This document shows positions 1-64,000 of a DNA stretch of 64,000 nt, piece by piece. The translations under genes and the position numbers were made by a program. How positions within the stretch are numbered: position 1 is the first letter of the stretch; each line of letters starts with the position of its first letter. The stretch is from Bacteroidota bacterium (GTDB taxonomy: Bacteria; Bacteroidota; Bacteroidia; Bacteroidales; F082), in the NCBI GenBank assembly GCA_020444415.1, contig JAHLLA010000007.1, positions 1 through 64,000 on the forward strand, read 5' to 3'. Below the pieces are notes generated by a model that did no database searches, had not been told where the DNA came from, and worked only from the letters and a program-made list of their open reading frames with translations.

Positions 1-52
1 GAAGGCTTATGTGTTCCTTGTTTGGACGAGGGTTCGAATCCCTCCAGCTCCA
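1..52 (+). ncRNA. ssrA: tmRNA (ssrA), 3' end only
   Basis: The first 52 bases match the 3' end of transfer-messenger RNA: a GGACGAGGGTTCGAATCCC block forming the T arm, followed by the conserved AGCTCC acceptor strand and discriminator A at 52. The AGCTCC end pairs with the GGGGCU 5' start typical of tmRNA, which lies outside the window. CCA is not encoded. tmRNA rescues ribosomes stalled on broken mRNAs. The tag-coding part is not visible, so identification rests on the 3' domain alone. Confidence 0.8.
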
Positions 53-65
53 CAACGAAAAACCG

Positions 66-97
66 TAAAAGAATTGGAATGCTTTCCAATTCTTTTA
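66..97 (+). terminator. Rho-independent terminator after ssrA
   Basis: A perfect 14-bp inverted repeat (66-79 and 84-97) with the 4-nt loop TGCT lies 14 bases after the tmRNA end. The right arm ends in CTTTTA, so the short U stretch is part of the stem. It can work in either direction. Confidence 0.7.
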
Positions 98-167
98 GTT
101 AATGGTTCATTCTTAATAGCCAATTGTGGTTACAAAACAGCATTAACCAATAACCATTAACAAATCA

Positions 168-242
168 GGTCCCGTAGTTCAATGGATAGAATGTAAGATT
201 CCGGTTCTTATGATCTGGGTTCGAATCCCGGCGGGATCACCA
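168..242 (+). tRNA. tRNA-Arg (CCG)
   Basis: Full cloverleaf. Acceptor GGTCCCG (168-174) pairs with CGGGATC (232-238), with one G-T pair. The anticodon stem is TAAGA/TCTTA (194-198/206-210) with a 7-nt loop and anticodon CCG at 201-203. The T arm contains GGGTTCGAATCCC. Discriminator A is at 239 and CCA is encoded at 240-242. A recombinase remnant on the opposite strand runs into its 3' end. Confidence 0.92.
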
Positions 243-405
243 AACGGGACAACTCAGTTTTTGAACGGGGTTGTCCCTTTTTAATGCTTCTGAAAGCCCT
301 GCTATTCTTAACAATCCAACGAATTACTTCATTCATTTCTTCGGTTCGAACTTTGTTTTCATCAAAAATGAGCTTTCTGGGAATCGTCAAACACAAAATG
401 GACAA
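208..405 (-). pseudogene. Remnant of a site-specific recombinase C-terminus at the tRNA-Arg 3' end
   Basis: A 65-codon open stretch on the minus strand. Its part outside the tRNA contains FDENKVRTEEMNEVIRWIV followed by a KKGQ tail, which resembles the C-terminal end of Bacteroidota serine recombinases (pattern FP-x-x-L-x-FD ... RT ... NEV ... KKGQ). In-frame stops lie just upstream and no recombinase catalytic domain is present, so this is a fragment. The last residues (PPGFEP) are simply the translated tRNA T arm. I infer a decayed integrative element next to the tRNA. The family assignment is from remembered pattern only, and a chance ORF is possible. Confidence 0.4.
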
Positions 406-460
406 TTGATAAGGTTATTATTAAGTGTGATCCTACCATTAATTTCGGTTTAAAGTTAGC

Positions 461-492
461 TCAAAAAATGGTTTCATCAAACCATTTTTTGA
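461..492. terminator. Perfect inverted repeat, probable bidirectional terminator
   Basis: TCAAAAAATGGTTT (461-474) and its exact complement (479-492) flank the 4-nt loop CATC. A-rich and T-rich outer arms give a T run in both directions, so it can end transcripts from either side. Between 493 and 690 I see no credible gene. Confidence 0.55.
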
Positions 493-690
493 AGTTTCAA
501 TTCTAAATAATTTTGTCTTCTTTTTATTCAACTTTTAAAATCTCCAAAATGGAAAGGAGTAGTAGATGCGACCAATATCTTTCTAGAGTCTGGGTGGTAT
601 GGTTGTGTAATGTAATTGAATTCTTGCCGTCAGTACAGGATTGTGCTATGAATAGTAGCTGCTTACAGGTTCAATTTCTCATCTGGAAAT

Positions 691-1947
691 TCAGTAAACC
701 AGCAATACTTTTGACGTGTTTTGATCGGAAGCCCATTTTTCCAGAAACTTTCTTTCATCTTTATCTAGAATAAAAGGGTTATTTCTGATCACAAGAGCTT
801 TCAGGTTTTCTTTTTCAAGTAAATCCCAGGGAAAATAATCAAGCTGGTTTTCCTGAAGATCGACTTCGGTTAAAGATTCGATTTTTGACAAATCTGGCAC
901 CGAGCTTATTTTATTATAACTCATGTCAAGACGATCCAGACTGATAAGTTGGGTTATCCATTCAGGTATAATCACAAGCTTGTTGTGATGGAGGTAGAGG
1001 TATTTAAGATTCTTCAGCTTTGTCATGCTTTCGGGAAGTGCCGAAATAGAGTTATAGGATAGAAACAACTGTTTAAGATTGGTGAGGTTGCCAATATCAT
1101 TCGGAATTTCACTGATCTGGTTGTAGTAAAAGTCGAGTTCGCTTAGTTTCTTCAATTTGAATATTTCGGAAGGTATCTCAACAAATTGATTTTTGTAAAA
1201 AATAACACTCGTTAAGCTATCTAGTTTACTAAAAGTTTCGGGCAATACAGATAGTTCATTTTTTGCAAAATTTAATTTTCGCGCAGCGGTAAGCTCGTTA
1301 ATATTCTCAGGTAGTTCGGTTAAATTATTCCCGGCAAGAAGTATGGTGTTTATCTTCGCTAAATATCTTACCGATCTTTTTGTCAATTTTATTCGGTTGT
1401 AGTTCAGGGTAATTTCATTCAGGCTGTCGAGTTTCAGTAAGAATCGGGGAATTTTTTTTATTTGATTATCCGACAAATCAAGTTGCCTTAAATGTTTCAG
1501 TTTTCTGATCGATCGTGGAATGCGTTTAAGTTTGTTATTGCTAAGCGTAACTGAAGTAATTGTTGAATTTGATTTAAAACGCACTCGATTGATTTCATTT
1601 AAAGAGAAATTAATCTTAACCAGACTATCACTTTTAAATGTTGATTTTGGAAGTTTTTTAATCAGGTTGCTCTCTGCGTCAATCACCCGCAGTTTTGTGA
1701 AGCATGAGATGTCAGGCACCTTTTCAAAATAAAGCTTGCTAATGTTGACTTGTAGAACCGAGTCGCATTCAGTATTTTCCAATTCTTTTAAAAGAAGCTT
1801 TCTTCTTTCGATAGCTTCATTTTTCATTTTCATCAGGTAGCACCGGTAAGCTGTATCTATATTTTTCGGCTTTATCTCTTGAACACCCTGGGCCAAAACT
1901 GAAAAGAAAATGAACAGGAACATTGAAGTAGTAAAAGCCCTTAACAT
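691..1947 (-). CDS. Secreted leucine-rich-repeat protein
   Basis: 418 residues with a clear N-terminal signal peptide (MLRAFTTSMFLFIFFSVLAQ). From about residue 80 to 400 it consists of roughly a dozen leucine-rich repeats of about 23 residues, with the pattern LxxLxLxxNxIxxIPxxI; examples are LRQLDLSDNQIKKIP and LKQLFLSYNSISALP. Such repeats form a curved solenoid that binds other proteins, and the LPxSxxxL/IPxxI spacing resembles the plant/bacterial type of LRR. There is no T9SS sorting domain or lipobox, so the protein is probably periplasmic or released. It stands alone, transcribed away from the FG-GAP gene. The binding partner cannot be inferred. Confidence 0.85.
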   Translation of the reverse strand: MLRAFTTSMFLFIFFSVLAQGVQEIKPKNIDTAYRCYLMKMKNEAIERRKLLLKELENTECDSVLQVNISKLYFEKVPDISCFTKLRVIDAESNLIKKLPKSTFKSDSLVKINFSLNEINRVRFKSNSTITSVTLSNNKLKRIPRSIRKLKHLRQLDLSDNQIKKIPRFLLKLDSLNEITLNYNRIKLTKRSVRYLAKINTILLAGNNLTELPENINELTAARKLNFAKNELSVLPETFSKLDSLTSVIFYKNQFVEIPSEIFKLKKLSELDFYYNQISEIPNDIGNLTNLKQLFLSYNSISALPESMTKLKNLKYLYLHHNKLVIIPEWITQLISLDRLDMSYNKISSVPDLSKIESLTEVDLQENQLDYFPWDLLEKENLKALVIRNNPFILDKDERKFLEKWASDQNTSKVLLVY

Positions 1948-2139
1948 AAAAATTAGTTTATGGATGTATTATACAAAGGTTAAAAACAAAATTGTTATTT
2001 ATCGGCTAACATGAAAATTTTTATCAAATTATAAGTTTCAGATCGTTGAAAAATTGGTTCAGCTCTAGTCTCATTGGGATTACCCAAGGCGATAATACAA
2101 TGTTAAAAAAAGAAGTATGATTTTCTCTCCCAAAGCACT

Positions 2140-2169
2140 TTCAGCCATCCCGATAATTATGTATCTTTA
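2140..2169 (+). promoter_or_regulatory. Near-consensus Bacteroidota promoter for the FG-GAP gene
   Basis: TTC at 2140-2142, a 19-bp spacer and TATCTTTA at 2162-2169 approximate the Bacteroidota pattern TTG-19-TAnnTTTG with one mismatch in each box. The predicted start site is about 25 bases before the ATG at 2200. Confidence 0.4.
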
Positions 2170-2199
2170 ATTTCTCAAAATAATACAAATATCGATAAC

Positions 2200-3957
2200 A
2201 TGAAAAAATATTTATTTATTACAGTAACTTGTATCTTTCTCATCATTCAATCATTTCAGGTAACCGGGCAAAATATAACCGGAAAAAAAGCCAGTCTGAA
2301 TGCAGATGCCAGCATCAATCTTGAAAGTATAGCCATTCCTGAAGAATTGGCTTCTATACGTTCCGATTTTGAAATGTTGGATGGTTTCCCATTTGGAAGG
2401 CAGGCGAATGCTTCCTTTAAAAACTTCCGAGGTGCCACCCTTGCAGATATTGATCAGGACGGTGTAAAGGAGATTTTATTTGGTGCCAACTCAACACTAT
2501 TTGTAATAGAAGGTAATGGTGATATCCTTTGGTCACGAGTGCTTAGCGGTACCATCATTTTTCCTCCAAGCGTAGCTGATATGGATATGGATGATGATTT
2601 GGAAATTATTGTAAACACGGGTGGTTCACCAAATGCCGGTAGGGTTTACTTACTGGATGAGGTAGGAAATGATTTGCCCGGATGGCCTATGAATTTCGAC
2701 CAGCACTGGATGTTCAATGCGCCCGCTATCTCTGATGTTGATGAAGATGGAACGATGGAAGTAGTTACCTGTGAAAGAGGTAATTCTACATCAGGATTTT
2801 TGCACATCATAAAATTAGATGGGACGCCATTGAATCCAAATTGGCCATTGGAACTACCCGGAAACCTGGCATTCACACCCTCTATTGGTGATGTTGATGC
2901 CGACGGTACGAAAGACATTGTGATCAGTATTTCCTCGGGGTCATTGTATGCACTTGATTTGGATGGCGTGCCTTTAACAGGATTTCCGCTAACAGAAGCC
3001 GGCAAAAGCTTTTCATATCAATCGCCTATTCTCGTGGATTTAGATGGCGATCAAACGCTGGAAATAGTGGGAAGCCGTCATGGTGATATGCCTGATTATT
3101 ACGTGGTTAAATCGGATGGCACCTATATGGATGGTTGGCCTGTTACTTCACCCGGATGGCGTTATTCACCGCCAACGGTAGTTGATGCCGATTTTGATGA
3201 TGTATATGACATTTATGTGGGGCATCCTAATACCAACAGCAATGGAACGCCACTTGATGTCATCTATGGTTTTAATCCACAAGGCGATGATCTTCCTAAC
3301 TTTCCGATCAATAAACATGGTGGCTGCGAAGGAGTTATATCCGTGGCTGATGTAAACAATGATGGAGTTCAGGATGTGGTTTTTACAAGCAATATTACGG
3401 ATATGGAAGGTTATGGATTTATTCATGCGTATGCTATTGACGGTAGTGGTGAAATCGATGGCTTCCCGCTTCGTCCTCGTGGATTTACATTCATCAATTC
3501 AGCCTTGCTGGGTGATGTGAACAATGACGGGTTACTGGATTTAACCTGTTTATCATATACCCAATTTACCGGTAATGATTCTGTATTCATCAGCACCTAC
3601 AACCTCGAAGTGCCTTATATCGAATCCGATGTTTTATCAAATGGTTACAAAGGTAATAACCTGAGAGACGGACTGGCAAATCCTTTATATACGGGTATTG
3701 CCGAAAAAGATCAGGAGAACATGAAAATGCGACTCAGTCCAAATCCTTCTTCGGGGAAACTAAATATTGAATTTGATCAAAAGTTAAGCGAAGGTATTTT
3801 GGAAATTTATAATAATTCTGGTGTACTATTCAAAACGTTTGAAATCGAAAACACCCGTTTCCTTCAACTGAATTTAGAAAACCTACCTTCCGGTCAGTAT
3901 CTCATTCGCATCCAATCTGAAGAAGTGAGTGTAAGCAGGAAGTGGGTTAAAATGTAG
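2200..3957 (+). CDS. FG-GAP/VCBS repeat protein with T9SS sorting domain
   Basis: 585 residues. A signal peptide (1-23) is followed by about eight FG-GAP/VCBS repeats, each with a calcium-binding loop of the DxDxDG type: DIDQDGVKE, DMDMDDDLE, DVDEDGTME, DVDADGTKD, DLDGDQTLE, DADFDDVYD, DVNNDGVQD and DVNNDGLLD. These build an integrin-alpha-like beta propeller. The last 75 residues, starting LSPNPSSGKLNIEF and ending in a basic/aromatic SRKWVKM tail, form a type A T9SS C-terminal sorting domain, so the protein is expected to cross the outer membrane and become surface-attached or released. Its ligand is unknown. It is monocistronic, with a promoter-like element upstream. Confidence 0.9.
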   Translation: MKKYLFITVTCIFLIIQSFQVTGQNITGKKASLNADASINLESIAIPEELASIRSDFEMLDGFPFGRQANASFKNFRGATLADIDQDGVKEILFGANSTLFVIEGNGDILWSRVLSGTIIFPPSVADMDMDDDLEIIVNTGGSPNAGRVYLLDEVGNDLPGWPMNFDQHWMFNAPAISDVDEDGTMEVVTCERGNSTSGFLHIIKLDGTPLNPNWPLELPGNLAFTPSIGDVDADGTKDIVISISSGSLYALDLDGVPLTGFPLTEAGKSFSYQSPILVDLDGDQTLEIVGSRHGDMPDYYVVKSDGTYMDGWPVTSPGWRYSPPTVVDADFDDVYDIYVGHPNTNSNGTPLDVIYGFNPQGDDLPNFPINKHGGCEGVISVADVNNDGVQDVVFTSNITDMEGYGFIHAYAIDGSGEIDGFPLRPRGFTFINSALLGDVNNDGLLDLTCLSYTQFTGNDSVFISTYNLEVPYIESDVLSNGYKGNNLRDGLANPLYTGIAEKDQENMKMRLSPNPSSGKLNIEFDQKLSEGILEIYNNSGVLFKTFEIENTRFLQLNLENLPSGQYLIRIQSEEVSVSRKWVKM

Positions 3958-4038
3958 TTTTCTGATTAGATAAGCTAACTATCGTTAATTACTTCTCATC
4001 GAGAGAATGTCCTTTTAACCATAACCAGCAACTTATTT

Positions 4039-4046
4039 TATATTTG
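4039..4046 (+). promoter_or_regulatory. -7 element of the selenocysteine operon
   Basis: TATATTTG fits the Bacteroidota -7 consensus TAnnTTTG and lies about 20 bases before the tRNA-Sec gene. No TTG is present 19-20 bp upstream, so only the -7 box is supported. It suggests tRNA-Sec and the sel genes share one transcript. Confidence 0.5.
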
Positions 4047-4065
4047 CGGTGTCATTAATGGATAC

Positions 4066-4157
4066 AGAGGGGACGTAACTGGTGTTTCACCTGGTCTTCA
4101 AAACCAGTAGCAGACGTATAAAACCGGCTGTGGCAGGTTCGATTCCTGCCCCCTCTG
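4066..4157 (+). tRNA. selC: tRNA-Sec (UCA), selenocysteine tRNA
   Basis: About 92 nt, long for a tRNA. The anticodon arm is CTGGT/ACCAG (4091-4095/4103-4107) around the loop CTTCAAA, with anticodon TCA at 4098-4100. A long extra arm follows (about 4108-4131), then a T arm GCAGG-TTCGATT-CCTGC (4133-4149). AGAGGGG (4066-4072) pairs with CCCCTCT (4150-4156). Adding C4065:G4157 gives the 8+5 acceptor/T helix typical of bacterial tRNA-Sec, so the ends are uncertain by one base. CCA is not encoded. It lies 30 bases upstream of selA, on the same strand. Confidence 0.93.
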
Positions 4158-4187
4158 CTCAATAAACTCCAGTAATTCTATTTCGCT

Positions 4188-5591
4188 TTGGACGAACTGA
4201 AAAAAATACCCGGTGTCGATACACTCCTTCATACTCAGGAGATCAGGGAACTGGTCGCTGAAACGAACATTGATCTTGTGAAGTATGTGATCAGAAACGT
4301 GTTGTCAGAATTGAAAGATGGTGTCAGAAAAGGCAAACAGCTAGCCAATCAACAACTGATTCTTCATAAGGTTATAACCGAAACAAAAATTTTGAGATCT
4401 AACTACCTTAAAAAAGTGATCAATGGAACGGGGATTGTCATTCATACCAATTTAGGACGAGCACCTTACAGCAGGGATTTACTAAATGAAGCGTTTGAAG
4501 TGCTGAATGGATACAACAACCTTGAATTTGACCTGGATACAGCCAGCCGGGGTTCACGGAATGCACATGCTTCTGATCTGCTGAAATACCTTTGTGGCGC
4601 CGAAGATGTGTTGGTGGTGAACAACAATGCAGCAGCGGTTGTGCTAATTCTCAGAGCTTTTGCAAAAGGCAGGGATGTGATTGTGTCGAGGGGAGAATTG
4701 ATCGAAATCGGTGGCTCATTCAGGTTGCCCGATATTATCGCATCGTCTGATTGCCACATGCGTGAAGTAGGCACAACCAATAAAACAAAAGTTACTGATT
4801 ACGAAAAAGCGATTTCTGAACACACGGGTGTGCTCTTTAAAGCGCATAAATCCAATTATTCCATCGAAGGATTTACGCAGGAAGTGAGCCTGGATGAATT
4901 GGTAGCGCTGGGTAAGAAAAATAAAATTCCTGTAGTGTATGATATGGGATCAGGACTTTTAAATGATTATTCTGTTAAGGAATTTAAACACGAACCCAAT
5001 GTAAAGCAAACCTTGAAATTGGGTGTCGATCTGGTTTGTTTCAGTGGCGATAAACTTCTGGGAGGTCCTCAGGCGGGCATTATTGCTGGTAAAAAGAAAC
5101 TGATTGAAAAATTAAAAAAAGAACCTTTATTGAGGGCGCTGCGGGTTGATAAACTTACATTGGCATTTTTGGAAACCAATAACCGGTATTTTTTGGATGA
5201 ATCCGTTTTGTATCAAAAGAATCTGTTCTATAAAATGCTAAATCAATCACCGCAGGAACTTGAAAATAAAGCCAATAGATGTAAAGCACTTTTAGCAAAA
5301 TGTAAAATTGATGCCGAAGTGATTCAAAACAAAGGGCAGTTTGGAGGAGGCGCTTTACCGGGAAAGGAAATTGACAGTTTTGCTGTTCAATTGAACCTTA
5401 AGAAAGATACAGCCAGGCAAAGATCAGAGTTGGCGAAAATGATCTATAAAGAACTGCTTCAGCAAAAAATACCCGTCCTCGGAATCTTAAGGAAAGGCAA
5501 TATCTATTTTGATATGCTCTGTATTACGGATGGGGAAATGGAATTGGTGACAGAAAGTATTGCTCAGGTTCATAAAAAATTGGCCGGATAA
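4188..5591 (+). CDS. selA: L-seryl-tRNA(Sec) selenium transferase SelA
   Basis: 467 residues, the usual SelA length. SelA is a PLP enzyme that converts Ser-tRNA(Sec) to Sec-tRNA(Sec) using selenophosphate. Visible family signs are the N-terminal LKKIPGVDTLL, the INGTGIVIHTNLGRAP stretch, and SGDKLLGGPQAG, whose Lys289 is the expected PLP Schiff-base lysine. The start is the TTG at 4188: an in-frame stop lies at 4173-4175 and no ATG lies between. The stop overlaps the selB start by one base (TAATG), indicating translational coupling. The order tRNA-Sec-selA-selB-yedF-selD makes the function secure. Confidence 0.97.
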   Translation: MDELKKIPGVDTLLHTQEIRELVAETNIDLVKYVIRNVLSELKDGVRKGKQLANQQLILHKVITETKILRSNYLKKVINGTGIVIHTNLGRAPYSRDLLNEAFEVLNGYNNLEFDLDTASRGSRNAHASDLLKYLCGAEDVLVVNNNAAAVVLILRAFAKGRDVIVSRGELIEIGGSFRLPDIIASSDCHMREVGTTNKTKVTDYEKAISEHTGVLFKAHKSNYSIEGFTQEVSLDELVALGKKNKIPVVYDMGSGLLNDYSVKEFKHEPNVKQTLKLGVDLVCFSGDKLLGGPQAGIIAGKKKLIEKLKKEPLLRALRVDKLTLAFLETNNRYFLDESVLYQKNLFYKMLNQSPQELENKANRCKALLAKCKIDAEVIQNKGQFGGGALPGKEIDSFAVQLNLKKDTARQRSELAKMIYKELLQQKIPVLGILRKGNIYFDMLCITDGEMELVTESIAQVHKKLAG

Positions 5592-7546
5592 TGCGTCATG
5601 TAATACTCGGTACGGCAGGACATATTGATCATGGCAAAACAGCACTGATCAAAGCACTTACTCAAATAGACTGCGACAGTCATAAAGAGGAAAAGGAGCG
5701 GGGGATCACCATCAACCTGGGCTTTGCTCATATGAATCTTCCTTCCGGTGAATCCGTTGGGATTGTTGATGTGCCGGGCCACAAGGATTTTATTAAAACG
5801 ATGGTCGCAGGCGCATTTGGAATTGATATTGTTTTGCTGGTTGTGGCGGGAGATAGTGGAATTATGCCGCAAACCAGGGAGCATTTCCGCATATTGGAAT
5901 TGCTCGGCGTTTCAACTGGCATCGTCGTCATTACGAAGAAAGATCTGGCAGATGAGGAAATGCTGGAATTAGTAGAACTTGAAATTGAAGAGCTCATTGA
6001 TGATAGTCCCTTTGAATCCGCTCCGGTTGTAAAGGTGTCTTCCATAACTGGCGAAGGTCTCGATGAACTGGTAAAAGTGATCTCTGAAACTGTGTTTCAG
6101 ATAAAGGAAAAAAGCAGCCGGGATATTTTCCGCATGTACATCGACCGGGTATTTAATGTGAAAGGTATTGGTTATGTGGTGACTGGGTCGGTTTTGGGTG
6201 GCCATCTTGAAACGGGGGCTAATTTATACTTGCTGCCGGGCAAAGGAAAGCAACTTAAAGCACGTGCCATGGAGCGGCATGGCTTGGCGGTTGATCGTGT
6301 CGAAAGCGGCGATCGTGCAGCCCTCAACCTGTCTGGATTTAAAATAGAAGATTATCAGAGAGGTATGGTGCTGACAGACAGGATTTTGGAAGAAACATCA
6401 ATGATTGATGCTACTTTCCGTTTGTTTGCTGATGAACAATTAGGTGTTTGGTCGAAAGTGATCTTTTATTCGGGCACATTTGAATCTGCTGCAAAAATGC
6501 ATGTGTTGAATAAAGATAGTTTACAAAAAGATGAAAGCGCAATTGTCCAGATACATCTTGAAAAACCGGTTGTACTCATGAATAAAGATAAATTTATCCT
6601 CAGAAATTCATCGAATGATTTGACGCTTGGCGGCGGTGTGATCATGGACATAAAACCGCTTCACCATCGCCGAAGAACGCCTAAATTGATACAGGCACTC
6701 ACAGATCTGGCAGAAGCTACTTTAAATAGCGACCAGCAATTCAAGATCATCAAAATTGAATTGGAAAAAGAAAAAAGACCTGTTTTTGCAGACGAATTGG
6801 CCGAATTGTTAAAATTGCATGCTGATGAATTATTGGACGAATGCACTGAAAATAATGACGGAACAGTGATCATCCAAAATATAGTTGGGAAAAACATCCT
6901 TATCAGCAGCGAACTGCAACATGAATATGAAACGACGATCATTTCATTGTTGCAACAGCACCACGAGGCCAATTTCCTCATTGATGAAGGGCTGGATGCA
7001 AATGAATTGATCGGTAAACTTGGCCTTAAGGAAATAGAATCGGCAAAAATATATCTTCCTGGTTTATTGGAATCAATGGAAAAAAGAGGACTTGTCAGAA
7101 AGGTTCGGAATACATGGTCATTAATGGATCATCAGGTGCATATTGACAAAAAAACACAACAGCAACTCGACTGGCTTGAAACTACTTTGTTAACTTATAA
7201 CAAGCAAACTCCGCTAAATAAAGAAATTGAGGCCGGGGCTTATGCACAAAAGATTAGCAAGGAACATTTGAAATTATTGCTGAAATATATGGTTCATGCT
7301 GGAAAAGTTCTTACTTCGGAAGGAGAATATATTCATGTAAAAATCGTTGAAGAAATAAAACGAAAACTCATCCCGGTGTTAATTGAAAAAGAGAGGGGGA
7401 TCAATGAAAAAGAATTCAGACTGCTATTCGACAGCACGAAGAACTTTGTAAAAACGATGATCCGGATACTTGTTGATGAAGGCCTGATCACCAAATCAGA
7501 GTTTTATATACATATTACAGAAAAAGGAAAAAACGATACTGCTTAA
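5591..7546 (+). CDS. selB: Selenocysteine-specific elongation factor SelB
   Basis: 651 residues. The N-terminal half is an EF-Tu-like GTPase with P-loop GTAGHIDHGKT (7-17), switch II DVPGHKDF (60-67) and specificity loop TKKD (115-118), followed by beta-barrel domains. The C-terminal third is rich in winged-helix sequence and matches the SelB region that binds the SECIS hairpin in mRNA. SelB carries Sec-tRNA(Sec) to the ribosome at UGA codons next to a SECIS. It overlaps selA and yedF by single bases (TAATG at both ends), so the operon is translationally coupled. Length and motifs are normal. Confidence 0.97.
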   Translation: MRHVILGTAGHIDHGKTALIKALTQIDCDSHKEEKERGITINLGFAHMNLPSGESVGIVDVPGHKDFIKTMVAGAFGIDIVLLVVAGDSGIMPQTREHFRILELLGVSTGIVVITKKDLADEEMLELVELEIEELIDDSPFESAPVVKVSSITGEGLDELVKVISETVFQIKEKSSRDIFRMYIDRVFNVKGIGYVVTGSVLGGHLETGANLYLLPGKGKQLKARAMERHGLAVDRVESGDRAALNLSGFKIEDYQRGMVLTDRILEETSMIDATFRLFADEQLGVWSKVIFYSGTFESAAKMHVLNKDSLQKDESAIVQIHLEKPVVLMNKDKFILRNSSNDLTLGGGVIMDIKPLHHRRRTPKLIQALTDLAEATLNSDQQFKIIKIELEKEKRPVFADELAELLKLHADELLDECTENNDGTVIIQNIVGKNILISSELQHEYETTIISLLQQHHEANFLIDEGLDANELIGKLGLKEIESAKIYLPGLLESMEKRGLVRKVRNTWSLMDHQVHIDKKTQQQLDWLETTLLTYNKQTPLNKEIEAGAYAQKISKEHLKLLLKYMVHAGKVLTSEGEYIHVKIVEEIKRKLIPVLIEKERGINEKEFRLLFDSTKNFVKTMIRILVDEGLITKSEFYIHITEKGKNDTA

Positions 7547-8154
7547 TGAAAGTAATTGACGTCAGAGGAAAGAAATGTCCTATGCCACTTGTGGAAACAA
7601 AAAAGGCATTGAAAGTGACTGACAAGAATGAGGCTATAAAGGTTATTCTTGACAGTGAAAATTCGGTAAAAAATGTCACGCGATATTTGGAGGACAACAA
7701 TATACATGTAAGCAAGCAACAATCGGGTGGAACCTTTGAATTGCTTTTTAAAAGAGCTGGTAGTGAACCGGTAATCGAAGAAGCGGAAAGCTATTGTACG
7801 TCTTCTGAGCAGACAAATGATAGCTTTATCATTGTTTTTGGAAAAGACAGGCTGGGAGAAGGTTCGGATGATCTTGGAAACATGCTGGTGGGCGGCATGT
7901 TAACCACTTTGGTAGAAACGGAGCGTACACCTGATAAAATTATTTTTATAAACTCGGGAATCAACCTGGTAATAAACGATTCTCCGGTATTGTCTTTGTT
8001 AAAAAAGCTGGAAGATCGGGGCTGTGAATTGCTATCGTGCGGCACATGTCTGGATTATTTTGATAAAATGGAGAACCTCGAAGTAGGTCGTGTTTCCAAT
8101 ATGCTTGAAATCCTCGAAGCAATGACATCATATTCAAAAGTGATAAATATATAA
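7546..8154 (+). CDS. yedF: Selenium metabolism protein YedF (TusA-like + DsrE-like)
   Basis: 202 residues. The N-terminal domain (1-75) is TusA/SirA-like, with the signature DVRGKKCPMPLVETKKAL and Cys11 in the CPMP motif. The C-terminal half resembles a DsrE/DsrF-like fold (FIIVFGKDRLGEGSDDLG, then a LLSCGTCLDYF segment with two cysteines). This two-domain protein is a known companion of sel operons, where it is thought to handle reactive selenium or sulfur; its biochemical role is not settled. It starts at the ATG overlapping the selB stop and ends six bases before selD. Confidence 0.93.
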   Translation: MKVIDVRGKKCPMPLVETKKALKVTDKNEAIKVILDSENSVKNVTRYLEDNNIHVSKQQSGGTFELLFKRAGSEPVIEEAESYCTSSEQTNDSFIIVFGKDRLGEGSDDLGNMLVGGMLTTLVETERTPDKIIFINSGINLVINDSPVLSLLKKLEDRGCELLSCGTCLDYFDKMENLEVGRVSNMLEILEAMTSYSKVINI

Positions 8155-8160
8155 ATAAAT

Positions 8161-9195
8161 ATGGATATTGATCTTTTAAAGCTCATTGATCAGGGTGGTT
8201 GTTCGGCAAAGCTGTCTGCAACCGAACTGAATAAAGCCCTGGCCGATTTACCTAAAATAACCCATAAAAACCTGCTGGTTAATATTGACACCCATGATGA
8301 TGCTGGTGTTTATAAAATAAGGGATGACTATGCGCTGGTTCAAACGACAGATTTCTTTCCGCCGGTCTGTTCCGGTGCGTACGATTATGGTCAGGTAGCA
8401 GCCGCCAACGCCCTCAGCGATGTGTATGCCATGGGAGGTCAGGTGCTGACCGCTCTGAATATTCTCATGTTTCCCCCAGATCTACCCATGTCTATACTTA
8501 AAGACATCATCAGGGGTGGACAGGAAAAGGTAGTTGAAGCCGGCGGTTTGATTGTGGGCGGGCATACCATAACCAACGACATTCCTGTGTATGGCATGGC
8601 TGTGACAGGATGGGTGCATCCTGACAAGATCATTACCAATGACCAGGCCCGACCCGGAGATATACTTATTCTTACAAAACCATTGGGAACCGGCGTGATC
8701 ATCTCTGCTAAAAAGAACAATTCGGTAGATGAAGATACCTACAGAGCAGCCATTGATTATATGAAACAGCTCAATATGCAAGCCGCAGCCATTATGGCAA
8801 AATATGAGATTAGATCGGCAACGGACATTACAGGTTTCGGATTATTGGGGCATGCATTGAAAATGGCTCTGGGAAGTAAGGTCTCCATTAAAATTAACGC
8901 TACGGATGTACCTTCAATTCAAAATGTGATGGAATTGATAGAAACCGGGTTTATCCCGGGAGCAGGGTTCAGAAACCTTGAATTTGTGGAAGATCAATGC
9001 GATTTCAGTAATCAGGTGCCATATAATACCAAAATGCTGCTTGCTGATGCGCAAACTTCCGGTGGTATTTTAATGGCCGTAGCCCGTGAAAAAGCTGCAT
9101 CAATCCTTGACGAACTTAAAGATGTGGGATATGCATCAACGGCTGTTGTAGGTGAAGTTATGCAGCAAGAAAAGAAACCGGTCATCATCGTTTAG
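8161..9195 (+). CDS. selD: Selenophosphate synthase SelD
   Basis: 344 residues, the normal SelD length. It makes selenophosphate from selenide and ATP, the selenium donor for SelA. The N-terminal glycine-rich loop GGCSAKLS has Cys14 at the catalytic position (Sec or Cys in the family) and Lys17 three residues later, so this copy is a cysteine form. The AIRS-type ATP-binding and C-terminal domains follow (TTDFFPPVC, DITGFGLLGHA and DAQTSGGIL are all typical). It is the last gene of the sel operon. A hairpin at 9231-9257 separates it from the convergent selenoprotein gene. Confidence 0.97.
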   Translation: MDIDLLKLIDQGGCSAKLSATELNKALADLPKITHKNLLVNIDTHDDAGVYKIRDDYALVQTTDFFPPVCSGAYDYGQVAAANALSDVYAMGGQVLTALNILMFPPDLPMSILKDIIRGGQEKVVEAGGLIVGGHTITNDIPVYGMAVTGWVHPDKIITNDQARPGDILILTKPLGTGVIISAKKNNSVDEDTYRAAIDYMKQLNMQAAAIMAKYEIRSATDITGFGLLGHALKMALGSKVSIKINATDVPSIQNVMELIETGFIPGAGFRNLEFVEDQCDFSNQVPYNTKMLLADAQTSGGILMAVAREKAASILDELKDVGYASTAVVGEVMQQEKKPVIIV

Positions 9196-9230
9196 CAGAA
9201 CTGCTGATAGAAATCCCCATTCATAAAAAA

Positions 9231-9257
9231 CCCCTCAACAATTAATTTGCTGAGGGG
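9231..9257 (-). terminator. Terminator of the selenoprotein gene
   Basis: CCCCTCA/TGAGGGG forms a 7-bp GC-rich stem, extended by three more pairs after one mismatch. On the minus strand it is followed by six T (9225-9230), so it ends the selenoprotein transcript. On the plus strand no T run follows, so termination of the sel operon here is less certain. Confidence 0.75.
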
Positions 9258-9277
9258 CATGAACTTACTAAAGACTT

Positions 9278-10522
9278 TTATTTAATGATCAGTCGTTTTG
9301 AAATAATATTTTCTTCGGTTTCAATTTTGATGGAATACACACCTGCTGGATAAGATGTCGTATTAAACTGATAATCTTTACCGCTTAATTGTACTTTTTC
9401 AATCAATTGCCCGGTATAACTATAAATGCTTATAATAATCATATCAGTTTTTGATGCAATGTGAACCACATCACTGGCAGGATTCGGATATACCTTTACT
9501 GCTGACTCTTTCACTTCATCAATACCAGTACAGGCATCCACCATAAGTGTTTCTTCAGCCGTATTATAGCAGCCATCATCAGATGTGTAAGCATACGTGA
9601 TAAGATGCGCACCGATACCGGCAGCTTCGGGATCAAACATGCCATCCGTTACACCAGGTCCACTGTATTCACCACCTTCAGGTAGTCCTCCCGTGAGTTC
9701 ATATGGTGCCCAAAAAACACAGGCAACATCAAGGGGCTGCATCGTTACATCAGGCACTTCGTAGATGCTCATATAATCTTCAACCATAAATGTAGCGCCA
9801 TCATCACCATTCACAGTCAGCGTTACATCCCAGCTACCAACCGTATTGTAGGTAACAGTAGGGTTTTGCTCTGTGGAAGTTTCCGGATCGCCACCTTCAA
9901 ATGTCCATTCCCATGATGTTACATCACCTGTTGACATATCAGAGAATTGTACGGTACCTGAACCACAGAGTTCAGTTACATCGGAAGAAAAGTTGGCAGT
10001 TAAGCCACCACACGCTGTCTGCTCTAATCCTTGACCTTCAAAGGCATTAATAAATGTTTGGGTATTTGGGACTGGCCAAATATCATTAAGGACAATGTCG
10101 TGATTTGGTGCAATTAAAATGTAAGTGGGGTATGCGGTTATTCCATAAGTGTTATTAATCGCGGCACCACCTCCTTCTATAGCACTGATGGTTGGAAATT
10201 CAATGCCATGGTTCTCATTGTACTGAATACAAGTAGCATTATTATCTTGAGTTGAAATGCTAATAACAAAAAGGTCTGCTTCATTACAGCCAAATAAATT
10301 GTAAGCCTCGTTTAAATAAGGAACGGTGCTTGTGCATGATGGTCATGTGGTGTAAAAGAAGTCAATACAAACGTACTGGCCTCCATCCAAAATTTCGAAA
10401 AGGTTATACTCAATCCCATCGATACCGGTAGCAGTGAAATCAACAGCCACTGTAAGTGGAGTTTGAGCAATACTGAATGTTGTAGCTAACAACAATCCAA
10501 TGAAAAGTGTAAATTTCTTCAT
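9278..10522 (-). CDS. Predicted secreted selenoprotein: thioredoxin-like (UxxC) + PKD + T9SS sorting domain
   Basis: Read from the ATG at 10522, the frame runs 59 codons to a TGA (10343-10345) and then continues, without any other stop, to the TAA at 9278: 414 residues with Sec60. Residues 1-19 are a signal peptide. Residues 22-165 are a TlpA/peroxiredoxin-like thioredoxin fold whose active site reads FYTTUPSCTS, so Sec replaces the first cysteine of CxxC and Cys63 is the partner. Pro132 in ITAYPTY is the cis-proline. A PKD domain covers about 175-255 and a T9SS type A sorting domain (VKVYPNPASD) about 340-414. It is convergent with the sel operon and has its own consensus promoter. A plain ORF caller would report only the last 219 residues. 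Its substrate is unknown; an extracellular thiol/selenol oxidoreductase or peroxidase role is inferred. Confidence 0.88.
10303..10331 (-). promoter_or_regulatory. Candidate bacterial SECIS hairpin
   Basis: Starting 11 nt after the UGA, the mRNA can fold AAGC/GCUU, one C-G pair between two single-base bulges, and CGUU/AACG around the 9-nt loop CCUUAUUUA. Loop distance (about 22-30 nt after UGA) fits known bacterial SECIS geometry. The loop lacks the guanine usually seen at its start, so this may not be the exact element recognised by SelB. Confidence 0.45.
10343..10345 (-). other. In-frame UGA predicted to encode selenocysteine (residue 60)
   Basis: The codon sequence around it is TAC ACC ACA TGA CCA TCA TGC. 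The TGA occupies the position of the first redox cysteine of a thioredoxin CxxC, and coding continues in the same frame with normal protein sequence for 354 more residues. Complete Sec machinery lies directly downstream on the other strand. Confidence 0.88.
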
Positions 10523-10565
10523 ATTGCTTTTATTAATGAATAAAAATTTGATGCTGGGAACAGTA

Positions 10566-10595
10566 CAAATGTAAAATAAAAATTTTTGAATTCAA
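10566..10595 (-). promoter_or_regulatory. Consensus Bacteroidota promoter of the selenoprotein gene
   Basis: On the minus strand: TTG (10593-10595), a spacer of exactly 19 bp, then TACATTTG (10566-10573), a full match to the TTG-19-TAnnTTTG pattern. The predicted start site is near 10559, giving a leader of about 37 nt. An intact promoter argues against a dead gene. Confidence 0.75.
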
Positions 10596-10710
10596 ATATG
10601 AACATATGTAAAGTTATTATTAATATAAATTCTAAATCTATTATGCAAGTGCATTATATGCTGTTAATATGCGCTGATATTTTGTATTTTTCCATTTTTA
10701 AAATCATTTG

Positions 10711-11793
10711 ATGTCTGTACCTCTTGATTTCATATTCTCGCAGTTCCACCCGAACTTGAAACTTATATCAATTGAAGCATTTGGAAATGGGCATATTCAT
10801 GTTACTTATAAATTATCTACCCAAAATGAAGCATCTTTTATTCTGCAAAAAATAAACCGGGTGGTTTTTTCAAATATTCCTGTATTGCAGAGCAATATTG
10901 AAAAAGTGATCGATCATATGAATGGCCAGCATCCCAATGTTATTAACATGCCGAAGATTTTTAAAACCAAAGCAGGAAAATCATATTTCTTGGATAATGA
11001 TGGTGATTATTGGCGGTTATTTAGTTTTATTCCCGGAAGTATAACATATGACAGGGTTTTGGATGCTGGTTTGGCATATGAGGCAGGGAAAGCTTATGGT
11101 ACATTTCAAGAAATGTTCAGGGATTTTTCGCCGACATTATTACATGAAACCCTTCCTAATTTCCATCATATTGATAACCGACTTCAACTATTCGAAATAA
11201 GTGTTTTAAACAATCCGATGAACAGGGTAGAGGAAGTGAAAAATGAAATTGAATTCGTGAGGTCAAGAGTGAGGAGGATGCAACGAATAATGTTAAAAGG
11301 ACAAGCAGGTCTAATTCCACTTCGTATCACGCATAACGACACAAAAATTAATAATGTATTGTTTGATAAAGACGACAAGGCCATATGTGTGATTGACCTG
11401 GATACGGTGATGCCTGGTTACATCCATTACGACTTTGGTGATGCCATCCGCACTGGAGCAGCTTCTGCCGATGAAGACGAAATCGATTTAAGTAAAATGT
11501 GCATCGACCTGAAATTATTTGAAGCTTATTCCCGGGGATTCCTGGAACAGACCATTGACTTTGTCAGTCAGGAAGAAATGGATGAATTATATTTTGCACC
11601 TCAATTACTTACTTTTATTATCGCATTGCGCTTTCTAACGGATTATTTAAATGGTGATGCATATTTCAAAGTGGATCATGAGAATCATAATTTGCAGCGC
11701 TGGTATGCTCAAAAGCAATTGCTGTTAAGCATGGTAGCACATGAAGTAGAAATGCAGCAAATTATTCAACAAATTGATAAACAATTAAAATAA
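10711..11793 (+). CDS. Aminoglycoside phosphotransferase-fold sugar kinase, N-acetylhexosamine 1-kinase (NahK)-like
   Basis: 360 residues from the ATG at 10711 (a TTG directly before it is less likely). The kinase-like fold is shown by the catalytic loop ITHNDTKINNVLFD (His208, Asp210, Asn215) and the metal-binding VIDLDTV (Asp229, Asp231) followed by HYDFGDAIR. This pattern and length match the NahK/LnpB group, which phosphorylates GlcNAc or GalNAc at C1, though other sugar or choline kinases share the fold. The gene ends four bases before a GH109-type alpha-N-acetylgalactosaminidase on the same strand, so phosphorylation of released GalNAc is a sensible inference. No signal peptide, hence cytoplasmic. 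Confidence 0.75.
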   Translation: MSVPLDFIFSQFHPNLKLISIEAFGNGHIHVTYKLSTQNEASFILQKINRVVFSNIPVLQSNIEKVIDHMNGQHPNVINMPKIFKTKAGKSYFLDNDGDYWRLFSFIPGSITYDRVLDAGLAYEAGKAYGTFQEMFRDFSPTLLHETLPNFHHIDNRLQLFEISVLNNPMNRVEEVKNEIEFVRSRVRRMQRIMLKGQAGLIPLRITHNDTKINNVLFDKDDKAICVIDLDTVMPGYIHYDFGDAIRTGAASADEDEIDLSKMCIDLKLFEAYSRGFLEQTIDFVSQEEMDELYFAPQLLTFIIALRFLTDYLNGDAYFKVDHENHNLQRWYAQKQLLLSMVAHEVEMQQIIQQIDKQLK

Positions 11794-11797
11794 TATC

Positions 11798-13273
11798 ATG
11801 AGCGACAGACGAGAATTTCTAAAAACTTCCTTACTCGGAGCCGGAGTTTTATCAACCGGGTTTTTAGGTGCCGCTTTTACGACGAACACAAAAGAATTTG
11901 CTCCTTTGCCAGGCGATTACAAACCCGCCACAGACCAACAATTTAATATGTGTGGTTATGCGGCTCCGAAGCTGGAAAAAGTCAGGATAGGATTTGTGGG
12001 AATAGGGGACAGGGGTGCCAGTGCTGTGGAGCGTATGTCGTTTATTGAAGGTGTGGAAATAAAAGCCTTGTGCGATATCCGGCAGGCAGCCGTAGATGGT
12101 GCTCAAAAAATACTATCAGAAGCGGGTTTGCCCAAAGCCAAAGAATTTGTAGGAGATGAACAGGAATTCAGAAAATTATGTGACCATAAAAAAATTGATC
12201 TCGTATATGTGGCTACACCCTGGGAGTTTCATGTGCCAGTGGCACTGGCTGCCATGGAAAACGACAAACATGCGGCCGTTGAGGTCTCTGTCGCTAAAAC
12301 CCTGGACGAATGCTGGCAGATTGTCGAAACATCGGAACGAGCACGAAAACACTGCGTAATACTCGAAAATTGCTGTTACGACTTTTTTGAGTTGTTAACC
12401 CTGAATATGGTTAGGAAAGGTGTTTTTGGTGAATTAATTCATGGCGAAGGTGCCTATATCCATGACCTCGATTATTGGATGTTTAATAAACCCGATGATC
12501 AGAAAATGGTGGATGGTGCCTATACAAAAATGTGGCGGATATTTGAAAATGAACGAAAAGCCAATGTATATCCAACCCATGGATTAGGGCCTATATGCCA
12601 GGCGATGAATATCAACCGGGGTGACAAGTTGGACTACCTCGTGGCCATGATGTCGGAAGATTTTACGCTGAAGAACAGAATTGCAGAAAAAGCAAAAGAG
12701 GATCCCATCTTTGAGCAATTCGTTGGAATGGATATGAGAGGTAATATGGATATCCAATTGATAAGAACTAACAAGGGAAAGACCATTATGATCCAGCATG
12801 ACATCAGTTCCCCGCGACCTTATTCGCGAATTCATTTACTAAGTGGAACCCAATGTTTTGCCCAGAAATGGCCAAAACAACATATCGCATTCGGTCATAA
12901 AATTGTTGATGAAGAGCAAATGGCAGAAATAGAGGAAAAATATACACCCGAATTGGTAAAAAAAGTAGGTGCCATTGCCAAGGAAGTAGGCGGACACGGC
13001 GGTATGGATTTTATTATGGACTGGCGACTAATCGATTGCTTGCGAAATGGATTGCCCATGGATATGGACGTATATGATGCTGCCGCCTGGAGTTGCATCA
13101 CACCTTTAAGCGAATGGAGCATTGCCAATAAATCCAATCCTATCGATATTCCTGATTTTACAAGAGGTGCATGGAAAACCAATCAACCAGTTGATACAAG
13201 GGTTATGACTGGAGGAACAACTGGTGTAAGAAGTTTAAACAACCGGAAATCATCCGGACAATTAGGAGAATAG
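11798..13273 (+). CDS. GH109-type NAD-dependent alpha-N-acetylgalactosaminidase (Gfo/Idh/MocA fold), Tat-exported
   Basis: 491 residues. The N-terminus MSDRREFLKTSLLGAG is a Tat signal (RREFLK). A Rossmann domain follows with GFVGIGDRG (65-73). Segments characteristic of the GH109 family are ATPWEFHVPVALAAM, ENCCYDFFELLTLNM, GVFGELIHGEGAYIHDL and YPTHGLGPICQ. GH109 enzymes remove alpha-linked terminal GalNAc (for example blood group A or mucin-type glycans) by a redox mechanism with bound NAD. Members of the wider Gfo/Idh/MocA family have other activities, but the CCYDFFEL and THGLGP motifs favour GH109. It forms a two-gene unit with the upstream NahK-like kinase. Confidence 0.85.
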   Translation: MSDRREFLKTSLLGAGVLSTGFLGAAFTTNTKEFAPLPGDYKPATDQQFNMCGYAAPKLEKVRIGFVGIGDRGASAVERMSFIEGVEIKALCDIRQAAVDGAQKILSEAGLPKAKEFVGDEQEFRKLCDHKKIDLVYVATPWEFHVPVALAAMENDKHAAVEVSVAKTLDECWQIVETSERARKHCVILENCCYDFFELLTLNMVRKGVFGELIHGEGAYIHDLDYWMFNKPDDQKMVDGAYTKMWRIFENERKANVYPTHGLGPICQAMNINRGDKLDYLVAMMSEDFTLKNRIAEKAKEDPIFEQFVGMDMRGNMDIQLIRTNKGKTIMIQHDISSPRPYSRIHLLSGTQCFAQKWPKQHIAFGHKIVDEEQMAEIEEKYTPELVKKVGAIAKEVGGHGGMDFIMDWRLIDCLRNGLPMDMDVYDAAAWSCITPLSEWSIANKSNPIDIPDFTRGAWKTNQPVDTRVMTGGTTGVRSLNNRKSSGQLGE

Positions 13274-13279
13274 CAAACT

Positions 13280-13567
13280 TTATTTTCTCCTACCGCAACT
13301 CGATTTCGATCCGCCACCGTAGAAAATGGCAATTCCGAGAATAAACCCGAGATTGTATAGTTTACCCGAATTATTGAGTTCATAAATCGTAACATCATCA
13401 TTAAACAGGCTGATGATAAATGTGAAGAAAGAAATGAACCCATGCCACAGACCCATCCAGAATCCGGCAACTTCAGTAGTAAACTTTTCATTTCCGGGAG
13501 CGCAGGAACTCAAAAATAATACGATGATCAACATCAAAAATACATTGATATAAGCTTTCATATTCAT
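13280..13567 (-). CDS. Small predicted lipoprotein
   Basis: About 95 residues. The start is taken at the tandem ATGs (13567 or 13561); a TTG 24 bases further upstream is unlikely because a TATTTTTG -7-like element (13589-13596) overlaps it. A lipoprotein signal peptide ends in LSSC. The body contains GFWMGLWHGFISFFTFIISLF, one hydrophobic helix, and a C-terminal glycine/serine-rich tail FYGGGSKSSCGRRK. Similar short lipoproteins are common and uncharacterised in Bacteroidota. The function is unknown. It converges on the GH109 gene with only six bases between stops. Confidence 0.7.
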   Translation of the reverse strand: MNMKAYINVFLMLIIVLFLSSCAPGNEKFTTEVAGFWMGLWHGFISFFTFIISLFNDDVTIYELNNSGKLYNLGFILGIAIFYGGGSKSSCGRRK

Positions 13568-13618
13568 GGTATTGGAATTGATTAATGTCAAAAATAGATA
13601 AATAATTTGACAAAAAAA

Positions 13619-13638
13619 AGAGCCCCAATTGGGGCTCT
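13619..13638 (-). terminator. Rho-independent terminator of the HYR-repeat protein gene
   Basis: A 20-base palindrome AGAGCCCC-AATT-GGGGCTCT. On the minus strand it is followed by a run of eight T (13612-13619), the classic form of an intrinsic terminator, 37 bases after the stop at 13675. Confidence 0.88.
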
Positions 13639-13674
13639 CACTTTTACGGTGCTTGTTTTATTTATATCATATTC

Positions 13675-16020
13675 CTATTTCATCATCACCAATCTTCCCA
13701 TTTTAACCGTTTTTCCGGCACGCAACACATAAATGAATGTTCCTTGATTTACATGAGCAATGCCATCAAAATTGAAAGAATAAGATTGATTGGCCTGAAC
13801 ATCACCATTGTATAATGATGCTACTTTGGCTCCGGTCATGTTATACACTTCAAGGGTCACATCCGTGTCTTCCTCCATCGTAAATTCAATAGTTACAGCA
13901 TTCATGAAAGGATTCGGATAAGCAGAGATGCTTACATTTTCTTGCGTATTTATAATACCGGTCAGTTCATCTGCAGACCTGTCGCCTTCATCATCACAAT
14001 GCCCAGGGCCTATATCTCCGTTGTTATAATCGTCAAGAATTCCTGCTGGATCAGTCCAAACTTTTTTAGCCTCTTTTTTAAGTTTTTTAATCTCATCAGG
14101 TGTATTAGATGGGTTGTTAAATAGTGCTTCAGCTATATCAAACTCTGCTTGAGCAGCTGAGGGGTCCGCGCCATTTAAGAAGTTTAAATGGGCCGCAATA
14201 AACTGATGCGCTAGTATATAATAAGGATTTCCACCTACAGGTGTCCAAAAAACTTCATAATAGGTTTGTCCACTATAGTAAAAATCTTCATCTTCTTCCT
14301 CTGCATCACCATCCCCATCGATATCACCTAAATTTCCCCAGGCGGGATCGTAAGGAGCTGGTCCTTTATTTGAGTGCGTTTTCCAGTAGCCTTGGGTATA
14401 GGTGCAGCCTTCTTGCTCGCATGCTTCCACATAAATAATCTGATCACACGTAATTGAATTTTCACAATTATCAGTAGCCCTCCATGTTCTGGTAATCGAA
14501 TAGGCATCAGGTGGGTTCCCATTTTGAACCTCACCCAGGTATTCAACCAGCACATCTTCATCACAGTTGTCATTTGCAGTAGCAGTGCCAAGCTCCGGAA
14601 TGTCATCTTCACATGTCAGATATAAATCATCAGGGCAAGTTATTTCAGGAGCTGAATCATCAATAATTGTTATAACTTGTTCATCTGATGTCTCATTTCC
14701 ACATGCATCCGTAGCTGTCCAGGTACGTGTTATTGTGTATTCATTTTCGCAATCTCCTTCCTCTGTCGTTTGCACGAACGATAAATCAAGACCCGGGCAG
14801 TTATCTTCAGCTGATACTTCTGCAGGTGAAGGAATCTCTTCATTACAATTTAAGGTGATATCATCAGGTACTCCTGTTAATGTTGGATTTTCTGTGTCCT
14901 CTTTCCAAGTATATATAACATCAGCAGATACGTCATTGCCACAAGCATCAATTGCCGAATAAGTAATGGTCTGTGATTTTTCACAATCTCCGGTAATTTC
15001 ACCAGGAGTGCAATCAACTTCCAAGTCACCATCGCAATTGTCTGTAGCTGTAACATTTTGGTCACAGGATGGTAGCTCTGCTGGATTGCATCCAAGGTCT
15101 CCTCCTGATGGAACATTCGATAATACCGGGTCAGTTAAATCTATTTTCCAGCTATAGGTTACACCAACTGATACATCATTTCCACACTCATCAATGGCGT
15201 AATAATTAAAAATTTGTGTTTTATTACAGTCATCACCAGTAATTTCACCCGGTGTGCAAACAACTTCTACATCACTATCGCAATTATCTGAAGCTGTTAC
15301 ATTTTGATCACAGGATGGTAGTTCCTCGGGATTGCAACCTATATATCCTCCATCGGGTAAATTGCTTAATTCAGGTTGTACATCATCAAGCTTCCATGTA
15401 AACATCTGGTCACAAGTTGCTTCATTGCCACAACCATCTATAGCATAATATTCATGGGTAATCATCATATATCCGCAACCACCAATATCAATTACTTCTC
15501 CTTGCCTAACTCCTGTTTCAACAATCTCACAATTGTCTAACCAGTCAGGAATTAGTGAAGGTTCATACTCAGATGGTTCTGGATTACATCCCAAGTCTAC
15601 TTCATCAGGGCAATTTGTAATTGTTGGTTTTTCCGTATCAACAACTCGATAAACTGTTGTTGTTTCTGTCCATTCTTTTTGACATTCATCCATCACTGTA
15701 AATGTATATATTCTGCTTTGCGTGCATCCCACAGTATTGCCATCAACACCTTCATCTGAAGTTAGTATTATTGGGTCTGGGATATTACAATCGGCTCCTT
15801 CCCCAGTATAGGTCGTTGTAAGGTTACTGGGCCAGAGTTCATTACAATCAAGCTCGTAATCTACTACGTCCACAATTGTGATCGTACATTCACAATCAGG
15901 AATAGCAGTCCGATTCGCATCCAATTTGGTGGCTTGGTTTTGGGCATTTAGTGCCATAGAAGAAACGAATATGGCCAGCATAACCCCAAAAGTAATTAAA
16001 GGGTAAAGTTTTCTTTTCAT
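13675..16020 (-). CDS. Large secreted protein with HYR/Ig-like repeats and T9SS sorting domain
   Basis: 781 residues with a signal peptide (cleavage near ALNAQN). Residues about 45-530 contain cysteine-bearing Ig-like repeats of the HYR/adhesin kind, each with TDPV/PE ... L-x-C ... DNCD ... TYxAIDxCGN patterns. Two consecutive copies are nearly identical. A C-TYTQGYWKTH segment starts a separate domain at about 535-680, and the end (ISAYPNPFMNAVTIEF ... GRLVMMK) is a T9SS type A sorting domain. The likely role is surface adhesion or matrix structure; no catalytic motif is seen. It has its own terminator and lies downstream of a second T9SS cargo on the same strand. Confidence 0.87.
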   Translation of the reverse strand: MKRKLYPLITFGVMLAIFVSSMALNAQNQATKLDANRTAIPDCECTITIVDVVDYELDCNELWPSNLTTTYTGEGADCNIPDPIILTSDEGVDGNTVGCTQSRIYTFTVMDECQKEWTETTTVYRVVDTEKPTITNCPDEVDLGCNPEPSEYEPSLIPDWLDNCEIVETGVRQGEVIDIGGCGYMMITHEYYAIDGCGNEATCDQMFTWKLDDVQPELSNLPDGGYIGCNPEELPSCDQNVTASDNCDSDVEVVCTPGEITGDDCNKTQIFNYYAIDECGNDVSVGVTYSWKIDLTDPVLSNVPSGGDLGCNPAELPSCDQNVTATDNCDGDLEVDCTPGEITGDCEKSQTITYSAIDACGNDVSADVIYTWKEDTENPTLTGVPDDITLNCNEEIPSPAEVSAEDNCPGLDLSFVQTTEEGDCENEYTITRTWTATDACGNETSDEQVITIIDDSAPEITCPDDLYLTCEDDIPELGTATANDNCDEDVLVEYLGEVQNGNPPDAYSITRTWRATDNCENSITCDQIIYVEACEQEGCTYTQGYWKTHSNKGPAPYDPAWGNLGDIDGDGDAEEEDEDFYYSGQTYYEVFWTPVGGNPYYILAHQFIAAHLNFLNGADPSAAQAEFDIAEALFNNPSNTPDEIKKLKKEAKKVWTDPAGILDDYNNGDIGPGHCDDEGDRSADELTGIINTQENVSISAYPNPFMNAVTIEFTMEEDTDVTLEVYNMTGAKVASLYNGDVQANQSYSFNFDGIAHVNQGTFIYVLRAGKTVKMGRLVMMK
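14898..15382 (-). repeat. Two tandem ~243-bp intragenic repeats
   Basis: Two adjacent units (about 15140-15382 and 14898-15140) encode nearly the same 81-residue block, with LSN-x-PxGGxxGCNPxELPSCDQNV, then CTPGEITGD and IDxCGNDVS. The match is visible at the nucleotide level, so the duplication is recent or maintained by gene conversion. Confidence 0.7.
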
Positions 16021-16156
16021 AGTTTTAGTTTTAAATTATAGATTAATTAATATCATTTTTCGCATTACCAGCGTAATACAAAATTTGCCTTACAAATAAT
16101 GAATCCCTGAAATAAATATGCAATTGAGACAGTTGCTTTATGCTGTCGTCATAATT

Positions 16157-16164
16157 GGGGGGGG
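16157..16164. repeat. Run of eight G in the intergenic region
   Basis: G8 lies in an otherwise AT-rich 279-bp gap, 137 bases upstream of the start of the HYR-repeat surface protein. Homopolymeric G tracts can slip and alter promoter spacing. No promoter boxes could be placed around it, so any role is speculative. Confidence 0.3.
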
Positions 16165-16299
16165 TAAAAATTGCTTGTGTTTAGTGCTTGTAAAAGCCTC
16201 GCTGGAAAGGCTTTAGTTAAATAGTAGTGTAAATATATGTAAGAAACATACTGCTTACAACTACTGATCAATTATTTATGATTTATTTAACAAATTATC

Positions 16300-19068
16300 C
16301 TAATATGCTTTTATAAATACTTTTTCTGAGTATACATTTTTATCAGTTAGTACCCTTACGGCATAATAGCCCGTAGTCATATTGACATCAATTTTGTTTA
16401 GCTCCTGTATAGGTACTTTTGATCTTAAAATCTCCTGCCCTAACATGTTATATACACTCATTTCTTTTATTTCTTCATTGGAATTATTCAATATGTAAAC
16501 TGAATTACCCGAGGAATAGATTTTTACTTTATCCGCTGCGCTGTTTTCATCAACTGCGTTTGGTAAATAGCTGGGTCCGAAAAAGTGAATTACAAACCGG
16601 TCGTGCGCATCATCAGGTGATGCTGTAAAAGAATACATGTGATGATCTTCTGCAATCTTTACAGATGACCTTTCACCAATATTATTTTGATTGATTTGTT
16701 TATCCTCAAGCCATATTTCTGCACCAGGGTCAAAACTATCCATTCCAGAAAAATCAAATGTGTATGTGCCATCATAACCGCATTGAAAATGAACGGGCAC
16801 GCTTACAACTTCTTCCTGGTAGTATTTCTTTGCATCTAGCGCATTAATGGCGAGTTCGGTGCCGTCGTCTGCAATGCTTCGAATCATGGTGGCGCCTGAA
16901 CTATAACTTTCCCATTTTTTAGCTTCCAGGTTATTATCATATCCCATGGTAGCTTCGGGAAGAAACATAACATATAATTCATCCTTAAATCCATATTCGC
17001 CGCCATAAACTTCTAGCTTAAGTCTGTTGGTTATTAATTCCCGGAATGCATCTGTGCTATTATGCACCCTTAATGTTGTGTCGAAAGTTATAGTACCTGA
17101 CTGAATTGTTTCAACAAAGAATCCTTGCCCCACTTGAAGAAACTGCTGACCTCCGGTACCATTTACTCTTGTAATCCAATTACCTGTAACTGAAGCATCA
17201 TATATATAATACTTATTATTTATAATATTTTCATTATTTCCTAAGGAAGCAAAAGCATCGAAGTCGATAGCAGAACTATAAGGGTTACTTATTAATTCCA
17301 GATTATTATTTGCCGTACTTTGTGCATTATATGTTATTGGATCATAATTTATTTTACCCACCATTTCGATGGTACCTGTCCCAGCTTCATAATTTGATAA
17401 TGACAGTCCATTACCTAAAGCAACACCATAGTCAAAAGGCCATACATTTACCCAGGGTTGTCCATTATCCGGGTCAATCGAAGCATCCCACTCAAAAGCA
17501 TAAGTATCAAGTGTAGTCATATCAAATTGCTGCAGGCGAACCCCATTGTTATATCCGGTTGCTGTATCTTCAACTGTTGGACCAACAAAGTGCATATAGT
17601 AATCACCAATACTTCCTGTAACAAATGTCTGTACTTTAGCTGTACCGCCGTTACTGTATAATATTTCTCCATGATTAATGAAAGAACCAACGCCATTGGC
17701 ATCAGCTTCAATGATAAGTGCTGAGTCTCCTTTGATTGATGTAGTATATTTTGTGTCTACCCATCCGCCGCTTTTAATTCGCAATCCCGTATCACCTAAA
17801 ATATTTAAAGGAGCAATCCAGCCTATTGAATCACCTCCAATTTCTAACAAACCATCTGAGTATACACTGACATTGCTAGATCCAGAAATATCTAAATAAC
17901 CCTGTGTTTGCAGGAGTACTCTTTCAGTTGAGTTTAAACCGTACATCCACTCAATTCTTCCTCCATCAACCACCGAAATATCCTGGCCAACGGCAACAAG
18001 TTCAGTAGGATTTGTTTGCCTTGTATAACGCGGGTAGCACCCACTTGCATTATCAACATTCGGAATGATACAATCATCATAAATTCCGGGGGGTGTTGCA
18101 GCAGGACTGCTTTCGCCGCCGCAGCCGTTGTTCCAATTGGCGCCATGATTCCAACTATAATCATCATATCCATCAGAACCTCTTCCTCCAACCCATCGAT
18201 AACCATGAATATTTGTTGGAATATCTAACCAGGGAGCACCCATTGGATCAGTTTCGGGCATGGTATCCAGTAAATGAACGACACCTCCAACTTTCATAAT
18301 AGGATCAATATCCTTTGGGGAATTTCCAAAGTGATTCTCATTGGGAACAATTAAAAATTGACCCTGGGGCTCATGATCACCAGGTGTTCTGGGAAATACT
18401 TGTAATTGTACAATTGTCATCCACTTTCCATAAATCCATGGTTCGGGTGGTGCAAATTGGTTTGTGCCATTTATTAATTCAAAGTTTCTAAAGTCCCAGC
18501 CACCATCTCCACCATAATTATGAGGGATTGGGCTGCTATTTTGAGTAATGTGATATGGGTTCACATCTGCACATGCTAGGTCAAGGTCAATTTTATTTCC
18601 ATTAATAATCACTTTATTCCACATGATACCGAATTCAATATCTTGGATCTTATTAGTACCACTTGGCAGATCTCCTGAATTAACTCTTACTTGCACATTT
18701 ATATAATGAGAAGCTTCATCTTCATTAATCCCAATTTCGTATTCTGGCCTAACTTTTATATAGTCATTTTTAGTAATAGTGGTGGTTCCGAAACCGCCAG
18801 TTAAATTGAGTGTTACAGTATATTTCTTAAATTCATTAAATTTTACTTCTGGTACTTCCGATTCCGAATTTGTTCCATTCACATAACTTACAGTTGTTGG
18901 TGAAAATGACCAAGAGTAATTTACATCTGACGAAATGAGTGTGGGTGTAAATGTTACAATTAGATCAGGTGTCGGTGTTGTGTGATTAGCTTGAAAATCA
19001 ACAATGATCTGGGCTACGGAAGAATAACCCAGTAAAATCAGAATTGTTAAAACGTAAATCTTTTTCAT
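16300..19068 (-). CDS. Large secreted protein with N-terminal PKD-like domain and T9SS sorting domain
   Basis: 922 residues. A signal peptide (1-19) is followed by a PKD-like domain (about 20-110: VDFQANHTTPTPDLIVTF). A middle region has many Gly/Asp/Trp-rich stretches such as SWNHGANWNNGC, found in large T9SS surface proteins of unknown fold. The C-terminus (840-922, YNMLGQEILRSKVP ... EKVFIKAY) is a T9SS sorting domain. No enzymatic motif is recognised. It is transcribed in the same direction as the following HYR-repeat gene, with a 279-bp gap containing a short hairpin (16193-16214) and a G8 tract, so the two are probably separate transcripts. Confidence 0.85.
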   Translation of the reverse strand: MKKIYVLTILILLGYSSVAQIIVDFQANHTTPTPDLIVTFTPTLISSDVNYSWSFSPTTVSYVNGTNSESEVPEVKFNEFKKYTVTLNLTGGFGTTTITKNDYIKVRPEYEIGINEDEASHYINVQVRVNSGDLPSGTNKIQDIEFGIMWNKVIINGNKIDLDLACADVNPYHITQNSSPIPHNYGGDGGWDFRNFELINGTNQFAPPEPWIYGKWMTIVQLQVFPRTPGDHEPQGQFLIVPNENHFGNSPKDIDPIMKVGGVVHLLDTMPETDPMGAPWLDIPTNIHGYRWVGGRGSDGYDDYSWNHGANWNNGCGGESSPAATPPGIYDDCIIPNVDNASGCYPRYTRQTNPTELVAVGQDISVVDGGRIEWMYGLNSTERVLLQTQGYLDISGSSNVSVYSDGLLEIGGDSIGWIAPLNILGDTGLRIKSGGWVDTKYTTSIKGDSALIIEADANGVGSFINHGEILYSNGGTAKVQTFVTGSIGDYYMHFVGPTVEDTATGYNNGVRLQQFDMTTLDTYAFEWDASIDPDNGQPWVNVWPFDYGVALGNGLSLSNYEAGTGTIEMVGKINYDPITYNAQSTANNNLELISNPYSSAIDFDAFASLGNNENIINNKYYIYDASVTGNWITRVNGTGGQQFLQVGQGFFVETIQSGTITFDTTLRVHNSTDAFRELITNRLKLEVYGGEYGFKDELYVMFLPEATMGYDNNLEAKKWESYSSGATMIRSIADDGTELAINALDAKKYYQEEVVSVPVHFQCGYDGTYTFDFSGMDSFDPGAEIWLEDKQINQNNIGERSSVKIAEDHHMYSFTASPDDAHDRFVIHFFGPSYLPNAVDENSAADKVKIYSSGNSVYILNNSNEEIKEMSVYNMLGQEILRSKVPIQELNKIDVNMTTGYYAVRVLTDKNVYSEKVFIKAY

Positions 19069-19363
19069 CTTTTCAATTTTAGTTTCCCTTAGTTTAACTT
19101 TTAATAATCAACTGATTACCAAAAACTTGTAGTAAGTTTTTCAGAATAGGAGTTTGATGAAATTTGTCGTTAATCTAATTTGCTTGTAACTAAGATTAAG
19201 ACAGCTTGAAAAGCATGTTTTCTAATTGGCAATGGTTGTTTGCTTAGTTTTCACTGTAAAATCTAACTAAACTAAGAACAAATATAATAAATTTTTACTG
19301 AAAGTCAAGTGTTTAACACATTATTAACATATAAAAAAAGAAAGGTTACACTTTTATAAGTGC

Positions 19364-20986
19364 TCACCTTATTGATTTAAGAAAATCCGGCTTCTTTCTA
19401 TGCAAAGTGAGTTGCTCATATGCGTATGCCAGTTTCAATAAAGTAGGTTCGCTCCATGCTTTGCCAATAAATGACATGCCAATGGGCAATTCGTGAATAA
19501 AGCCAGCCGGAACAGTGATGCTCGGATAGCCTGAAACAGCTGCCAGATCAGAACTTCCACCGATGAAATGATCGCCGTTCAGCCAATCGATGGTCCAGGC
19601 AGGGGCATTGGTCGGAGCGATCAGGGCATCCAGCTTATGTTCATCCATAACCTGGTCTATGGCATTCTGGCTTAATTCCTTTGAAGTCTTCAAAGCGGTC
19701 TGATACTCCTCCTCGTTCAATGCGCCTTTCACACTGGCGTCAATAAAAATTTCCTGGCCAAACCAGGGCATCTCAATATCAGCAAAAGATTTATTAAATA
19801 CGATGATGTCATTCAGGTTTCTAACTTTTGCATTCGGGTGGTCTTTCAGATATTTATTCAAATCATGTTTTAGCTCGTATAATAAAACAGTCCATTCCGC
19901 ATCACCCCATTTTTGGCGATCATCAGCGCATTCCACTTCAATAAGTTCTGCACCAATTCGCTTCATAAATTCATACTGTTCATTAAGGAGTTTGTCTACA
20001 TTAGGATCAAATCCGTGAAAATCCCTGATAATACCGATTCTGCTCCCTTTCAAGCCGTCTTTTTCCAAAAACCGGGTATAATCCTTGTGCAAATTACCAT
20101 CGCTTGTTACACTGGCATCATCATATTTGTCGATACCTGTTAAAGCACCTAATAAAATTGCGGCGTCTTTAACAGTTCTGGCCATGGGGCCGGCTGTATC
20201 CTGGCTGTGCGAAATGGGAATAATACCATGCCTCGACCACAGACCTAATGTGGGTTTTATGCCAACGATGCCATTTATAGCAGCGGGACAAACAATGGAG
20301 CCATCCGTTTCGGTGCCTATACCTATCGTACATAAATTAGCTGACACGGCTACTGCTGTTCCTGAAGTCGATCCACAGGGTGTACGGTCGAGTACATATG
20401 GATTTCGAACTTGCCCTCCCCGGCCGCTCCATCCACTGCTTGACCGAGTTGACCTGATATTGGCCCATTCACTTAAATTTGATTTGCCTATTAAAACCGC
20501 ACCTGACTTCCTCAGTTGGCTTACAATAAAAGCATCCATCTCCGCTTTAAATTCTTCAAGGGCAAGCGATCCTGCAGTTGTATGCATTTTATCACCTGTG
20601 TCAATATTATCTTTTATAATGACAGGTATGCCGTGTAAAGGTCCGCGGAATGAACCTTTTTCTCGCTCTTTGTCCATTTCTCTGGCAATCTCTAGTGCAT
20701 CAGGATTGATTTCAATCACCGACCGTAGTTCAGGCCCACTGTAATCGATTTCATTTATACGGTCGAGGTATTTCTGTACAATTTCTTCAGATGTAATTTC
20801 ACCTGTTTCCATCATATTCTTTAGACTTTCAATGGTTTCTTCATCCAGGTCGGCATCTGTGGATATATTTGACGGGGTGGATGCAGGCTCTTTTTTACGG
20901 GCATCAGGAGCACACGCTGCCAATGGATTAAGGGCAATGGCACCACTTCCCATGGCAGCATATTTTACAAAATCTCTTCGTTTCAT
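19364..20986 (-). CDS. Amidase (amidase signature family), exported
   Basis: 540 residues. The N-terminus MKRRDFVKYAAMGSGAIAL is a Tat-like signal ending near LAACAP, where Cys25 could be a lipidation site. The amidase-signature Ser-cisSer-Lys triad is complete: Lys125 (PVIIKDN), cis-Ser206 (PCGSTSG) and nucleophile Ser230 (TETDGSIVCPA), with the usual 24-residue spacing between the serines. These enzymes hydrolyse amide bonds; this is not the GatA subunit, because it is exported and no gatB/gatC lie nearby. The substrate cannot be told from sequence. It is a single gene, divergent from the lipoprotein pair. Confidence 0.9.
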   Translation of the reverse strand: MKRRDFVKYAAMGSGAIALNPLAACAPDARKKEPASTPSNISTDADLDEETIESLKNMMETGEITSEEIVQKYLDRINEIDYSGPELRSVIEINPDALEIAREMDKEREKGSFRGPLHGIPVIIKDNIDTGDKMHTTAGSLALEEFKAEMDAFIVSQLRKSGAVLIGKSNLSEWANIRSTRSSSGWSGRGGQVRNPYVLDRTPCGSTSGTAVAVSANLCTIGIGTETDGSIVCPAAINGIVGIKPTLGLWSRHGIIPISHSQDTAGPMARTVKDAAILLGALTGIDKYDDASVTSDGNLHKDYTRFLEKDGLKGSRIGIIRDFHGFDPNVDKLLNEQYEFMKRIGAELIEVECADDRQKWGDAEWTVLLYELKHDLNKYLKDHPNAKVRNLNDIIVFNKSFADIEMPWFGQEIFIDASVKGALNEEEYQTALKTSKELSQNAIDQVMDEHKLDALIAPTNAPAWTIDWLNGDHFIGGSSDLAAVSGYPSITVPAGFIHELPIGMSFIGKAWSEPTLLKLAYAYEQLTLHRKKPDFLKSIR

Positions 20987-21043
20987 ATTTGTTGTTTTTG
21001 GGAATTAAAAGATACAAAAATGTGAGGTTCATTTGCGAAAAAC

Positions 21044-21073
21044 TTGACTTTTATTAAAAATTGTTTATATTTG
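21044..21073 (+). promoter_or_regulatory. Consensus Bacteroidota promoter, lipoprotein pair
   Basis: TTG (21044-21046), a 19-bp spacer and TATATTTG (21066-21073) match the Bacteroidota consensus exactly. The predicted start near 21080 lies about 290 nt before the first lipoprotein ATG, implying a long leader. Confidence 0.7.
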
Positions 21074-21370
21074 AGGTTCTTACAAAACGTGCTAATTATG
21101 TAACTTATTGATAATTAATACGTATTAAGAAACATGAAAAACAACAAAACAAGAAATCAATTCACTTCAGACTATTATTATTGGATAGATAGTCCATTAT
21201 AAAATGGGGTATTCTATGGATAAATTTTATTAAAAAGTCTGTTACTTTCTCTGAATAATTCCTAGTTTTTTTGTTTTTCGATTAGAACTGAAAAGATTCA
21301 ATTGTTTAACATATAATGTTTTACCGGTAATTAAATCATTATTTAATTAAACCTTTTAAAACTAAGAGTT
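21074..21370 (+). other. Long 5' leader of the lipoprotein pair
   Basis: Roughly 290 bases between promoter and ATG with no recognised gene. It holds a possible 22-codon ORF (21134-21202), a small hairpin CCATT/AATGG near 21194-21206, and AT-rich sequence up to the start codon. No known riboswitch was recognised. Confidence 0.4.
21134..21202 (+). CDS. Possible 22-residue leader ORF
   Basis: ATG at 21134 opens a 22-codon frame ending at TAA 21200-21202, with the notable tail SDYYYWIDSPL. It starts about 55 nt after the predicted transcription start and precedes the lipoprotein gene. Coding status is unproven; a frame this short arises by chance in AT-rich DNA. Confidence 0.22.
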   Translation: MKNNKTRNQFTSDYYYWIDSPL

Positions 21371-22630
21371 ATGAAAAATCTTTTTTTGGTAATGCTTGCA
21401 GCTTTAACCATGTTAAGCTGTCAGAAACAGCAAACCGTTGAACAAGCAAAGGAAACTGATCTTGGATACGGAGCATTCAAATACGGCGAAGTCGTTCACA
21501 CGCTTTACGCGGGAAAAACGATTGACGTCGGTACAGTAACAGTAGGCATAGATGATAATTCGGATTACATCTATGTGAAGTTTGAAACAATACCGGGATG
21601 GTATATTGAAGAAACCCATGTTTTTGTTGGCCCTGAGGGAACTTCGATACCAGTTAACAAACCTGGAAACCCTAAAATTGGACACTTCCCGTTCAGCACG
21701 GACCATCAAAATGGGGATGGTACCAATGTGGTCACTTATCCAACAATTGCTTACTCATTAAACCAAGCTTTTGTGGTAGCTACGCATGCCTCTGTATATA
21801 ATGACATTGGACAGCAGGAAACTGCCTGGGGTTACAATGATGGAGATCCCTCGACAAATACAAATTTCTCAGGTAAAAGATGGGGCTGGTTCCAGAGTTT
21901 TAGCTATAACGGGACACCTCCTGTTGCAACGAATCTATTCTATATGCTTCAATATGATGATCTCATGCAACTCCTGTCAATTTATCAAATTAACCTGGTA
22001 GATGATCTATCAGACCTTATTTCGCAGGAACCATTCGATGCCGGAAGCGACGGTGTATTAGGTGCATCATGGAATCCACAGAGCAACATATTCGCTTTTG
22101 TGTCAAATACGGGTACTGAATTATGGGCCATTGATTTTGATTATGATCAGCCCGCGTACTTTCTAGGTAACATAAGTGGAGTTGCACAAACTGGTTCGTT
22201 TGTAGGTGATGTTTATTATTATATAGACCAGGATAACAATGTACATGCAGTTAGTCTGGATAATGCGATGACTTATATATTGGATGATCAGGTAGTTGGA
22301 TCAATCGACACATTCTTTGATATTGTTGACATTACAGCGAGTCCGGATGGTGAATCATTTTATTATCTGGTAAATAATGGCATTGATAATGAAGTGTGGG
22401 TATATGATATAAATGCTGGAACAACATCTTCATTCGCTAACCTGGGAACAGGAAACTTCCAAATTGCATTTGATGCCGATGGTGTATTGTATGCACTTGA
22501 AATAACACCCTCTCCTGGAATTACAATTCATGTATTCAATGAAGAAACAGGTGAGTTTGATGATACAAATGATTCAGGTGATGTAACGGATCCGGGTGTT
22601 GGAGATATAACACCGGGACCTGGTATATAA
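21371..22630 (+). CDS. Lipoprotein of unknown function, paralogue 1
   Basis: 419 residues with a lipoprotein signal peptide ending in MLSC (Cys17). Residues about 30-160 form a conserved module with FKYGEVVHTLYAGKTIDVGTV, GWYIEETHVFVGPEG and PVNKPGNPKIGHFPF. From about 200 to 400 the sequence has beta-propeller-like repeats (ASPDGESFYYLVNNG, ELWAIDFDYD). The end is a Gly/Asp-rich tail. No family name is recognised and no catalytic residues are evident. The following gene at 22815 is a clear paralogue with the same layout, so this is a tandem duplication. A consensus promoter lies about 300 bases upstream. Confidence 0.8.
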   Translation: MKNLFLVMLAALTMLSCQKQQTVEQAKETDLGYGAFKYGEVVHTLYAGKTIDVGTVTVGIDDNSDYIYVKFETIPGWYIEETHVFVGPEGTSIPVNKPGNPKIGHFPFSTDHQNGDGTNVVTYPTIAYSLNQAFVVATHASVYNDIGQQETAWGYNDGDPSTNTNFSGKRWGWFQSFSYNGTPPVATNLFYMLQYDDLMQLLSIYQINLVDDLSDLISQEPFDAGSDGVLGASWNPQSNIFAFVSNTGTELWAIDFDYDQPAYFLGNISGVAQTGSFVGDVYYYIDQDNNVHAVSLDNAMTYILDDQVVGSIDTFFDIVDITASPDGESFYYLVNNGIDNEVWVYDINAGTTSSFANLGTGNFQIAFDADGVLYALEITPSPGITIHVFNEETGEFDDTNDSGDVTDPGVGDITPGPGI

Positions 22631-22677
22631 AAAGTTAAAGTTGATTAAAGTATGTTAAATATTTATCACTGGGAAGT

Positions 22678-22717
22678 ACAGTCAACACTTGATCAAGGGA
22701 AATTAAGTGTTGACTGT
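22678..22717. terminator. 13-bp inverted repeat between the two paralogues
   Basis: ACAGTCAACACTT (22678-22690) and its exact complement (22705-22717) flank a 14-nt loop. Only TTT follows on the plus strand, so it may be a partial terminator, a processing site or an mRNA-stabilising hairpin between the two lipoprotein genes. Confidence 0.5.
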
Positions 22718-22814
22718 TTACCTCTAAAAATAGAAATATATGTAAAATGATGACAATCAAGAACAAGAATCTTTTCTTGTAACAAGCAATTATTAACAAC
22801 AAAAACAAGCAATT

Positions 22815-24053
22815 ATGAAAAACATTTTACTTTTTATCGCTACGGCGCTAATAATTATTAGCTGTCAAAAGCAAATCCCTATTGAAAATGAAAAAGTAAC
22901 AGATCTTGGTCTGAGTTCATTTAAATATGGAGAGATCGAACATACCCTGTTTGGTGGGCAAACCATCCCGGTTGGAACCGTAACGATTGGCGTTACAGAG
23001 GACGGTTTAAATAACATATATATCAAGTTCGAAACTGATCCGGGTTGGTACATTAAAGAAACACACGTTTTTGTAGGACCCGAAGGCAGCAGCGTTCCGG
23101 TAAATAAACCGGGTAATCCTAAAATCGGACATTTCCCATTTGGTACAGATCATCAGTATGGCGATGGAACTACTATGGTGACCTACCCAACGATTCCATA
23201 TGTAATAAATAGCGCGTTTGTGGTGGCTACCCATGCCGTTGTTTATTCAGATGATGGGCAGGAAGAAACTGCATGGGCCTATAATGAAGGAAATTCTACC
23301 CGTTTCTCTGGTAAGAGATGGGGATGGTTCCAAAGTTATACATGGGATGGCCAATTACCGGCACAGTCTAATTTATTGTATTTAACACAGTATGATTCGG
23401 ATGGCATCTTACACATATACCAAGTAAACCTGGATACGGGAGAGGTGATTGAAATTTCGCAGGAAGAGTTCTTAGCCGGACTGGGAGGCGAAATTGACGG
23501 CGCTTCATGGGATCCAGCATCAAATCAGTTCTTTTTTGTGTCTGAATCAACGAATGAACTTTGGGTGAGTGATTTTGACCAGGATATCCCTTCAATTTTA
23601 GTGGGAACCCTCGAAGGTATCGCTATTGATGGAACCTATTTAGGCGATACTTACTATTATATTGATGTAAATAACCAGATTTGGTCGGTGACATTTGATG
23701 TTGATATGAACATGATTCAAACCCAGATTGGTTCTATTGATGCGGATTTGGATGTTGTGGATATTGCAGCGAGTCCTGATGGCCAGGGAATCTATTTTGT
23801 TGTAAATAACAATGGCATTTCGGAATTGATCATTTATGATTTAAATAACGGCATTTCATCGCAGGTTTCGAGCCTTGGTAACAACGAATTTCAAATCGCA
23901 TTTGATGAAGATGGTGATTTACATGCTATTGAACAAACACCCGAAGAAGACAATAGTATTATTCATGATGTAAATGAAGATACGGGTGAAATAGATAATT
24001 CGACAGATGTGGATGTGGATGTAGAAGATGTTGTCGTTGGGCCTAGAATTTAG
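22815..24053 (+). CDS. Lipoprotein of unknown function, paralogue 2
   Basis: 412 residues. A lipoprotein signal ends in IISC (Cys17). It is collinear with the previous gene: FKYGEIEHTLFGGQTIPVGTV, GWYIKETHVFVGPEGSSVPV and KPGNPKIGHFPFGTDHQ are almost shared, and the propeller-like part (AASPDGQGIYFVVNNNG) also aligns. The tails differ (an Asp/Val repeat DVDVDVEDVVV here). Divergence is spread along the whole length, so the duplication is not very recent. Function unknown; probably outer-membrane attached. A strong terminator follows. Confidence 0.8.
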   Translation: MKNILLFIATALIIISCQKQIPIENEKVTDLGLSSFKYGEIEHTLFGGQTIPVGTVTIGVTEDGLNNIYIKFETDPGWYIKETHVFVGPEGSSVPVNKPGNPKIGHFPFGTDHQYGDGTTMVTYPTIPYVINSAFVVATHAVVYSDDGQEETAWAYNEGNSTRFSGKRWGWFQSYTWDGQLPAQSNLLYLTQYDSDGILHIYQVNLDTGEVIEISQEEFLAGLGGEIDGASWDPASNQFFFVSESTNELWVSDFDQDIPSILVGTLEGIAIDGTYLGDTYYYIDVNNQIWSVTFDVDMNMIQTQIGSIDADLDVVDIAASPDGQGIYFVVNNNGISELIIYDLNNGISSQVSSLGNNEFQIAFDEDGDLHAIEQTPEEDNSIIHDVNEDTGEIDNSTDVDVDVEDVVVGPRI

Positions 24054-24143
24054 TAGAGATGTTAACAGTAATTAAAATTTAATTACAAAGGCATAAACAC
24101 CCCAAGCTGTCTCAAACACGGGTTTGCTTGTTGTAATTTTTCG

Positions 24144-24187
24144 GTGCCGGAATGAATCAGTAAAAGGTGATTTCCGGCACTTTTTTT
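24144..24187 (+). terminator. Rho-independent terminator after the lipoprotein pair
   Basis: GTGCCGGAA (24144-24152) pairs with TTCCGGCAC (24172-24180) across a 19-nt loop and is followed by seven T (24181-24187). The T run overlaps the stop codon of the convergent lipoate ligase gene. Confidence 0.85.
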
Positions 24188-24815
24188 ATGAGCTTAATTC
24201 TAATAGCAAAGCAGCGATTGATTGTTGAATTTTATTCGAAAGCTCAAAGAATGAAAATTCATAACCTTCGAGTTTCAGGGAAGTAACAAATTCGTTATGA
24301 TTCCGGCCCAGCCTGTAATCTGGTTCTTTTTTAGGATGTTTTAAATACAGTGAAATATTTTCAACAGGCTCAGAGATATTCATCACCGCATGGTAAAAAA
24401 GGGTCTGTTGTTTGCGGTAAATCGAAGAACCAAGTATTTTTTTTGCACCTATGGAAATATCGGAAATACCTTTGTTTCCAAGTTGCTTCACCCCCAATTC
24501 TGATAAAGCCTTAATGATTGAGTTGTTGATGAGCTTGAAATAATGATGTGTTTTTATTTCATTATGCAATGGCAGCTTTACTGAGATGACCAGTGTATTT
24601 GGTGACAAAATCACAGCTTCCCCGCCGGAAGGCCTTTTGTAGATTTCAATACCGTGTTTTTTTGCTATATCAGCATGAACAGAATCTTCAGTTACCCTAT
24701 TAGACCTCCCTAAAATGATATATGTTTTATCAGGTTGCCAGATCAGAAAATCCGATTTCTTATCTGAATTAAAGATAGAATAATCCTTAAGATCATACGA
24801 TTTGACCTCAATCAT
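24186..24815 (-). CDS. Lipoate-protein ligase A-like protein
   Basis: 209 residues, shorter than full LplA (about 330), so it is the catalytic domain without the C-terminal accessory domain. The LplA/LipB-fold motif YKRPSGGEAVILSPNTLVIS corresponds to the RRxSGGGAVYHDxGN lipoate-binding loop, and SIGAKKILGSSIYRKQQTL supplies the conserved GxKIxGSxQ lysine. It attaches lipoate, or transfers octanoyl/lipoyl groups, to E2 or H-protein domains. It is the last gene of the 2-oxo acid dehydrogenase operon, 11 bases after the E3 gene, so the adjacent E2 lipoyl domain is the likely target. Whether it is a ligase or an amidotransferase cannot be decided from sequence. Confidence 0.82.
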   Translation of the reverse strand: MIEVKSYDLKDYSIFNSDKKSDFLIWQPDKTYIILGRSNRVTEDSVHADIAKKHGIEIYKRPSGGEAVILSPNTLVISVKLPLHNEIKTHHYFKLINNSIIKALSELGVKQLGNKGISDISIGAKKILGSSIYRKQQTLFYHAVMNISEPVENISLYLKHPKKEPDYRLGRNHNEFVTSLKLEGYEFSFFELSNKIQQSIAALLLELSS

Positions 24816-24826
24816 ATGTAAGGAAT

Positions 24827-26179
24827 TTACTTATGGATGGCTTTGTCAACTGCTTCAAACCCTGCTTCCATAAATACTTCGGATATGGTTGGATGGGCAT
24901 GAACTGTCTGTGCAATATCATAAATGGTAGATTCAAGCTGAATATATGCCGATGCTTCCGCGATCATATCCGTAGCATGGGGAGCGACAATCTGAACGCC
25001 CAGCACTTCACCATATTTATTATCTGATAGAATGCGCACAAAACCTTCGTTGGTGCCCTCCGTCATGGCTTTTCCGTTTGCTGATAAAGGAAATTCACTT
25101 ACCTTGTAATCAGCGCCCTGTTCCTTTAATTCCGGTTCAGTAAAGCCAATTTGTGCCATTTCAGGAATGGAGTACATATTGATCGGGTATTTTTTCAAGT
25201 CCAGTTTTTGTTTGACGCCTTTGATTTTGTTCACCACATGCATGCCCTGGGCCGAACCAATATGTGCAAAACGGCTTTTTCCGTTTACATCACCCACTGC
25301 ATATACCTGGCTCACAGATGTCTGGCAGTCTTCATCGGTTTTGATGAAATCACTATCGAATTCAATATTAATATCCATAGCCGGGATAATGGCTTTTCGC
25401 GGACTTGCATTAATCAGCATCTCGCATTTGACGCTTTCGCCGTTTACTTCAATTTTATTGTTGGCATATCCTTTTACAAGATCGGACAAGGTTGTATTGA
25501 AGATGATCTCTATTTTTTCTTTCTTGAAAGTCTTTTTTAAGTACTCAAACAAATAAGGATCGGCAAGTGGAATCAGGTTATCAGTAGATGAAACAAGTGT
25601 TACTTTTTTACCCATGGTTTCAAATAACTGGGCCAGCTCAACAGCTACGGCATCATAACCAGCAACAACTATATTATCCGGAATTTCCCTGTCTGTAAAT
25701 AATTCATGTACATCCACCAATACATCTATTGTTTTTTCAGGTTTTGGTGAGTTGGCGCCGGTGGCAATAATGATATTGTCAGTTTCCAGGCTCCTGTTTT
25801 CAACGGTAACCGTATTTTTAGAGGTGATCTTTGCTTCTCCTTTAATAATCTCCACACCATTCTTTTTCAGTAGGAATTCAACACCACTTGTGAGCCTGGT
25901 TACAATCGTATCAGCTCTTTTTACGGCTTTTGAATAATTAAAAGAAAGGTTCTTTTTATCGACACCGTCAATACCGAATTTGGATGCATCTTTGGATATG
26001 CGTCTGAATAGTTTTGCACTTTCAATAAGCGCCTTTGAAGGAATACACCCCCAGTTGAGGCACATGCCTCCGATTTTAGCTTTTTCGATAATAGCGGTTT
26101 TTAGTCCCACCTGTCCGGCTCTTATGGCAGCCACATAACCTGCAGGTCCTGAGCCTATAATTATTACGTCAAATTTCAT
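24827..26179 (-). CDS. lpdA: Dihydrolipoyl dehydrogenase (E3)
   Basis: 450 residues, normal for E3. An FAD-binding GSGPAGYVAAIRAG (9-22) is followed by the redox disulfide in GGMCLNWGCIPSKA (Cys40, Cys45). An NAD domain and central domain with TSVSQVYAVGDVNG come next, and the C-terminal HAHPTISE holds the catalytic His/Glu pair. E3 reoxidises the dihydrolipoyl arm of E2 with NAD. It is fourth in the E1a-E1b-E2-E3-LplA gene order, 43 bases after the E2 stop. Confidence 0.96.
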   Translation of the reverse strand: MKFDVIIIGSGPAGYVAAIRAGQVGLKTAIIEKAKIGGMCLNWGCIPSKALIESAKLFRRISKDASKFGIDGVDKKNLSFNYSKAVKRADTIVTRLTSGVEFLLKKNGVEIIKGEAKITSKNTVTVENRSLETDNIIIATGANSPKPEKTIDVLVDVHELFTDREIPDNIVVAGYDAVAVELAQLFETMGKKVTLVSSTDNLIPLADPYLFEYLKKTFKKEKIEIIFNTTLSDLVKGYANNKIEVNGESVKCEMLINASPRKAIIPAMDINIEFDSDFIKTDEDCQTSVSQVYAVGDVNGKSRFAHIGSAQGMHVVNKIKGVKQKLDLKKYPINMYSIPEMAQIGFTEPELKEQGADYKVSEFPLSANGKAMTEGTNEGFVRILSDNKYGEVLGVQIVAPHATDMIAEASAYIQLESTIYDIAQTVHAHPTISEVFMEAGFEAVDKAIHK

Positions 26180-26222
26180 GTGTCGTATTTTTTAATTGAC
26201 TTATAAAATGTTAGGTCAATAT

Positions 26223-27512
26223 TTATTCCATTACTAAAGTTACCGGGTCAGCCAGGTAACCCATAATTGTATTTAAAAAGCGGCTTACTTCTCCACCATC
26301 CACAATCCTGTGGTCGACAGTTAAAGATAGCGGCAGCACCAAACCAATGTCAAGTGCATCATTTTTAACTACCGGTTGCTTACTTATCCGGCCTATACCC
26401 AGAATACCGGCTTGGGGGAAATTGATTACAGGAACGGCATATTTTCCACCGATAGATCCATAACTGGTGATGGTGAAAGTGCCGTCTTTAAAATCGTCCA
26501 TGGTCAGTTTTCCGTCACGTGCTTTTTCAGATAATGTTTGAATCTGAGTGGCGATTTCCTTAATACTTAATGCATCGGCATTCCGGATTACCGGCACGAC
26601 GAGTCCCTTATCAGTATCAACTGCGAGACCAATATTGTAATACCTTTTGTATAGCATATTGTCATTCTCGGTATCCATTTCCGAGTTCAACGACTTATGT
26701 TTCTTTAGCGCGTATGTAACTGCTTTCACGATGAACGCCAGGTAAGTAAGTTTTACACCATTTCCTGCATAGCTGTCTTTGTATTGTTTTCTAACCCTGT
26801 CGAGCTCGCTGATCTCCACATCATCAAAAATGGACATATGAGCCGCATTGTGCTTGCTCTGTATCATGTTTTTGGCTATGGTTTTCCTGATCTGTGTTAA
26901 GGGCTCCACATCCACATGGTTTTGTGTTTCAACAGACGTTTTCTGAGTTGAAGACGAGGTCTGTTTCGTTCGGCTTTTTGAGAAGTTCAGGATATCATCC
27001 TTTGTTACCCTGCCTGCAGGCCCTGTTCCCTTCACATCATTGATGTCAATTCCCATATCTTTGGCCATTGCCCTTGATACCGGTGTTGCCCTTACTTTCT
27101 TCTTAGCTGATTCGTCTGTTGATTCTGCAGCGCTCACACCTTCGGCACTGCCTGATAACACGGCACTTTTTCCTGCAAGTTCAAGGGTGCCAACAACACC
27201 GGCACCTTCTTCTTCAACTGCTTCCATGTCCGAGCCTTTTTCCACTTCTTTCACGGCATCTTCCCCTGCCACGCCTTCAATCTCAATTTCTACGAGTGCG
27301 TCGCCCACGTTAATCGTTTCACCTGCTTTTCCAAAAAGTGCAGAAATGGTTCCTGTTTTAGGTGATGGAATCTCAGCAACAACTTTATCGGTCTCCATGG
27401 TCACCAGCAGGTCACCGGATTCAACTTTTTGACCCTTTTTAACAAGCCATTCAACGATAGTACCTTCTTCCAGGCCTTCGCCAATATCAGGGAAGTTAAA
27501 AATATATTTCAT
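26223..27512 (-). CDS. pdhC: 2-oxo acid dehydrogenase E2 (dihydrolipoyl acyltransferase)
   Basis: 429 residues. A single N-terminal lipoyl domain carries the modified lysine at Lys43 in METDKVVAEIP. An Ala/Gly/Ser/Glu-rich linker is followed by a peripheral subunit-binding domain (about 139-177, ATPVSRAMAKDMGIDINDV, GTGPAGRVTKDDIL) and the catalytic domain ending with LSLTVDHRIVDGGEV, whose His/Asp are catalytic. One lipoyl domain and the operon context fit a pyruvate or branched-chain 2-oxo acid complex. The neighbouring E1a is closest to the Bacillus PdhA type, hence the symbol, which is tentative. It is two bases from the E1b stop. Confidence 0.92.
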   Translation of the reverse strand: MKYIFNFPDIGEGLEEGTIVEWLVKKGQKVESGDLLVTMETDKVVAEIPSPKTGTISALFGKAGETINVGDALVEIEIEGVAGEDAVKEVEKGSDMEAVEEEGAGVVGTLELAGKSAVLSGSAEGVSAAESTDESAKKKVRATPVSRAMAKDMGIDINDVKGTGPAGRVTKDDILNFSKSRTKQTSSSTQKTSVETQNHVDVEPLTQIRKTIAKNMIQSKHNAAHMSIFDDVEISELDRVRKQYKDSYAGNGVKLTYLAFIVKAVTYALKKHKSLNSEMDTENDNMLYKRYYNIGLAVDTDKGLVVPVIRNADALSIKEIATQIQTLSEKARDGKLTMDDFKDGTFTITSYGSIGGKYAVPVINFPQAGILGIGRISKQPVVKNDALDIGLVLPLSLTVDHRIVDGGEVSRFLNTIMGYLADPVTLVME

Positions 27513-27514
27513 GG

Positions 27515-28492
27515 TTAATATTTTACTGTTTTTTCAATTTCATAAAAAATCTTCTCGCCAGATTGCATATAATGATGCTCACCTTTTGCCAGGGGCACAA
27601 TAGTATCAAAACCTGTGACCCTTTTGGGTGGTGCTTCTAGATGTAAAAAGGCATCTTCGGTAACTATTTGGGTGATCTCAGATGCCACACCAAAACTACG
27701 CGGACTTTCTGTAACTGTTATGATCCGTCCTGTTTTACGAACTGATTCGGCAATCGTATCCCTGTCGATCGGGTAAATGGATCTAAGATCAATAAGTTCA
27801 ACAGAAATGCCGGCTTCTTTGGCCAATACCATCGCTTTTTGAACCTCCCTGATCATGGCACCATAGGCCACAACGGTTACATCATTTCCTTTAGCCAGTA
27901 TATTGGCTTTTCCAAAAGGAATACTGAATTTCTCTTCTGGCACTTCCTGCTTGATAGCACGATAGATACGTTTGGGTTCCATATATATAACCGTGTCATT
28001 ACTTTCTATAGCAGAAATGAGCAATCCTTTGGCATCATGAGGGGTAGATGGGATGACCACCTTAAGCCCGGGAATCTGGGCATAAATAGCTTCCGTACTT
28101 TCCGAGTGATGTTCGAGGGCATTGATCCCACCACCGTACGGCATCCTGATTACGATGGGCATGGGGTATTTGCCCCGTGAACGATTGCGCATGCGTGATG
28201 CATGTGAAATGATCTGGTTGAAACCGGGGTATGTAAACCCTGAAAACTGCATTTCAATAACAGGTCTGAGCCCTGCAGCAGCCATACCAACAGCGGTTCC
28301 CACCAACCCTGACTCAGCAAGGGGTGAGTCGAAAACCCGATCGGCACCGTATTTCTTTTGGAGGCCTTCTGTAATCCTGAAAACACCACCTTCAACACCC
28401 ACATCTTCTCCGTAGACAATTACACTGTCGTCATCTTTTAATTTTATATCCAATGCATCGTTAATAGCATTGACCATGTTCATTATTTTCAT
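27515..28492 (-). CDS. pdhB: 2-oxo acid dehydrogenase E1 beta subunit
   Basis: 325 residues starting at the ATG 28492, which overlaps the E1a stop as ATGA; an in-frame start 18 bases further upstream is possible but would lie inside E1a. Typical E1b sequence: YGEDVGVEGGVFRITEGLQKK, DSPLAESGLVGTAVGMA, MPYGGGINALEHHSES and LIDLRSIYPIDRDTI. With E1a it forms the alpha2beta2 thiamine diphosphate decarboxylase that loads the acyl group onto E2. Translational coupling with E1a matches their 1:1 stoichiometry. Confidence 0.94.
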   Translation of the reverse strand: MKIMNMVNAINDALDIKLKDDDSVIVYGEDVGVEGGVFRITEGLQKKYGADRVFDSPLAESGLVGTAVGMAAAGLRPVIEMQFSGFTYPGFNQIISHASRMRNRSRGKYPMPIVIRMPYGGGINALEHHSESTEAIYAQIPGLKVVIPSTPHDAKGLLISAIESNDTVIYMEPKRIYRAIKQEVPEEKFSIPFGKANILAKGNDVTVVAYGAMIREVQKAMVLAKEAGISVELIDLRSIYPIDRDTIAESVRKTGRIITVTESPRSFGVASEITQIVTEDAFLHLEAPPKRVTGFDTIVPLAKGEHHYMQSGEKIFYEIEKTVKY

Positions 28493-29577
28493 TTTCTTGC
28501 CTCCTTCCATTTAAGAAACCTTTCGTAATCGTTTTTCTGCGCTGCCATGTCTTGCGGCATATCTTCATAATGATATTGGAAAACATCCTCAATCGGGTAG
28601 GGGCCATAGTTCTCCGCCTCTATAAATTGTCTTTCCACCTCTTTTTTGTATTGTTCGGTCAGTTTATCCTCCTCTTTATCGGTGAACAGCTTTTTACTTT
28701 TCAGGTATTTTTTTAATCGAATGAGGGGATCTGTTTTGTCCCATTCCATTTCCTCTTCCTTCGTTCTGTATTTTGTGGGGTCGTCGGATGTGGTATGCGC
28801 TCCTTTCCTGTAGGTAACAGCTTCAATAAGTGTGGCTCCTTTACCTTCACGGGCCAGTTTAGCCGCTTCTGATAATGCAACCTGCATGGCGAAATAATCG
28901 TTGCCATCCACTTGTATGCCTCTTACACCATATGCTACAGATTTAATTGCGATGCCATCAGAGGCTGTCTGCATTCTGAAGGGTGTGGAGATACCATACT
29001 GGTTATTTTGAACAATAAAAACTACAGGTACATTCCAAACGCCTGCAAAGTTAACTGCTTCATGGAAGTCACCTTCAGACGTGCCACCATCGCCAACAAA
29101 TGCAAACACTACCTCGTCTTTTTTACGGTATTTGATTTCATAGCCGATACCTACACCATGCAACAATTGCGAGGCGATAGGCACTGACATTGGCAATACG
29201 TGATGGGCATCTTTATAGATTGAGCCATCTTCGTATCCCATAAAATAAAGAAATACTTCTTTTAGACTCACACCTTTAGCGAGCAGTGCACCGAGTTCAC
29301 GAAATGCGGGCACCATCCAGTCTTCTTTACGCATCACCTGTCCGGCAGCAATGGCAATGGCTTCCTGTCCATAATTGGGCGGATAAGTGTAAATTCTTCC
29401 CTGTCGTTGATAAGAAACGGTTTGCATGTCAGCCGTTCTGGCAAAAAGCATGTCTTTATAGGCTTTCACAATATTTTCATTGGGGAGATCCGGGAACCAT
29501 TTTGTATTAATTACCTTTCCGCTGTTGTCAATCAGCCGGAAAGTTTTCTTTTTTAACGGATCAAATTCTTTGAACAT
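28489..29577 (-). CDS. pdhA: Pyruvate-type 2-oxo acid dehydrogenase E1 alpha subunit
   Basis: 362 residues. The thiamine diphosphate motif is GDGGTSEGDFHEAVNFAGVW ... VQNNQYGIS. QRQGRIYTYPPNYGQEA and KGAHTTSDDPTKYR (the latter near the phosphorylation loop of homologues) resemble Bacillus-type PdhA. The length and N-terminal extension also fit this group rather than acetoin dehydrogenase. It is the first gene of the operon. A TACCTTTG -7 box lies 39 bases upstream. Substrate preference (pyruvate versus branched-chain keto acids) is an inference from resemblance. Confidence 0.92.
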   Translation of the reverse strand: MFKEFDPLKKKTFRLIDNSGKVINTKWFPDLPNENIVKAYKDMLFARTADMQTVSYQRQGRIYTYPPNYGQEAIAIAAGQVMRKEDWMVPAFRELGALLAKGVSLKEVFLYFMGYEDGSIYKDAHHVLPMSVPIASQLLHGVGIGYEIKYRKKDEVVFAFVGDGGTSEGDFHEAVNFAGVWNVPVVFIVQNNQYGISTPFRMQTASDGIAIKSVAYGVRGIQVDGNDYFAMQVALSEAAKLAREGKGATLIEAVTYRKGAHTTSDDPTKYRTKEEEMEWDKTDPLIRLKKYLKSKKLFTDKEEDKLTEQYKKEVERQFIEAENYGPYPIEDVFQYHYEDMPQDMAAQKNDYERFLKWKEARK

Positions 29578-29615
29578 GTATTCTGTATTAATTTGGACTT
29601 ATTAAAAATTGAGTG

Positions 29616-29623
29616 CAAAGGTA
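29616..29623 (-). promoter_or_regulatory. -7 element of the PDH operon
   Basis: TACCTTTG on the minus strand, a full match to TAnnTTTG and followed by CA as often seen in Bacteroidota. No TTG at the proper upstream distance. The predicted start lies about 30 nt before the E1a ATG. Confidence 0.5.
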
Positions 29624-29725
29624 CAATTTTTTTCTCGATTATTTTATGCCCTTTTGGGAATAATCATCAATGGTATATATTTAATGGTCATTGGGTTATA
29701 AAAGAACTTCTGATGTATTCAGGCG

Positions 29726-32014
29726 CTATAAATCTAATAAAAATTGTAATGTAAAGCTACGTGGAGGTTGAATATCTCCGGGTCGGCCCATATATTCATT
29801 GTTTAAAATATTTTTAGCAATGAATGATAAGCTGGTAGAATGTGTGAAAGCGTATGAAATTCTAAAATCAAAAATGATGTCGCCTGAGTTGTTTTCCTGC
29901 CGGTAGCTTTTTAAACCTGGAAAGATTTCTGTACCTATAATAGGTTCTTCAAAAGCTTCATCAATACGTTCCATGAAACTGCGATAAATAGTACTGAGTC
30001 CGAATGAGAATTTACGAACCTCTATATCTATATCCGATTTGAAAGAATGGCGGTACCTGTATTTCAGTATGTTATTTTCTAGGGTATCTGAACTTAAGTC
30101 TACGGGGTTCATGTAGGTGTATCCCGCAAATAGCGTAACAGGTGTTTTTCTGATCAGGCCTGTTCCAGAAACACCAATATCGATCCCGGTAATTCTGGCG
30201 TCTCCAATATTTAGGGACTTAAACCCAATATCTTCTATCGTGATGATGTCGGATGTATCTGACGGATAGGCTCCAAAAATAAATTCGATCATATCGTCAT
30301 ACTCGGTCCAGAAAGCAGCCACATCCACATAACCAGACCAATTCCTGATCGTGAAGCCCTGTTTTATTCCGAGTTCAGTACTCCATCCGGTTTCTGATCT
30401 TAAATCAGGATTGGGAAAAATCTTCACACTGCCAAGTTGGGTAGCTGTGTATTTTTCGGCTATTGACGGAAAACGGTATCCCTGCCCGAAAGAGGCTCTT
30501 ACAAATGTTTTTTGTGCTGCCTGGTAATTGAGTCCGGCACGCACCACGGTGCCTGATTCCTGTTCAGAATTATCAAGTGTGTGATATTCCCAACGTACTC
30601 CAAGAGATGCTGATAAGCGACTGAAGAATTTGTAATCAAGTTGCGTAAATGCAGCGATATTTGAACTGCTGTGATCACCATATAAATTGGCTACGGTGCT
30701 GCCATATTTCCCTACCAAACCTACAATCCAATTCAGCCCATTTTCAAATTGCTTCTGGAATTGATATTCACCGTAATAAGATTGGGATGCATTATTTTTA
30801 TCGGGATCATCCTTAAAATTGTTGCTTACATTATAATACCGTGTAAGTAATGAATGTTTATTCTGATGCTTATCGAAATAGGTAATCCATGGATCAACAT
30901 TAAAACGCTTTCCGGTTGTGGGCGTTACCGTTAATGGATTTTGCATAAAAGCACCTGAATCGGCATCCATCCATAAAAAAAAGTCAGATGTGTATTGCCA
31001 TTGGAGGTTGGTATTCAGGCCATATGACAATCCTTTTATATTTTTTGGCCGATGCCTGAATTTGGCATTCACCCTGACCTGTTCATCAAAATTATCGGTT
31101 CTGTACCCGGTATTGCTTAAGGCATTTGCCCCCACTACGAGGTCAATGTCGTTTATTTTACGAGAATGGGTGAATTGAAATCCACCGAATATGGGATGTG
31201 TATCCCACCACCATGACAGCTCTTTTCTGATTGGTTTTGAATACACGCCTGAATACAAACTAACGGTGGTGGCCGGATCGATTCCCGGCCAGGCCGTGCG
31301 GATATTGATGACACCATTCAATGCCGATGATCCATACAAAGCAGAAGAGGCGCCTTTTAATATTTCTAACTGGTCAATGTTCTCGACCGGTAAAAAATTC
31401 CACTTGACTTCTTCTGTGCCTTCAGCTAAAATGGGCAGATCATCAATAAGCAGCATTACACGGCTGCCTGCCCCGTAGCTATAACCACTGCCGCCCCTGA
31501 TACTCGCCTGCCCGTCAAGAATATCCAATCCGGGCACATAATTCAAAGCGCTTTCCAGACTGGGGGTATTGATATTTTGTATAAATGCGGGTTTCATTAC
31601 TTCTATGGATACCGTCACATCCGAAATTCGTTGCGCATATTTTCCGGCAGACACAACAGCCATATCCAATAACAAAGCAGTACTTTGAAGCCTGATATGT
31701 ATTTCCAAACTGTCGCTTTCCGTTATTTGTATGCGTTGTTTCCTGGTTTTATAACCAATATATGAATATGTAATTTCGTGATTTCCAGGTATGAGTTTTA
31801 ACAGGTATTTTCCTTGACCATCAGTAGCTATTCCAGCACTGCTGTCAACCAGTATATTTACGCCGGGCAGGCTTTCATTGCTGATTGAATCGGATACAGT
31901 TCCATATACATACGATTCCTGTGAAGAGGCTTGATTTGTAAAGATTGCCAACAATAGCAGCAGTACGGTCAAATATTTGAGCAATTGTAGAGCATTATTA
32001 CTGACTTTCTTCAC
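29726..32014 (-). CDS. TonB-dependent outer-membrane receptor
   Basis: 762 residues from a GTG start. Signal peptide (to about 31), then a carboxypeptidase-regulatory-like beta-sandwich (YGTVSDSISNESLPGVNI, TDGQGKYLLKL), a TonB plug (about 125-235; SIRGGSGYSYGAGSRVMLLID, LKGASSALYGSSALNGVIN), and a C-terminal 22-stranded barrel ending in FTLQFLLDL. These receptors import iron complexes, vitamins or sugars with TonB energy. The smooth FeP/CirA-like size suggests a siderophore, heme or vitamin rather than a SusC glycan importer, and there is no SusD next to it. The gene upstream at 32044 encodes a secreted T9SS protein, 29 bases away, in the same transcript. Confidence 0.9.
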   Translation of the reverse strand: MKKVSNNALQLLKYLTVLLLLLAIFTNQASSQESYVYGTVSDSISNESLPGVNILVDSSAGIATDGQGKYLLKLIPGNHEITYSYIGYKTRKQRIQITESDSLEIHIRLQSTALLLDMAVVSAGKYAQRISDVTVSIEVMKPAFIQNINTPSLESALNYVPGLDILDGQASIRGGSGYSYGAGSRVMLLIDDLPILAEGTEEVKWNFLPVENIDQLEILKGASSALYGSSALNGVINIRTAWPGIDPATTVSLYSGVYSKPIRKELSWWWDTHPIFGGFQFTHSRKINDIDLVVGANALSNTGYRTDNFDEQVRVNAKFRHRPKNIKGLSYGLNTNLQWQYTSDFFLWMDADSGAFMQNPLTVTPTTGKRFNVDPWITYFDKHQNKHSLLTRYYNVSNNFKDDPDKNNASQSYYGEYQFQKQFENGLNWIVGLVGKYGSTVANLYGDHSSSNIAAFTQLDYKFFSRLSASLGVRWEYHTLDNSEQESGTVVRAGLNYQAAQKTFVRASFGQGYRFPSIAEKYTATQLGSVKIFPNPDLRSETGWSTELGIKQGFTIRNWSGYVDVAAFWTEYDDMIEFIFGAYPSDTSDIITIEDIGFKSLNIGDARITGIDIGVSGTGLIRKTPVTLFAGYTYMNPVDLSSDTLENNILKYRYRHSFKSDIDIEVRKFSFGLSTIYRSFMERIDEAFEEPIIGTEIFPGLKSYRQENNSGDIIFDFRISYAFTHSTSLSFIAKNILNNEYMGRPGDIQPPRSFTLQFLLDL

Positions 32015-32043
32015 CTCTGTAAAAGATTCAATTCATTAAGAAC

Positions 32044-32802
32044 TTAAAATGATTTCCGTATGAGCTTTGTAACTTTTTTTTCATCTGAAGTTACTTTTAA
32101 TAAATATGTTCCCTGTGGTAATTGTGAACCGTCGATGCGATAAATGTTACTTTGGACACGTGCAGCAAAATTTTTACTGATTAAACGGCTTCCAATTATT
32201 GAGAATATTTCAATATTTACGGGTTCATTGCTTTTATCTGGAAGTTCAAATGAAAATTCATCCTGGAATGGATTGGGCCAAATATTGATGGCGAGGGAAT
32301 TTTCCTGGTAATCCTCTATGCCATCCGGGTCCCAGGTAACTTTCATGGAGATGGAAGTTGAATCCGTAATTTGCGCAGCGTAAACAGGTTGTCCAAAAAA
32401 ATCTATATACACATCAACCACAATTTTTAGTGGAAAGGTGCCTGTTTCATTGCATGTTCCCGAAAGTAATACGCAATAATACTCGCCTACCATAAAAACG
32501 CTGTCGCTGGCATTTGTTTCCCAGGTGATGCCCGGAGGCAAGTTTTTTACATCAACTATTTTTATATGATGAAGAGGAATAATGTTGCCTTCTATATCAT
32601 ATTCAGGTGGGGCGATAATGGTAAACTGCTGATTGTATGATGTTTCAATGATTCCGTTAGGGAGCACAGCAGGACAAACTTCTCCATTGTTTTCCGGATC
32701 AGGGCAGGTGCTTTCATCGCCTGGCGTACATTGTGCGTTAATTGTTATCGGATTTACCGCAAAAATTAAAGCAGCTATTAACAGGGTAAAGAGTGATTTC
32801 AT
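32044..32802 (-). CDS. Secreted protein with T9SS sorting domain, upstream of a TonB receptor
   Basis: 252 residues. A signal peptide (1-23) precedes a cysteine-containing domain (CTPGDESTCPDPENNGEVCP, then an Ig-like stretch to about 160). The end (INIWPNPFQDEFSFELP ... KVTKLIRKSF) is a T9SS type A sorting domain. It is the first gene of a two-gene unit with the TonB-dependent receptor; a consensus promoter lies 29 bases upstream. By position it may present a ligand to the receptor, but no binding motif is recognised and the function is unknown. Confidence 0.82.
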   Translation of the reverse strand: MKSLFTLLIAALIFAVNPITINAQCTPGDESTCPDPENNGEVCPAVLPNGIIETSYNQQFTIIAPPEYDIEGNIIPLHHIKIVDVKNLPPGITWETNASDSVFMVGEYYCVLLSGTCNETGTFPLKIVVDVYIDFFGQPVYAAQITDSTSISMKVTWDPDGIEDYQENSLAINIWPNPFQDEFSFELPDKSNEPVNIEIFSIIGSRLISKNFAARVQSNIYRIDGSQLPQGTYLLKVTSDEKKVTKLIRKSF

Positions 32803-32830
32803 ATTTGAAAATTTGTTATCGATTAGAAAC

Positions 32831-32861
32831 CAAATGTAATGGTTTTTCGATGATATGTCAA
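32831..32861 (-). promoter_or_regulatory. Consensus Bacteroidota promoter for the T9SS protein/TonB receptor unit
   Basis: On the minus strand: TTG (32859-32861), 20-bp spacer, TACATTTG (32831-32838). Predicted start about 7 bases after the -7 box, giving a leader of some 20 nt before the ATG at 32802. Confidence 0.7.
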
Positions 32862-32921
32862 TTTGTTAAATTAAATGACCTGTGCCTGACAAGAGAAAAA
32901 AGAAAATAAGTAGGAAGAAGT

Positions 32922-33659
32922 TTACAACTCTTTCAGTGCCTGCAGCGCTTCTGTAATATGCTTTTCGGCCTGCAACTGTGAGTTGAAGATATATACCACT
33001 TTACCTTCTTTGTCAACAACATAGGTAGTTCGGCCTTCGATCAGTCCGAGAAAAATTTTGGGCACACCAAAAAGATCGCGCACAGCACCATCTTCGTCAC
33101 TAAGCAATGTGAAATTTAACTGATGTTTTTCTGCAAAGGCTTTATGGCTCTTCATATCATCCGAACTGATACCGATCACCATGGCATCTAAATCCACAAA
33201 ATCTTCATATTGATCCCTGAATGAGCAGGCCTGTTTGGTGCAGCCCGGTGAATCATCTTTAGGGTAAAAATAGATAACCAGGTTCTTTTTGCCAAGCACT
33301 GTCGATATGTCGAACATCTCACCGTGTTGATCGGGCAATGAAAATAAGGGGATGGTACTTCCGACCTTGATCTTTTCCCCTGATTCCTTAGAACTTTGGC
33401 CAAACATAAAATAGGCTCCAAACAATATCAGGTAAATAACCAGGTAGAATCTGTAGAAGTTTCTGAATTTCAGATATTTTTTATTTTCCGGATACATGTT
33501 TCCAAAAAGTGCTCTTAATTCTTTCATAAAAACAGGTTTTATATTGATGGTCCAATGTTCCGTCTGGTAAACCATTTTTCTGAATTTACTGCGGTAATAA
33601 GTCAGCGGGATTCCCCAGACAAAGAATAATATCAACCATATATTTTCTAAAATCCACAT
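32922..33659 (-). CDS. Membrane-anchored peroxiredoxin (PrxQ/Bcp type)
   Basis: 245 residues. The C-terminal 150 residues are a PrxQ/Bcp peroxiredoxin: FYPKDDSPGCTKQACSFRD carries peroxidatic Cys140 and resolving Cys145 five residues later. PrxQ normally has about 150 residues; here about 95 are added at the N-terminus with two hydrophobic helices (about 5-20 and 68-87), so the enzyme is tethered to the inner membrane. It reduces hydroperoxides with thiols from thioredoxin. It is last in a three-gene unit with a DUF1295 membrane protein (two bases between) and a lipocalin, a setting that hints at membrane lipid peroxides. Confidence 0.88.
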   Translation of the reverse strand: MWILENIWLILFFVWGIPLTYYRSKFRKMVYQTEHWTINIKPVFMKELRALFGNMYPENKKYLKFRNFYRFYLVIYLILFGAYFMFGQSSKESGEKIKVGSTIPLFSLPDQHGEMFDISTVLGKKNLVIYFYPKDDSPGCTKQACSFRDQYEDFVDLDAMVIGISSDDMKSHKAFAEKHQLNFTLLSDEDGAVRDLFGVPKIFLGLIEGRTTYVVDKEGKVVYIFNSQLQAEKHITEALQALKEL

Positions 33660-33661
33660 AA

Positions 33662-34444
33662 TTATTTCTTTGGAAACCAGGGAATGAATGCACTTGTTTT
33701 CTCAATATAAGCTTTGTACTCAGGCTTTTTATCTTTCAGTGATTTTTCGAGCATTGCCACGCCAGAAACTTTGATAATGAGTGCTGTCATTAAAATGGAA
33801 CCAAGTACAGGAATATAACTACTGGCCGCAATGCTTATAAAACCAAAGCCCCACCATACTGCTGCGTCACCAAAATAATTGGGATGGCGTGTGTATTTCC
33901 AGAATCCTGTGTCAAGTACTTTTCCTTTGTTGGCCGGGTTCTTTTTGAATTTTGCCAGTTGGAAATCGCCACCCGCTTCAAAGGTAAAACCGATGATCCA
34001 AAAAGCAATTCCAATGTAATCAAAAATATTCAGATGGTCGCCAGCAGGCATATATTGAGCACCCAACAGAGGTGCTGATATGAGCCACAGGAGAATGCCC
34101 TGCAATAAGAAAGTTTGAAAAAAGCTGACCCACCAGTAGCGATGTGCACCATAATTTTTTCTGAATTCCTGGTAGCGAAAGTCTTCGCCTTTACCCGCAT
34201 TTCGCCAAGCGAGATAAATAGTAAGTCTTAATCCCCAGATAGCAACTAAAATTAGAACTACCAGTTTCCTAAGTTCATAACCTTCTGAGAATAGGTAATA
34301 AAAGGTACCGACCAATACATAGCCAAATCCCCAGAAAATATCCACGATACTCACATTTTTAATAAAGATGCTGATGATCCACAGCAGGGTCATCATGGAT
34401 ATGATGATCAATAGGCCGTATAAATATATTTCAAAGAAACTCAT
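33662..34444 (-). CDS. DUF1295 family membrane protein (steroid 5-alpha-reductase/isoprenylcysteine methyltransferase-like)
   Basis: 260 residues with about six hydrophobic helices. The C-terminal motif GFWKYTRHPNYFGDAAVWWGFG is the hallmark of DUF1295/steroid 5-alpha-reductase-like proteins, where the RHPNY segment helps bind the cofactor. Biochemical roles in bacteria are mostly unknown; reduction or methylation of lipids is proposed from homology. Its start overlaps the lipocalin stop (ATGA at 34441-34444), and its stop lies just before the peroxiredoxin. The three are a single operon. Confidence 0.88.
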   Translation of the reverse strand: MSFFEIYLYGLLIIISMMTLLWIISIFIKNVSIVDIFWGFGYVLVGTFYYLFSEGYELRKLVVLILVAIWGLRLTIYLAWRNAGKGEDFRYQEFRKNYGAHRYWWVSFFQTFLLQGILLWLISAPLLGAQYMPAGDHLNIFDYIGIAFWIIGFTFEAGGDFQLAKFKKNPANKGKVLDTGFWKYTRHPNYFGDAAVWWGFGFISIAASSYIPVLGSILMTALIIKVSGVAMLEKSLKDKKPEYKAYIEKTSAFIPWFPKK

Positions 34445-34986
34445 TCGTTTGTTTTTTGAGGTACTTTAAAAAGTTGGTCTGTACAATATCCGCGTTCGGT
34501 TGCATCGGCAACGAGACGGTTATATGTTTCTTCATCCAATTTGGGAGTTCTGCTTAAAATCCACAAATAATTATCCGATGAACTTCCTACCAGTGCATAT
34601 TGGTAATCCATAGTGTCTAATTCAAGGATGTAATAATCGGAATAAAATATCCAAAAGAAGGATACTTCCAATCTCGCTTTTGCAGGATCAGGAATCCGGG
34701 CTTTGCCGGTTGCTTTTTTCAATTTACCGTCCAATGTATTTTTATATCCCTGATTGATAACTGCTACTTTGCCGTCATCCCTCATTTTGTATGTAGCGGT
34801 TACACCCACCAGGTCTTTTTCGAAGCGGTTCGGAAGCCGTGCAATTTCATACCATGTACCGAGATATTTATTTAATTCGAAGTTTTCAACGGTTGATTTA
34901 TCAATAGCCATTTTATTTTGGGAACTGCAACTTGTTAAAAGGGTGTAAATTAATAAAATAAATCCTACCTGAAGTATTGTTTTCAT
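34441..34986 (-). CDS. blc: Bacterial lipocalin Blc (outer-membrane lipoprotein)
   Basis: 181 residues, the usual Blc size. A lipoprotein signal ends in LTSC (Cys20). The lipocalin signature NKYLGTWYEIARLPNRFE is clear, and a second block (YALVGSSSDNYLWILSRTP) completes the eight-strand barrel. Blc binds fatty acids and lysophospholipids and is linked to membrane repair under stress. First gene of the blc-DUF1295-peroxiredoxin unit. Confidence 0.93.
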   Translation of the reverse strand: MKTILQVGFILLIYTLLTSCSSQNKMAIDKSTVENFELNKYLGTWYEIARLPNRFEKDLVGVTATYKMRDDGKVAVINQGYKNTLDGKLKKATGKARIPDPAKARLEVSFFWIFYSDYYILELDTMDYQYALVGSSSDNYLWILSRTPKLDEETYNRLVADATERGYCTDQLFKVPQKTNE

Positions 34987-35046
34987 AAGCTTACAACAAA
35001 ATTAAAATAAAAATGTTCAACCTGCGAGTCATGCAGAAAGCGCAAA

Positions 35047-36624
35047 TCAGAAAGGGAAATCCTCGATAGTTTGCTTTGATTCATCCAGCTTTATTTCCTT
35101 TGGTTTTTCAGCAAATACATGTTCGGGATTTCCATCCACATAAATGGACTTTGGATCGGTAGGGCAGGCATATTCGCAAGCACCGCAACCGATACAAATC
35201 TTGTCCTCAACCTCCGGTATGGTCAGGTTGTCTTTTTTCAGGCTGAAATACTTGACCATATTCACAGCTTTTGTAGGACAGTGCTCCGAACAGGCACCGC
35301 AGGCCGTTTCGTCGGTATACACCACGCAATTTTCTTTGATAAATTTGGCCTTACCAAGTTGTGTAAGTTTTTTATCGTCGACAGCAATGGGCTGGATGGC
35401 GCCAGTTGGACATACATCGGCGCACAGCACACATTCAAAATTGCAGTAATTGGTATGGTAATCCATGGTGGGCTGCATCACTCCACGCAAACCGTAATGT
35501 AAAAACGAAGGTTGCAGCACCTGCGTTGGGCAGGCACTCACGCATAATTGGCAGGCGGTGCATGCACTTACAAAATGCTCAATAGTCATCGCACCAGGAG
35601 GTATTACGGGATATTCTTTAATCACAGGTTTTTTGCCATCGTTAAGTCCTTCGCTATACGCCTGTTTGGCTATTAAACTGACGCCCGTGGCGATGAAAGC
35701 TGATTTTTTCAGAAACTCCCTCCGGTCGTTTTTTTCTTGTTGAATTTCTTCCTGTTTGTCACTTCTGATCCAATCGAATTTATATTCAACACCACCTGCC
35801 GGACATACGGTAAGGCAATTCAAGCATCCCACGCATCTTGAAAAATCGACTTCTTTATTTTTGGTGTCAATACAATCAGCCTTGCAGGCATAACCACAAA
35901 TACCACAGCTGGTACAGGAAACTTTATTCAATTTTATTTTGAAAGCAGAAAATTTCGAGATAAATCCCAACAATGTGCCTACCGGGCAAAGGGTATTGCA
36001 AAATAATCTCCCTCTTGTGGCTGCCATAAATCCGACAAGAATGAACATAAAAAAAGCAAAGCCGAAAGTGAACCATCCAATGTTTTTGAGGTCGCCATGA
36101 TAGAGTGAAAAGTTCTCCATTCGCTCCAGGAAAAATACCAGAACATTATTTGAGAAATAATACACCGGGCGGAACAGGTTGGCAGATATTTTACCATAAA
36201 TACTGTATGGGTCCAGCAAATTGACAAGAAAAATCTGCCCGATAAACAGTGAAAGAATGACAAGGATCAAAATAGCATATCTGAGCCAGTTATGTGGTTT
36301 GGTGAATTTATTGAGGTGTTTTCTCTTTTTGAATTTGCCTGAAACAAAATTGAAAATGTCCTGGAAAACACCCAAAGGACAAAGTGTGGAACAATAAATC
36401 CTGCCGAATAAAATGGTCAGCAGGAGCACAATGATAAATCCTGTCGCCATGATCCCTAAGAGATGCAGGAATTTTAACAGGGATGGCACAAACTGGAAAT
36501 ACAAAATACCATTGTACCATTTGGGCGTAATTGTTCCTGAAAAATCAATAAAAGCAAAAGTGATGAGTAACAGAAAGCCCAGTGAAATAAGTACTCTCAG
36601 CCATTTAAGCCATTTGAAGGTCAT
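35047..36624 (-). CDS. Membrane polyferredoxin, NapH-like plus ferredoxin domain with internal Tat-like segment
   Basis: 525 residues. The N-terminal half (1-230) has about five membrane helices and two CxxxCP loops (CSTLCP 78-83, CNTLCP 209-214), as in NapH/YccM/CcoG membrane ferredoxins. Two 4Fe-4S sites follow (237-251 and 264-275). At 301-307 lies RREFLKK with a following hydrophobic stretch, which looks like the N-terminal Tat signal of a NapG-type ferredoxin now internal, followed by four more cysteine clusters (355-, 394-, 442-, 477-). The simplest reading is a fusion of NapH and NapG-like genes, moving electrons from quinol to a periplasmic acceptor. No nap genes are in the window, so the partner is unknown. 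It follows the DUF362 gene by four bases. Confidence 0.85.
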   Translation of the reverse strand: MTFKWLKWLRVLISLGFLLLITFAFIDFSGTITPKWYNGILYFQFVPSLLKFLHLLGIMATGFIIVLLLTILFGRIYCSTLCPLGVFQDIFNFVSGKFKKRKHLNKFTKPHNWLRYAILILVILSLFIGQIFLVNLLDPYSIYGKISANLFRPVYYFSNNVLVFFLERMENFSLYHGDLKNIGWFTFGFAFFMFILVGFMAATRGRLFCNTLCPVGTLLGFISKFSAFKIKLNKVSCTSCGICGYACKADCIDTKNKEVDFSRCVGCLNCLTVCPAGGVEYKFDWIRSDKQEEIQQEKNDRREFLKKSAFIATGVSLIAKQAYSEGLNDGKKPVIKEYPVIPPGAMTIEHFVSACTACQLCVSACPTQVLQPSFLHYGLRGVMQPTMDYHTNYCNFECVLCADVCPTGAIQPIAVDDKKLTQLGKAKFIKENCVVYTDETACGACSEHCPTKAVNMVKYFSLKKDNLTIPEVEDKICIGCGACEYACPTDPKSIYVDGNPEHVFAEKPKEIKLDESKQTIEDFPF

Positions 36625-36628
36625 ACGA

Positions 36629-37552
36629 TCAGAGCTTGATTCGATTGATGTTCAACTTGCTGAGATCATATGTGCCGACACCCATTTCAGTAGCTTTGGC
36701 AATGTATGGTATATCGATCGGATCTGATCCAAATACCTTGGCCGCCGCCGCATCGGCAGCAACAATATTGGTAGCCAGGATTTGGGTTTTATAGGTAACT
36801 ACATCACTTTCCGATACACCACGGGGCCCGTTCTGCATCATCACGCGGTAGGCATCAATCACATTCAGGTCGGGTTGGCACCAGGTGGTAAAATCGGCAA
36901 TACATTGGTGCAGGTCGTTGCGGTGCCAGAACCTTCTGTCCCATATCACGCCCATCAGGTTTTTCATGGCAATGGATAAATCCGCTGAACTATGATGTTT
37001 TAAAATGGGTACATTGATGAATACATCAGTATCCAGGATCAGTTCATGCACCTTGGCTTCTTTTAATGAAACGCCATCAGGAATGGTGACTGGCCGGTAA
37101 TATTTTTCCGAATTTCCGGTAATCACTTTAGCGCCGGCCTCCTTTGCCATGGGCTCAATCTCACTGTTTTTATAACATTTTGTCCACTCGTCGCAGGTAT
37201 AATCAAATACGTATACTTCGCTTGCACCGGCAGTATAACATTGTTCAATGATCCGCTTTACAAGTTTTGGGTTGGTGTTGGCTGCACGGGCCACATTGGT
37301 GTCCCAGCCAATATTTGGTTTTACAACCACCGACTGCCCTTTTTTAACGAAAGTACCCATACCGCCCATCGATGCAATGGCTTTATCGAACATCAATTCC
37401 GGTTCTCCATTCATCACGGCTACCATGTCATAACTTTCTCCGGCGGGTGGGTTTTGCATGGCAAATAAAGTATTCAAATTACCAAATACCAGTGCTGTAG
37501 TGGAGGCTAGTGTTGCGCCTGCTGTCCTTTTAATAAACTCCCTGCGTTTCAT
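36629..37552 (-). CDS. DUF362 family protein with Tat signal
   Basis: 307 residues from the ATG at 37552, chosen because MKRREFIKRTAGATLAS is a complete Tat signal; an upstream in-frame start would place 13 residues before it. The body is a DUF362 domain (VVVKPNIGWD, LKHHSSADLSIAMKNLMGVIWDR, VTYKTQILATNIVAADAAAAKVFG). DUF362 proteins often carry or associate with Fe-S clusters; here no CxxC clusters are visible in the protein itself, but the next gene is a polyferredoxin. Export of a DUF362 protein beside a quinol-linked ferredoxin suggests a periplasmic redox role. Confidence 0.85.
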   Translation of the reverse strand: MKRREFIKRTAGATLASTTALVFGNLNTLFAMQNPPAGESYDMVAVMNGEPELMFDKAIASMGGMGTFVKKGQSVVVKPNIGWDTNVARAANTNPKLVKRIIEQCYTAGASEVYVFDYTCDEWTKCYKNSEIEPMAKEAGAKVITGNSEKYYRPVTIPDGVSLKEAKVHELILDTDVFINVPILKHHSSADLSIAMKNLMGVIWDRRFWHRNDLHQCIADFTTWCQPDLNVIDAYRVMMQNGPRGVSESDVVTYKTQILATNIVAADAAAAKVFGSDPIDIPYIAKATEMGVGTYDLSKLNINRIKL

Positions 37553-37657
37553 CCTGAAAAATTTAAATGAGAATCTTGGATAAAAATACAATGAATTTTT
37601 GTTTCTTTACATAGTAAAACCGTAAAAGAAAATTGTTCTAAATAAAATGAAAAGATT

Positions 37658-38185
37658 ATGACAACTGCTGCATCATTCGTTCTGAACAGGGAAAAAATTA
37701 AAAATATTCTTTTTGACATCGTGGCACTGGCCTTCATTTATTTCGTGCCTACCATTTCACATTATTTAAGTGTTCCTCTCTATTTGATTGAACCTATGCG
37801 GCTGATGCTGGTACTGGCCATGGTGCATACCAATAAACGTAATGCTTATATCATTGCATTTACCTTACCTGTTTTTTCCTTGCTGATGTCGGGGCACCCC
37901 GTTGCCATTAAAGCCGCGATCATGACGATGGAACTTGTATTGAATGTATGGTTATTCTTCACCCTCAGCAAAAAATGGAAAAATACTTTTGCCGTAATGT
38001 TGCTCAGTATTGTGCTAAGCAAGCTGGCTTATTATATGTTGAAATTCGGATTGATCAGCTTTGCTGTATTTGATACACAACTGATTTCGACACCTATTTA
38101 CCTGCAGGCAATTACAAGCGTGGTGTTCAGCGCATATTTATTCCTGCTTTTTAAAAGAAAAGAAGCTAACCTGCATTATTCATAA
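37658..38185 (+). CDS. Small integral membrane protein, possibly ECF-transporter S-component-like
   Basis: 175 residues with about five or six hydrophobic helices and few charged residues, ending in a basic tail. The layout (short N-terminus, AFIYFVPTISHYL, then LPVFSLLMSGHPVAIKAAIMTMEL) resembles the S components of ECF vitamin transporters, with no ATPase genes in the window. That assignment is weak. It is divergent from the DUF362/polyferredoxin unit and may share its promoter region. Confidence 0.6.
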   Translation: MTTAASFVLNREKIKNILFDIVALAFIYFVPTISHYLSVPLYLIEPMRLMLVLAMVHTNKRNAYIIAFTLPVFSLLMSGHPVAIKAAIMTMELVLNVWLFFTLSKKWKNTFAVMLLSIVLSKLAYYMLKFGLISFAVFDTQLISTPIYLQAITSVVFSAYLFLLFKRKEANLHYS

Positions 38186-38409
38186 AAATGATAAAAAACG
38201 CCTTAACAGGTATTTCAGCAAAGAATTAAGCGCTTCCCTATAAAATTTAATTTTTATAATTTTTACAAGTGCGCTTATTTCAATGCATCTACTTCGTTAC
38301 GAACTCCTTGAAATAGAATACTATGTCCGCTGAGTTCGATGCCTTGTATCTGCATCAAACTAAACGCATGAATAATACAGGCTAAATAATAAATCCTGGT
38401 GTCTGTCTT

Positions 38410-38766
38410 TTATTTCATATTCACAACAGCACGGTACACTTCATTGGCCGCCTGCTGGTTGAACTCGAAGGTTAACTTTTTATAGTTTACAAGGTCGATA
38501 ATGGTTCCGATATAGCATAAACCGGCAGTGAGCAGGTAAAGGATGCCCATCCCAACCTGGCCGATCATAAACCGCTGTATACCACCGACCCCCAATAATC
38601 CGATCACCGCCCCGATAAGGATGGTATCTGATTTCTTCCTTTCTGTGTTATAGAAGGTCGCAAAAGTTTGTAGTTTTTCTTCACTCAAATCATTCGTAAG
38701 ATTTTCAATATAAACCAGTTCGTTGGGTTCAACCCCGGGAACCAGGTGTAAAAGTTTTGATGCCAT
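38410..38766 (-). CDS. TM2 domain protein
   Basis: 118 residues. The C-terminal part has two hydrophobic helices with GGIQRFMIGQVGMGILYLLTAG, typical of the TM2 domain (two-helix membrane module, function mostly unknown). The N-terminal 45 residues are soluble and acidic. Its start overlaps the DUF2752 gene by 38 bases, so they are probably co-transcribed. Confidence 0.85.
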   Translation of the reverse strand: MASKLLHLVPGVEPNELVYIENLTNDLSEEKLQTFATFYNTERKKSDTILIGAVIGLLGVGGIQRFMIGQVGMGILYLLTAGLCYIGTIIDLVNYKKLTFEFNQQAANEVYRAVVNMK

Positions 38767-39058
38767 AAGTTTGTGTTTTAAAAAGGTTTTTAACTAATGT
38801 AAATATTCTAAGAATAATAACAATCAATGCAAAAATGCCAAGGGGATGCTCCGAGAATGAGGCACGGATATCCAGGTGCATGATGTGGTGCAATGAATGC
38901 CCGATGCCGCAACCCGGACAAAAGCTAAAGCCGAGGTTTTTGATAGGGCAGAGGGTGAAATGCGTGCTATCGGCATTCATTGAAAAGAGATAGATCAATG
39001 CAATTATCCAGAAGAATAATTCCAGGTTAGCCCATATGAATTGAAATACCCTTTTCAT
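38729..39058 (-). CDS. DUF2752 membrane protein
   Basis: 109 residues with about three hydrophobic helices. The DUF2752 core is visible: CPIKNLGFSFCPGCGIGHSLHH, with a conserved CPxCGxxxxxxH pattern that could bind metal or heme. Its function is unknown. It is followed by the TM2 gene, and a TAACTTTA element upstream (about 39071-39078, minus strand) may be its -7 box. Confidence 0.82.
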   Translation of the reverse strand: MKRVFQFIWANLELFFWIIALIYLFSMNADSTHFTLCPIKNLGFSFCPGCGIGHSLHHIMHLDIRASFSEHPLGIFALIVIILRIFTLVKNLFKTQTYGIKTFTPGSRG

Positions 39059-39092
39059 GCCTTTAAAAGAGTAAAGTTACATAAATATCGGA

Positions 39093-39860
39093 CTATTTGG
39101 ATTTTTTACAGACAACAATAAACTCTTTCGACTTTTCATTTAATGGACGGCCTTTATAATCACCCAGTATGCTGTACGATTCAAATTTCGTGCGGTCCAA
39201 AAGGTGCTCCAGTTCGTAGCGGAAAAAAAACCGTAATGGCACTATAAATTTTTCACTTTGTATCTGATCATTTTCATCTTCCCATTCGAGGATAAATTCC
39301 GCTTTAATGATTTGGTTGATCAAGTCAGGATAAGAAGATACGATGCGTTTCAGTTTTTTCCCTTCTTCATATTCCCCTTCAAAATCGACAAAGTTTTCAA
39401 AACCTTTGATGATGTATTTCAGATCGGGCACGAAGGCATCGAATATAAAAGTGCCGCCGGCTTCGAGGTGGTCATACACATTGTTGATCGCTTTGACCTG
39501 GTTTTCTTTTTCCATCACATGCATCATCACACGAAAGGGGGCCACGATAAGATTGAATTTGAAATCGAATGTAAAATCAACCACACTTTGCCGGCTGATG
39601 CGGTGGTGGTCTTCAGTGGCTATTTTATCGTACAATACATCCAGCATATCCGGGCTGGTATCGATGCCATATATATCGGCACCTTCAACGAGTGCGGTTT
39701 TAAAAAAACGTCCGGTACCGACACCTACTTCAAGCACTTTTCCCCGGGCTTCACTTATCTTGTTTAAAAAGAATTCCTTATCCGCACTATCACGTATTTC
39801 CATGTAAATGGTATCGTAAAAGCGGGCGAAGTGTTTGGGGTATTCGTATGGATTGTTCAT
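39093..39860 (-). CDS. Class I SAM-dependent methyltransferase
   Basis: 255 residues with a Rossmann methyltransferase core. Motif I is KVLEVGVGTGRFFKTAL (residues 39-55), motif II is YGIDTSPDMLD. The rest is FRVMMHVM and GGTFIFDAFVPD, then a C-terminal beta extension. Substrate unknown. No nearby biosynthetic genes indicate it. A TAACTTTA-like element lies just upstream. It has no visible partner. Confidence 0.85.
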   Translation of the reverse strand: MNNPYEYPKHFARFYDTIYMEIRDSADKEFFLNKISEARGKVLEVGVGTGRFFKTALVEGADIYGIDTSPDMLDVLYDKIATEDHHRISRQSVVDFTFDFKFNLIVAPFRVMMHVMEKENQVKAINNVYDHLEAGGTFIFDAFVPDLKYIIKGFENFVDFEGEYEEGKKLKRIVSSYPDLINQIIKAEFILEWEDENDQIQSEKFIVPLRFFFRYELEHLLDRTKFESYSILGDYKGRPLNEKSKEFIVVCKKSK

Positions 39861-39920
39861 GAAAGGATAATTAAACGAGTAAAGTTACGAATCTAAATGA
39901 CTGGTTGTAAATGGAAAATA

Positions 39921-39950
39921 AAAAAACCGCCTCGATTGAGGCGGTTTTTT
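39921..39950. terminator. Bidirectional terminator
   Basis: AAAAAACCGCCTC (39921-39933) and GAGGCGGTTTTTT (39938-39950) form a 13-bp stem with GATT loop and poly-U runs on both strands. It lies between the methyltransferase start and the 3' end of the lipoprotein gene at 40035, so it ends the lipoprotein transcript (minus strand). Confidence 0.85.
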
Positions 39951-40034
39951 AATAGATTTAATCTATCATATTACTTTATATAGTTTCTGATTTATCACAT
40001 TTACTCTATGACTCAAAAACAAATATAAAATCTA

Positions 40035-41678
40035 TTATTCACATGGACGGTCTAGTATAGTTTCATCTAACGCTATACCTCCGTCAACACTAATGAAAGT
40101 GAACCAACCATAACGGCTTCCTCCAACCACTGTAGAAATAAGATCTGCTGGATTAGACCTAGTATTTGTAAGAAGCAATGTTCCACTTGCATCATAGAGT
40201 TCTAAATTAACAGTTAATACATCACCAACGTCCGTAAATACCGTCTTTAAGGTATACCAGCCTGAACTTGTTATCGTATAATAATTACCTCCATTTTCAT
40301 TAAGTAATTTATATGAGTTGAAAATAGCATCAGTATTGTTACTAGCATTTACTAATAAGCCGTATCCATCAACATATCCAACATGCCAGATGAAATCTCT
40401 AAGATGAGTTCCATCTTGTCTTGAGGCAGCTACAGAATAATCAAATCCTTCTCCATCAGTCCAGTTAATATCTAAATAGACATCAGTTTGAGCAAACCAA
40501 TTGCCAGTCCATGTATCTAAGTTTCCGCAAAAGCTAGTATATGGTGCTGAATCAGTATCTTCCTCAAAAATAGCATGCCAGCTTCCTTCTGATGAAGTTA
40601 TGCCATCTGTACCAGAGGCCGTCTGAGTCACTATGCCATACCAACCATTATTTTGATCATACCATCCGTCTGTATTAATTTCATATCCTTGTGTGAAACA
40701 AGGAGGACAAGATTCTGGCCACGCATAGTCAGGTGGTGTAGCGTCGTTAAAGCAATCACCTATATAAAAGTCAATGACATTGTCATCACCAAAATTCAAG
40801 TTTCCATCTTGCTGGGCATCATCCGTCCACTCAAAAGTGTACCATTCGTGCAAGGCAAATCCGCCATTTCCATCAGGTTGTAATACGCTTAATACGAGGT
40901 CGAATTCTTCACCATCAACTTCTAATGCGTCTGGATACTGAATACATAAAGCTTCTAATGGATCATTTGGTACGATTACATCATTTACAACCTCAAAATT
41001 TGAATACGTTGCTAAAAGGGTTCCATTTTTATACAATTCAACCTGGAATAATGCAGGCATGTCAAACTCACCACTATATCCATAGTCGGTCCAGTTGTCG
41101 ACACCAGGAAATTGTGTTAAACAGATATCACCAAACAGGCAGACATCTTTTAATACTACTTTGTCAATATCAAACCAGGTAAAACCGAATTCATCAGCTA
41201 CAGTTTCATCATAACATAATACTTCCACTTCAACACCTGCTTTCTGGTAAGCTACAACCGTGAATTCAACATTTAAAGGAATGTTCATAAAATCGGCATA
41301 AAATGAACCTTCTAAGGGTGCTGCCCAAATTTTAACATCATCAGATGTAAAAACCTCAAATGATGTAACGTAATAGGTGCCTGGAGCTAATTTAAGCACA
41401 TCGGTCATCAGGTCACCAATATCAGAAATAGCCATTGTAAATGGAGATCCTGGAATTGGGTCTGTTCCATCTGTTATGGCCACAACAGCATAGTCTGCAA
41501 CTGCTTCGAGGTCGCAATCCGGAATATTAGGAATTTCAACGCGACTTCCTTCATCCATGATGTTTGTAATATTAAATTCTACTTCACCCGTGGCCTGGTC
41601 AGCCTGTGGTGTTTCATTTTTTTTACAGCCGGTTAATACAACGGCTGTCATCATCAGTAATAAAAATATTTTTTTCAT
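40035..41678 (-). CDS. Lipoprotein with conserved N-terminal module, C-terminal variant A
   Basis: 547 residues with a lipoprotein signal ending in LTGC (Cys18). Residues 20-335 match the two neighbouring genes nearly throughout: PQADQATGEVEFNITNIMD, GSRVEIPNIPDCDLEAVADY, PFTMAISDIGDLMTDVLKL, DEFGFTWFDIDKVVLKDVCLFGDICL, LCIQYPDALEVDGEEFDLVLSVLQ, and the junction NVIDFYIGDCFNDATPPDYAW. The remaining 210 residues are a distinct, beta-rich domain (AWPESCPPCFTQGYEI ... WFTFISVDGGIALDE), possibly a jelly-roll/lectin-like fold; no catalytic motif. Its 5' leader contains a hairpin (41692-41736). Third (most distal) of three tandem copies. Confidence 0.85.
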   Translation of the reverse strand: MKKIFLLLMMTAVVLTGCKKNETPQADQATGEVEFNITNIMDEGSRVEIPNIPDCDLEAVADYAVVAITDGTDPIPGSPFTMAISDIGDLMTDVLKLAPGTYYVTSFEVFTSDDVKIWAAPLEGSFYADFMNIPLNVEFTVVAYQKAGVEVEVLCYDETVADEFGFTWFDIDKVVLKDVCLFGDICLTQFPGVDNWTDYGYSGEFDMPALFQVELYKNGTLLATYSNFEVVNDVIVPNDPLEALCIQYPDALEVDGEEFDLVLSVLQPDGNGGFALHEWYTFEWTDDAQQDGNLNFGDDNVIDFYIGDCFNDATPPDYAWPESCPPCFTQGYEINTDGWYDQNNGWYGIVTQTASGTDGITSSEGSWHAIFEEDTDSAPYTSFCGNLDTWTGNWFAQTDVYLDINWTDGEGFDYSVAASRQDGTHLRDFIWHVGYVDGYGLLVNASNNTDAIFNSYKLLNENGGNYYTITSSGWYTLKTVFTDVGDVLTVNLELYDASGTLLLTNTRSNPADLISTVVGGSRYGWFTFISVDGGIALDETILDRPCE

Positions 41679-41691
41679 GTTTCTTTTTTTT

Positions 41692-41736
41692 TGAGATTTC
41701 CCCAGGAGTGGATTTTCCGCTCCCGGGGAGGTCTCA
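41692..41736. repeat. Long imperfect hairpin just before the variant A lipoprotein
   Basis: TGAGA..CCCC.GGAG.GG pairs with CC.CTCC.GGGG..TCTCA, with poly-T on the plus strand after it. On the minus (coding) strand it lies in the leader, 13 bases before the ATG, and is followed by A, not T, so it is not an obvious terminator for that transcript. It could be an RNA structure affecting translation. Confidence 0.4.
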
Positions 41737-41783
41737 TTTTTTTAATTGAATCGATTTGGATTAAATTTTAATCTCAAACGTTA

Positions 41784-43346
41784 CTATAAAGTACCAACTA
41801 CTATATTAATTTTACTATTTTCTTCACCAGCAGCCTGCCCTTCAAAAAAGGCATCGCCAGTAATTGTAAATCCGCCTGACAGATCGAAATTGTTGATTTG
41901 CCAATCTAACCAACCTCCGGCTGAAAAATCACCTAAAGGAAAGCTATCTGAACCAACTGTTAGAACAACATTATTCAGGTGAACAGTTTGTCCATTTCTG
42001 CCAACAACATTTATTTGCATATAATTTATAGCACCCAGATTTCCATTATTTTGTGTTGCTGAAAAACCGCCACCATTAACATTACAAGCAACTGTTTGGT
42101 CTCCGGTTACTGCATCATAGACGTAAATAAATACATTTGGAGTAGTTTCAGGCATGAAATAATAATCAGCTGCGTAAGTGAAATCAAGATTTGCCCAACC
42201 TGGATCGTAGCTTCCAATAGCACTAGGAACACCAACAGCCATTTCCCATCCATTTCCATCCATCAAAAAATTTCTCCATCTTGCACCAGCAACTGTAGTA
42301 GCTTCTGAATTCCAACCTGGCTCAACGACTGGAGCAGAAGGTCCCTGCTCAGGCCATGCATAATCCGGAGGTGTAGCAGGGTTATAGCAATGTCCAATAT
42401 AGAAATCGATCACATTGTCATCACCAAAATTTAAATCAGGATCTAGTTCAGCATCATCTTGCCACTCAAAAGTATACCATTCGTGTGGGGCAAAACCGCC
42501 ATTCCCATCAGGTTGTATAACGCTTAATACGAGGTCAAATTCTTCGCCATCAATTTCCAATGCATCAGGATATTGAATACATAAAGCTCCTAACTGATCA
42601 GGATCTGGTTCGAAACCCTCTTCAGTTGGTTGATAATTTGAATAATATGCTAAAAGGACGTCATTTCTATATAATTCAACCTGGAATAATGCAGGCATAT
42701 CGAACTCACCGCTGTAACCGCCAACTCCCCAGTTATCAACGTCAGGAAATTGCGTTAAACAGATATCACCAAACAGGCAGATATCTCTTAAAACTACTTT
42801 GTCAATATCGAACCAAACAAAACCGAATTCATCAGCTACGGTTTCATCATAGCACAATACTTCCACTTCATAGCCAATTTTCTCGTAGGCAACTACGGCA
42901 AATTCACGATTAAGAGGAATGTTCATAAAGCTGTTATAAAACGAATTAGCAGCAGGCGCGCGCCAGATCAGGTCATCTTCGTCACCTTCGTCATCACCAT
43001 CAGCGCCAAACACATCAAATTGAGTCACATAATAAGTGCCTGGAACTAATTTCAATACATCTGTCATTAAATCACCAATGTCAGAAATGGCCATAGTAAA
43101 AGGTGATCCGTCTATCTCGTTATTTCCTTCAATGTCAGATGTAATGGTAACTGTCGCATACAAGGGAGTTGCAGTTAAATCACAGTCAGGAATATTAGGA
43201 ATTTCAACACGACTTCCATCATCCATGATGTTGGTAATGTTGAATTGTACTTCACCTGTAGCTAAATCAGCCTGGGGTGTTTCATTTTTTTTACAGCCAG
43301 TTAAAACAACCGCTGTAATCATCAGTAATAAAAATAATTTTTTCAT
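41784..43346 (-). CDS. Lipoprotein with conserved N-terminal module, C-terminal variant B
   Basis: 520 residues, lipobox LTGC (Cys18). N-terminal module (20-345) is closely related to the copies on both sides. After the shared junction (NVIDFYIGHCYNPATPPDYAW) comes a different 175-residue domain (VEPGWNSEATTVAGARWRNF ... GDAFFEGQAAGEENSKINIV) with alternating hydrophobic/Gly segments, probably a beta sandwich, function unknown. The 84-bp region before its start is a diverged copy of the region before the 44997 gene. The middle of the three tandem copies. Confidence 0.85.
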   Translation of the reverse strand: MKKLFLLLMITAVVLTGCKKNETPQADLATGEVQFNITNIMDDGSRVEIPNIPDCDLTATPLYATVTITSDIEGNNEIDGSPFTMAISDIGDLMTDVLKLVPGTYYVTQFDVFGADGDDEGDEDDLIWRAPAANSFYNSFMNIPLNREFAVVAYEKIGYEVEVLCYDETVADEFGFVWFDIDKVVLRDICLFGDICLTQFPDVDNWGVGGYSGEFDMPALFQVELYRNDVLLAYYSNYQPTEEGFEPDPDQLGALCIQYPDALEIDGEEFDLVLSVIQPDGNGGFAPHEWYTFEWQDDAELDPDLNFGDDNVIDFYIGHCYNPATPPDYAWPEQGPSAPVVEPGWNSEATTVAGARWRNFLMDGNGWEMAVGVPSAIGSYDPGWANLDFTYAADYYFMPETTPNVFIYVYDAVTGDQTVACNVNGGGFSATQNNGNLGAINYMQINVVGRNGQTVHLNNVVLTVGSDSFPLGDFSAGGWLDWQINNFDLSGGFTITGDAFFEGQAAGEENSKINIVVGTL

Positions 43347-43360
43347 TTTAGTTTAATTTT

Positions 43361-43445
43361 TAATGAATACTAATTGTGCTTGCGTTGTTTACTTGGCTTG
43401 TGCTGTTTATTTGAATTGGGCCAATTGTTTCATAGGCGTTTGTGT
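43361..43445 (-). repeat. Leader-proximal repeat, copy 2
   Basis: This segment, just upstream of the variant B start, aligns with 45011-45090 upstream of the variant C start (shared TGCTTGCxTTGTTTA, GGCTTGTGCTGTTTATTT and TTTCATAGGC blocks on the plus strand). It shows that the duplication included the 5' leader. Confidence 0.65.
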
Positions 43446-43488
43446 TTTTATTTCACTTTGTTTGAAATATATTTTGATAAGGCAAATT

Positions 43489-44997
43489 TTAATTGCAATT
43501 GTCATTGTCTGCACCAGGGGTGCCTTGGTTGTCGGCGTTATAATATGAGGTGGATAAGCACCAATTCGCTGGATTATCATTAGCATTTGCATCTAAAAAA
43601 TTAGGATCTAAAGTCCAACTTCTACCGCCTGAACTATATGTATAAGCAGCGTGATCTATTAGAATTGTTGGATTTACAGTTTCAATGACCACTTCATCAC
43701 CGCTATTCCCAAGTGCAAAACCAGAATAAACATAGTCCAAAGTAACACCGCCATTGTCTTCTTCATTACCATTTAGACCTAAGACAACGTATCCATTTGA
43801 AGGAACCACTAAAGTGCCTACGATAGTGAAACTATCGAAATCATCGTCCCTGATAACTAATCCTTCCATTTCAATTGGGTGGTCCGTTACATTATATACT
43901 TCAAACCATTCACCATCGCCATCAGGTATTACATCAGGGTTAGCAATAATTTCAGTTATCACTAAATCACCAGCCCCAGGAGCTACCGGATCCGGATCTG
44001 GCTCACCTATTTCTGTCCAGAAATAATCCGGTGGTGTGGCGTCATTAAAGCAATCACCTACATAGAAATCGATGACATTGTCATCTCCATCAAATAAGTC
44101 AGTGGCATCATCCATCCATTCAAAGGTGTACCATTTATACAATTCAAAAACGCCGTCTCCGTCAGGTTGCCATACTTTTAAAACCAGCTCAAAAGCTTCG
44201 TCAGGTATTTCCAATGCATCGGGATATTGAATGCAAAGTGGCGTGTCATCTGTATAAGTATCTAAAGCATCATCGTAGTTTTGGTACACAGATAAAGGAG
44301 TAGTTGCACCATCCCTGTATAATTCCACCTGGAATTGCGCAGGCATATCGTATGCAAAGCTGTATCCGTTATCGTTCCATGTTGTTACGCCTGGGAATAG
44401 ATTTGCACAGATGTCGCCAAACAGGCAAATATCTCTTAAAACCACTTTGTCAATATCGAACCATGTGAAGCCAAATTGGTCGGCCACGGTTTCTTCATAA
44501 CACAATACTTCTACTTCATAACCACTTTTTTGGTAGGCAACTACCGTAAATTCAAGGTTCAGCTTAATGTTCATAAAACTGTTGTAAAATGAAGTTGCGG
44601 TCGGAGCAGCCCATATGAGGTCGTCATCAGTATCGGTATCATCTCCATCAGCACCATACACATCAAATTGTGTTACATAATAGGTGCCAGGAACCAATTT
44701 CAATACATCAGTCATCAGGTCACTATCAAACTCATTGATGTTCATTGTAAATGGTGAACCTGTTATTGGCAAAGTGCCTGCCACATCGCTTGTAATACCA
44801 ACGATAGCATACAGCGGTGTGGCCTGTAAATCACAGTCAGGAATGCCGGGTATTTCAACGCGACTTCCTTCATCCATGATGTTGTGAATGCTGAATTGCA
44901 CCTCACCTGTGGCCTGGTCAGCCTGGGGTGCTTCATTTTTCTTACAGCCAGCTAACACAATCGCTGCTACCGTAAGAAGTAAGATTAATTTTTTCAT
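43489..44997 (-). CDS. Lipoprotein with conserved N-terminal module and C-terminal lamin-tail domain, variant C
   Basis: 502 residues, lipobox LAGC (Cys18). The N-terminal module (20-340) again aligns with the two downstream copies. The C-terminal 155 residues are a lamin-tail domain (LTD): LVITEIIANPDVIPDGDGEW, FEVYNVTDHPIEMEGLVIRD, PSNGYVVLGLNGNEEDNGGV, SGDEVVIETVNPTILIDHAA. LTDs are common in large surface proteins and enzymes and are thought to mediate binding. It is the first gene of the cluster, behind a promoter near 45415 and a long structured leader. Confidence 0.87.
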   Translation of the reverse strand: MKKLILLLTVAAIVLAGCKKNEAPQADQATGEVQFSIHNIMDEGSRVEIPGIPDCDLQATPLYAIVGITSDVAGTLPITGSPFTMNINEFDSDLMTDVLKLVPGTYYVTQFDVYGADGDDTDTDDDLIWAAPTATSFYNSFMNIKLNLEFTVVAYQKSGYEVEVLCYEETVADQFGFTWFDIDKVVLRDICLFGDICANLFPGVTTWNDNGYSFAYDMPAQFQVELYRDGATTPLSVYQNYDDALDTYTDDTPLCIQYPDALEIPDEAFELVLKVWQPDGDGVFELYKWYTFEWMDDATDLFDGDDNVIDFYVGDCFNDATPPDYFWTEIGEPDPDPVAPGAGDLVITEIIANPDVIPDGDGEWFEVYNVTDHPIEMEGLVIRDDDFDSFTIVGTLVVPSNGYVVLGLNGNEEDNGGVTLDYVYSGFALGNSGDEVVIETVNPTILIDHAAYTYSSGGRSWTLDPNFLDANANDNPANWCLSTSYYNADNQGTPGADNDNCN

Positions 44998-45408
44998 ATT
45001 TAAAATTTTAATTCGTACTAACTATGCTTGCATTGTTTAGTATGGCTTGTGCTGTTTATTTCAATTGGCAACTTTGTTTCATAGGCTTTTAAGTTTGTTC
45101 AACTTCATTTTATTTATATCGTTATTCCCTGGTATTCAATAGCATATAGCTTTTCTGCCTGTTGTTAATCAGGCATACTTCTAGCACTATTGCTTAAAAA
45201 GCAATTCATCAATAATCACATGTAAGGAAACCACTGTTTCTTTGGGTTCTAGCCTTTTGTTCCAACCCGCACCAGATTCAAAGATTTATAAAAAACCTTT
45301 TTGGTTCGGCTGAAGGAACTTTTATGCTTTCGCATAACTCTGAAAACGTTGCTTGCCGTGTTTAAAAGAACTTTAAAACACTTGCTTTGTTGGGTTAATT
45401 GGGTTTTA
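44998..45408 (-). ncRNA. Long structured 5' leader (possible cis-acting RNA)
   Basis: About 410 bases between the consensus promoter and the variant C lipoprotein start. On the minus strand it can fold several hairpins: TTATGC-GAAA-GCATAA with a GNRA loop (45322-45337), GTGTTT/AAACAC (about 45361-45382), ATTGCTT/AAGCAAT near 45190-45206, and TGCCTG/CAGGCA near 45156-45175. A 72-codon ORF in this region (45249-45467) begins upstream of the promoter's -7 box and is probably not real. The last 84 bases before the ATG are duplicated before the next gene. No known RNA family was recognised. Confidence 0.4.
45011..45090 (-). repeat. Leader-proximal repeat, copy 1
   Basis: Copy of the segment at 43361-43445, with matching blocks in the same order, directly upstream of the variant C lipoprotein. 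Confidence 0.65.
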
Positions 45409-45414
45409 GATGCA

Positions 45415-45444
45415 CAAATATAGAAAATTAATAGTAGAAGGCAA
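45415..45444 (-). promoter_or_regulatory. Consensus Bacteroidota promoter of the lipoprotein cluster
   Basis: On the minus strand: TTG (45442-45444), exactly 19 bp, then TATATTTG (45415-45422). Predicted start near 45408. Confidence 0.72.
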
Positions 45445-45538
45445 GAGAAATACAATTTTTTTCGCATTTATTTACATGCATGATTTATGTTGAATGTAAT
45501 ATGCGTAATTTCGTTTATTATATGAATCTCTCAAGGAT

Positions 45539-47551
45539 ATGGCCAAAAAGAAACTGAAACTGATTGAACAAGACCCCTGGCTTGAGCCCAGTGAAAAAGA
45601 CATACAGGAACGTTTTGAACGCTACGAAGCAAAGCTGAAAGAAATCGAAAAGGATTTTGGTGGCCTGTCAGAGATTGCCAATGGATATAAGTACTTCGGG
45701 ATCAATTATGATCCGAAAAGAAAAGGATGGAGCTACCGCGAATGGGCGCCGCAGGCCAAAGCCCTGTACTTGGTAGGTGACTTCAACAATTGGCAACAAT
45801 TCGATCACCCACTCACAAAAAACGAATACGGTATCTGGGAGTTGTTTTTACCTGAAGATGATTATAAAAACACCTTGCTACACGGCAGTAAAATAAAAGT
45901 GCTGGTTGATTCTGAAAAAGGATTGAATTACCGGATTCCGGCATACATTACCCGTGTCGTTCAGGATGACGATACAAAAAATTTTACCGGTCAGTTATGG
46001 TTTGCTAAAAATTTTGAATGGTCGGACGATCCTTTTGATATCGGCCAAATCGATGAACTATTCATCTACGAAAGCCATATTGGTATGGCCCAGGAAAAAG
46101 AAGCGGTGGGTTCCTATCTTGAGTTTGCTGAATTGATATTACCACGGATCAAAGAGGCCGGTTACAATGCCATCCAACTCATGGCCGTGCAGGAGCATCC
46201 GTATTATGGCTCTTTCGGTTATCACGTATCCAATTTCTTTGCACCTTCATCGCGCTTTGGCACCCCTGAAGACCTGAAGTATCTCATTAAAAAAGCGCAC
46301 CAGATGGGCATAGGAGTGATCCTCGATATCGTGCATTCGCATACCGTAAAAAACATCATCGAAGGCATCAACCAGTTCGATGGCTCAGAAGGGCAGTATT
46401 TTCATGAAGGTAGCCGGGGCGACCACCCGCAGTGGGATTCGAAATTATTCGATTACGGTAAACCGGAAGTACTGCGTTTCCTGTTGTCGAACATCAAATA
46501 CTGGTTGGAAGAGTTTCATTTTGATGGTTTCCGCTTTGATGGGGTGGGTTCGATGATGTATTACCACCATGGCATGGAAACGATCGATTCGAGAGAGAAA
46601 TATTTCAGGCAGGGTGTTGAATGGGATGCCGTTACTTACCTGCAACTCGCGAACCAGTTAACCCACCAATTAAACAAGAATGCCGTCAGCATTGCAGAAG
46701 ATGTAACCGGCATGCCGGGCCTAACTTCCAAAGTGGATGATGGCGGGCTGGGTTTCGATTACAGGCTGGGCATGGGCATTCCTGATTTCTGGATCAAACT
46801 ATTGAAAGAATACAAGGATGAAGACTGGAATATCCACGAGATGTGGCAGGTGCTGAACGACCGTTTGTCGCACGTAAAAACAGTTACCTATGCCGAGTCG
46901 CACGACCAGGCGTTAGTAGGCGACAAGACCCTGGCATTCCGACTGATGGATAAGGAAATGTATTTCCATATGCACAAAGAAGACCCGGATATGATTGTTG
47001 AACGGGGTGTGGCTTTGCATAAAATGATTCGCCTGTTTACCATTGCTTTGGGAGGACAGGCTTATATGAATTTCATGGGTAACGAATTCGGTCATCCCGA
47101 ATGGATCGATTTTCCGAGGGAAGGCAATAACTGGAGTTACAAATATTGCCGCAGGCAATGGTCGCTGGTGGATAACCCTGAACTGAAATACCAATACCTG
47201 GCTGCATTTGATAAAGCCATGATCGAAGTGATCAAGGAGCACAAAATTATGTCGTCTTTATTTGGCAACCAACTCAATATGGATGAAGCGAATAAGACCA
47301 TTGCTTTTGAGCGGAATCACCTGATCTTTGTATTTAATTTCCATCCGTCGAATTCAATTCCTGATTATAAATTCCCGGTTCCAAGATCAGGGGCATATCG
47401 ATTGATTTTAAATTCTGATGACGCTACCTTTGGCGGACATGGCCGCATTGACCCTCATACAACATATGTCAGCAAGAATGACGGAGGCGGCAATAAACTC
47501 AGTATATACAATACCAACCGAACCGCCCAGGTGTTTGAACGGGTTGTTTAA
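45539..47551 (+). CDS. glgB: 1,4-alpha-glucan branching enzyme (eukaryote-like GH13_8)
   Basis: 670 residues. An N-terminal CBM48 (WSYREWAPQAKALYLVGDFNNW) precedes the GH13 barrel. Catalytic regions: DIVHSHT (region I), FRFDGVGSM (nucleophile Asp), AEDVTGMPG (acid/base Glu) and AESHDQALVGDKT (region IV). FDYRLGMGIPDFWI and the AESHDQALVGDKT block look like the eukaryotic-type branching enzymes rather than E. coli GlgB. It makes alpha-1,6 branches in glycogen. It is monocistronic. The window holds no other glg genes. Confidence 0.93.
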   Translation: MAKKKLKLIEQDPWLEPSEKDIQERFERYEAKLKEIEKDFGGLSEIANGYKYFGINYDPKRKGWSYREWAPQAKALYLVGDFNNWQQFDHPLTKNEYGIWELFLPEDDYKNTLLHGSKIKVLVDSEKGLNYRIPAYITRVVQDDDTKNFTGQLWFAKNFEWSDDPFDIGQIDELFIYESHIGMAQEKEAVGSYLEFAELILPRIKEAGYNAIQLMAVQEHPYYGSFGYHVSNFFAPSSRFGTPEDLKYLIKKAHQMGIGVILDIVHSHTVKNIIEGINQFDGSEGQYFHEGSRGDHPQWDSKLFDYGKPEVLRFLLSNIKYWLEEFHFDGFRFDGVGSMMYYHHGMETIDSREKYFRQGVEWDAVTYLQLANQLTHQLNKNAVSIAEDVTGMPGLTSKVDDGGLGFDYRLGMGIPDFWIKLLKEYKDEDWNIHEMWQVLNDRLSHVKTVTYAESHDQALVGDKTLAFRLMDKEMYFHMHKEDPDMIVERGVALHKMIRLFTIALGGQAYMNFMGNEFGHPEWIDFPREGNNWSYKYCRRQWSLVDNPELKYQYLAAFDKAMIEVIKEHKIMSSLFGNQLNMDEANKTIAFERNHLIFVFNFHPSNSIPDYKFPVPRSGAYRLILNSDDATFGGHGRIDPHTTYVSKNDGGGNKLSIYNTNRTAQVFERVV

Positions 47552-47583
47552 AAGTTACTTTTTTGAAATAATTCAAAGAAGTA

Positions 47584-48009
47584 CTACATATATTGTACTT
47601 GGATCCTAATGGTCGTGTCATTCTTAAATTCCAGCACGCAATCGTCAAAATCAGGCTTTGATAATTTTACTTTGTAGTTCCTTGAAAAGCCGTATCCTTC
47701 CCTTGGCATACCGATAAAATTGTATCTCATCTCACCATCGCCATCTTCATCATCCATCATGGCAACACCATATATACCGGATGGCATTTCATCTATAGTT
47801 ACTGACATGTTACCATCTACGATATGTTCTTTGGGAAAAACGTGCTCCAGTTCATCAATATCATCCAGCCAAATATCTTCAGAGGGATACACGGTAACGA
47901 TTAAAAATCCCTGGTCATTTCTGATGTTCTCAAATTCTATGGTCAGGCTTTGGGATAGAGCCACCAGTGAAATGCACGTAAAAAGAATGCTAAAGAATAT
48001 GTTTTTCAT
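47584..48009 (-). CDS. DUF2141 family secreted protein
   Basis: 141 residues with a signal peptide (to about residue 19, ending LVALSQS). The rest is a DUF2141 beta-sandwich: FENIRNDQGFLIVTVYPSED, MPSGIYGVAMMDDEDGDGEM, FIGMPREGYGFSRNY. Typical DUF2141 proteins are about this size. Function unknown. Last gene of the RND export unit, 22 bases after the preceding stop. Confidence 0.88.
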   Translation of the reverse strand: MKNIFFSILFTCISLVALSQSLTIEFENIRNDQGFLIVTVYPSEDIWLDDIDELEHVFPKEHIVDGNMSVTIDEMPSGIYGVAMMDDEDGDGEMRYNFIGMPREGYGFSRNYKVKLSKPDFDDCVLEFKNDTTIRIQVQYM

Positions 48010-48031
48010 GAAGGGGCAAAAATAATCAATT

Positions 48032-48805
48032 TTACTTTTCGAGTGCGGCTGGTGTAAAGCTGTTTTCGGTTAGCTCTGATCCTTTCTGAAGCCTGTCGAT
48101 GGTCATGACCGACTTCCTGTCGTTTTGTAAATTAATGGCCTCCATTTTCCTCACCATGTATTTTCCATCATCAATTTCTTCGTAATCGCTCAATAAAATT
48201 TCCTTGAATATTTCACCGTCAAAATCATAAAAAACGTTTTTATAGGTAAAGTAACTTTCTTTATCCACCCATGATACTTTCTTTGAAAAACCCATGTCAT
48301 CCGCAATCTGATCGTTTATAGGGGTTGATTCTATTTGCCAGCATTCTTTACCTTCATAAGTATCTGTTCCGAGTAACTTATATTCGTAATCATCCAGTTT
48401 GGGGGCACTCATATCAGCATTGGTAAACTCTGAGCCCATAAAACTTTTCCCCTTTTCGCTGCTCACAATTCTGCGCGTTTTTCTTAAAGCCGGCAGGTAA
48501 ATCCACATGTCGTCGTCTTTATTTTTGTAATCGTAAACCAACAATCCGGTGCCTTTCACATCTGCTGGTGCAATAAACTTGGTGATGATTTTGGTGGTTT
48601 CGCCAAATTTTTTTGAAGCAGTGGTAGTCTGCCGTACCCGTTCATTTCCTTTGGCATCCATAATAGTCAGCGTCGAAATCATTTCCATGGCATCCACCCG
48701 TGTTAGTTCCATCGACTTTTCACTGATTTCTTTAGCATCCTGCGAATAAAGAACCGGGATGTGGTACATGGTGAAAATAAGCATTAATAAAGTGATTGAT
48801 TTCAT
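48032..48805 (-). CDS. Outer-membrane lipoprotein-sorting (LolA-like) protein of an MMPL cluster
   Basis: 257 residues, signal peptide to about residue 21. LolA-like beta sandwich of the 'outer membrane lipoprotein-sorting protein' group usually linked to MMPL transporters: MWIYLPALRKTRRIVSSEKGK, then GSEFTNADMSAPKLDDYEYK and YFTYKNVFYDFDGEIFKEI. It probably binds lipid or hydrophobic cargo in the periplasm. It lies four bases after the RND/MMPL gene, and before the DUF2141 gene. Confidence 0.85.
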   Translation of the reverse strand: MKSITLLMLIFTMYHIPVLYSQDAKEISEKSMELTRVDAMEMISTLTIMDAKGNERVRQTTTASKKFGETTKIITKFIAPADVKGTGLLVYDYKNKDDDMWIYLPALRKTRRIVSSEKGKSFMGSEFTNADMSAPKLDDYEYKLLGTDTYEGKECWQIESTPINDQIADDMGFSKKVSWVDKESYFTYKNVFYDFDGEIFKEILLSDYEEIDDGKYMVRKMEAINLQNDRKSVMTIDRLQKGSELTENSFTPAALEK

Positions 48806-48809
48806 TGTT

Positions 48810-51086
48810 TTATTTTTTAAGATGATTTGTTTCTAAAAATTTGGGTTTGATCAGCATACAAAGCGACGGAATTAAAATAAGCGCACAGAGCAGGCACAAC
48901 AGTACAGAGAAAATAATGAGAAATGCAAAGTATTTGATGGTTAGAAATGAGGATACGAAAAGAATGACGAATCCCATAATAACCGAAAATGCATTGATGG
49001 CAATACCTCTGCCAGTGGTCCTGAGCGTAGTTGTGATGGCTTCGGGGTATGATTTTCCTAATTCAAGTTCCTGTTTATACCTCCAGAAAAAGTGAATGGT
49101 ATAATCCACACCAATACCAATGGCAATGGATGATAGCATGGCTGTAGCTATATCCAGTTTAATACCGATCCAGCCCATGGTTCCGAAAAGCGCAATAACG
49201 GTATATATGAGGGGTAAACTTCCCAGCCAGCCGGAGTTGAATGATTTAAAAATAAGGATGAGTAAAAAGGCGATAATGGCGATGGCAAAGACCAGGGAAT
49301 TGTACTGCCCGTTAACCACCGCTTCCGAAAGTTCTTTATCAACCAGGCAGTAGCCGCCAATCAGGCTTCTGTTTGGGTCGTTTAAGGTTAACATATCAAC
49401 TTCTTCGATGATATCATCCAATGCATTTTTTGTGTCGGCCCTGAACTGAACGATCATCAGCGCCTGCGTATAATCAAAGTTAACAAGACCTTCGAAATCT
49501 TCCGGATCGCCACTCATGGCATACAATTCGAGGTATTGGGCAATGGCATTTCTTGAGTCTGGTATTTGATTGTAAAAAGGCTCTCCTTCTTCATTTAATG
49601 ACCGACTCATGATCTTGATCATGGAGGCTATGGAAGTAACGCTTCCGATCATCGGATTGCTTTCAAGTACCGATTCGTACTGATCCATTCTTTTCAGCAA
49701 TTCCGGTTCCTTCATATCCCCTTCAAATAACACGGTCAGGTATTTGGTTCCCCCAAAATCCTCGTTGGTAATGGCAGTTGCCTGCCTGAAGGGGTGGGAG
49801 GGTGGCAGGAAATTCTCAGAATTGGAATCGACATGTAAAAAGGCAATCCCTGCTCCGGAAAATAACAGAAAACTACCGAATACGAATAAAACGATTATGG
49901 GTTTGGTTGTGGATATATTTGCGAAATACGAAAGAATGCGATCGATTGGGCTTGTTTTCGCAGCGGTGAGCGATTTTAAAACTTTCCCTTTTTTCTGCAC
50001 CGCCATCATGGCCGGAATGAAAGTGATGCTCAGCATCAGGGCAAAAGCGATACCCAGTGATGCTGCCACACCCAGTTGCTGCGCCGGAAGCAATATATGA
50101 ACGATCAATCCCATGATACCGGCAATGGTTGTGAGTCCTGTGATGATCACCGGTTTTTTTAATTTTAACAGCACTTCCCGGGTGATATCTTTCATCGTCC
50201 ATTCAGGATGACTTGCATTCAGCTCCTGGTAGCGTGCAATGAAATGAACACCGTAATTATTGGCAATCGCGATCATCATAATGGGTGCCAGGATCGTGAT
50301 AATGCTTAGCTCCCATCCCATAAGCGGAAAGAAACCAAGTGATATAACAATGGACATGGAAACAACAAGAAAGGGTAAGATTACACCCCTGATTTCACGA
50401 AACGACAGAATCAAAAACAAGATCATGATCAGCAGCCCCAATGGCATGAGGATCAACATATCTTTGGAGATATCATTATTCACCTGTACCCTTAGATAGG
50501 GCGTACCACCTTTATAAACGGTTTCATCGCCAGGGAATTCATCCAATGCCTGGTCGACAAGTTCAATGATCTCATTATCACCAATCCCCGGGGATACTTT
50601 TAATATTAAAACCGTTTTGGTGAAATCCTCGGAAACGACCAGCTTGTAAGCCAGTTCATTGTGTTTGATCTCTTCCCTCAATTCTTCGCGCTTCTCATTG
50701 GTTTTTGGGATTCTTTTCACCACCGGGTCAACAATCATCGCCCCATATTCACTTTTTATATTTTTGGTGTCGAAAAGGGAGATCACCTGTTCAAATTCTT
50801 TTGCCCTGTTAAATGATCTGCTGATGGATTTTATCCGGTTCAATGTATTGGGATTCAGTACATCATCTGTTTCAAATATGATGATCACCGGATCAGAATT
50901 GCCAAAAAGCGAATCGATCTTTGCTTTTGAAAGCATAGCAGGCGTATCATCAGGCAGGTATTTCTCAAGATCAGGATTGATCCTGGTATTTAACAGGGGA
51001 ATAGCAGCCAGCAGGGTGATGATAAAAGGTGCAATGATCAGCCACCAGCGATATTTGATGATGAAGTTTTCGTAATTTATTTTCAT
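48810..51086 (-). CDS. RND/MMPL-family transporter
   Basis: 758 residues with a 12-helix RND layout in two halves: each half has a first helix (LIIAPFITLLAAIPLLNTR; IIVLFVFGSFLLFSGAG), a large periplasmic loop, and five more helices. MMPL-like motifs are RINPDLEKYLPDD, IMMIAIANNYGVHF and GIGVDYTIHFFWRYKQE, with polar residues in TM4 and TM10 that form the proton path. Such transporters export lipids or hydrophobic compounds. It is followed by a LolA-like protein and preceded by an outer-membrane barrel, so the operon probably builds a trans-envelope route. The substrate is unknown. Confidence 0.9.
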   Translation of the reverse strand: MKINYENFIIKYRWWLIIAPFIITLLAAIPLLNTRINPDLEKYLPDDTPAMLSKAKIDSLFGNSDPVIIIFETDDVLNPNTLNRIKSISRSFNRAKEFEQVISLFDTKNIKSEYGAMIVDPVVKRIPKTNEKREELREEIKHNELAYKLVVSEDFTKTVLILKVSPGIGDNEIIELVDQALDEFPGDETVYKGGTPYLRVQVNNDISKDMLILMPLGLLIMILFLILSFREIRGVILPFLVVSMSIVISLGFFPLMGWELSIITILAPIMMIAIANNYGVHFIARYQELNASHPEWTMKDITREVLLKLKKPVIITGLTTIAGIMGLIVHILLPAQQLGVAASLGIAFALMLSITFIPAMMAVQKKGKVLKSLTAAKTSPIDRILSYFANISTTKPIIVLFVFGSFLLFSGAGIAFLHVDSNSENFLPPSHPFRQATAITNEDFGGTKYLTVLFEGDMKEPELLKRMDQYESVLESNPMIGSVTSIASMIKIMSRSLNEEGEPFYNQIPDSRNAIAQYLELYAMSGDPEDFEGLVNFDYTQALMIVQFRADTKNALDDIIEEVDMLTLNDPNRSLIGGYCLVDKELSEAVVNGQYNSLVFAIAIIAFLLILIFKSFNSGWLGSLPLIYTVIALFGTMGWIGIKLDIATAMLSSIAIGIGVDYTIHFFWRYKQELELGKSYPEAITTTLRTTGRGIAINAFSVIMGFVILFVSSFLTIKYFAFLIIFSVLLCLLCALILIPSLCMLIKPKFLETNHLKK

Positions 51087-51089
51087 GGT

Positions 51090-52412
51090 TTAGAAGCTAA
51101 CTCTTAATTCTATAAAAGCACCGTTTAATACTTTCGAAGCATAGCTGAATATGCTTTCATCCGGTCCGGTCGAATAAAAACCACCTATACCTGTTTCCAG
51201 GTGATCTGTTATTTTCCAATTTAATTTTGGCCTCACAAGCCACTCTTCAGAAGTCAGGTTGTAATATCCAATAGCTTCGATGCTAAGTGTTTCATAAGCG
51301 AATGATCGTGATAACGATAATGAAAAGGCGTGGTTTGTTTTTTCCTGCTGGTTAAAAATCTTTCTATTGAAGGCTGTTAATTCAGACATGATCATTTCAT
51401 TAGGGTTTCCGATGTCGGGTTGGTCATCCAGGGGGGTAAAGTCAAGGGTGTATTGTCCGATGTATTGAAGAATGGTTGTTATCCCCCAGAATTGATGCTC
51501 TACTCCGGCCACATATTCAATACCGGGATTGGGGATATACATATTTTCTGTATAGTTATTCGTCATATTATAAGCAACTTCACCCCTTATTATCCATGAA
51601 GACAATGGAACCGAAAAATCAGTGCCAATAGTATTTTTTTTGTAAGGTTGCGAACTCAATTCAATAGAAGGAACAAAACCATCCCAGCTTATATCATATA
51701 AATTAAAGCCGTAGTATGGGTCGAATCCTTGAAAATAAGAGATAGAAAATCCGGCTTTTGCCAGGTTGAAATTCAACTTGGCACCGACAGAACCATTATT
51801 AAAAGTCCTTTCAGGTAATGTTGGGTTCGTGAAGCTTGTATATTCACCCAGGTCAAACAAGTCGTACCTGTAAATGGAAGGACGATAAATGGGAATGAGT
51901 ACGAGTTCAAAATCTATGTTGGGAGTGATATACCATTTGGTCTGCAGTAACATATTGGGAAGCTTCTGATCATCAGGATCGGCAGATAGAAAGAAATAAT
52001 CGTAGGGCGTAATATTATCGGTTGGATTAAATCCGTCCATCCGGCCCCACGAAACAATTTTGGCACCAAAATAAATGTCGATCTTATCGGATTGGTAACC
52101 GGCATAAGTTTCTTTTAATTGAAACCTGGCATACAGACTGTCGAATTGCGTTCCGGCCCTAAATCGTAAATCCGTAAAAAGAAAAGCTTTGTTCAATGAC
52201 AGTTCTCCCTGAATACCAAATTCGGCAAAAACTGAACTGTAATCATAATTCTCACTACCACCGTATGCCGAACCACGGCCATAGCCATTAAAGTCGATGA
52301 CCAGTTTATCTGTATCAGATACATCGCTGGCATTTTCGAACAAACTTTGGGTGCGCAAATTTCCGGTCAACATGACTAAAAATGCGACAAATAAAATGAT
52401 CCTGGATTTCAT
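51090..52412 (-). CDS. Outer-membrane beta-barrel protein (DUF1302-like)
   Basis: 440 residues with a signal peptide (1-21, ending NLRTQS). The body alternates short aromatic/polar beta strands ending with a C-terminal strand ... FIELRVSF, a typical last barrel strand. Sequence such as YFGAKIVSWGRMDGFNPTDNITPYDY resembles the DUF1302/alginate-export-like barrel proteins that often accompany MMPL clusters. It is the first gene of the operon, four bases before the RND gene. Confidence 0.82.
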   Translation of the reverse strand: MKSRIILFVAFLVMLTGNLRTQSLFENASDVSDTDKLVIDFNGYGRGSAYGGSENYDYSSVFAEFGIQGELSLNKAFLFTDLRFRAGTQFDSLYARFQLKETYAGYQSDKIDIYFGAKIVSWGRMDGFNPTDNITPYDYFFLSADPDDQKLPNMLLQTKWYITPNIDFELVLIPIYRPSIYRYDLFDLGEYTSFTNPTLPERTFNNGSVGAKLNFNLAKAGFSISYFQGFDPYYGFNLYDISWDGFVPSIELSSQPYKKNTIGTDFSVPLSSWIIRGEVAYNMTNNYTENMYIPNPGIEYVAGVEHQFWGITTILQYIGQYTLDFTPLDDQPDIGNPNEMIMSELTAFNRKIFNQQEKTNHAFSLSLSRSFAYETLSIEAIGYYNLTSEEWLVRPKLNWKITDHLETGIGGFYSTGPDESIFSYASKVLNGAFIELRVSF

Positions 52413-52440
52413 TGCAGAAGATTTCGTTAAGAAACTTATA

Positions 52441-52448
52441 CAAATCTA
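52441..52448 (-). promoter_or_regulatory. -7 element of the RND operon
   Basis: TAGATTTG on the minus strand fits TAnnTTTG and lies 29 bases upstream of the barrel gene start. A TTG occurs upstream but at a 13-bp spacing, so only the -7 box is supported. This element could be activated by the AraC-type protein encoded upstream. Confidence 0.4.
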
Positions 52449-52533
52449 TATGGCAATAAGCCAATATTAGTGCAGCGTGCGCAGGGTGGACTAAATCATG
52501 TAGTCCAATAAATGCACAATGCATTGGATGGAT

Positions 52534-53607
52534 TTATGTTTTGATGGACGATTTATACTGGCTGGGTGTCATTCCGGTTGTGTTTTTGAATACAGCGTAG
52601 AATGATGATTTGCTATTAAAACCGCATTCAAAGCCAATGGCGTCAATCGAAAAATGAGCAAATGCCGGGTCGACGAGTTTTAGTTTCACCTCTTCAACCC
52701 GGTACTCATTTACGAATTGGTAAAAATTCTTACCTATCTCTGTATTTAATAATTCAGTCAAGGTATGCCTCGGTAAATTCAATTGATGCGATAGATTTGT
52801 AATGGTTAATTCGCTTTTCAGATAAGGTTTTTCTTTCTTAAAATACTCCACAAGCACTTTCCTGATCCTTTCTTTTTCGCTGTTTGTTAACCTGGGATTT
52901 TTATAAATATCCGGGTTGTCGGTTTCTTCCCGCGCATATATTTGCCCTTGCAACAACCCATAAAATGAAAAAATATAAATAAGGGTCAGCAGAAAGGCGA
53001 ATGTAACTACCTGGGCGTAAGTTGAAATACGGATAATGATATTTACAATGCCCAGTATGTAAGCAATTGACATAAATGTCATGTAAAAAATAATGACGAA
53101 TAAAAGCCAGCCAAGTGTAATTTTCCTGTCAATTGTGGAGAATTCATTTTTCAAATTGATCCTGTGACGATGAACATTGATCAGACTGGTGACGGAGTAG
53201 CCAATGAAAGAGAATATTGAAATAACCCCGTATGTCATTTTAAACCATGTGGAACCGTCGATAGCAAAAAAATCGCTGGTCGACAGGGGTATGTGTGATA
53301 TATAAGCACCGGTTTTTATGAACAGATAGGGAATGACATGCCAGATTTGCCACCATTTAAGTGTATAATTCGGATTGATAAGAGATTTTGAATAAAAGTA
53401 AATGAGTGGGTTAAAAATGAGGAACGGATTTGTAAGGTGATTCCTGCCCAGTGAAATATCTATGCCTGTAGTTAGAAATTCAAAAGCTATGATGAACAAC
53501 CAGGCTGTTAAAATTTTATTGGAAAGGCTGTTGTCCTTTTTCACAAAAACGAACAGGATGCCTGAAAACAAGGCCTGTGCAAAACCAATCCATAATAAAA
53601 CTTCCAT
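52534..53607 (-). CDS. AraC-family regulator with N-terminal membrane domain
   Basis: 357 residues. The N-terminal 230 residues contain about seven hydrophobic helices (FSGILFVFVKKD to FLLTLIYIFSFYGLLQG); the C-terminal 110 residues are an AraC-type double helix-turn-helix (TITNLSHQLNLPRHTLTELLN; IDAIGFECGFNSKSSFYAVF, TTGMTPSQYK). Such membrane-anchored AraC proteins sense envelope signals. It is upstream of and in the same direction as the RND operon (121-base gap), so it probably controls it. Direct evidence for the target is lacking. Confidence 0.87.
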   Translation of the reverse strand: MEVLLWIGFAQALFSGILFVFVKKDNSLSNKILTAWLFIIAFEFLTTGIDISLGRNHLTNPFLIFNPLIYFYSKSLINPNYTLKWWQIWHVIPYLFIKTGAYISHIPLSTSDFFAIDGSTWFKMTYGVISIFSFIGYSVTSLINVHRHRINLKNEFSTIDRKITLGWLLFVIIFYMTFMSIAYILGIVNIIIRISTYAQVVTFAFLLTLIYIFSFYGLLQGQIYAREETDNPDIYKNPRLTNSEKERIRKVLVEYFKKEKPYLKSELTITNLSHQLNLPRHTLTELLNTEIGKNFYQFVNEYRVEEVKLKLVDPAFAHFSIDAIGFECGFNSKSSFYAVFKNTTGMTPSQYKSSIKT

Positions 53608-53696
53608 CCCTATAAAAATACATTATTGAGTTTAATCTCCAAACGATTATTAAAAAATAAATGAAAGCAACCCGGGCTAAATATCATTAATAAGCA

Positions 53697-53729
53697 TAAA
53701 AAAAGGTTACACTGCATGGCAATGTAACC
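53697..53729 (-). terminator. Terminator of the tetraheme cytochrome gene
   Basis: GGTTACA/TGTAACC (53705-53711/53723-53729) with an inner TGC/GCA extension and loop ATG; on the minus strand it is followed by seven T (53698-53704). It lies 25 bases after the stop at 53754. Confidence 0.8.
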
Positions 53730-53753
53730 TCTGTTTCTTTAATCCTGGTACAA

Positions 53754-54284
53754 TTATTCTGCTGCAGGATTTGGATGTGCAATCTGCTTCAATGCTTCTT
53801 CATAGTTAAATCCTTTGAAAGTAGGACTTTCCTCGTTGTGGCATGTTCTGCAAAGATTCTCATCAGGAATGATCAGACCTTTTTCAATGGATTTCTCACG
53901 GCTTTTCATTACCGAATTTGATTTGTATCCGCTGCCTGCACCATGGCAAGATTCGCACGATACACCTTCATCCATTTTTAAACCAGCGTGGAAAGCTTCG
54001 TCAGTGCCACCTGCAGTTGAATGACATTTGATACAACTGGCATCCGTAGTTGGATCAGCAATACCAAGTTTGGCAGCAATGGCTTTGGACTCATCATTTG
54101 CCAGTGTATTCATCGCATTGGCATGAGGGCCTTCTGACCAGATTTTGTATTGCTGTCCGGTGGCTGATTTGTTATGACACATTTTACATTTAGCAGCTCC
54201 GATATAATCATATTCCTGAGCAATTAATGTGCTGCCTGCGAAAAAAAGCAGGCTCATCATGAAAATTAAACTTTTACTTGACAT
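53754..54284 (-). CDS. Secreted tetraheme cytochrome c (c554-like)
   Basis: 176 residues with a signal peptide (1-22). Four heme-binding motifs are visible: CKMCH (about 33-37), CIKCH, CESCH and CRTCH. Order and spacing resemble the cytochrome c554 family used as periplasmic electron carriers. The gene is divergent from the 19-heme cytochrome at 54537, with 252 bases between, and the pair probably exchange electrons. A CAAAATTA element (minus-strand TAATTTTG) at 54308-54315 may be its -7 box. Confidence 0.92.
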   Translation of the reverse strand: MSSKSLIFMMSLLFFAGSTLIAQEYDYIGAAKCKMCHNKSATGQQYKIWSEGPHANAMNTLANDESKAIAAKLGIADPTTDASCIKCHSTAGGTDEAFHAGLKMDEGVSCESCHGAGSGYKSNSVMKSREKSIEKGLIIPDENLCRTCHNEESPTFKGFNYEEALKQIAHPNPAAE

Positions 54285-54536
54285 AATCTTTATTTTAATG
54301 GTTAGAACAAAATTAATTAATTTCTTGAATCTCTGAAACTATATAGTACAATAATTAAACCAATTTTGAATAATATCAGTATCTAATAGGAACATGGGCG
54401 CAATGTTAATAAATATTCATTTAAAATTACTTAAAATATGCACGTATGTAGTTCTTTAGATTCTTTTTAAATTGCATTAGCAAGGATACATACGTTCGTT
54501 TTTTGAATATTTTTAAAAAAGATTTGAAATAAAGTT

Positions 54537-57335
54537 ATGAGAAATATCATAAAATACACGAGCCTTATAAACCTTTTCTTCTTTATGTTGCTGGCATGCA
54601 GCATCAATCCGGCTTATTCGCAATCGGATGAAGATTGTATGATGTGTCATGAAGACCCTGAGTTGACAACCGAAAGACGAGGCAGGACAGTTTCTATGTA
54701 CGTTAATACAAATATTCTGAAAAATTCTGTTCACAAGGATGTGGAGTGTTCTTCGTGCCACCCTGAGGCTGGAGCAGACGACTTTCCTCATGCGGAAAAT
54801 TTGCCGCCTGTTGAATGTGGTTTTTGTCATGATATCGCCCAGGAAAGATTTGACTCCGGGATTCATGGTCAGGCTTTGAGGCTTAATGCCTTATATGCAC
54901 CTGATTGTAAAGAATGTCATGGAACCCATGATATTCTATCGAAATCATCTCCAAAGTCGCGTACTTATAAAATGAATATCCCTATTTTATGTGGAAAATG
55001 TCACAGGGAAGGCGCACCCGTTGCCAGAACCTACAATATCAGTGAGCATAATATTCTTGAAAATTATAGTCAGGGTATACATGGGGAAGGACTTTTCAAA
55101 AAGGGATTGATTGTTAGTGCTACCTGTAACGATTGTCATGGAAATCACCTGGTGTTACCGCACACGAGTATCAATTCTTCCATTTCTGTAAAAAATATTG
55201 CCAGCACCTGTATGAAATGCCATGCGGAGATTGAAGAAGTGCATACTAAGGTAATTAAGAGGGAACTATGGGAAAAAGAGCCCGGAGCCATCCCCGCTTG
55301 TACGGATTGTCACCCACCACATAAAGAAAATGTTCAGAATATCGTTACTACCATTTCTGACCGTGCCTGCCTGAAATGTCATGAGAAAGCTGATGTTCAC
55401 AAGGTAGAAAGTGATTCGGTCATTTCTCTCACGGTTGATAAAGCTGACATAGCTATGTCGGTTCATAAAAATATTCCATGTGTAAAATGCCATTCTGATG
55501 TAACACCACATTTAAAAAGGCCTTGTGAAACTGCTTTCAAAGTGGATTGTTCAAATTGCCATGCGGAAGTTTCAAATGTTTACAATATGAGTGGACATGG
55601 ACAGGCTTATTTCAGGAAAGATGAAAATGCGCCTTATTGTACCGATTGCCACGGAACGCATAAAACCAAGTCAAGGTATGATGATACATCGCCTACCTAC
55701 AGGACTGCCATTCCGCAATTATGTGGCGACTGTCACAGTGCTGATAGCAAAGAAATTGAGATGGCTGACCTGAAAGAGGTTGACGCATTTATGGATTATT
55801 CTCAAAGTGTTCATGGAAGGGGATTAACAGAAAAAGGTTTGTTACCCAGTGCCGTTTGTACGGATTGTCATACTACCCATTTTGAGTTAAAGGAATCGGA
55901 TGAAAGATCATCAGTACATCCAAAAAATATCCCGGCAACCTGTGCCTCCTGCCATAAAGGAATTTACGACGAATATATTGCAAGTGATCATGGAATCAAC
56001 AGTGCCGGTGATGATAATAAGAAATATCCAACTTGTGCCGATTGTCATTCAGCCCATGAAATATCCGATATACATCAGGATGAATTTATGAGTGAAGTAA
56101 CGCACCAGTGTGGCACTTGTCATAAGGATCTTTCTGAGACCTACCTTGAAACCTATCACGGAAAAGCCTACACCCTGGGATATCTGAAATCGGCGAAATG
56201 TTCTGATTGCCATGGGGCGCACAGTATTTTTAAATCAAGTAATCCGAAATCATCCATTAGTTCAAAAAATATTGTAGAAACCTGTAAGCAATGTCACCCC
56301 GATGCAAATGCGAGATTCACTGGTTATTTAACACATGCAACACACCACGACAAAACCAAATACCCCATTCTATATTACACTTTCTGGGGTATGACTTTTT
56401 TACTGATCGGCGTATTTGGATTCTTCGGATTGCATCTTTTGCTTTGGTTGCCACGCTCAATACAGGGCATCAGGCAAAAGAGAAAACATCGCGAAACTTT
56501 AGGGCCAAAGTATTACATTAAGCGTTTTAACACAGGTCAGAGGATGACACACCTTTTTGTGATCATCAGCTTCTTGCTACTTGCGCTTACAGGAATGATG
56601 CTTAAGTTCGCCGGCATGCCGTGGGCAAATACACTCGCAGACCTATTAGGAGGAGTTCACAATGCCGGTAATATTCACAGGTTTGCGGCTGTTATCACTT
56701 TTGGATATTTTATTTTCCATGTAGCTTCATTAACCAGATTGAAAATCAAGCGCAAAATTCCAATAGGTCGATTTATATTCGGAAAAAACTCATTGATGTT
56801 CAATAAGCAGGATTTAGTTGATTTCTGGGCTACGTTAAAATGGTTTTTTGGAGCAGGTCCGCGCCCATCATACGGCAGATGGACTTACTGGGAAAAATTT
56901 GATTACTTTGCCGTTTTCTGGGGTGTGGCCGTTATCGGATTCTCCGGATTAATTCTCTGGTTCCCCGAATTCTTTACACAGGTATTTCCCGGTTGGCTTA
57001 TTAATGTAGCTATGATCATCCATAGCGATGAAGCATTACTTGCAGTGGGATTTATTTTTACCATTCACTTCTTTAACACCCACCTGCGCCCAGACGCATT
57101 CCCAATGGACACCGTTATTTTTACCGGAACGGTTCCTTACGAGGAATTCAAGCACGACAGACCACGTGAGTTTGAAGAACTTAAAAAGTCGGGTAAACTG
57201 AAAAAAGTGATCATTAAAAAAGAAAAGAAAGGCAAAATGGAAAAATACGTGAAACCATTTGGTTACGCATTTTTATTCATCGGACTTTCAATCGTTATCC
57301 TGATAATTTATACCATGTTGTTTGGCTACAACTAG
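54537..57335 (+). CDS. Nineteen-heme cytochrome c fused to a cytochrome b561-like membrane domain
   Basis: 932 residues. Signal peptide (to about residue 28). The periplasmic part (29-605) has 19 CxxCH motifs, from CMMCH to CKQCH. A repeated block (about 160 residues, [14 protein letters not shown] / [14 protein letters not shown] / [14 protein letters not shown] and [10 protein letters not shown] / [10 protein letters not shown] / [10 protein letters not shown]) appears about three times. From about 609 come one TM helix, then a four-helix cytochrome b561/NapC-like membrane domain with conserved His ([38 protein letters not shown]), then a basic tail and last helix. It likely passes electrons between the menaquinol pool and periplasmic or outer acceptors. 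Confidence 0.9.
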
Positions 57336-57345
57336 CAGTTAGTTT

Positions 57346-57376
57346 TGAGGAGGTATTTTATACTTTGACCTCCTCA
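57346..57376. terminator. Terminator between convergent cytochrome and thioredoxin-like genes
   Basis: TGAGGAGGT (57346-57354) pairs with ACCTCCTCA (57368-57376) over a 13-nt loop. T-rich sequence follows on the plus strand (TTGTTTTC), and TTTT precedes, so it may act on both strands. Confidence 0.65.
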
Positions 57377-57392
57377 TTGTTTTCTGTTTGTA

Positions 57393-57995
57393 TTATTCGG
57401 CCCATTTAATGGTACAACCGATCGCTTTTGTAAAGTCCGGATCAGGTTTTTCATTTGCTAGCAGAGCGTTAATAGCATTCTCAACAAATTTTTCTTCTAC
57501 ATCTGCTGGTGATTTCGAATTATCGTCAATGGCACCGATGTATCGGACAAAGTATTCAGAATCAACTTTTTCCAGCAAAAATACATGTGGTGTGCGTGAA
57601 GCACCATATACTTTGGTGATTCGTTGTCCTTCATCCCATAAGTAGGGAAAAGTAAATCCTTTTTCTTCAGCCCTAATGATCATATTCTCATAAGAATCTT
57701 CAGGTTGTTTCACAGGGTCGTTCGGGCTGATAGCTAATACCGGAAACCCTTTTTCTTTATATTTCTTGTCAAGTGCAATAATCCGGTCTTCATAGAGAAC
57801 TGAGTAGGGGCAATGGTTGCATGTAAATATGACCACAATTCCCCTGGCATCTTCAAAGTCATTCATTCTGACCATGGTTCCGTCCACATTTTTTAAACTA
57901 AAATCGGTTGCCTTGTCGCCAACTTTATAACCGTCGGCATAAATAAATGAAAAGGATAGTATTGATAAAATGAGTACTAAAAAAGATCGCTTCAT
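57393..57995 (-). CDS. Thioredoxin-like (redoxin-domain) protein, secreted
   Basis: 200 residues, signal peptide (1-20). The AhpC/TSA-like redoxin domain has GYKVGDKATDFSLKNVDGT and an active site FTCNHCPYSVLYEDR (Cys59, Cys62), a CxxC. It belongs to the family with the TCNHCPY motif, of unknown but presumably periplasmic reductant role. Its start overlaps the previous gene's stop (ATGA at 57992-57995), so it is translationally coupled to the TlpA-like gene. Confidence 0.88.
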   Translation of the reverse strand: MKRSFLVLILSILSFSFIYADGYKVGDKATDFSLKNVDGTMVRMNDFEDARGIVVIFTCNHCPYSVLYEDRIIALDKKYKEKGFPVLAISPNDPVKQPEDSYENMIIRAEEKGFTFPYLWDEGQRITKVYGASRTPHVFLLEKVDSEYFVRYIGAIDDNSKSPADVEEKFVENAINALLANEKPDPDFTKAIGCTIKWAE

Positions 57996-58480
57996 TGTTG
58001 TATATTTTTTGTAATTAATTCGTTTAATTCATCAAAAGTGATTTCTCCTTCCCGGAAGAAATAGAATTCTTTATTATGGATAACGGTGATTGGAATAGCA
58101 CCCGTCCAGTCTTCGTTCACCTTGTTAATCCATTCATGTTGTTTGCTGTCGTTCAGTAATATAACATCTGCATCAATATTTTGTTCATTTATGAACGGGA
58201 TAACTTTAGTTTGCAAATGTATGTCGAAATCCATGCTAACCAGAATCATTTTGAACTTCCTGTTTTTAAACTTCTGATTAATTTTCATCAAATCGGGCAT
58301 TTCCTTAACACATGGTTTACACCAGGTAGCCCAGAAATTAATCACATAAGTCGTATCATTTCTATTATTCAGAATAGGTTCCAGTTGCGCAAAATTTAAT
58401 ACAGGCACATTCTGAGCTGAAATACCAGCAGCAAAGGTTCCCAAAATGAACAATAATAAGATGAGTCTTAATGTTTTCAT
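57992..58480 (-). CDS. TlpA/ResA-like thiol-disulfide oxidoreductase
   Basis: 162 residues, signal peptide (1-22). A TlpA/ResA-type thioredoxin fold with active site NFWATWCKPCVKEMPD (Cys54, Cys57) and the cis-Pro segment GAIPITVIHN. Such proteins keep the CxxCH cysteines of apocytochromes reduced. It lies next to the CcsBA-type synthase (72 bases away), so assistance in cytochrome c maturation is the natural inference. First gene of a coupled pair with the redoxin-domain protein. Confidence 0.92.
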   Translation of the reverse strand: MKTLRLILLLFILGTFAAGISAQNVPVLNFAQLEPILNNRNDTTYVINFWATWCKPCVKEMPDLMKINQKFKNRKFKMILVSMDFDIHLQTKVIPFINEQNIDADVILLNDSKQHEWINKVNEDWTGAIPITVIHNKEFYFFREGEITFDELNELITKNIQQ

Positions 58481-58552
58481 GGCACAAAAATATCTGATGG
58501 CATTTTTAAAACACCTTTTGATATAATCATTAACTAAAGTTTAACAAAGAGG

Positions 58553-61500
58553 CTATTCCGACTGATCAACAAAGCGCCTGTTGTTAAAGTAGGCCCATAA
58601 AGAAACTACGAAAACCGTGGCCACCATATAATATACAAATGTGGGTATCGGAACCGGATCGCCGGCAGCATATGAATGCAAGCCTGACAGATAATAGTTC
58701 ACACCAAAATAGGTCATTAAAATGGAGCCGTATGCAATTAATGATGCGAAGTTGAACGAGAATTTATCTTTCAATCCAGGTATTGAACTCATATGTGCTA
58801 TAAACGCATAGATAAGCACACTTACCAAAGCCCACGTTTCTTTCGGATCCCAGCCCCAGTATCTGCCCCAGCTTTCATTAGCCCAAACACCTCCAAGGAA
58901 AGTACCTATGGTAAGCATATACAAGCCAACCATTATCGATCTTTCATTAATAGCTGTAAGATTGGATATTCGCAAATCAATAAGGTTATTGTTTTTATGG
59001 TTTTTGAAAATCATCAAAATCATATTCATTAACCCTAAAAGCGCACTCAGGGCCAGAAAGCCATAACTGGCTGTGATAATCGAAACGTGTATGGTCAGCC
59101 AGTAAGATTTGAGCACGGGAACGAGGTTGGTGATCTCCGGGTCCATCCAGCTCAAATGTGCCACCATCAATATGATCGAAGTCAGAAATGTGGTAGCCGC
59201 AATCGTCATGTTCGATTTGTTCGAAAACACCAGCCCCGCCAACAGGGTAACCCAGGCGATATATATCAGCGACTCATAACCATCGCTCCAAGGTGCATGT
59301 CCTGATATGTACCAACGCATGGCTAAACCTGCTGTTTGATATATAAAACCAATGACAATCAGTACAATAAATATCTTGATGATGATATTCAGGATTTTAG
59401 ATTGACGGAAAATCTCGATAAACGACAAGATAATCATGATCAATCCCAGTACCAGGTAGAGTTTGCTCAGGTTTTGAAAAATATTCATTTTGTTGTACCT
59501 GAGTTCCATATTAATCTTCGACTGTGATGGCATAATCTCAGCACCATATTTTTTCTGGTAGTTGGCAATACCGGTCACTAATTCATCTGCCAGTTGGTTA
59601 TTGCCTGTATTTATGGCTTCCAGATAGCTTGGTATGATCTGAACCAGAAACGCTGAGTCCTCAGCGGGAACGTTTCTTACTTCAGGATTTGCACTATACC
59701 AACTTGCATGAGAATCAGTAGGATTTGGTAGCAAGTTGATTAAATCGCCATTATATAACATATAGCAAATATTCAGCCGCTCATCTACCGCGATAATGTC
59801 TTTGTCGAACATATCTCTTTTTGCCGGTTTTTTGTTATAAGCAGCCGAAACATGATCATTTAGCTTATAGGTACCCTGACTCATGTTGATAAAGTCGATG
59901 TAAGCGGCCAGGTTATCTTCAACACCCAATAATTTCTTAACATCAGGATGTTTCACTTTTATCATAGGAACCGATTGCCACTCAACCGGGTTGCTAAGCA
60001 TACCCAGTAAAACCTGCTCGGGATTCATGCCCTGGATTTTGCTTTTTCTGGAAATCTTACGTACCAGTTCACTTGCCAGTGTAGTTACCGGCTTTAGACG
60101 CCCATCATGGGTTTGGGTGAGTAAATTTCCAAATTTTTCTGCTTGCTCCTCATCTACAGGATGTACTTCTCCCGGAGCATGTGTATGCTGGGCTAACACA
60201 TCAGGAGAAATCAGAAGGAGTGAGATCAGTAGGGTAGCAACACCTGCTTTAATGCCATTATTTTTTCTTTTAATGACTTGTGCAAGTTTTGAGAATCTTG
60301 AGTTTTTGTTGAACAAGGTTAAAAACATGCCCAGTGACATTAAGAAGTAGCCAACATAAGTAAAGAATGTACCCCAATAATCGTGATTCACAGATAATAC
60401 TGTACCCAACTCATCGCGGTCGTATGAAGATTGGAAGAATCGATAGCCCTTGTAATTCAAGACATGGTTCATATAAATTCGATACGGCATTTCTAAACCT
60501 TCTTCTTTGTCAATCAAAACAACCTCGCTCGCAAATGAAGAGGGGCTGTTTGAACCAGGGTATCTTTCCAGTTGAAAGTCAAGTAATTTGAGTGAAAAAG
60601 GAAGATAAATAGGTTTGGCACCATATTTCAACTGGATTGTCGCTCCATTGAGTTCAGCGGTCTCAGTTTCACCTGCATAGCCTTTGCCACCTCTTAATGC
60701 GATTCTTTTTGTTTCGTCATCAGAACTTGCCTCAACAATAATGGCATCTTTAAAGTTCATGTCATTTCCATCATAACTTACATAGTCGATACCGCCATTT
60801 TTATAAAAATTGGTAAGCACCAGGTTGGCATTGTCTATTTCATACAAATTCCGCTGCTCAAATGCATGCCATTGGCCGGGTAAAAGGGTATCGTTCGTAC
60901 CACCCATCATGGACATGGTGAAAACTGTGTCGGCTGAATGCATCAAAAGTGCGCCATTTTCAATTTTAATGTTCAATGCATTATCCATAAATTCACTTCC
61001 GAAGTTCAGAACATTCAGGCCAATATTTCCTGACGTATTGTATCTGTAATAATTCGTTTGGCGCCCTGAACCTAAAGAGACTACTACTACAATATAAGGA
61101 TCACCGTTTCCATCTACCTCGGTAATAACCTCCTGGGCATTTGGAATGTATTCAACCGCTTTGAATTTATATTTTTTATCTTTAAAGTTAACAGAAGAAC
61201 TATATGATTCAGGGGTTAAAATGGTAAGCCTTGCAGCTTCTGAATTATAAACCGTATCATTCCCATCAGTGATCGAAATGTCGACATAGGTTTGATCAGA
61301 TGTCATGCGGTTGGAAGAACTGCCCTCACGAATGTGCATCATACCTTCATAGCTCACAAATCGAGTAATAGCCGATCCTAAAAGGATGACCAGGAAAGCA
61401 AAGTGAAAAAGAAATATGGTAAATTTTTTAGGTTTATAAAGCTTGTAGATAAAAATATTGGCCACGAGGTTTATAGCCAGCAACAGCATCAGTATGTTGA

Positions 61501-61648
61501 ACCAGGTGGTGTTGTAGACGACTGCTTTTGCTGCTTCGGTTCCAAAATCATTTTCAATAAACGTAGCTGTTCCAATGGAGGCTGCAAATACGAGAAGTAA
61601 AAATCCCATGGTTTGCATGGAGAAAATTATATTAAAAAATCGATTCAT
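58553..61648 (-). CDS. Cytochrome c biogenesis protein: ResB-CcsA fusion (system II)
   Basis: 1031 residues. The N-terminal third is ResB/Ccs1-like (TM helices, then the extracytoplasmic VLNYKGYRFFQSSYDRDELGT part). The C-terminal part is CcsA: several TM helices, conserved His and the WGRYWGWDPKETWALVS tryptophan-rich motif (about 925-945) that holds heme for attachment. Fused ResB-CcsA proteins (CcsBA) serve as complete cytochrome c synthases in epsilon-proteobacteria and Bacteroidota. The gene sits among multiheme cytochromes and two thioredoxin-like genes, whose products need it. Confidence 0.92.
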   Translation of the reverse strand: MNRFFNIIFSMQTMGFLLLVFAASIGTATFIENDFGTEAAKAVVYNTTWFNILMLLLAINLVANIFIYKLYKPKKFTIFLFHFAFLVILLGSAITRFVSYEGMMHIREGSSSNRMTSDQTYVDISITDGNDTVYNSEAARLTILTPESYSSSVNFKDKKYKFKAVEYIPNAQEVITEVDGNGDPYIVVVVSLGSGRQTNYYRYNTSGNIGLNVLNFGSEFMDNALNIKIENGALLMHSADTVFTMSMMGGTNDTLLPGQWHAFEQRNLYEIDNANLVLTNFYKNGGIDYVSYDGNDMNFKDAIIVEASSDDETKRIALRGGKGYAGETETAELNGATIQLKYGAKPIYLPFSLKLLDFQLERYPGSNSPSSFASEVVLIDKEEGLEMPYRIYMNHVLNYKGYRFFQSSYDRDELGTVLSVNHDYWGTFFTYVGYFLMSLGMFLTLFNKNSRFSKLAQVIKRKNNGIKAGVATLLISLLLISPDVLAQHTHAPGEVHPVDEEQAEKFGNLLTQTHDGRLKPVTTLASELVRKISRKSKIQGMNPEQVLLGMLSNPVEWQSVPMIKVKHPDVKKLLGVEDNLAAYIDFINMSQGTYKLNDHVSAAYNKKPAKRDMFDKDIIAVDERLNICYMLYNGDLINLLPNPTDSHASWYSANPEVRNVPAEDSAFLVQIIPSYLEAINTGNNQLADELVTGIANYQKKYGAEIMPSQSKINMELRYNKMNIFQNLSKLYLVLGLIMIILSFIEIFRQSKILNIIIKIFIVLIVIGFIYQTAGLAMRWYISGHAPWSDGYESLIYIAWVTLLAGLVFSNKSNMTIAATTFLTSIILMVAHLSWMDPEITNLVPVLKSYWLTIHVSIITASYGFLALSALLGLMNMILMIFKNHKNNNLIDLRISNLTAINERSIMVGLYMLTIGTFLGGVWANESWGRYWGWDPKETWALVSVLIYAFIAHMSSIPGLKDKFSFNFASLIAYGSILMTYFGVNYYLSGLHSYAAGDPVPIPTFVYYMVATVFVVSLWAYFNNRRFVDQSE

Positions 61649-61662
61649 TGTTTATAGTTTAG

Positions 61663-62727
61663 TTATTTATCCTTAATTAAAATATCTATGGCACCTACGC
61701 CAAACTTGCTAATTGAAGCCATCCTGTTTTCAATGCCTTCATAATCTTCTAATTCCTTAACAATCGCTGTTTTTAGCACACCATTGCCCACGCCATGTAT
61801 AAAGGTAACTTTATTATAATCGTTAGAAATGGCACTTTGCAGCGCCTTTTTAAAGTAGGCAAGCTGCAGACTGAGCATATCATGGCTCGTTAAGCCTGCA
61901 ATATTTTCCACTATTTCGCCAATATGCAGATCCACAACAGCTTCGTTCAGACTGATCCTGTGTTTGCTAATGAACGGTTTTTCTTTTGCAGGTTCTGTTG
62001 CCTTTGCTTCGTTCGATTGATTGAATTTTTTCTGGTAGTCACTTTTAGAAACCACAGCCAGGGCTGATTGCAATGATAAGGTGAGTATCAATGCTTTGCC
62101 TTGTAACATGGTGTTTGTTAAATAGTTGCCTTCTTTGAAAAAACGGGCCGGCTTTATATCAATATCAATATGCAGCGGCTGGTAAAGTTTATCTGGTAAA
62201 TCCCGATGGAAAAGTACTTGGATGAATCCTTTAAGCCATTTCTCAATCTCATCCCGGCTGATGGTATCCAGAACGATCTTCGAATCGGCAGGGAGGGAAC
62301 CATAATCAACACCTTCCATCATGTTATCATTTTCAAAAAACAGGCTGTACAGAATGTCATAGGAGGTATTGTTAATGAGTATTATATCCATGTCTCCTGT
62401 GAGTATCCATTGCTGTTCATGTGGTTCGAAGGCAAAATACAAGCCCTTTTCTTCTTTTATTGCTCCCCAGGGATTTATTTCACTAATACGTTCCGGTTCT
62501 TCAATTTCTTGCTCCGGAATTTTGAATGTTTCAGTTTTCTTAATAGGCTCTGCAAACTCTTCATCCGGCATTGATCGGTAATCAAGAATGAGATCGGCTG
62601 ATAATACAGGCATTTCAAATCCATCATGGGTTTTCAGTTTAACAAGTTTGTTGTCAATAATCCCCATGACGGTACCTCCGCCACGTTCATTTAAAAAATT
62701 TACTTTATCGCCTATCTTGAACCTCAT
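61663..62727 (-). CDS. DUF2027/Smr-domain protein
   Basis: 354 residues. N-terminal module MRFKIGDKVNFLNERGGGTV (DUF2027 SH3-like), an internal domain of unknown fold (KEEKGLYFAFEPHEQQW), and a C-terminal Smr domain: VDLHIGEIVENIAGL, KVTFIHGVGNGVLKTAI, with the DLH and HGxGxG motifs. Smr domains are found in MutS2 and may have endonuclease or DNA/RNA-binding roles. Proteins with this layout are specific to Bacteroidota; function unknown. It is 14 bases upstream of the CcsBA gene (same strand). Confidence 0.88.
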   Translation of the reverse strand: MRFKIGDKVNFLNERGGGTVMGIIDNKLVKLKTHDGFEMPVLSADLILDYRSMPDEEFAEPIKKTETFKIPEQEIEEPERISEINPWGAIKEEKGLYFAFEPHEQQWILTGDMDIILINNTSYDILYSLFFENDNMMEGVDYGSLPADSKIVLDTISRDEIEKWLKGFIQVLFHRDLPDKLYQPLHIDIDIKPARFFKEGNYLTNTMLQGKALILTLSLQSALAVVSKSDYQKKFNQSNEAKATEPAKEKPFISKHRISLNEAVVDLHIGEIVENIAGLTSHDMLSLQLAYFKKALQSAISNDYNKVTFIHGVGNGVLKTAIVKELEDYEGIENRMASISKFGVGAIDILIKDK

Positions 62728-62846
62728 ATTTTATTGACTGAAATAAGATTGCGAAAATACGAATATTAGACAATTCAGGAATTATTTATTAACTAATTAA
62801 CAAATATCAGGATTTGTCAGCAAACACTTGATATGATTGCGGATGC

Positions 62847-64000
62847 CTAAAAAAGAGATGAATGACATTCGGCACATAAAGTAACCTTCCATTCATTCCC
62901 AATATCAATAGGATGTTTGAACTCCAGCGACCCTTCGCCGGTAGCATATTCCATGTCACCTGGAATGCCCTGTGCTTTAATCAAATGGCATAAATTACAA
63001 TCTCTCGATATGGTGCTACTTCTTTCATTTTGAAACCGCCCGTTGTGGCATCGATAGCAACCATTGTTCTCAAGATGTCCTAAATAATTCGGGTATTCAT
63101 TCCACCTGACTTTCATTCTCGGAAAAATATTCTTGGAATAACCTTCCTTGATAGCGTCTATAGCTGCCTCAATGACCATCTTATTTGTATCATAGAATTC
63201 AGGATAACTGGATTCATAATAGCTGTTAATTTCGTTGTTGATAAAGGCATTTGCACTGTCCGTAGTAGGAAAATCATTGACCAGAATGCCCATTGCAGTC
63301 ATCTTTATTTCAGGGATATCAGGTGAAATCTTACCGGCAGTAATAGCATCATCAACAAAATTTGTCGGCGACCTGTAATTATGAGAGGGACGGTTGTGGC
63401 AATCAAGGCAATCCATTGTTCTGGTTTCCAATGTGTCTAATACACTCTCATCTACCTCATATTCAGGATCTCTGTAAATAGTTTCCTCCCCAGTAGATAA
63501 ATTGGTATATTTCACCCATGCGATTACATCTCTTTTAAAAGTGGCTGGTTTATATTCTATTTTGACGTTCGGATTAATGTGCCAGTGAATACCATCCTGC
63601 AATCCAAGTGCCCTGTGTTGCGGACTAGTTTTCATCAGGAGGCTGATATCCCATTCCGTATTTTCCTCATCAGCTAGATAATGCCTGTGTGTGATATATT
63701 TTCTGTCGTAAAACTTCTCAGGCCAATGGCATTTCTCACAGGTTTCCTGCGCAGGACGGAGGTTATGGATAGGAGTGGGGATAGGTGTTGGGTACGCTTC
63801 GGCCAGCACCGAATAAACCTGGTATAAACCTGATAACTTTGACCGGACATACCATCCGGCACCTGATCCCACGTGACATTCCACACAATTCACCCGTTCA
63901 TGCGCAGAACCCATATAGGCCGTGTACTCAGGCTCCATTACTTTGTGGCAGGTTGTACCGCAAAATTCGTTGGATTCAGTGTAATGAAAAGCCTGATAAC
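62847..64000 (-). CDS. Multiheme cytochrome c, NapC/NirT-like, 5' end outside the window
   Basis: The coding frame continues past the window edge; the ATG at 63938 is internal, because the frame upstream encodes YQAFHYTESNEFCGTTCHKV. Seven heme motifs are visible: CGTTCH (a CX3CH), CVECH, CEKCH, CLDCH, CYRCH, CNLCH and CAECH. The sequence around the first two (VNCVECHVGSGAGWYVRSKLSG) is characteristic of NapC/NirT-type quinol dehydrogenases, where they sit just after the single membrane anchor. It probably takes electrons from menaquinol. The stop at 62847 and the 119 bases to the Smr gene suggest a separate transcript. Confidence 0.9.
   Translation of the reverse strand, partial: YQAFHYTESNEFCGTTCHKVMEPEYTAYMGSAHERVNCVECHVGSGAGWYVRSKLSGLYQVYSVLAEAYPTPIPTPIHNLRPAQETCEKCHWPEKFYDRKYITHRHYLADEENTEWDISLLMKTSPQHRALGLQDGIHWHINPNVKIEYKPATFKRDVIAWVKYTNLSTGEETIYRDPEYEVDESVLDTLETRTMDCLDCHNRPSHNYRSPTNFVDDAITAGKISPDIPEIKMTAMGILVNDFPTTDSANAFINNEINSYYESSYPEFYDTNKMVIEAAIDAIKEGYSKNIFPRMKVRWNEYPNYLGHLENNGCYRCHNGRFQNERSSTISRDCNLCHLIKAQGIPGDMEYATGEGSLEFKHPIDIGNEWKVTLCAECHSSLF

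Follow-up and report, generated by a model that had tools for sequence, protein, structure and literature searches.

We identified a gene for a predicted selenoprotein beside its own selenocysteine (Sec) decoding operon in a 64,000-nucleotide stretch of a Bacteroidales genome (contig JAHLLA010000007.1; hereafter the window). The gene product is very probably an exported, Sec-containing thiol-disulfide oxidoreductase of the ResA/TlpA-like type, with UGA codon 60 decoded by the neighbouring sel gene set via a hairpin in the mRNA. Our confidence that it is a selenoprotein, exported or not, is still greater. The frame, the Sec/Cys column in homologues, the co-occurrence with the Sec machinery, the purifying selection, the predicted fold, the sorting domain and two sortase genes were all computed here.

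The gene lies on the minus strand (9278..10522); it begins with ATG, ends with TAA and comprises 414 codons, a single one of which is an in-frame UGA (translation with TGA read as U; homologues are similarly built). The original prediction had described a minus-strand frame from ATG 10522 to TAA 9278 with exactly one TGA (10343–10345), at the first position of a thioredoxin CxxC motif. The translation agrees on both counts. U60 is the sole recoded codon in the 414-residue product, in the context FFYTTUPSCTS. This codon (10343..10345, minus strand) is assigned as predicted selenocysteine from the Cys and TGA codons of homologues and is the first residue of a UxxC motif (UPSC, residues 60–63). 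A six-frame scan of the whole window yielded 11 TGA codons that are preceded by 40 or more open codons and followed by 60 or more, and a UxxC or CxxU motif is present at only one, codon 60 of the selenoprotein gene. A single UGA that is apparently read through might also reflect a variant genetic code with UGA as a general sense codon. This is exceedingly improbable in view of the solitary UxxC/CxxU case in the scan and of the tRNA complement, since tRNA-Sec is the only tRNA with a UCA anticodon that ARAGORN found in the window. In addition, TGA still serves as a stop, closing two of the 14 gene frames that we checked in the window.

Listing of open reading frames with translation table 11 (minimum 80 aa) gives only the ORF 9278–9937 (219 aa) for this gene, exactly the truncation to residues 196–414 that had been foreseen for any stop-aware annotation. 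The gene is thus a cautionary case, as such annotation reduces genes of this kind to a C-terminal fragment. In a comparison with L047, a homologue of 73% identity, the 59 codons upstream of the TGA have a dN/dS of 0.14, the 111 codons that follow it 0.11 and the remaining 243 codons 0.12. The ratio is low on both sides, and coding constraint therefore continues across the TGA.

The gene had also been credited with a terminator and a consensus promoter. The first part of this claim holds: an intrinsic-terminator-like site with a 12-pair stem and a T run (9230..9258, minus strand) is located between the selenoprotein gene and the sel operon, and region 9100–10750 contains four terminator-like sites compared to 0.9 in shuffles. 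The second part is weaker than claimed. A promoter-like site of the Bacteroidota type, TTTG-N19-TACATTTG, is found 44 nt upstream of the ATG (10566..10596, minus strand) and matches what we take to be the Bacteroidota promoter consensus. The pattern occurs six times in the window with 4.4 occurrences expected, no more rarely than by chance, and we rejected a strong reading of this site.

The Sec-decoding operon that was predicted to adjoin the gene could be identified in full. It runs on the plus strand from 4066 to 9195, convergent with the selenoprotein gene, in the order tRNA-Sec, selA, selB, yedF, selD. The tRNA-Sec has the anticodon UCA (4066..4158; ARAGORN, and Rfam RF01852 with 60.6 bits). 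It is followed by selA (4188..5591; TIGR00474, 535.3 bits, cut-off 267.9), selB for the Sec-specific elongation factor (5591..7546; TIGR00475, 305.5 bits, cut-off 242.25), yedF for a TusA/DsrE-like protein of selenium metabolism (7546..8154; TIGR03527, 194.9 bits, cut-off 110) and selD for selenophosphate synthetase (8161..9195; TIGR00476, 368.8 bits, cut-off 125). One genome, and indeed the window alone, thus holds tRNA-Sec, SelA, SelB and SelD. The winged-helix part at the C-terminus of SelB matches the SelB-wing_2 model with 17.5 bits, below the cut-off of 22.3. This low score is compatible with a diverged recognition module, and SelB with its divergent C-terminus may be a candidate reader of an atypical SECIS element.

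To examine the catalytic position in homologues we kept the best 80 of 101 relatives from a wider scan, which employed peptide patterns that exclude this position. The codon aligned to U60 is TGA in 12 of the 80 loci and TGC or TGT in the other 68. Homologues with neither Cys nor Sec at this position, which the original prediction had named as evidence against Sec, do not occur among these 80 loci. A smaller set comprised 41 genomes (the window's own and 40 relatives) and matches to the thioredoxin domain at E 1e-10 or better. It contained 33 domain matches in 25 genomes, with TGA in five of them (one each in G000, G002 and G018, two in G010). In the 30 matches with loci, the column at U60 is Cys in 25, TGA in four and Ala in one; this count omits three of the 33 matches, namely G010:C222 (TGA, read separately) and two without a stop. 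The two sets overlap, as L047 is a contig of G002 and L056 a contig of G018. According to their record titles, the 12 TGA loci belong to uncultured Bacteroidales or Bacteroidetes, one Marinilabiliales, one Marinifilum sp. and one Chlorobiota.

A point change from TGC or TGT, one base away from TGA, could have produced the same codon in a dead or misread gene. A pseudogene or sequencing error is nevertheless very hard to reconcile with the same-codon TGA in 12 of 80 loci, and we give it hardly any weight. Beyond the same-genus assembly, TGA is found at the homologous codon in 11 further assemblies, and because of this recurrence a sequencing error is very unlikely. All 12 TGA frames remain open for about 190 or more codons beyond the TGA up to a TAA or TAG and contain no second TGA. 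The dN/dS of 0.11–0.12 downstream of the TGA and the strong tie of TGA to the Sec machinery (see below) likewise speak against a dead gene. The translation, the homologue frames and the dN/dS values of 0.11–0.14 all place the UGA between coding flanks. One homologue, L125 in G090, has TGA without detected Sec machinery, and here an isolated nonsense mutation or an incomplete assembly is possible.

The UGA might instead be a regulated stop that separates a short secreted peptide from a C-terminal protein, or a codon read through with an ordinary amino acid. The table 11 ORF of 219 codons, which begins at residue 196, would fit the former. We consider either version improbable, if slightly less so than a dead gene: the residue in all 68 non-TGA loci is Cys, the known exchange partner of Sec; TGA co-occurs with tRNA-Sec and selA; and a split at this codon would cut through the thioredoxin domain (residues 26–145). 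Taken together, the Sec/Cys column, the tie to the Sec machinery and the purifying selection past the TGA support the interpretation as a predicted selenoprotein.

Two further observations were made in the homologue sets. L016 (G027:C41) carries Ala and Gly in the two active-site Cys columns and is a probable non-redox member. In 15 of the 80 loci (L059, L061, L065, L066, L068, L070, L071, L073, L074, L080, L082, L083, L085, L089 and L099) a second, weaker domain match is located just downstream, with an Asp codon (GAC or GAT) aligned to the catalytic Cys. Several of these 15 loci carry ruminant-gut titles.

The distribution of the Sec machinery follows that of the TGA codon. Using the Rfam model together with ARAGORN, we found a tRNA-Sec (UCA) in 11 of the 12 TGA genomes compared to one of the 68 Cys genomes (G101, locus L105), and selA adjoins the tRNA in each of these 12 cases. 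Fisher's test of TGA against tRNA-Sec gives p = 1.4e-11, a value that takes no account of relatedness or of the candidates being scored in part. The ARAGORN check of 24 near-cut-off loci separated 12 tRNA-Sec from 12 tRNA-Ser genes. In most genomes the searches scored a share of the initial candidates, and absence of tRNA-Sec in the Cys genomes therefore means "not found". In the 41-genome set, SelB scored above the cut-off in three genomes (G000, G002 and G018), and G010 has part of a SelB (216.4 bits) where a contig ends, with selA beside it. The UGA homologues are confined to these four genomes with a full (three) or contig-edge (one) SelB; the other 37 genomes have none. selA is present in 13 of the 14 UGA-bearing genomes examined. 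For the TGA copy in G090 (L125) we found neither tRNA-Sec nor selA, which may reflect an incomplete assembly or a lost Sec system. G101 possesses tRNA-Sec and selA together with a Cys copy of the gene.

The Sec gene adjoins sel genes in the window and, among the 12 TGA loci, in L047, L056 and L062; L062 has the same gene order and convergent layout as the window. In the remaining nine no sel gene was present within the locus DNA examined, which is short for several of them.

Of 395 genomes drawn evenly from the phylum, a single one, the window's own, has a selA at E 1e-60 or better. The rarity of Sec decoding in the phylum, like the type IX tail, the PKD domain and the hairpin after the UGA described below, had not been part of the original prediction. 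Passages of two surveys, from 2006 (PMC1794560) and 2015 (PMC5322559), describe Bacteroidetes as lacking Sec decoding, and the Bacteroidetes passage of a 2016 survey reports an orphan SelD (PMC5029168). The locus and its relatives indicate that Sec decoding exists in Bacteroidetes and serves at least one conserved selenoprotein family.

For an idea about the history of the Sec/Cys position we calculated a quick tree from 83 domain sequences (15 UGA, 68 Cys) with the catalytic residue masked; some of its branches are long. Eleven UGA rows cluster with a support of 84, ten of them on a branch with a support of 96. L017 together with L125, as well as L114 and L167, are placed apart from this main group. 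The Sec/Cys label requires four changes on the tree, at least three of them forced by well-supported branches, compared to 13.9 changes in shuffles. A single origin of all UGA copies is disfavoured by these changes on the quick tree, and an exchange between Sec and Cys therefore probably happened more than once.

Additional UGA proteins with a thioredoxin fold came to light alongside this family. Among the matches listed there are at least two such proteins in Sec-decoding relatives: L191 (G089:C116, match 2477–2830), a TlpA-like protein with the motif ATWUGPC, and L192 (G044:C225, match 8623–8985), a thioredoxin-like protein with the motif STTUGTC and a sorting-tail-like end. L167 (G010:C222:5994-6404, minus strand) is the second UGA thioredoxin-like protein of G010. 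It is 31% identical and branches far away, and a long hairpin of −15.1 kcal/mol is predicted after its UGA.

Downstream of the UGA in the window we observed a SECIS-like hairpin of two helices (10303..10331, minus strand). It spans bases 14–42, with the U of the UGA as base 0, and is built up from the pairs 14–17/39–42 and 20–23/33–36 and a 9-nt apical loop. This hairpin was first spotted by eye in the same sequences and then tested with controls. Seven or eight of the eight pairs can form in nine of the 15 UGA sequences but in none of the 68 Cys homologues, three of which reach six. The nine UGA sequences that retain the hairpin are close relatives. In L062, L114, L125, L017 and L167 its pairs are not kept, and L049 preserves the layout if a slip of one base is allowed. 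When ten UGA sequences are aligned without gaps, 88.8% of the cells pair and three pairs change on both sides, compared to 17.5–42.5% of the cells when the hairpin is slid by one to three bases. None of 500 shuffles reached the observed percentage of paired cells, the number of double-change cells or the covariation score; the other two of the five covariation measures, pairs with double changes (reached in 23 of 500 shuffles) and pair types (128 of 500), were unexceptional.

Since the hairpin was derived from these same sequences, we also performed a structure-free test, in which the folding energy of a 48-base stretch, beginning at base 3 counted from the start of the UGA, was compared with 300 synonymous recodings. 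The mean z-score was −1.89 for the 15 UGA sequences and −0.47 for the 68 Cys sequences, with p = 0.0009 by the Mann-Whitney test if relatedness is disregarded. Further along, at offsets of 54 and 102, UGA and Cys sequences did not differ (p = 0.63 and 0.17). Taken alone, the hairpin of the window is not significantly stable (z = −0.96), and that of L048 is not stable either (z = 0.44).

A canonical bacterial SECIS element has a G as the first or second base of its apical loop, at a distance of 16–37 nt from the UGA. Our search with this rule as coded gave hits in two of 13 UGA sequences, the window not among them, versus 26 of 68 Cys sequences. With no enrichment in UGA sequences and no loop G in the hairpin of the window, we rejected a canonical element. 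As judged from pairing and folding, the hairpin is likely the SECIS of the main UGA clade, of an atypical kind. Together with the divergent SelB it offers a testable case of change in a SelB–SECIS pair.

The predicted protein starts with a signal-peptide-like N-terminus (residues 1–19; 10466..10522, minus strand), recognized by eye as MKKFTLFIGLLLATTFSIA-Q, and the Gln20 that follows it is nearly invariant in the alignments. A thioredoxin-fold domain comprises residues 26–145 (10088..10447, minus strand; Pfam AhpC-TSA with 41.6 bits, also Redoxin and Thioredoxin_8). Further domains are a PKD domain (residues 190–244; 9791..9955, minus strand; PF18911, 42.8 bits) and a C-terminal sorting domain for type IX secretion (residues 344–413; 9284..9493, minus strand). 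Two models of the latter score above their cut-offs, PF18962 with 49.7 bits against 27 and TIGR04183 with 41.4 bits against 23.

We modeled residues 1–171 with AlphaFold2 (Sec replaced by Cys, 30 sequences) and obtained a mean pLDDT of 92.4. In the model, residue 60 is located directly before a helix (residues 61–76) and Pro132 directly before a β-strand (residues 133–137). The original prediction had placed a cis-proline 72 residues after the UGA. Pro132 (10127..10129, minus strand) is found at this place and is the putative cis-proline opposite the active site; no other residue occurs there in alignments of 15 and of 30 sequences. The protein thus combines the fold, the UxxC/CxxC motif at the start of helix 1 and the opposing proline of ResA/TlpA-like thiol-disulfide oxidoreductases. 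With the NCBIfam model for ResA itself (NF002854) it reaches 46.6 bits at a cut-off of 170, which places it outside that family. It is a predicted selenoprotein that would work like ResA and is not to be filed as ResA.

From the PKD domain and the type IX tail it follows that the protein is probably exported. Retention in the periplasm, with the C-terminal domain not used for type IX export, has some precedent in the homologue L048, which lacks a sorting domain; it strikes us as unlikely. Apart from the two sorting-domain models above cut-off, the genome contains two PorU-type sortases (NF033707, 1316.2 and 1262.3 bits, cut-off 420) and many further matches to the sorting-tail region, all of which argue against retention. 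When nine other UGA proteins were tested, the AhpC-TSA domain was found in all nine and the sorting tail was kept in eight, L048 being the exception. With its sorting domain, its signal-peptide-like N-terminus and sortases encoded in the same genome, the protein is a candidate T9SS type A cargo.

Based on the sequence analysis and the model we propose the following route for the exported selenoprotein. UGA60 of the mRNA would be translated as Sec by the neighbouring tRNA-Sec, SelA, SelB and SelD, with the hairpin 14–42 nt past the UGA guiding the insertion. The signal peptide would then take the precursor across the inner membrane, and the C-terminal sorting domain would direct it to the type IX system for transport across the outer membrane. 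Outside the cytoplasm, Sec60 would act as the attacking and Cys63 as the resolving residue to form or cleave disulfides or similar bonds in other molecules. We infer this redox role, thiol-disulfide exchange outside the cytoplasm and probably at the cell surface, from the fold and the motif, and it is the best-supported function for the protein. If the protein is indeed exported via the type IX system, selenium chemistry would take place outside the cell in environmental Bacteroidota.

We also asked which protein the Sec operon usually serves. Formate dehydrogenase with Sec was rejected as its usual partner: matches to PF00384 are present in 13 of 15 genomes, with no TGA in the matched stretches (one match contains a TAA). 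In the window's own genome one of 21 AhpC-TSA matches has a TGA, and this is the selenoprotein gene itself. On the strength of these two results, no TGA in the molybdopterin-oxidoreductase matches of 15 genomes and one among the 21 AhpC-TSA matches, exported thioredoxin-like proteins could be the main purpose of the Sec system. A broader picture, which we put forward tentatively and with somewhat less than even confidence, is that one lineage within the Bacteroidota, the Bacteroidales with their relatives, has its own type of SECIS with a G-less loop, read by a SelB with a divergent wing, and Sec-containing redox proteins exported by the type IX system. These would constitute the first class of selenoproteins that leave the cell by this system, and the Sec system would be retained mainly for them rather than for formate dehydrogenase.

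The best solved relative by sequence is a ResA-type structure (PDB-entry 4nmu, 74.8 bits). By fold, thiol-disulfide oxidoreductases from Bacteroides and Bacillus are closest, with ResA among the best. The layout of the active site is common to the selenoprotein and to ResA/TlpA (PDB-entries 4nmu and 1st9), which we take to have a CxxC motif and no type IX tail; in the selenoprotein, however, Sec substitutes the first Cys. The Cys homologues from Bacteroidota (e.g. L012 of G016) share the N-terminal domain, and by eye most of the printed frames have a sorting-tail-like C-terminus. They differ from the selenoprotein in carrying Cys instead of Sec, and tRNA-Sec was found in one of their 68 genomes.

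Selenoproteins with a UxxC motif have been described in passages of three reports, among them a Prx-like thiol:disulfide oxidoreductase (PF00578) and a thiol-disulfide isomerase-like protein (Thioredoxin_8) (PMC13188914, PMC9312934, PMC1088965). As far as these passages go, the protein from the window resembles them in its thioredoxin fold of the AhpC-TSA/Thioredoxin_8 type and in having Sec as the first residue of UxxC. It differs from them in the fusion to a PKD and a type IX sorting domain, in its Bacteroidota host and in the atypical hairpin. A fusion of a UxxC selenoprotein to these two domains does not appear in the passages of the three reports, and our searches of the open-access literature brought up no selenoprotein that carries a type IX sorting tail. 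The thioredoxin-fold UxxC selenoprotein as such is already known.
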